IMG/VR virus record: IMGVR_UViG_3300042518_000024
Span: 1 to 20,050 of that record
Length of the DNA stretch: 20,050 bases
Reading direction: 5' to 3' (one strand)
From: a virus
Shown here: positions 1-20,050 of the stretch, piece by piece
How positions within the stretch are numbered: the first letter of the stretch is position 1
Layout of the letters: each line of letters starts with the position of its first letter
The notes under the pieces: generated by a model
Told to the model about the DNA's origin: nothing
What the model saw: only the letters and a program-made list of their open reading frames with translations
Database searches by the model: none
Program-made: the position numbers and the translations under genes

Positions 1-1
1 T

Positions 2-487
2 CTGTTCTCTACAGCACATCCTCTAGTATCAGGTGGCACTAACAGCAACACGCCCGCGACCCAGGCAGACTTGAACGAAACTTCGTTGGAAAACGCAGTC
101 ATTCAAATCGCCGCTTGGACCGACGAACGTGATCTGTTGATCGCAGCTCGCCCACGCAAGCTCATCGTTCCTCCGAACCTCCAGTTCGTGGCTACCCGTC
201 TGTTAGAAACCGAACTCCGTGTCGGCACTAACAACAACGACATCAACGCCATCAAGAACAACGGTTCGATCCCAGAGGGCTACACGATCAACCACTTCTT
301 GACCGACACCAACGGCTGGTTCCTTACCACCGATGTACCCAACGGATTGAAGCACTTTGTGCGGACACCAATGAGTACTGGAATGGATGGAGACTTTGAT
401 ACCGGTAATGTAAGATATAAAGCGAGAGAGCGCTACTCGTTTGGAGTGAGCGACCCCCTCGGCATCTTTGGCTCCCAAGGCGCCTAA
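2..487 (+). CDS. Major capsid protein, C-terminal part (5' end outside window)
   Basis: The reading frame is open from base 2, so this is the last 161 residues of a longer protein and no start codon is visible. The sequence reads like the C-terminal half of HK97-fold / Mu gpT-like major head proteins: FSTAHPLVSGGTNSN near the edge, then RPRKLIVPPNLQFVA, NDINAIKNNGSIPEGY, and near the end GMDGDFDTGNVRYKARERYS. In this family the protein forms the icosahedral shell. A hairpin terminator follows 33 bases after the stop, fitting a highly expressed gene at the end of a transcript. The family call rests on recalled motifs, not a search. TTG at 71 is an internal Leu codon, not a start. Confidence 0.85.
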   Translation: MFSTAHPLVSGGTNSNTPATQADLNETSLENAVIQIAAWTDERDLLIAARPRKLIVPPNLQFVATRLLETELRVGTNNNDINAIKNNGSIPEGYTINHFLTDTNGWFLTTDVPNGLKHFVRTPMSTGMDGDFDTGNVRYKARERYSFGVSDPLGIFGSQGA

Positions 488-520
488 TACCAATAAAATC
501 AAGCACTTAGCTTGGTTTGG

Positions 521-545
521 AAGCCACCTTCGGGTGGCTTTTTCT
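521..545 (+). terminator. Rho-independent terminator after capsid gene
   Basis: The arms AAGCCACC (521-528) and GGTGGCTT (533-540) pair perfectly around a TTCG tetraloop and run straight into TTTTTCTTT. A UUCG-type loop with a GC-rich 8-bp stem and a U tract is the classic form of an intrinsic terminator. It lies directly after the capsid gene stop. Confidence 0.88.
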
Positions 546-552
546 TTGCTTG

Positions 553-581
553 TTGACATGGTTAGTTCCTTTCGGTACATT
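553..581 (+). promoter_or_regulatory. Sigma70-like promoter upstream of the homing endonuclease
   Basis: A perfect -35 box TTGACA (553-558) is followed after 17 bases by TACATT (576-581), a 4/6 match to TATAAT. It sits between the capsid terminator and the GIY-YIG gene, so it could restart transcription for the endonuclease and the structural genes downstream. Only sequence match supports it. Confidence 0.55.
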
Positions 582-609
582 ACGGTTATGGCTTTGTAAC
601 GGAGGAAAC

Positions 610-1530
610 ATGGAGCAAGTCATTTATAAAATCATCAACGTGGTCAATAACAAGTTTTATGTAGGTAGCACGACAAACAAGAAGGTGCGCTTCAGGCAAC
701 ACCGTAATTTGCTTCGCGGTAATAGGCACCATTGCAAGCACCTGCAAGCATCGTGGAATAAATACGGCGAAGATAAATTTGAGTTTGTGGTTGTTGAGAT
801 TGTTTCGGAGGGTATGTCGCTCCAACAAGTAGAAGATATTTATTTACTTCAACATGTTGGGCAACCTATGTGTTACAACTCTGGGTATTCTTCGGACGCG
901 CCTTGGCGTAACGCCCCGCCACAAGCTACGCCAAATTTTGGCAAAGTGATGGCCCAGCAACAAAAAGAAAAAATTTCTGAGGCTCTTAAAGAGTTTTACG
1001 CTGCTGATTACTTTAACCACCCGCGTGTTGGAAAAAAACACACCGAAGAAACCAAGTTAAAGATTAAACAAAACAGGGCTCCCACTGCCGGGGAAAACCA
1101 CTACCGGTACGGTAAAACGCTATCAGATGAGACAAAATCAAAGATTGGTGCGGCGCAGAGGGGCAAGCCAAAAGCAGAAGGGCGCAAGGTTTCAAAAGAA
1201 GGGCTCTTAAAGATTCGTGAAAATATTGAATCAGGGCGTAGCCATAAGCACTGGCTAGGACGTAAACATACCGAAGAGGCAAAAGAAAAGATGAGCAAAA
1301 CTGTATTTGTTATGCCTGATGGCATTTTATTCCCAAGCCTCACTGCGGTGCTGAGCCACTACGGGATGAAAATGCCAACCCTTCGCAGGGCCTTGGTATC
1401 CGGCAAACATCTTACAAAAGGGCGTTTAGCTGGGTATAGTTTTAGATACGGTGGGATTGATTCAAAGCCTACTGAAAACGATCTTGCATTAATCCGCGCA
1501 AAGCTCATTGACTCCCACCCCAATAACTGA
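610..1530 (+). CDS. GIY-YIG homing endonuclease with NUMOD3-type repeats
   Basis: This 306-residue protein has an N-terminal GIY-YIG nuclease domain (about 1-95): IYKIINVVNNKFYVGS with Tyr6 and Tyr17, Arg27, His31, Glu75 and Asn90. These positions coincide with the I-TevI active site (catalytic Arg27 and Glu75), so the nuclease looks intact. Four NUMOD3-like DNA-binding motifs follow at about 140-155, 168-187, 191-206 and 217-230 (for example GKKHTEETKLKIKQN and GRKHTEEAKEKMSK). Residues 232-282 resemble a C-terminal NUMOD1/HTH-type module. The ATG at 610 is chosen because GGAGG (601-605) precedes it and the nuclease fold begins there; an in-frame extension to 517 would run through the terminator. 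Such enzymes cut an intronless allele to spread their own gene. No intron is evident, so this is a free-standing gene. Its A-rich composition differs from its neighbours, consistent with transfer. Confidence 0.92.
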   Translation: MEQVIYKIINVVNNKFYVGSTTNKKVRFRQHRNLLRGNRHHCKHLQASWNKYGEDKFEFVVVEIVSEGMSLQQVEDIYLLQHVGQPMCYNSGYSSDAPWRNAPPQATPNFGKVMAQQQKEKISEALKEFYAADYFNHPRVGKKHTEETKLKIKQNRAPTAGENHYRYGKTLSDETKSKIGAAQRGKPKAEGRKVSKEGLLKIRENIESGRSHKHWLGRKHTEEAKEKMSKTVFVMPDGILFPSLTAVLSHYGMKMPTLRRALVSGKHLTKGRLAGYSFRYGGIDSKPTENDLALIRAKLIDSHPNN

Positions 1531-1554
1531 TACAACCACCCTACTAGGATTTAA

Positions 1555-1597
1555 CTCATACCGACTGGCCTAGCAGACTTAGTAGAGACGGTATGAG
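1555..1597. repeat. 9-bp inverted repeat in the gap after the endonuclease gene
   Basis: CTCATACCG (1555-1563) and CGGTATGAG (1589-1597) are perfect inverted copies separated by 25 bases. The pair lies in the 91-base gap between the homing endonuclease and the next structural gene. It could form an RNA stem-loop ahead of that gene or be a protein-binding or insertion-boundary site. There is no U tract, so a terminator is unlikely. Confidence 0.5.
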
Positions 1598-1621
1598 GAT
1601 GCGCTACTACGCGGAGTTAAC

Positions 1622-2152
1622 ATGGCTATTTCTACCTTTGACGGTCCAGTCCGTTCCCTAGGCGGTTTCTATGCTCAGGGGCCAAACAGCATTATCAATC
1701 TTGCTAATGGCACCAACACGATTACCTTGACCACGGCAGGTTATGCTGGTCGCCTGATCAAAACTAACGATGCGACCTTGGTGGTTACCTTACCGACCAT
1801 CATCGCAACGGCTTATCCTTCCAGCTCCGGCCCTGGCGCCGATCCCAATAGTGCTAACAACATTGGAACGACCTACTCGTTCGTTGTTGAAACCACAGCA
1901 TCTGCGCTTGTTTTCCAGACCGATGGGACGGACAAGTTCGTGGGCGGTGTGTTTATTGGCATTGATGACGGCGGTGACGGCAAGACCTTTATCTCTGGCG
2001 CGTCCAATGATGTCTGTACCTTAAATGGTACGACCAAGGGCGGGATTGCAGGGTCGATCATTACCTTTACTGCCATTGCATCTGCAAAATACCTTGTCCA
2101 AGGAAATCTGCTTGGATCTGGCGTCCTAGTCACACCATTCAGCGATAGCTAG
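1622..2152 (+). CDS. Probable capsid-associated structural protein (hypothetical)
   Basis: This 176-residue protein is rich in Gly, Thr, Ala and Val, with the alternating pattern of a beta-structured virion protein (for example TNTITLTTAGYAGRLI and YSFVVETTASALVF). It begins MAISTFDGPVRSLGGF. No membrane segment or signal peptide is visible. GGAG lies 6 bases before the ATG. It is the first structural gene after the capsid gene once the homing endonuclease is set aside, the usual place of a head decoration or stabilisation protein. I do not recognise a specific family; the decoration role is inferred from position and composition only. Confidence 0.7.
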   Translation: MAISTFDGPVRSLGGFYAQGPNSIINLANGTNTITLTTAGYAGRLIKTNDATLVVTLPTIIATAYPSSSGPGADPNSANNIGTTYSFVVETTASALVFQTDGTDKFVGGVFIGIDDGGDGKTFISGASNDVCTLNGTTKGGIAGSIITFTAIASAKYLVQGNLLGSGVLVTPFSDS

Positions 2153-2164
2153 TAGGAGTACATC

Positions 2165-2665
2165 ATGGGGATGCAAACCGATGTTAAGTCGGCCCATGTG
2201 ACAAGCTCTGGGGTTACGGTAAGTTACCGCACTCGTTTAAAGGGTGCGGTTGTTTCAGCCAATGCAACAGCAGCAACTCGCCATGCCGTCTTTGCTAATA
2301 ACAGCACACAGACTGGAACTTACGGCCGTTCAACAACCACGGTGACTTGCACCATCACAAACCATGGGCTGACCACGGGCGACCGTGTTTGGTTGGTGTT
2401 CGCTGCTGGTACAGGTGGTACAGCGACTACGGGTGTTTATTCAGTCACGGTATCGGATGCTAATACCTTCACGGTTACCGATTCTGCTAGCGGTTCTATT
2501 ACAGGATCTCCTGCGGTCACTATGTACGCAGACATCTTGATGGAGATAGATTCGTATAACCCGACGGCGTTTAACGTCTTGGTTCCGGGAGAAGGTATTG
2601 TGGCTACAAGCGGGATCTATACAGGTCTTGCTGCAAACGTCACTGCTACGGTGTTTTATGGCTAA
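2165..2665 (+). CDS. Probable virion protein with inserted FCCH-like beta domain
   Basis: This 166-residue protein has AGGAG upstream (ends about 7 bases before the ATG). Residues 1-54 and 118-166 look like one beta-rich structural protein (the end is VMYADILME-like strands and a GIYTGLAANVTATVFYG tail). Residues about 55-113 form a separate unit, TITNHGLTTGDRVWLVF followed by GVYSVTVSDANTFTVTD. That HGLTTGD...YSV..ANTFTV pattern is the one often annotated in phage proteins as an E1 FCCH-like domain. It resembles an inserted display domain. The role is not known; the position suggests a capsid or neck accessory. Its stop overlaps the start of the next gene by 8 bases. Confidence 0.72.
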   Translation: MGMQTDVKSAHVTSSGVTVSYRTRLKGAVVSANATAATRHAVFANNSTQTGTYGRSTTTVTCTITNHGLTTGDRVWLVFAAGTGGTATTGVYSVTVSDANTFTVTDSASGSITGSPAVTMYADILMEIDSYNPTAFNVLVPGEGIVATSGIYTGLAANVTATVFYG

Positions 2666-2945
2666 GGCCAAGGGCATGGGGATTGCCACTTCAGTGAAGT
2701 CAGGCAATTTCCGCCCTACCAAGCAGGGTGCTGGCATGACGGAGAAAGGCGTTGCAGCGTATCGCAAGGCCAATCCCGGCAGCAAACTCAAGACGGCTGT
2801 GACCAGTGATAACCCTGGCCCGAAAGATGCCGCCCGCAGGAAGTCTTTCTGTGCGCGATCAGCCGGCCAGATGAAGCAATTCCCTGAAGCAGCTAAAGAT
2901 CCTAATAGCCGTATACGGCAGGCAAGACGTAGATGGAAGTGCTAA
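2658..2945 (+). CDS. Small basic conserved phage protein (KSFCAR family)
   Basis: This 95-residue, strongly basic protein contains AYRKANPGSKLKTAV, RRKSFCARSAGQMK and ends RQARRRWKC. The combination of a 'Y.KA.G..L..AV' block, a KSFCAR block and a C-terminal R/K-W-K/N-C is a conserved family in phage genomes (I believe DUF6321, not verified). The two Cys residues and many Arg/Lys suggest nucleic-acid or metal binding, but no function is established. ATG at 2658 is chosen because the family sequence starts there; it overlaps the previous stop by 8 bases and has no clear Shine-Dalgarno of its own, so translation is probably coupled. Confidence 0.8.
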   Translation: MAKAKGMGIATSVKSGNFRPTKQGAGMTEKGVAAYRKANPGSKLKTAVTSDNPGPKDAARRKSFCARSAGQMKQFPEAAKDPNSRIRQARRRWKC

Positions 2946-3197
2946 ATGGAAACCGGTGCTCTTGTTTGGAATCTCATCACATCATTCTTTGTGGGTCTGG
3001 TGATGTTCATGATTAAGCATTCGTCTGATGAACAAAAGCGCATCCAGATCCTATTGAACAAAACTCGGGAGGAAATTGCCCGTGATCACATCACTCGCGC
3101 AGAAGTTCGTGCAGACATGGAAAAGATTTGTGAACGCTTTGACACAGGCTTTGCAAGGCTTGAAGCAAAAATTGATGCCCTCGCTGAAAGGAAATAA
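2946..3197 (+). CDS. Small membrane-anchored coiled-coil protein
   Basis: This 83-residue protein has one hydrophobic segment at residues 7-24 (VWNLITSFFVGLVMFMIK) followed by a charged helix (28-82) with heptad-like Leu/Ile spacing, including RIQILLNKTREEIARD and FARLEAKIDALAERK. The start codon follows the previous stop with no gap, so it is translationally coupled. The single membrane span plus coiled coil could suit a spanin-like, holin-accessory or virion protein, but it lies far from the lysis genes and has no lipobox. Function is unknown. Confidence 0.72.
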   Translation: METGALVWNLITSFFVGLVMFMIKHSSDEQKRIQILLNKTREEIARDHITRAEVRADMEKICERFDTGFARLEAKIDALAERK

Positions 3198-3199
3198 CC

Positions 3200-3457
3200 A
3201 TGGCAAGAATGAATAGAGATGATCCCCGTCAAGGCCGTGGTTACCACGGTGATTCTATTTACAACCCTAACTTTGACACCGTCCCCACGGTCAAAGAAAG
3301 CGGCGCCATGCAGCAGCAGATAGAAGATGAAAAGCTGCGTAAGTTAGACAAGCGTCCTAACCTTGGCAGGATGTTCAAGAAGGGCGGCTATGTAACCGCT
3401 GCTGATGGATGCGCCAAACGTGGCAAAACCAAGGGCACGATGGTCGTGATGAGGTAA
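3200..3457 (+). CDS. Small basic protein with C-terminal GKTKG peptide
   Basis: This 85-residue protein begins ATG at 3200 with AAGGA about 8 bases upstream. The first half is polar (RDDPRQGRGYHGDSIYNPNF). The C-terminus carries KKGGYVTAADGCAKRGKTKG followed by TMVVMR. Closely related endings occur in the next two genes. No catalytic motif or membrane segment is visible. A 22-bp perfect palindrome overlaps the stop codon. Function is unknown; probably a minor virion or nucleic-acid-associated protein given its charge and location. Confidence 0.72.
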   Translation: MARMNRDDPRQGRGYHGDSIYNPNFDTVPTVKESGAMQQQIEDEKLRKLDKRPNLGRMFKKGGYVTAADGCAKRGKTKGTMVVMR

Positions 3458-3477
3458 TTCCGCCCATGGGCGGAATT
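3456..3477. promoter_or_regulatory. 22-bp perfect palindrome overlapping a stop codon
   Basis: AATTCCGCCC (3456-3465), central AT, and GGGCGGAATT (3468-3477) form a perfect dyad. As RNA it gives a 9-bp stem with a CATG loop. A second small hairpin follows (CTAC-TAAA-GTAG, 3480-3491). The downstream bases are TTGCTACT, not a U run, so it is a weak terminator at best. It may attenuate, protect the upstream mRNA from exonucleases, or bind a dimeric regulator. Confidence 0.55.
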
Positions 3478-3499
3478 TGCTACTAAAGTAGGGGGTAGT

Positions 3500-4471
3500 A
3501 TGAAGAAGCGCAGGCGTTTCCAAGAGGGCGGTGACATTCCTGATATTGATCGTGAGCCGCTAAGGGATAGCAGTGGCGAGATTGTTAGGGATAGCAGTGG
3601 CGAGGCTATTATGTCTGGCAGCACGCCAAGGAAGACCTTGCGCCAAGCTATGTCTGAAATGGATGACCAGCAGGGCATCGACCTCAGCAACATACGAAAG
3701 ACAGAATCTGCGCCGGTGCGCGCCCCTCGTATTGAATCTAAGGGTGACACAGATTTTGCCGAGCCTGGTACAGCAGGGTTTTCTCGTACGCTTTTGAAAA
3801 CCGCGGCTCCGAAGGTTGAAACAAAGCCCAAAGCAGAGGTTAAATCACCGCCCAAAGCAGAGGTAAAGTCACCACCTAAGAAGGATGTCAAAGCTGAGAT
3901 TGAAAGACTCAAGGCTTATGACAAACCGCTTGAAGGTGTTTACCCAGAGGCAGCGCTTATAGGCGGTCCCGGATTAAAAGCTCTACGCACAATGTTTTCA
4001 GGCGCCGGGAGCAAGGCAGCAACGCAAGCAGTCAAGCCTCGTGTGGAACCAAAGATCACACAAGAAGCAGCAAAGGCAACCTCAAAGAAACCTGATGCTG
4101 ATTATTACTACGGATCCAACTCACCCAAGATGGCACAGAAGCCTGGTGCCATGACAACGAAGCCGTCACAAGGCGGAGAGCTTGCTACCAAATCCCCCAA
4201 GGGAGAGCCGGTTACCAAGGGAAGTGATTTAGTTAAGCGTCGTGAGTCCATGGCGCAATTAGAGTCGCCTCGCAGGCGTTTACCATTTGAGAAGGACATG
4301 GGTAAAGCTAGGCTTGAGACTCAAGTTAATAAGCGCAGGCAGCTTGGTGGCTCTAGCCGTAGTGATGATGTGATAGAGATGGGTATGAAACGTGGCGGCA
4401 AGGTAGGATCTGCATCAAGCCGTGGCGATGGTATTGCAAAGCGTGGCAAGACCCGCGGAAGGTATATATGA
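3500..4471 (+). CDS. Low-complexity basic protein ending in GKTRG peptide
   Basis: This 323-residue protein is rich in Lys, Pro, Ala, Ser and Glu and is probably largely disordered. It begins MKKRRRFQEGGDIPDIDREP. Short tandem repeats occur at about residues 22-37 (RDSSGEIV/RDSSGEAI) and 110-133 (KAEVKSPP repeated, then KKDVKAEI). The C-terminus KRGGKVGSASSRGDGIAKRG then KTRGRYI matches the ending of the preceding gene. A GGGGG run ends a few bases before the ATG. No enzyme motif is visible. Function is unknown; the composition is compatible with a DNA-associated internal virion protein or a flexible linker protein, both guesses. Its stop overlaps the next start as ATGA. Confidence 0.72.
   Translation: MKKRRRFQEGGDIPDIDREPLRDSSGEIVRDSSGEAIMSGSTPRKTLRQAMSEMDDQQGIDLSNIRKTESAPVRAPRIESKGDTDFAEPGTAGFSRTLLKTAAPKVETKPKAEVKSPPKAEVKSPPKKDVKAEIERLKAYDKPLEGVYPEAALIGGPGLKALRTMFSGAGSKAATQAVKPRVEPKITQEAAKATSKKPDADYYYGSNSPKMAQKPGAMTTKPSQGGELATKSPKGEPVTKGSDLVKRRESMAQLESPRRRLPFEKDMGKARLETQVNKRRQLGGSSRSDDVIEMGMKRGGKVGSASSRGDGIAKRGKTRGRYI
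3563..3610 (+). repeat. 24-bp tandem repeat, 2 copies, in coding sequence
   Basis: AGGGATAGCAGTGGCGAG occurs at 3563-3580 and again at 3587-3604, giving two units of 24 bases that encode the octapeptides RDSSGEIV and RDSSGEAI. The period keeps the reading frame. Confidence 0.8.
3827..3898 (+). repeat. 24-bp tandem repeat, about 3 copies, in coding sequence
   Basis: CCCAAAGCAGAGGT begins units at 3827 and 3851, and a degenerate third unit begins at 3875. The repeats encode PKAEVKSP-type octapeptides. The same 24-base period as the repeat near the start of this gene suggests growth by slippage in a disordered region. Confidence 0.75.
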
Positions 4472-4839
4472 AAGACAAAATTGGCGTTGTAATGAAAGAG
4501 TTCAAGGAAGGAAAACTCAAATCCTCCTCGGGCCAGAAAGTAACTAACCCTAAACAAGCCATAGCAATTGGCATATCGGAGCAAAAAGCCATGAAAGGTT
4601 ACAAAGCGGGTGGAGAACCCAAAGCAATGGTCAAGAAAGAAGTTGCCTTTATGAAAGCCAAAGGCGCACCGAAATCTATGGTCAAGCATGAAATGGCCGA
4701 GATGAAGGGCATGAAGTCCGGCGGCATGACCAAGATGGGCGCGGTGAAGACTGCTGCACCGTCTATCAATGGTGTTGCTATAAAAGGCAAAACCAAAGGC
4801 AAGATGGTTAAGATGAACAAGGGCGGTTATTCTTGCTAA
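4468..4839 (+). CDS. Basic protein with DUF6496-like N-terminus and GKTKG tail
   Basis: This 123-residue Lys-rich protein has an N-terminal block VMKEFKEGKLKSSSGQKV followed by TNPKQAIAIGISEQ (residues about 8-40). That matches the conserved pattern I associate with DUF6496, found in phage and bacterial small basic proteins. The middle contains degenerate repeats of the type PKAMVKKEVAFMK / PKSMVKHEMAEMKG. The end, INGVAIKGKTKGKMVKMNKG then GYSC, is the third copy of the shared C-terminal peptide. ATG at 4468 overlaps the previous stop (ATGA), with GGAAGG just upstream. Probably nucleic-acid-associated because of its charge; function unknown. Confidence 0.75.
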   Translation: MKDKIGVVMKEFKEGKLKSSSGQKVTNPKQAIAIGISEQKAMKGYKAGGEPKAMVKKEVAFMKAKGAPKSMVKHEMAEMKGMKSGGMTKMGAVKTAAPSINGVAIKGKTKGKMVKMNKGGYSC

Positions 4840-4845
4840 ATTGCC

Positions 4846-7800
4846 GTGGCATTTAATCAAGAAGTCTACGATTTTGTAGCACGAAATCTTAGCAATCCGC
4901 AGCTTATTGCGGATAAGATGGCTGAGTATGGGGTAGATGTTTCTACCCTATCTGGCTATATCGGCATACCAGAGTCCGATGTTAATGCGTACTTCAGCAA
5001 CGCAGGTATTAGTTTTGGTCCAAAGACCATCTCCATGCCTGATATGGGCAGCATAACCACGGCACAGGAAGAAGCTGAGAGGTTATTGGCACAAGAGCAG
5101 GAAGCCCAGGCTGCTGCCGATCAAGCCGCTAGAGATGCGGCCATAAGAGAAGAGGCGCAAAGGTCAGAGACAGCCCGTCTTGCAGCGGAGCAAGCCGAAA
5201 GAGAAGAAGCGGCTAGACAAGAGGCTGCAAGATTAGAGGCTGCAAGATTAGAGGCAGAAAAGACCGAACGAGATCGGATTGAGGCAGAGAGAGCGCAACA
5301 AGAAGCTGAAAGAAACGAAGCTTTAAGGCAAGAGGCTTTAAACAACGCTGTAAGAGCAGCTATACAAAATGGGTTTACGGTTGACGAGCTAAGGGCGATT
5401 GCCAAAGACATGGGCCTGCCAGAGTCTATGGTTGACCAGGCTTTTACGACCATGGTTGGATCAAAGGCCAACGCAGACATCATCAAGGAAGTAACCGCGC
5501 TTGCTGGCGGCAAACCCATAGGTTTTGACAAGATTGTCGAATACGCTGACAAAGCAAAGCTACCTTATGCAACCGTTGCTGATGCACTTAAGAGTACTTT
5601 TAAAGACACAACGTCTCAGCAGATCGTGGATGCTATGGTCTATGAAAAAGACCGGCAGGAGTTTAGTGCAATAGGCAAGGATATAACGCAAGACGGAAAG
5701 ACTGTGCGCGTTGTAGATCTTGGTGATGCCATAGCAACTGCTATTAAGCGGGGTATTGACCCGGCAAATCTTGCCAAATTCTATGGCAAGAAAGAAGATG
5801 AGTTTAAGACGTTAGTTAATACAAACCTTACACAGATTGCAGATACGGTAAGAAGGGCCGGTATTGATTCGGCCCAAGGATTATCTGACCTATTGGGTAT
5901 TGATAAAGGATTAACCAGTACTGCAATCAAAGATCTGGATATAAAAACAGGACTAAGCAGATTAACCGATAGCAAAGGTGCTATACCGTTAGATAAAGCG
6001 CTTGAATATGCGGCACAAAACAAGCTAAGTAATGACCAGTTGGCGAGTTATTTAGGTATTAAGCCGGATGTTATTACTAAGTACCAGACAGATACGGCTA
6101 TAACAACAGGCTTAAACAGGCTTGCTGATGACAAGGGTCAGGTTGCATTTGATAAAGCGATCCAGTTTGCTAGTGATAATAATCTTACGATTGATCAATT
6201 AGCTGGATACCTCGGGATTGAACCGGGTCAGATTACTCAGTATCAAACAGATACCAGAGTTAGGTCGGGGCTAGACGTTGCTGCCGGTGAAGACAAGCAA
6301 TTAAGTTATGATGAGATCATTAAGTTTGCTGCTGACAACAAGATGGATCTATCAGAAGTAGTGAACTACATTGGAACGCCAGAAAGTCGCAAGGACTTAT
6401 TAAGCGGCATACAAAGTTACGTGACGGCTAAGGAAGCGGATGCAAAGCTTACTGGCCCAGAAAGACTTGCAAGCCAGTTGAATCAGATTACCAAAGATGG
6501 GACTGCGGCCGGTGTTTGGGATAAGAACCAAGGTTGGACGCACCACTCAGAGAAGATGGTTGATTATCTATCTGGGTATGGAATTACAGACCTGAATCAA
6601 GTTGGTACGCGTATTGAAACAAGGAATCTTCCACCCACAGGACAGGTGACACCGGGCGAAGATTTCCGAGCGACTGAAGGTGAACAGGCGGCTAATTACG
6701 TTGTTTACTATGACAAAGTTACTGGTAAAGAGTTGCAAGCCGTACCACAGTCTGATAACGGTGGTATGTGGCGCTTTGGATCTGAGGGTGAGGGCAAAGG
6801 AAGTACAGGATATTTCCTTGGGCCGACACAAGGTGGTGGCGCCGGTATAACCAGCAATTGGGAAGAGAAGTACGGTGCTAAAGAATACGCACTTCCCTTG
6901 GCTTTGGCGGCTGCATTTGCGGCTCCCTATTTGTTGCCTGAGCTTATTGGCGGGGCTGTTGGAGGTGTTGAGCTTGCCGCTTTAGGTGGCGAGATGACAG
7001 CAGGAACTGGGCTTACAGGTATGTTAATGTCTGCCGGTGTGCCAGCTGCAATTGCCGCTCCAACAGCTACAGCAATTGTTAGAGGAACCTATCAGGGCTT
7101 GGTTAATGAGGCTGCTGGTGGCGATTTTGCCAAAGGATTTATTAGTGGTGGTGTTGCTCCAGCCCTTGGCCAAATGGCAACAAATTACACCTATTACAAC
7201 CTACCGGAAGAGCTTTCAAACTCTCAGGCCGTTATTGTCTCGCGGGCTGTTGGCAATGCCGTTACTCAGCTTATTACTAATGGCGAATTAAATGTCACGC
7301 AAATGCTTTCTGCAAGCATTACACCGGCGGCTATAGATGCGGTAGTCAAAGCAAGTGACGGGGCCTTAACCAATGCACAAGCAAAGTTATTGGTTCAGAC
7401 TGTTTTAAGCGGCGGCCAAAATATTACGGCTATGGCCCAGAACCCCATGGCCGTTATGAATTTCGTGCAAAACAACTCAAAACTAATTGATGAAATTGCT
7501 TCTGGAACTTCAAATACCTTAACTACAAACAGGATTACTCTTAGCGGTTTAACTGATGACCAACAAAGATCGCTTGCAGACGTCAGCGAGCCTGGGAGCG
7601 ACATATCGCAACTTGCCTCAGTTACTGTAACGGCCGGTTCTGATACAGCCATAGGCGCGGATGCTATGGATGTAATACCGTCGGGCTCAACAACAACACC
7701 TACTGGATCAGTCACTGTTACGGCACCATCTACTCCTATAGGAGATCAGCTGACTGTAGATACCGTTACCCCAGGGCTTGGACTTGGATCATCTAACGTA

Positions 7801-8565
7801 ATTACAAGCGCACCAAGCGTAACGGTTACAGCACCTAAAGATACTGGCGTTTTAGATGAAGCGCTGAAAATTGACACGATTTTGCCGGGTTCTTTAGACA
7901 CGATCAAAGCCGAGCCTGTTGTTGTAACAAGCAAATCAATTCTTGACGATAAGCTTAAAAATGATGTTGTTACAACCGAGCCTGTAGTTGTTACGTCAAC
8001 ACCTATTGTTACAACTGACCCTGTCACGGTTACAAGCACCAAATTAAACGAAGACGTTAAAACAGATCCTGTCGTTGTTACCAGTACAAAACTAGATGAT
8101 GTAATTAAGGCCGAGCCTGTTGTTGTAACAAGTACAAAACTAGACGACACAATTAAAACAGAGCCTGTTGTGGTCAAGAGTACGCCGTTAATTGATGAGA
8201 TATTAAAAACCGATGTTGTCACTACTACACCACCGGTAACCACAACAACTCCGCCTATCACTACCACCACTCCAACAATTACGATTCCGCCAATTGTGTT
8301 AGACCCCGGTATAACGGTTAAAACGCCGGTTGGTGTGACAACAACGAAGCCTGATGACACGATGATTTATCAGTACCCAACGGTTGGAGGCCCAGAACTT
8401 CCAACTTATTACGGTATGCCGTATCCTAATTACCTTAGACCTTTTGACCCGTATTTACCTATGGGCCTAGGCGCACTAATGGAGGCAATGTATGGTCAAG
8501 TCTCGCGGGATGGGAATTATCAATCCCTCCAAAATGCCGGGGCCCAAGTTAAAGTCCCGACGTGA
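4846..8565 (+). CDS. Large modular virion protein (1239 aa), possible internal/ejection-type protein
   Basis: Domains in order: residues 1-55, a helical module (YDFVARNLS..LIADKMAEYG..SGYIGIPES); 73-168, an Ala/Glu/Arg/Gln-rich coiled coil; about 165-365, more helical modules; 371-520, three 53-residue repeats with the core NxLxxxQLAxYLGIxPxxI; about 530-680, a globular region; 679-750, a hydrophobic Ala/Gly-rich segment (LPLALAAAFAAPYLLPELIG and onward); about 910-1045, VTVTA-type repeats; 1024-1122, PVVVTST repeats; 1126-1150, Thr/Pro-rich; then a Pro/Tyr-rich C-terminus. The GTG at 4846 is chosen because the next in-frame ATG (4918) would cut the first helical module; the Shine-Dalgarno is weak, so coupling to the upstream gene is likely. 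The size, coiled coil and hydrophobic segment suit an internal virion or DNA-ejection protein, possibly a tape-measure analogue, but no family is recognised. The last 74 bases overlap the next gene in another frame. Confidence 0.85.
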   Translation: MAFNQEVYDFVARNLSNPQLIADKMAEYGVDVSTLSGYIGIPESDVNAYFSNAGISFGPKTISMPDMGSITTAQEEAERLLAQEQEAQAAADQAARDAAIREEAQRSETARLAAEQAEREEAARQEAARLEAARLEAEKTERDRIEAERAQQEAERNEALRQEALNNAVRAAIQNGFTVDELRAIAKDMGLPESMVDQAFTTMVGSKANADIIKEVTALAGGKPIGFDKIVEYADKAKLPYATVADALKSTFKDTTSQQIVDAMVYEKDRQEFSAIGKDITQDGKTVRVVDLGDAIATAIKRGIDPANLAKFYGKKEDEFKTLVNTNLTQIADTVRRAGIDSAQGLSDLLGIDKGLTSTAIKDLDIKTGLSRLTDSKGAIPLDKALEYAAQNKLSNDQLASYLGIKPDVITKYQTDTAITTGLNRLADDKGQVAFDKAIQFASDNNLTIDQLAGYLGIEPGQITQYQTDTRVRSGLDVAAGEDKQLSYDEIIKFAADNKMDLSEVVNYIGTPESRKDLLSGIQSYVTAKEADAKLTGPERLASQLNQITKDGTAAGVWDKNQGWTHHSEKMVDYLSGYGITDLNQVGTRIETRNLPPTGQVTPGEDFRATEGEQAANYVVYYDKVTGKELQAVPQSDNGGMWRFGSEGEGKGSTGYFLGPTQGGGAGITSNWEEKYGAKEYALPLALAAAFAAPYLLPELIGGAVGGVELAALGGEMTAGTGLTGMLMSAGVPAAIAAPTATAIVRGTYQGLVNEAAGGDFAKGFISGGVAPALGQMATNYTYYNLPEELSNSQAVIVSRAVGNAVTQLITNGELNVTQMLSASITPAAIDAVVKASDGALTNAQAKLLVQTVLSGGQNITAMAQNPMAVMNFVQNNSKLIDEIASGTSNTLTTNRITLSGLTDDQQRSLADVSEPGSDISQLASVTVTAGSDTAIGADAMDVIPSGSTTTPTGSVTVTAPSTPIGDQLTVDTVTPGLGLGSSNVITSAPSVTVTAPKDTGVLDEALKIDTILPGSLDTIKAEPVVVTSKSILDDKLKNDVVTTEPVVVTSTPIVTTDPVTVTSTKLNEDVKTDPVVVTSTKLDDVIKAEPVVVTSTKLDDTIKTEPVVVKSTPLIDEILKTDVVTTTPPVTTTTPPITTTTPTITIPPIVLDPGITVKTPVGVTTTKPDDTMIYQYPTVGGPELPTYYGMPYPNYLRPFDPYLPMGLGALMEAMYGQVSRDGNYQSLQNAGAQVKVPT
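5956..6390 (+). repeat. Three 53-residue repeats in the large protein
   Basis: Units begin at 5956, 6115 and 6274 (residues 371, 424 and 477), exactly 159 bases apart. They share the pattern x-R-L-x-D-x-K-G, D-K-A-[LI]-x-[YF]-A, N-x-L-x-x-[DQ]-Q-L-A-x-Y-L-G-I and Y-Q-T-D-T. The third unit is shorter and more diverged. Related single modules occur at the N-terminus and at about residues 165-250. Confidence 0.8.
7915..8211 (+). repeat. PVVVTST repeats in the large protein
   Basis: Four consecutive 48-base units begin at 8020, 8068, 8116 and 8164 and encode 16-residue repeats such as PVVVTSTKLDDVIKAE. Two irregular units precede them (7915-7980 and 7981-8019). They form part of a Thr/Val-rich C-terminal stalk-like region. 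Confidence 0.85.
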
Positions 8566-8740
8566 TGACACTGATTTTATTCAGTATGCAGAAGGTGGGA
8601 AGGTTGGGCTTTACGCCAACATTAATGCAAAGCGCAAGCGTATTGCGGCAGGGTCTGGTGAAAAGATGAGAAAGCCTGGTGCTAAAGGTGCGCCCACGGC
8701 AGACGCATTTCGCAAGTCTGCTCTGACAGCTAAGAGGTAG
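8492..8740 (+). CDS. Small basic conserved phage protein (GSGEKMRKPG family)
   Basis: This 82-residue protein contains MGIINPSKMPGPK, the box YAEGGKVG, and the block GLYANINAKRKRIAAGSGEK followed by MRKPGAKGAPTADAF. The last block is a highly conserved signature of small phage proteins, found in many environmental phages, with no settled function. The start is well supported: GGAGG (8481-8485) lies 6 bases before ATG at 8492. The gene overlaps the last 74 bases of the large upstream gene in a different frame. High Lys/Arg content suggests nucleic-acid contact. Confidence 0.82.
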   Translation: MVKSRGMGIINPSKMPGPKLKSRRDDTDFIQYAEGGKVGLYANINAKRKRIAAGSGEKMRKPGAKGAPTADAFRKSALTAKR

Positions 8741-8742
8741 TC

Positions 8743-9720
8743 ATGGCCTTCACCACTGGGACAACTAATTTTGACCCCAACCTGAATGAGCTTGTAGAGG
8801 AGGCATACGAGCGTTGCGGCAGGGAGTTACGTTCTGGTTATGATCTACGTACTGCACGTCGATCGCTCAACTTGTTGCTTACAGAATGGGCGAATCGCGG
8901 GATAAATTTGTGGACCATGGAGCAAGGTGCTATTCAGCTCTATGCCAATCAAATTACCTACCCATTACCGATTAATACAGTTGATCTTGTTGAAACGATT
9001 ATCCGAACCGGGGAAAGTCAGAACCAGACGGACATCAATATCAGCAGAATCTCCGTTAGTACTTACTCAACCATCCCCAATAAGCTTGCCACGGGGCGGC
9101 CTATTCAGATCTACATTGACAGGCAGGGCGGTCAAACTTATGTCTTTACTGGGACACTTGCGGCTAACATCTCATCCTCTGCTACATCAATACCGATGTC
9201 TAGCCTCACGGGGATACCATATGCAGGATATGCAAACATTGGTGCGGAGACGGTTTATTACTACGGTACTTCAACCCAAGCCGAGAATGTGGCAACTGGT
9301 GTTTCAGCTTATGCAACGCTTGATAATGTGGTGCGCGGCCAGAACAACACAACGGCTGCATCGCACACATCAGGCGCCACGGTAAGCAATACCAAGTTTC
9401 CAAACGTCACGGTATGGCCAGCCCCAGATCAAGGTTCAATTACGACACCGTATTACACCCTTGTTTATTGGCGTATGAGAAGGCTGCAAGACGCGGGTAA
9501 TGGTGTGAATGTGGAGGACATCCCATTCAGATTCCAAGAGGCTTTGATTGCCGGACTAGCTTATAAGCTATCCATGAAAGTGGAGGGCGGATTAGAGCGC
9601 ATGGCTATGCTGAAGGCTCAGTATGATGAAGCATGGCAGTTAGCGGCAGATGAAGATCGTGAGAAGGCGCCGATCAGGTTTGTGCCAAGGCAGGGATTTT
9701 TAGGTTTTGGGGGCTACTAA
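8743..9720 (+). CDS. Head-tail adaptor, P22 gp4-like, with inserted beta domain
   Basis: This 325-residue protein begins with an N-terminal helical part, LNELVEEAYERCGRE and LRTARRSLNLLLTEWANRGI, then YPLPINTVDLVETI. These features recur in P22 gp4-like tail accessory factors, which bind the portal and close the DNA channel. The C-terminal part PFRFQEALIAGLAYKLSMKV and LKAQYDEAWQLAADEDRE is also typical. Residues about 129-218 interrupt the fold with a beta-rich unit (IGAETVYYYGT and VRGQNNTTAASHTSGATV), a domain also seen in other phage structural proteins; the parent resumes at PNVTVWPAPD. P22 gp4 is about half this length, so the insert partly explains the size. AGAGG precedes the ATG. The family call is from recalled motifs. 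Confidence 0.72.
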   Translation: MAFTTGTTNFDPNLNELVEEAYERCGRELRSGYDLRTARRSLNLLLTEWANRGINLWTMEQGAIQLYANQITYPLPINTVDLVETIIRTGESQNQTDINISRISVSTYSTIPNKLATGRPIQIYIDRQGGQTYVFTGTLAANISSSATSIPMSSLTGIPYAGYANIGAETVYYYGTSTQAENVATGVSAYATLDNVVRGQNNTTAASHTSGATVSNTKFPNVTVWPAPDQGSITTPYYTLVYWRMRRLQDAGNGVNVEDIPFRFQEALIAGLAYKLSMKVEGGLERMAMLKAQYDEAWQLAADEDREKAPIRFVPRQGFLGFGGY

Positions 9721-10145
9721 TGCCTAATAGGTTTGCTAGTGGCAAGTTTGCTATCGCTCAGTGCGATAGGTGCAACTTTCGCTACAAACTTAAGCAACTC
9801 AAGGTGCTTACAATTAAAACCAAGAATGTTAATATCTTGGTGTGTCCAGAATGCTGGGAGGAAGATCAACCTCAGCTACAGTTAGGAATGTGGCCCGTGG
9901 ACGATCCGCAGGCCGTACGGAATCCTCGTCCCGATTCCAATTCGTATTACCAGTCAGGCTACAACGGGATGCAGACGAACAACACGGTAGGAACTAACCC
10001 GCTATATACGGGGGTTCCGCTAGAAGGAAGCCGAACGATCGAGTGGGGCTTCAACCCTGTTGGCGGTGCAAGATCATACGATTACGGCATGACCCCTAAT
10101 CATCTTGTGGGTCAAGCATTGTTGAATAGTGTCACTGTATCTTAG
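9720..10145 (+). CDS. Zinc-ribbon-like small structural protein
   Basis: This 141-residue protein has two Cys pairs, CDRC (residues 15-18) and CPEC (42-45), spaced as in a zinc ribbon or rubredoxin-like knuckle: CDRCNFRYKLKQLK ... VCPECWEEDQPQLQLG. After residue 60 it is Asn/Gly/Tyr/Pro-rich and probably extended (DPQAVRNPRPDSNSYY). The ATG overlaps the previous stop by one base (TAATG). It sits between two adaptor-like genes, so it may be a neck or tail component held together by zinc. I recognise it as a conserved phage protein without an assigned function. Confidence 0.75.
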   Translation: MPNRFASGKFAIAQCDRCNFRYKLKQLKVLTIKTKNVNILVCPECWEEDQPQLQLGMWPVDDPQAVRNPRPDSNSYYQSGYNGMQTNNTVGTNPLYTGVPLEGSRTIEWGFNPVGGARSYDYGMTPNHLVGQALLNSVTVS

Positions 10146-10153
10146 GAGCCGAC

Positions 10154-10324
10154 ATGAAAGATGACATCAAGCAGGACAAAAAGACCGCGGCTGCTGCGGT
10201 ACACAAGCATGAAAAAGCCATGCACCCAGGTAAGCCCTTGACCAAAATGCGTAAGGGTGGGCCTACATCAGAGATGATGAAGAAAATGGGTCGCAATCTT
10301 GCACGCGCACGCAACCAGGGGTAA
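10154..10324 (+). CDS. Very small basic phage protein (56 aa)
   Basis: TAGGAG (10143-10148) precedes the ATG at 10154 with normal spacing. The protein is MKDDIKQDKKTAAAAVHKHE, then KAMHPGKPLTKMRKGG, ending MMKKMGRNLARARNQG. Short proteins with the block QDKK...VHKHE..MHPGKPLTK...KGG are common in environmental phage structural clusters. It is highly basic and carries the KGG box seen in several neighbours. Function is unknown. Confidence 0.75.
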   Translation: MKDDIKQDKKTAAAAVHKHEKAMHPGKPLTKMRKGGPTSEMMKKMGRNLARARNQG

Positions 10325-10327
10325 TCC

Positions 10328-10588
10328 ATGGCCAAATACTCCATGAAAATTGGTGGTAAGGAAGTGGGGCCAGCATCCACTTATGCCGAGCCGCATACGA
10401 TGACCGGCGCCAAGGTTGTTGCCTCGCCCAATCCGGGTAAAGAAATGCCTTACAACATGCCAAAAGACTGGCAACCTACGCACGGTGTAGCAATGAATCC
10501 CAATAATCAGGTTAAGACTTCAGGGATTAAGATGCGTGGTGCTGGTGCTGCTACCAAAGGTACGATGTGCCGGGGGCCGATGGCGTGA
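10328..10588 (+). CDS. Small basic protein with GAATKG C-terminus
   Basis: This 86-residue protein begins MAKYSMKIGGKEVGPASTYA; AGGGG lies upstream of the ATG. Its C-terminus, GIKMRGAGAATKGTMCRGPM then A, is a conserved ending in small phage proteins, with Gly and basic residues reminiscent of the GKTKG peptides of the 3200-4839 genes but not identical. The middle is Pro/Asn-rich with no recognisable fold. The stop overlaps the next gene's GTG as GTGA. Function is unknown. Confidence 0.75.
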   Translation: MAKYSMKIGGKEVGPASTYAEPHTMTGAKVVASPNPGKEMPYNMPKDWQPTHGVAMNPNNQVKTSGIKMRGAGAATKGTMCRGPMA

Positions 10589-11259
10589 ACTGGGGAGAGT
10601 TAAAAACCCAGATTCAGGACTACATGGAGACGACGTTCTCCGTTGATAGCCTATCTACGTTTGCTCAACAAGCAGAGCAGCGGATCTTTAATACGATCCA
10701 ATTTCCTAGCTTGAGAAAGAACGTCACGGGTGCTTGCTCTGCCAATAACATGTACCTACAGTGTCCGTCTGATTTTCTGGCGCCGTATTCTATGGCGGTC
10801 ATTGATTCGGATGGTTCATATCATTACTTGCTTAACAAAGATGTGAACTTTATTAGGGAATCGTTTCCTATTCCAACCGGCGCAGGGAATACTGGCAGGC
10901 CGTATTGTTATGCTTTATTTGGCCCGGACCAGCCTACCTTTCCCAAGGAGCTGACATTTATATTGGGGCCGACGCCGGATCTAAGCTACAACATTGAGTT
11001 GCATTACTTTTTTTATCCGGCATCAATTTCCGACGGGGATGTGGATGCAACAACAACTTGGCTTAGTGATAACTTTGACTCAGTCTTGTTGTATGGAAGT
11101 CTTGTTGAGGCAAGTACATTCCTAAAGCTTGAGCAAGATTTAATGGCTAATATCAATGCCAAGTACAAAGAAGCATTGATACTAGCCAAGCGCCTTGGTG
11201 ATGGGCTTGAGCGGATGGATGCTTACAGGTCTGGGCAGGTGCGGGATAAGGTGGTGTAA
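10585..11259 (+). CDS. Head-tail adaptor / neck protein, SU10-adaptor-like
   Basis: This 224-residue protein begins (start called as Met) MNWGELKTQIQDYMETTFS, followed by FAQQAEQRIFNTIQFPSLRK, LQCPSDFLAPYSMAVI, ELTFILGPTPDLSYNIELHY, and near the end NFDSVLLYGSLVEAST. This set is typical of a phage adaptor family related to that of phage SU10, which joins portal and tail. GTG at 10585 is preferred over the in-frame GTG at 10567 because GGGGG lies 8 bases upstream, the start overlaps the previous stop (GTGA), and related proteins begin at the corresponding Met-Asn/Thr. Two adaptor-like genes in the same cluster fit a short-tailed or SU10-like virion. Confidence 0.75.
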   Translation: MNWGELKTQIQDYMETTFSVDSLSTFAQQAEQRIFNTIQFPSLRKNVTGACSANNMYLQCPSDFLAPYSMAVIDSDGSYHYLLNKDVNFIRESFPIPTGAGNTGRPYCYALFGPDQPTFPKELTFILGPTPDLSYNIELHYFFYPASISDGDVDATTTWLSDNFDSVLLYGSLVEASTFLKLEQDLMANINAKYKEALILAKRLGDGLERMDAYRSGQVRDKVV

Positions 11260-11693
11260 TGGCAATCATTCAGACATTGACCACCAGTTTTAAGGTTGAG
11301 GTAGCTCAGGCGCTTCATAACTTTACAATGGGGACGGGCGATGTCTTTAAACTGGCCTTATATACCGCCAACGCGGATCTCGGTGCTTCCACTACTGCGT
11401 ATACAGCATCCGGGGAAGTGTCCTCCAGTGGGACCAATTATTCCGCTGGGGGGATCGCACTCACAAACATCACCCCAGCTTTTCAAGGAACAACTTCTTA
11501 TTGGTCTTTCCAGACTGCGACATTCAGCAATGTCACCCTGACGACCAATGGAGCGTTGATTTATAACTCCACCAATGGTAATCGGAGTGTTGCGGTTTTA
11601 AACTTTGGGGTGAATATTACCAAGGCAGGGCAGGATTTGGTGATTACATTTCCGGCGAATGATGCCACTAACGCCGTTTTGAGGATTGCATGA
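11259..11693 (+). CDS. Conserved phage structural protein (hypothetical)
   Basis: This 144-residue protein overlaps the preceding stop by one base (TAATG). It is beta-rich: FKLALYTANADLGASTTAYT, SGTNYSAGGIALTNITPAF, then SVAVLNFGVNITKAGQDLVI before a short end. The 'F K L A L Y T A x A x L ... Y x A G G ... L' pattern recurs in small phage structural proteins encoded next to adaptor and fibre genes. No catalytic motif is present. It probably takes part in the neck or tail; this is inferred from position. Confidence 0.7.
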   Translation: MAIIQTLTTSFKVEVAQALHNFTMGTGDVFKLALYTANADLGASTTAYTASGEVSSSGTNYSAGGIALTNITPAFQGTTSYWSFQTATFSNVTLTTNGALIYNSTNGNRSVAVLNFGVNITKAGQDLVITFPANDATNAVLRIA

Positions 11694-12211
11694 TGAATAA
11701 AGCTTTAGCAACCGGCAAGTATTATGTGACTTGCCATGACAAAGATGGCAACCTGAAATGGACTGCCGAATCTCAGAATCTTGTGGTGAATGCTGGTCTT
11801 CAGTACATGGCCGGTGTTGCGCTAACAAGCACTGCACAAATTACAACTTGGTACATCGGTCTTTATGGCGCTGCTGCCAGTAATACGCCAGCCGCAGGGG
11901 ATACGATGTCGTCGCATTCTGGATGGACTGAGATTGATTGCTACAGTAATGCAAACCGGCCCACGGCTACGTTTGCAGCGGCAACCAATGCAGATCCATC
12001 GGTAGTTACGAACAGTGCGAATCCAGCCGTGTTTAACATTGATGCAACGGCTACGGTTGGCGGGGCTTTCCTAACAAGCGATAACACAATCCTTGGCACA
12101 ACAGGTACGCTGTTTTCAGCAGCAGATTTCCAAGCGCCGGGGGATAGGTCAGTAGTATCTGGCGATGTGCTTTCGGTTAGTTATGTGTTCAGTCTTGACG
12201 GAACGCCATGA
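11690..12211 (+). CDS. Conserved phage structural protein (hypothetical)
   Basis: This 173-residue protein begins ATGATG at 11690; the first ATG overlaps the previous stop (ATGA) and the second is at 11693, with GAGG upstream. Features: GKYYVTCHDKDGNLKWTAES, QNLVVNAGLQYMAGVAL, TTWYIGLYGAA, GWTEIDCYSNANRPT and a C-terminal VSGDVLSVSYVFSL. The block 'N.V...GL.Y.......Q...WY.GL' followed by 'W.E...Y....RPT' is a recurrent phage structural family, often found with the preceding gene. The role is probably in the neck or tail; unproven. Confidence 0.72.
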   Translation: MMNKALATGKYYVTCHDKDGNLKWTAESQNLVVNAGLQYMAGVALTSTAQITTWYIGLYGAAASNTPAAGDTMSSHSGWTEIDCYSNANRPTATFAAATNADPSVVTNSANPAVFNIDATATVGGAFLTSDNTILGTTGTLFSAADFQAPGDRSVVSGDVLSVSYVFSLDGTP

Positions 12212-12675
12212 GTGGTTGGGGTTCTGGATACTGGGGGCAAGGTGCTTGGGGGGCTTCTGTTCTTTCGGCATCTGTCTCAGAGTCTGTACTTGGGACGGAG
12301 CAAGTTAGTGCTACACCGACTTACAAGTCAGCGATATCCGAAACCATTCTTGGTACGGACAGCATATCGGCCAATCCTATTTGGTTTGGCGTTATTCAGG
12401 AGTCAGTGCTTGGCACTGAAACATTTAGTTCTGTACCAACTTACGCAGGCGTTATACAAGAAACTGTTTTGGGTACAGAGACAGTTTCAAGCAGTACAAA
12501 CTTTGGTGCCGCAGTGATTGAATCTAGCGCAATAACGGATCAAAATCGCGGTATTAAAACAGTGTTTGTGGCGGTATCAGAAACAGCAGTAGGAACCGAT
12601 TCGGTTTCTGGGGCGCTGAACTGGGAGATTATCAATACCACCCAGACAGCAAACTGGACACCTATCACGACATAA
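12208..12675 (+). CDS. Repeat-built structural protein, six ~20-residue units
   Basis: This 155-residue protein starts MSGWGSGYWGQGAWG, a Trp/Gly-rich segment seen at the start of other phage structural proteins. Residues 21-142 are then six imperfect repeats of about 20 residues with the core [SA]x[SQ]E[ST][VI]LGT[ED]x[VFI]S. The fifth copy (102-121) is the most diverged and lacks LGT. It ends WEIINTTQTANWTPI. The ATG overlaps the previous stop (ATGA). It sits just before the long fibre gene and may form an elongated beta structure such as a fibre connector. No function is known. Confidence 0.75.
   Translation: MSGWGSGYWGQGAWGASVLSASVSESVLGTEQVSATPTYKSAISETILGTDSISANPIWFGVIQESVLGTETFSSVPTYAGVIQETVLGTETVSSSTNFGAAVIESSAITDQNRGIKTVFVAVSETAVGTDSVSGALNWEIINTTQTANWTPITT
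12268..12633 (+). repeat. About six 60-63 bp coding repeats
   Basis: Units begin near 12268 and 12328 and then about every 60 bases. Each encodes a variant of VSESVLGTEQVSATPTY. They are diverged at the DNA level (for example cttgggacggag, cttggtacggac, cttggcactgaa), so the repeat is old rather than recent. Confidence 0.75.
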
Positions 12676-12685
12676 GGACGTTGAC

Positions 12686-15127
12686 ATGACTGTCAATTAC
12701 ACATCTCTTCTGGCGCTTGGACAGCCGGTAACCGGAACAGAAGCCGGTACTTGGGGCGACGATGTCAACAACGCCGTTACTTCATACCTAGACGTTGCGA
12801 TTGCTGGTACGCAGACACTAAGTACGGATGCAGACGTTACGCTAACGCTCACCCAAGGTACAAGCTCTGCGACCAATTTAAGTAGCACATCAGCTCAGTA
12901 CATGATCCTGAACTGTACAGGCTCTAGAACGCAGCTACGCTACATTAATACGCCTAATAGCAGTAAAGCCTACATTGTGATGAACAACACCACGGGTGGG
13001 TATAACGTCACCATTCGTGGAGGGACTGGCCCGACCACGGGTATTTCGGTGGCTCCGGGCAAACAGACTTGGGTAGCTTGGGATACCAACGCAGGCGATT
13101 TCAAAGAGATTGCTTCAGGTGATGTGGATGGTCCCGCCTCTTCTACTGACAATGCCATTGCAAGATTTGACGGAACGACGGGGAAGGTTATTCAGAACTC
13201 GGCAGCGACAATTGCCGACACGACAGGTGATATTACTGCTGGTGCTTATAACAAAGTCACGATTACTGCTCCGGCTTCTAGTGCAACGCTAACGATTGCT
13301 GATGGTAAGACGCTAACAGCTAATCGTTCTTTGACGCTTACTGGTACGGATGGGACGACACAGACTTTCCCATCAACCAGTGCAACGATTGCACGGACAG
13401 ACGCGGGTCAGACTTTTACAGGTACGCAGACCTTTAGTTCCGCGCCGGTTGTTTCTACACTGACGGCTAGTAAGCCGGTCTTTAGTGATGGAAGTAGTGC
13501 ATTAACCTCGTCAGGTACGCTTGCATCGGATCAAGGCGGCACGGGGCAAACGAGTTACACGGCTGGTGATTTGATTTACTACGCCACGGGTACAGCGTTT
13601 ACCAAGCTTGCGATTGGTAGTGCAAGCACGGTACTGACATCAAGCGGATCGGCTCCTCAGTGGACTTCGCTTTCAGGCATATCGGTTGGTACGGCGACTA
13701 ATTTAGCAGGCGGCGCGGCGGGGTCAGTTCCTTACCAGACAGGATCTGGGGCAACGTCATTCCTTGCTATAGGCACAGCCAATTACATACTAGGTGTTAA
13801 TTCAGGTGCAACGGCTCCTGAGTGGGTGGCTAATACAGGCACAGGAAGTGTTGTTAGGGCTACATCGCCAACGCTTACCACGCCGGTTCTTGGTGTAGCT
13901 ACAGCAACGACGGTCAACAAAGTTAGCTTTACAGCACCGGCATCAGGTGCAACGCTGACCTTGGCAGATGGCTCCACGTTAGCAACATCGGGTGCTAATA
14001 GCCTGACGTTTACAACGACCGGCACAACGAACCTGACATTACCTACATCAGGGACGGTAGCGACCACGGGGAATACGGTTACATCGTTATCGTTTGGTAC
14101 GACTGGATTTACCCCAAGTACAGCAACGAATGGGGTTATTACAGTTGCGGGTACGTTAAGTGCAGCTAATGGCGGTACAGGTGTAGCTAACAATGCACTG
14201 AATACGATTACTTTCACGGGTAATTACAGCCTTGGCTTGACCTTAAATAGCAATACATCGGTTACGTTACCGACCACGGGTACGCTAGCTACCTTGGCTG
14301 GATCAGAGACATTGACCAATAAAACGATCAATGGATCTAACAATACGATCACCAATGTCAGTTTAAGCACAGGTATTACTGGGACGCTGGGGGTTGGTAA
14401 TGGCGGCACAGGTAATACGTCTACACCTACCAATGGTCAGTTACTGATTGGTAATGGATCGGGATTTTCTTTAGCTGCTCTTACAGCCGGTTCTAATATC
14501 ACCATCACGAATTCTTCGGGTGGTATTACGATTGCTTCCACGGGTGGCGGTACTCCCGGCGGGTCTAATACACAGATCCAGTTCAATAACTCCAGTTCGT
14601 TTGGTGGATCGACTAATTTCACATGGGATGGCACGAACGTACAGATAGGTGCGACAGGTGCATTGAGGTTTGCTGATACGGATTCATCTAACTATGTGGC
14701 GTTTAAAGCTGCCGGGACGGTGGCATCTAATGTGACATGGACGCTTCCTGCGACGGATGGAACATCTAATCAGGCATTGGTAACCAATGGTTCGGGTACG
14801 CTTTCATGGGCGACTCCGGGCGGTACAGTCACGATAAGTAATGACACATCTACCGCATCGGATCTGTACCCAGCCTTTACAGCAGCGACTAGTGGCACAG
14901 TCTCAACCATCTACACGGGCAATGCCAATCTGCTTTATAAGCCAAGTACGGGTGAGCTAAAAGCGCAAGTTCCGGTAGCGCTGAATGGGTTGATCGTTAA
15001 TTCACAAACGGTAGCAGCTAATTACACGGTTGCCGCTGGGTATAACGCTTTATCGGCTGGGCCTGTATCGGTTAATTCGGGCATTACGGTCACTGTATCG
15101 TCTGGCTCAGTATGGACTGTCGTTTAA
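12686..15127 (+). CDS. Long tail fibre protein
   Basis: This 813-residue protein starts MTVNYTSLLALGQPVTGTEA then GTWGDDVNNAVTSYLD, a common N-terminus of phage tail fibres. The shaft is Thr/Ser/Gly-rich with fibre motifs: QGGTGQTSYTAGDL, NGGTGVANNALNT and NGGTGNTSTPTNGQLLIGNG, several TLPTTGT-type units, and GSETLTNKTI. An internal duplication (NKVTITAPASSATLTIADGK and NKVSFTAPASGATLTLADGS) lies 666 bases apart. The C-terminus, VAANYTVAAGYNALSAGPVS then VNSGITVTVSSGSVW, is a known type of fibre end. It is expected to trimerise and bind the host surface. AAGGA precedes the ATG by about 7 bases. Confidence 0.88.
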   Translation: MTVNYTSLLALGQPVTGTEAGTWGDDVNNAVTSYLDVAIAGTQTLSTDADVTLTLTQGTSSATNLSSTSAQYMILNCTGSRTQLRYINTPNSSKAYIVMNNTTGGYNVTIRGGTGPTTGISVAPGKQTWVAWDTNAGDFKEIASGDVDGPASSTDNAIARFDGTTGKVIQNSAATIADTTGDITAGAYNKVTITAPASSATLTIADGKTLTANRSLTLTGTDGTTQTFPSTSATIARTDAGQTFTGTQTFSSAPVVSTLTASKPVFSDGSSALTSSGTLASDQGGTGQTSYTAGDLIYYATGTAFTKLAIGSASTVLTSSGSAPQWTSLSGISVGTATNLAGGAAGSVPYQTGSGATSFLAIGTANYILGVNSGATAPEWVANTGTGSVVRATSPTLTTPVLGVATATTVNKVSFTAPASGATLTLADGSTLATSGANSLTFTTTGTTNLTLPTSGTVATTGNTVTSLSFGTTGFTPSTATNGVITVAGTLSAANGGTGVANNALNTITFTGNYSLGLTLNSNTSVTLPTTGTLATLAGSETLTNKTINGSNNTITNVSLSTGITGTLGVGNGGTGNTSTPTNGQLLIGNGSGFSLAALTAGSNITITNSSGGITIASTGGGTPGGSNTQIQFNNSSSFGGSTNFTWDGTNVQIGATGALRFADTDSSNYVAFKAAGTVASNVTWTLPATDGTSNQALVTNGSGTLSWATPGGTVTISNDTSTASDLYPAFTAATSGTVSTIYTGNANLLYKPSTGELKAQVPVALNGLIVNSQTVAANYTVAAGYNALSAGPVSVNSGITVTVSSGSVWTVV

Positions 15128-15138
15128 GGGGATAGAAA

Positions 15139-16398
15139 ATGGCTGTAACAATTAGCGGTAGCGGTACGATTGATGTTGGCGGGACAAGCACATCGCAGGG
15201 TACGGTACGGCTGTATGAGGATACGGATAATGGTACGAATTATGTAGAGCTAGTCGCTCCAGCTAGTGTGGCAAGTAATGTCACACTGACCATGCCTACA
15301 ACTACGGGTACTGTAGCGACAGTAGCTGGCAGTGATACACAAGTCATTTTCAATGATGGTGGCTCGGCATATGGCGGTGACTCAGGGCTGACGTACAACA
15401 AGACAACGGATACCCTAACCACGAGCGTTGTCGTTCACGGCGCTGGCACTGCTTCCGCACCATCTATCACCACCACAGGCGACACCAATACGGGTGTGTT
15501 CTTCCCTGCTGCGGATACGGTAGGTGTAACGACGGGTGGCTCCGAGCGGATGCGTATTGATTCCTCCGGCAGAGTGGGGATTGGGGTTACGCCAAGTTCA
15601 AGTTCTGGATTTTCCCAAAGACTTCAAATAAAACAAGCGGATGGAATATATTCAGGATTGCAAATACAAAAATCTGATGATGATTCTATTTTAGGAGTCG
15701 GGTACTGGACAACTCCAGCCGCATTTTCTTTTGCTGCTACTTACACTTCAACAGGGTCTTACCTACCTATTTCTTTTGTTACTAGCAGCACCGAGTGGAT
15801 GCGTATTGGCAGCGGGGGTGAGGTTTATTTCCCCGGCGTTGGAACAACAGCCTCGGCTGCGAATGCTTATCTTAATAACGGGGCAACGCCAGCAAATCAA
15901 TTACTAAGATCAACATCGTCGCTGCGTTACAAGACAGATGTTGAAACGCTTGACCACGCTAAAGCCGATGCCGTTCTTAACTTACGTCCTGTATGGTATC
16001 GCTCCAAAGCTGAGGCTGACCGTAAAGATTGGTCATGGTACGGTTTAATTGCCGAAGAAGTTGCTCAGGTTGAGCCGAGACTTGTTCATTGGTCATACCC
16101 CGAAGATCAATTTGAAACAATTGAGACTCAGACAGAGATAGAAAAGACCCGTGAAGTTGAAGTAACACCAGCGGTTTTAGATGACGAAGGCAATGTTGTT
16201 GAGCCTGCCGTTACGGAAACAGAGACCTACACGGAAACCGAAACAAAGTCTGAGCGTAAGTTAAAAGCAGATGCTCAACTTGCCCCAGATGGTGTTCAGT
16301 ATGATCGTTTAACGGTGATGCTGCTTGACATTGTGAAACGTCAAAATCAACGCATTGAACAGCTAGAAGCAAAGGTTGCGGCATTGGAGGCTCAATGA
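15139..16398 (+). CDS. Tail fibre/spike with C-terminal S74 intramolecular chaperone
   Basis: This 419-residue protein has a beta-rich shaft (1-255), including YEDTDNGTNYVELVAPASVA, APSITTTGDTNTGVFFPAAD and SERMRIDSSGRVGIG. It ends in a peptidase S74 / intramolecular chaperone domain (about 257-419): SSLRYKTDVETLD, WYGLIAEEVAQVEP, VQYDRLTVMLLDIVKRQNQR and a terminal coiled coil. In S74 domains a Ser and a Lys five residues later form the self-cleaving dyad; here Ser260 and Lys265 fit, so cleavage just before Ser260 is expected. An acidic Thr/Glu-rich insert (about 325-375) lies inside the chaperone. Bases 15600-15720 are noticeably A/T-richer than the flanks, suggesting a swapped segment. Confidence 0.88.
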   Translation: MAVTISGSGTIDVGGTSTSQGTVRLYEDTDNGTNYVELVAPASVASNVTLTMPTTTGTVATVAGSDTQVIFNDGGSAYGGDSGLTYNKTTDTLTTSVVVHGAGTASAPSITTTGDTNTGVFFPAADTVGVTTGGSERMRIDSSGRVGIGVTPSSSSGFSQRLQIKQADGIYSGLQIQKSDDDSILGVGYWTTPAAFSFAATYTSTGSYLPISFVTSSTEWMRIGSGGEVYFPGVGTTASAANAYLNNGATPANQLLRSTSSLRYKTDVETLDHAKADAVLNLRPVWYRSKAEADRKDWSWYGLIAEEVAQVEPRLVHWSYPEDQFETIETQTEIEKTREVEVTPAVLDDEGNVVEPAVTETETYTETETKSERKLKADAQLAPDGVQYDRLTVMLLDIVKRQNQRIEQLEAKVAALEAQ

Positions 16399-16472
16399 AC
16401 CTACACCTAGCCCAAATTGAAACAAGCAAGAACCCACCAATCACTAAACCAAAATTGCCTTGGGTAGCGTAA
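16395..16472 (+). CDS. Possible 25-residue ORF or decayed gene start
   Basis: An ATG overlaps the S74 fibre stop (ATGA) and opens a 25-codon frame, MNLHLAQIETSKNPPITKPK then LPWVA. Bases 16428-16453 (AAGAACCCACCAATCACTAA and onward) resemble the ribosome-binding and start region of the small partner gene at 17392-17420 (aaaggaacccaaaatgcc, then tatcaccaaac). It may therefore be the eroded 5' end of a third partner gene rather than a real gene. Confidence 0.3.
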   Translation: MNLHLAQIETSKNPPITKPKLPWVA

Positions 16473-16473
16473 T

Positions 16474-16569
16474 ATGAATCAGGACATTTGTAAGCCAGAG
16501 AAGGCGATTGCACAAGCAGCATGGACACCAGAGGTCATTGCGGCGTATCAGGCTCAGCAAACCGTATAA
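16474..16569 (+). pseudogene. Truncated third copy of the fibre partner gene
   Basis: This 31-codon frame encodes MNQDICKPEKAIAQAAWTPE then VIAAYQAQQTV. Its last two-thirds matches the C-terminus of the gene at 17405-17647: over 57 bases (16504-16560 against 17579-17635) I count 5 differences, all at third positions and all synonymous. The N-terminal half of the family (TKQTVIDxIxVTE...RIMEDGQ) is missing. It is either a remnant left by recombination or a short gene still translated. No good Shine-Dalgarno is seen upstream of 16474. Confidence 0.6.
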
Positions 16570-16592
16570 ATTATTGAGTCAGGAGAGTTAAA

Positions 16593-17372
16593 TTGTCTCA
16601 AGTTAAAATTCAAGGTGGTGCTTCGGGATCAGATAACTACACGATCCTAGCACCAGCTACGTCCACAGGCGATAAAACGCTTACCCTGCCCACGGCAACG
16701 GCAACACTAGCTTCTACGGATGCTAATACGTTCACGGGAGTGCAGACCTTCCCAGCGGGATCGGTATCAGCCCCATCTATCACTACAACAGGCGACACCA
16801 ATACGGGTGTGTATTTTTCAGCGGCCGATGAGATCAGTTTCGCTACGGGTGGTTCACAAAGAGCAAAGATTGGTACGGCTGACCTAACCATAACCAACGG
16901 CAACCTAGTCATCGGCACCAGCGGCAAAGGCATTGATTTCAGTGCTACCGCAGGGACAGGTACAAGTGAGTTGTTGGCTGATTATGAGGAAGGGACTTTT
17001 ACGCCGGTTGTGAAAGGGACAAGTACGGTTGGTACTGTTACTTATGTGCTACAAATTGGCCGATACACAAAAATTGGCAATCGTGTGTTTTTTCAAATCT
17101 CGGTTGCTTGGAATAGCGGCACAGGAACGGGTAATTTAAGAGTGGATGGATTACCTTTTACAAATGCTTCTGGAACTGGATTCAATCCTCCCCCAACTAT
17201 CGTCACACAAAATATTGTCTTAACTGCTAACCACTATGCCACTGGCGATATTGCTCAGGGCCAATCACGAGTAGACATTTATTCCTGCCCAACGGGAGGT
17301 GGTGGGATTGCAGATGTTGCATACGATGCCGCTGGTGAAATTTATTGTGCAGGGCATTATTTTGTAACTTAA
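16593..17372 (+). CDS. Short tail fibre / tip protein
   Basis: This 259-residue protein appears to start at TTG (16593), because AGGAG (16581-16585) lies 7 bases upstream and MSQVKIQGGASGSDNYTI is a normal fibre-type beginning. The N-terminal part has TSTGDKTLTLPTATATLAST and APSITTTGDTNTGVYFSAAD; the second block is nearly identical to one in the S74 fibre. From about residue 131 a distinct C-terminal domain follows: DYEEGTFTPVVKG, GRYTKIGNRVFFQISVAW, and near the end GEIYCAGHYFVT. The YEEGT[FW][ST]P domain is common at phage fibre tips. It probably binds a receptor or is an alternative tip. It is followed by a small partner gene. Confidence 0.78.
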   Translation: MSQVKIQGGASGSDNYTILAPATSTGDKTLTLPTATATLASTDANTFTGVQTFPAGSVSAPSITTTGDTNTGVYFSAADEISFATGGSQRAKIGTADLTITNGNLVIGTSGKGIDFSATAGTGTSELLADYEEGTFTPVVKGTSTVGTVTYVLQIGRYTKIGNRVFFQISVAWNSGTGTGNLRVDGLPFTNASGTGFNPPPTIVTQNIVLTANHYATGDIAQGQSRVDIYSCPTGGGGIADVAYDAAGEIYCAGHYFVT

Positions 17373-17404
17373 GTCATTTGAAATATCAACGAAAGGAACC
17401 CAAA

Positions 17405-17647
17405 ATGCCTATCACCAAACAAACGGTCATTGACCAAATAACAGTCACCGAGAACGGCATCGTGCTTTATCGTGAAGCCACTCGCATCATGGAAGACGGT
17501 CAGCAACTGACACAAACCTATCACCGCTCATCTCTTCAGCCCGGACAAGACCTAACCGGACAGCCTGAGAAAGTAGTTGCGATTGCTCAAGCAGCGTGGA
17601 CACCAGAGGTGATTGCGGCGTATCAGGCGCAGCAGGCGCAGGCCTAA
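17405..17647 (+). CDS. Small fibre partner protein, copy A (80 aa)
   Basis: ATG at 17405 follows AAAGGA (17392-17397); the frame extends further upstream but without a Shine-Dalgarno. The protein reads MPITKQTVIDQITVTENGIV, REATRIMEDGQQLTQTYHR, and ends WTPEVIAAYQAQQAQA. It is paralogous to the gene at 18184 and the remnant at 16474. Small proteins with this 'VT..G....R.AT.IMEDG......HR' plus 'TPEVI.AY.A' layout lie behind fibre genes in other phages. A chaperone or fibre-cap role is plausible but unproven. Confidence 0.78.
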   Translation: MPITKQTVIDQITVTENGIVLYREATRIMEDGQQLTQTYHRSSLQPGQDLTGQPEKVVAIAQAAWTPEVIAAYQAQQAQA

Positions 17648-17659
17648 TAGGAGGTTACT

Positions 17660-18166
17660 GTGTCAACAGTAAAAACAACGAATGTACAACACGGGTCAGC
17701 AACAAACACAAACCTCGTGCTGGCTAGTACGGGTACAGCGCAGTTTTATAACACCATATCGGTAGGCAACACCACGCCTTCTTCTTCTGGTGCAGGCATC
17801 ACCTTCCCTGCCACGCAATCAGCCTCTACTGATGCGAATACCTTGGATGATTATGAGGAAGGGACGTGGTCACCGACCTGTAGCAATGGATCAACCTTTG
17901 CTGGAAACTATATAAAGATCGGTAAGGTTGTGCATTTGTTCTATGAGACATCATCGTGCGGGACACTTGTTGCCGGTAGTACAACCTTAACAGGGATTCC
18001 ATTTACTTCATCTGGGCTTCTAGGTGCCTCTGGGTCTGGAACATTTATAAATGCTACATCTACAACAGCATTTGGTGGCACTCAGCTAACATCAACCACC
18101 CTTTATTTTGCGACTGCATCTTCGTCAGCGGCACTGCGTGGATATCATTGTTATTACGTTGCGTAA
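17660..18166 (+). CDS. Short tail fibre / tip protein
   Basis: This 168-residue protein starts at GTG 17660 with AGGAGG (17649-17654) 5 bases upstream. It begins MSTVKTTNVQHGSATNTNLV, then DANTLDDYEEGTWSPTCSNG, NYIKIGKVVHLFYE and TTLTGIPFTSSGLLGAS, ending GYHCYYVA. The DDYEEGTWSP start of the C-terminal domain matches that of the 16593 protein, including 17 identical bases (GATTATGAGGAAGGGAC), but the distal sequence is different. That is what is expected for tips with a shared attachment and variable receptor-binding ends. It is followed by the second partner gene. Confidence 0.78.
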   Translation: MSTVKTTNVQHGSATNTNLVLASTGTAQFYNTISVGNTTPSSSGAGITFPATQSASTDANTLDDYEEGTWSPTCSNGSTFAGNYIKIGKVVHLFYETSSCGTLVAGSTTLTGIPFTSSGLLGASGSGTFINATSTTAFGGTQLTSTTLYFATASSSAALRGYHCYYVA

Positions 18167-18183
18167 TCAAAAAGGAACCCAAA

Positions 18184-18420
18184 ATGTCTCTCACCAAACA
18201 AACCGTCATTGACATGATTGAAGTCACCGAAGGTGGTCATGTTCAGATCCGCAAGGCTACAAGAATCATGGAAGACGGTCAGGTACTTAGCCAGTCATTC
18301 CATCGTCACGTTATTGCACCGGGGCAGGATTATTCCGCTGAAGATCCCAAGGTACAGGCTGTCTGTGCCGCTGTGCATACCCCAGAAGTGATTGCGGCTT
18401 ATCAAGCTTCCCAAGCATGA
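18184..18420 (+). CDS. Small fibre partner protein, copy B (78 aa)
   Basis: This gene is paralogous to copy A. The 16 bases AAAGGAACCCAAAATG (18171-18186), covering the ribosome-binding site and start, are identical in both, and the next coding bases are nearly so (ACCAAACAAAC[CG]GTCATTGAC). The protein reads MSLTKQTVIDMIEVTEGGHV, RKATRIMEDGQVLSQSFHR and ends HTPEVIAAYQASQA. The centre has diverged (VIAPGQDYSAEDPKVQAV against SLQPGQDLTGQPEKVVAI). It overlaps the next start as ATGA. Probable role: fibre assembly partner or tip component, unproven. Confidence 0.78.
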   Translation: MSLTKQTVIDMIEVTEGGHVQIRKATRIMEDGQVLSQSFHRHVIAPGQDYSAEDPKVQAVCAAVHTPEVIAAYQASQA

Positions 18421-18557
18421 AAACACTAGACTTTAACCTGACCGTGGAAGAGGCTAATCTGATCATGCAGGCACTGGGCAATTTACCTTATGCACAGGTA
18501 TCAGCCTTAGTGGACAAGCTGCGTGAACAAGCCAAGCCTCAGTTGGAAGAGGCGTAA
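18417..18557 (+). CDS. Small conserved phage protein (46 aa)
   Basis: ATG at 18417 overlaps the previous stop (ATGA), and the stop overlaps the next start (TAATG). The protein is MKTLDFNLTVEEANLIMQAL, GNLPYAQVSALVDKLREQAK, PQLEEA. The pattern 'F.LTVEEANLI...LG.LPYAQV..L..K...Q' recurs in very small phage proteins between fibre and lysis genes. It is predicted to be helical. No function is assigned. Confidence 0.78.
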   Translation: MKTLDFNLTVEEANLIMQALGNLPYAQVSALVDKLREQAKPQLEEA

Positions 18558-18973
18558 TGGAAGATAAAGCCCACGAGCTAGCGGTCCTCAAGGCGCAAGC
18601 CAGAATCAAGCTAGAGGAACTCAAGGCTCAGGACTCAGCCAAAGAGGTTGCTGGTAAGGCTATCGGTGAAGATGGGCTGCTTTACATCTTCCTGATCGTA
18701 CTCGTGGGTGTTGGTGCGTCCCTCTTTTTGGAAGGCGAAAAAATTGCTGCTGTTATGGGTCTTCTTGGCGCTTCACTTACTGCACTTATCCAGATGTTAA
18801 ATGGCATTGCCGGAACCGCGCCCAAACAAGAGAAGCCCGAGTTTGAAGTCATCAAGGACTTGATCACACGCCTTGACAAACTAGACCGAGCCGAGCCGCC
18901 CATGCAAGTGGATGTTGAAGGCTCCAAGGTGACGGTTAAGAAAGGTGCTGACATCGTAACGGCTAAGGGGTAA
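18557..18973 (+). CDS. Small membrane protein, two TM segments, lysis-module associated
   Basis: This 138-residue protein has a charged N-terminal helix (1-35, KAHELAVLKAQARIKLEELK), two hydrophobic segments at about 41-58 (LLYIFLIVLVGVGASLFL) and 63-86 (IAAVMGLLGASLTALIQMLN and on), and a soluble C-terminus (IKDLITRLDKLDRAEPPMQV). It lies directly before the 3TM-type holin and the endolysin. A two-TM hairpin in that place fits a holin or antiholin, but no family is recognised. The start overlaps the previous stop (TAATG), with GGAAGAGG upstream. Confidence 0.75.
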   Translation: MEDKAHELAVLKAQARIKLEELKAQDSAKEVAGKAIGEDGLLYIFLIVLVGVGASLFLEGEKIAAVMGLLGASLTALIQMLNGIAGTAPKQEKPEFEVIKDLITRLDKLDRAEPPMQVDVEGSKVTVKKGADIVTAKG

Positions 18974-18975
18974 TT

Positions 18976-19461
18976 ATGTTTGAGCTACTCGGCGGCGGTC
19001 TTTTAGGCTCCATCTTCGGCGGCATCTTTCGCCTTGCCCCTGAAGTCCTTAAGTTCTTGGACAAAAAGAACGAACGCCAGCATGAGTTATCCATGTTCCA
19101 GCTTCAGACCGATCTGGAAAAGATGCGCGGTGAATTCAAGATGGAGGAGAAGTATGTTGACTACTCTATCCAGCAGATGGATACGATCAAAGAGGCATTT
19201 AAGGAGCAAGCTCAGACTGCAAAGGAAGCAGGTTGGTTGGCTTCTTTTATCACTGCTATCACCCGTCCTGGCCTCACTTGGATTGCTTTTGGGGTTTATG
19301 TTGCTGTTAAAGCTGCTGGCCTGACGATTGCTTTTCAGACCAACGCGAACTGGGCCGAGGTCTTAACTAAGTCCTATGACGAGGATGATTTCGCCATGCT
19401 GAACATGATGCTCACTTTTTGGTTTGTTGGGCGCAGTATTGAGAAATACAACAAATCGTGA
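18976..19461 (+). CDS. Holin, 3TM (GTA-type) family
   Basis: This 161-residue protein begins MFELLGGGLLGSIFGGIFRL, then APEVLKFLDKKNERQHELSM, the signature of the 'holin of 3TMs, for gene-transfer release' family. A charged helical stretch (about 28-85) follows, then ITRPGLTWIAFGVYVAVKAA (about 95-114) and a last hydrophobic segment at 139-153 (AMLNMMLTFWFVGRS). It is expected to insert in the inner membrane and release the endolysin. It is adjacent to a GH24 endolysin, whose GTG overlaps this stop (GTGA). Confidence 0.82.
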   Translation: MFELLGGGLLGSIFGGIFRLAPEVLKFLDKKNERQHELSMFQLQTDLEKMRGEFKMEEKYVDYSIQQMDTIKEAFKEQAQTAKEAGWLASFITAITRPGLTWIAFGVYVAVKAAGLTIAFQTNANWAEVLTKSYDEDDFAMLNMMLTFWFVGRSIEKYNKS

Positions 19462-19925
19462 AAGAGGCAAAGAAGCTTTGCAAGGATGTACTGATCAAGC
19501 CCTTTGAAGGCCTAGCAAAGCGTTTGCCTGACGGACGTGTAACAGCTTATCCCGACCCCGCAACAAAAGGGCATCCTTGGACAATCGGCTGGGGGGCTAC
19601 CGGCCCTGATATTAATCCCGGCACGATCTGGACGATTGAGCAGTGCGAAGATGCGCTGGATCATCATGTGGAGTATTTTGTCCGAGGTCTGGTAAAGCTT
19701 TCACCCAAGATTCAAACCGCACTACCGCGACGCATTGCCGCTGTGACTAGCTGGGTCTACAATTGTGGCTTAGGAAACTATCGGGTTTCCACGTTCAAGA
19801 AACGTATTGATGCGGGAGACTGGGATGGTGCAGCAGACCAATGTATGCTCTGGAACAAAGCTGCCGGTAGAGTTCTTCCTGGTCTCACACGCCGACGTGC
19901 GGCTGAAGCTGCATTGATGAGGTGA
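19458..19925 (+). CDS. Endolysin, glycoside hydrolase family 24 lysozyme
   Basis: This 155-residue protein has IKPFEGLAKRLPDGRVTAYP followed by DPATKGHPWTIGWGATG. Glu17, Asp33 and Thr42 correspond to the Glu-Asp/Cys-Thr triad of GH24 (T4 lysozyme Glu11, Asp20, Thr26). Spacing between Glu and Asp is about seven residues wider than usual because of RLPDGRV. The C-terminal lobe has SWVYNCGLGNYRVSTFKKRI and NKAAGRVLPGLTRRRAAEAA, standard for the family. There is no signal peptide or SAR helix, so release depends on the holin. It cleaves peptidoglycan glycan strands. GTG at 19458 overlaps the holin stop and has only a weak upstream GAG. No spanin genes are recognised next to it. Confidence 0.9.
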   Translation: MKEAKKLCKDVLIKPFEGLAKRLPDGRVTAYPDPATKGHPWTIGWGATGPDINPGTIWTIEQCEDALDHHVEYFVRGLVKLSPKIQTALPRRIAAVTSWVYNCGLGNYRVSTFKKRIDAGDWDGAADQCMLWNKAAGRVLPGLTRRRAAEAALMR

Positions 19926-19928
19926 ACC

Positions 19929-20050
19929 GTGAACACAAAAATTTGCATTAAATGCAGAATCACAAAATCTCACGCAGAGTTTTACAAAAACAAACGCATG
20001 AAGGATGGATTAAATACGTTTTGTATTTTATGTCACAAGGCTGACAACTT
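19929..20050 (+). CDS. Zinc-ribbon protein, N-terminal part (runs off the window); possible HNH/endonuclease VII-like
   Basis: A GTG at 19929 with GAGGTG upstream opens a frame to the window end: MNTKICIKCRITKSHAEFYK, NKRMKDGLNTFCILCHKADN. The CIKC...CILC pairs and the 'K.FYKNKR.KDGL...C..C' layout are typical of the N-terminus of phage HNH and recombination-endonuclease-VII-like proteins. The nuclease part, if present, lies beyond the window. Its A-rich composition resembles the GIY-YIG gene rather than its neighbours. Confidence 0.65.
   Translation, partial: MNTKICIKCRITKSHAEFYKNKRMKDGLNTFCILCHKADN

Follow-up and report, generated by a model that had tools for sequence, protein, structure and literature searches.

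Fibre-tip exchange is known among phages, as are chaperones encoded downstream of fibre genes, and the latter are usually described as cognate and as moving with the tips. In the Alteromonas phages V22 and A5, a fibre gene is followed by the gene of its chaperone (gp26/gp27 and gp8/gp9, respectively; PMC7289586, PMC10579305). Here we describe a locus of similar arrangement in a virus fragment of 20,050 bases (hereafter the window, meaning the whole stretch of DNA analyzed). The phage is described as lake-type. The region of interest (15139-18420; all features given below are on the + strand) comprises two intact units (16593-17647 and 17660-18420), each made of a short fibre gene and a gene for a protein of approximately 80 aa, termed here the partner, and a third unit in which the partner behind an S74-tipped fibre is reduced to a C-terminal remnant (31 aa). 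A sequence-only reading of this DNA had noticed a fibre-then-small-protein arrangement present about three times, and the ORFs bear this out, the third partner copy being truncated. Its count of three cassettes holds for the partner copies but not for the units: as the third copy is missing its initial two thirds, only two units are intact and the third has a remnant.

Domains of the fibres and their partners

The first fibre gene (15139-16398; 419 aa) encodes a Pfam Peptidase_S74 domain (PF13884) near the C-terminus of its product, at residues 260-316 (E 7.6e-8; 33 bits against a cut-off of 22). Where the domain begins, the residues TSSLRYKTDV resemble the usual self-cleavage site, and the fibre may cleave itself and trimerise. 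As judged from block homologies, the gene is a mosaic of an N-terminal part shared with a near relative, L090 (15139 to about 15419), a shaft block (15454-15542) and an S74 module that starts at 15802. The 31-aa ORF behind it (16474-16569), which ends in PEKAIAQAAWTPEVIAAYQAQQTV, was recognized as the partner remnant by its match in a search of the record with partner A, by the corresponding slot of L090 and by its DNA match to partner A, of which only the end was matched (93% identity over 56 nt).

Short fibre 1 (16593-17372; TTG start) matched PHROG tail-fibre families, and a single knob profile matched both this fibre (E 3.6e-36) and short fibre 2 (17660-18166; GTG start; E 5.6e-15), their knobs being 36% identical over 77 aa by BLAST. 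The knob is the C-terminal domain that extends from DYEEGT onward through Y.KIG and GLPF, and corresponds to 16974-17369 in fibre 1 and 17843-18163 in fibre 2. The slots of the window therefore carry two kinds of tip, one S74 and two knobs. It had been claimed that the distal ends of the three fibres differ, which is correct for the C-terminal domain of the S74 fibre but not for the two short fibres, as they match one and the same domain profile. Fibre 1 has a conserved neck (GNLVIGTSGKGIDFSATAGTGTSELLADYEEGT; 16899-17005), which shares 70-92% DNA identity with many relatives, most of whose DNA matches stop near 17005, which places the 5' edge of knob exchange at the neck. The neck of fibre 2, ending in GAGITFPATQSASTDANTLDDYEEGT, was found in relatives too.

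The AlphaFold2 model of knob 1 (mean pLDDT 95.5) has the beta-sandwich fold of a head domain. Its best structure match was the C-terminal domain of the Dettilon tailspike gp208 (6f7k_B; Z 15.1, rmsd 2.4 over 127 residues), followed by Noumeavirus NMV_189 (7qrr_F; Z 13.2, rmsd 2.7 over 128 residues) and, with lower scores, by Zamilon Zav_19, Listeria PSA gp15, the TP901-1 RBP, reovirus sigma proteins and adenovirus knobs. On the basis of this predicted fold, the knob would trimerise and bind a receptor. Comparison of the knob sequence with those of solved structures gave nothing usable, and a literature search for DYEEGT found nothing.

Partners A (17405-17647; 80 aa) and B (18184-18420; 78 aa) are both members of PHROG 6228 (phrog_6228), a family that had no assigned function, and its profile spans nearly the whole of either protein (residues 2-78 of A with E 4.5e-18 and residues 1-77 of B with E 3.6e-20). 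The two are 62% identical over 78 aa (E 6e-33), and a search of the record itself with A retrieved B (E 4.8e-27) and the remnant (E 7e-9) but nothing else. The partner was modelled by AlphaFold2 with a mean pLDDT of 95.9 as three long beta strands (residues 3-14, 20-30 and 33-44) followed by two helices (55-64 and 67-79). Across the family, R23, R41 and Y73 are invariant, and D10, G18, T26, G32, H40, P46 and D49 are nearly so. Neither A nor B matched a Pfam family, and 66 members of the family gave scattered single Pfam hits, none of them recurrent. Searches of PDB folds (Foldseek, VIA-align) returned weak and short matches only (none with E < 0.001; best Z 3.7), the search of BFVD returned the partner's own family alone, and the comparison with the sequences of solved structures gave nothing usable. 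No natural fusion of fibre and partner was found; the few long frames holding a partner are out-of-frame upstream read-through or contain a second, diverged copy.

The similarities among the units are far beyond chance. The S74 fibre and fibre 1 share a block of 89 nt at 76% identity (APSITTTGDTNTGV), a 23-nt stretch around DYEEGT is 96% identical between fibres 1 and 2, and the gene starts of A and B are 85% alike over 60 nt, AAAGGAACCCAAAATG included, all in agreement with the shared blocks and the common ribosome-binding site of the sequence-only reading; similarity inside the window extends well beyond the blocks quoted there. Among the relatives, the exact AAAGGAACCCAAAATG leader is rare (3/148), while AAAGGAA is common (53/148). 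A 29-nt repeat is present three times: copy 1 (16525-16553), which encodes TPEVIAAYQA at the 3' end of the partner and is 97% identical to copy 2, copy 2 itself (17600-17628; found by DNA self-comparison) and copy 3 (18379-18407). The units are followed by a flank conserved in relatives (18417-19461), consisting of a 46-aa ORF, a 138-aa ORF and the gene of a 161-aa holin-like protein, the last with 97-100% protein identity in 80 contigs, and a lysozyme gene comes after it.

Borders of exchange and history of the slots

The borders of homology between contigs were sharp. Contig pairs are not independent and the following counts are thus descriptions rather than probabilities, but 75 of the 97 contig-pair matches that run through the 3' end of the partner and beyond start at the border between knob end and partner start (the others start in the knob in 8 cases, in the partner in 4, or run through the knob in 10), and on the 5' side 172 of 208 matches stop in the DYEEGT region. 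The knobs between these borders can be unrelated. Four contigs (L033, L034, L044 and L075) are 100% identical in both neck and partner, with knobs only 23-37% identical; between L044 and L075, the DNA is 96-98% identical on both sides of the knob, and no alignment was obtained across it. When partners were clustered at 95%, two or more knob types occurred together in 15 of the 16 multi-member clusters, with as many as nine in a single cluster. The alternative knobs differ by 60-77%, with insertions and deletions and not at selected sites, and point-directed diversification was therefore discarded as their source. Altogether, the breaks of homology at the knob edges, the unrelated knobs between identical flanks and the replaced S74 slot described below strongly support the earlier suggestion that receptor-binding tips are exchanged here.

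The history of the first slot can be traced with L090, which shares three blocks of 90-92% identity with the window. The contig has the same N-terminal part of the fibre followed by a knob, a complete partner and the start of fibre 1, in the place where the window has the S74 tip and the remnant. Window positions 15802-16466 are 94-96% identical to eight other contigs (L247-L254), mostly over the full stretch (to 16422 in L252 and L253), and no further DNA matching the window was found in these contigs. Thus, the stretch is a horizontally transferred module, which continues 68 nt past the stop codon of the fibre gene and abuts the partner remnant. Relative to L090, these DNA comparisons show the S74 slot of the window to be a replacement of a knob and most of its partner.

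The number of units appears to vary as well. Over 18385-20050, the window shares 97.8% DNA identity with a further contig, L354, which is shorter by one cassette and carries only one knob, together with a partner resembling A. Its homology to the window begins at 18385, and the junction thus falls among the final codons of the partner gene, within copy 3 of the 29-nt repeat. Unequal recombination between such repeats could add or remove whole units, in either direction.

A constant partner of the knob class

The distribution of the partner was examined in several sets of contigs. The contigs are partial and the loci were best hits to the queries, which biases the counts, but with a query of the fibre only the partner family was present in 69 of 80 loci. 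In this set, 48 of the 65 full-length partners start no more than 100 nt from the knob ORF and the other 17 within 3 kb. Where a gene lies in between, it mostly encodes a further fibre or spike, a homing endonuclease or a small protein of a second type. Two further sets were selected neither by the fibre nor by both parts. The least biased one consists of contigs (some of them near-duplicates) picked by the downstream holin-like gene and having more than 2.5 kb upstream: nine had both knob and partner, none had a knob only, one had a partner only (at the contig edge) and 44 had neither (Fisher 2e-9), so that the partner occurs in 9/9 contigs with a knob versus 1/45 without. The other is the search of bacterial genomes with the partner profile, which found five loci in five lineages (Polynucleobacter, Marinomonas, and MAGs of Planctomycetaceae, Bauldia and Clostridia), and in 5/5 the partner gene comes directly after that of a fibre with a knob tip, the unit being present twice in tandem in the Clostridia MAG. 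Among phage records, Pelagibacter and Synechococcus phages have the partner downstream of fibre or spike genes.

The query with the S74 module gave neither knob nor partner in any of 23 loci, two of which are on contigs that end soon after the S74 gene. There were exceptions. Some knob fibres (in L111 and L114) have no recognizable partner, and in four contigs (L095, L200, L229 and L230) an S74-type fibre lies directly 5' of a partner; in three of the latter a knob fibre is present further upstream, whereas the contig L200 begins too near for this to be judged. The partner is nearly always found behind a fibre gene, and the association claimed in the sequence-only reading stands in a narrower form, as one with the knob class. 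Like the genes of tail fibre assembly chaperones, that of the partner lies directly downstream of a fibre gene and is tied to a fibre class.

We propose, with a probability of roughly 0.6, that the locus is a site of exchange of receptor-binding heads with a generic partner that serves the whole knob class, putatively as a chaperone. The unit would be a short fibre of the trimeric type ending in a knob, followed by the small partner gene. Recombination would replace the knob DNA (about 320-400 nt), with one junction at the DYEEGT end of the neck and the other at the conserved beginning of the partner gene or, less frequently, in its conserved 3' end. The partner would be retained through such swaps and hence not be specific to a tip; as a generic folding or assembly factor it may recognize the framework that all knobs of the class have in common and not the variable receptor surface. 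In one of the three slots of the window, a foreign S74 module would have replaced the knob and the first two thirds of the partner, which was presumably lost once a tip with its own chaperone had been installed. The confinement of the partner to knob fibres, together with its loss upon arrival of the self-chaperoning S74 tip, suggests such a generic factor, and an assembly chaperone of knob fibres is its most likely role. Against it speak the searches, which gave no sequence link and no convincing fold link to a known chaperone, the exceptional knob fibres and S74-type fibres named above, and a weak partner-knob correlation in one subset (see below).

The alternative that fares best is that the partner is a structural component of the virion, which would remain there after assembly, for instance as a cap, a collar or a decoration of the knob fibres. 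We consider it unlikely, albeit the constancy of the partner across knobs, its position always beside a fibre gene and its compact, stable predicted fold would all be expected of such a component. The loss of the partner with the arrival of an S74 tip is less readily explained in this way, as the S74 tip carries its own chaperone; still, a knob-specific cap would likewise have become useless at that point.

If the partner were instead a cognate chaperone that moves with its own tip, as implied by the earlier claim of a matched partner for each tip, similarities of knob and partner should be correlated. In the pooled set they are not: the correlation between partner and knob identity over 148 pairs was r 0.005, that in the fibre-query subset was not significant (0.096, p 0.13) and that in the partner-query subset was weak (0.212, p 0.005). 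These correlations lose force because knob identities of around 30% approach saturation, but the cases of identical partners behind unrelated knobs are independent of them. The partner correlated with the neck (0.38) but not with the knob (-0.04). Seven contigs (L011, L013, L040, L192, L199, L206 and L235) have two knob fibres and only one partner, and the exchange borders lie at the partner start. No clear split of partner subtypes was seen by the knob motif W..TGTG either (16/91 versus 15/57). On the other hand, partners were more than 80% identical in 16 of the 19 pairs with knobs more than 70% identical, and only 1 of the 14 multi-member knob clusters contained more than one partner cluster at 80%; similar knobs thus mostly keep similar partners, and some transfers carry knob and partner together. 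Nevertheless, the partner stays in place during exchange and is therefore not tip-specific, so that a matched partner for each tip is not borne out and a cognate chaperone appears improbable.

Just as improbable is a mere neighbour, functionally unrelated to the knob, whose conserved DNA supplies the 3' homology for swaps and spreads along with it: partner similarity does track the downstream and upstream flanks (0.286 and 0.224) rather than the knob (-0.07 and -0.03), and the junctions lie at the partner edges, but the association recurs in bacteria of five lineages and in phages of both marine and fresh waters whose neighbouring genes differ, and the partner is absent from knobless relatives that have the same downstream genes.

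Returning to the generic partner, we extend the proposal tentatively, at slightly less than even odds: phrog_6228 may represent a new, minimal class of intermolecular fibre chaperones (about 80 aa) that is universal for one class of knobs and lets phages take up unrelated heads as single-domain cassettes, its own gene providing the homologous 3' border of the swap. The carriers include phages infecting Pelagibacter (e.g., HTVC168P), Synechococcus and Prochlorococcus. A class-wide assembly factor would explain how environmental phages can sample heads freely, would give a function to an unannotated family present in hundreds of contigs, and would make head exchange directly countable in metagenomes.

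Comparison with known systems

The fold of the knob is like those of trimeric viral attachment heads (the C-terminal domain of Dettilon gp208, NMV_189, PSA gp15, the TP901-1 RBP, reovirus sigma1 and the adenovirus knob), albeit with sequence identity of 20% or less. The first fibre of the window has the same domain as the Peptidase_S74 fibres of T5, K1F and GA1, in which an intramolecular chaperone is part of the fibre and no partner is needed; the loci found with the S74 query have none.

The locus resembles those of V22 and A5 in the distal-headed fibre, in the small gene directly downstream and in being a module common to unrelated phages. The V22/A5 chaperones also consist of three beta strands plus helices, like the predicted fold of the partner (PMC10579305). 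However, they are 195-239 aa long versus about 80 aa for the partner, and each is cognate to a shared fibre, whereas here one partner stands behind many knobs. Neither the fibres nor the chaperones of these Alteromonas phages matched the profiles built here, V22 gp27 and A5 gp9 giving no match above the inclusion threshold. Pam3 gp24/gp25 and the Tfa proteins of phages Mu and lambda are similar in gene order, in the N-terminal beta part followed by C-terminal helices and in the TNF-like head of the fibre (PMC9608196). Pam3 gp25 has at least 162 residues and a variable fibre-binding beta domain (PMC9608196). Unlike in Pam3 gp25, the beta part of the partner is well conserved (R23, H40 and R41), and the partner has no Pfam match. 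The likeness of the partner to Pam3 gp25, Tfa and the V22/A5 chaperones is thus one of arrangement and not of membership. What the present locus adds to these systems is a constant partner combined with a variable head, with sharp borders between them, in numerous naturally occurring phages of fresh and marine waters.

The holin-like gene downstream of the fibres

The gene at 18976-19461 encodes a holin-like protein of 161 aa, which matched phrog_6637 and, more weakly, a holin family. In sequence comparison across 80 contigs, this protein was 97-100% identical, and the fibres encoded upstream of it differed widely. Since the identity of the gene at the DNA level was only about 79-84% in several of these contigs, the holin-like protein is under very strong purifying selection.

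Other genes around the fibre and partner genes

In some relatives, a diverged second partner-like gene lay immediately 3' of the first partner gene (L092, L093, L097, L098, L100, L106, L107, L129, L152, L153, L155, L158, L160, L165, L166 and L167). Another small-protein family, with the C-terminal end ...FIAQAYEHLKTLPEFAGATDC, was located between fibre/spike genes and the partner (L085, L127, L132, L146, L147, L154, L156, L189, L203 and L217). Knob-tipped fibres in L111 and L114 had no recognizable partner; in L111, a 93-aa gene different from the partner was found immediately downstream of the fibre (L111:5789-6067).

Homing-endonuclease-like ORFs were detected at 517-1530 (GIY-YIG-like) and 19929-20050 (HNH-like start), and HNH-like ORFs were interposed between fibre and partner in the relatives L062, L066 and L103.

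Tandem units in a bacterial locus

Two knob-fibre and partner units were arranged in tandem in a Clostridia MAG (L274:3449-6855), representing a distant parallel to the arrangement in the window.
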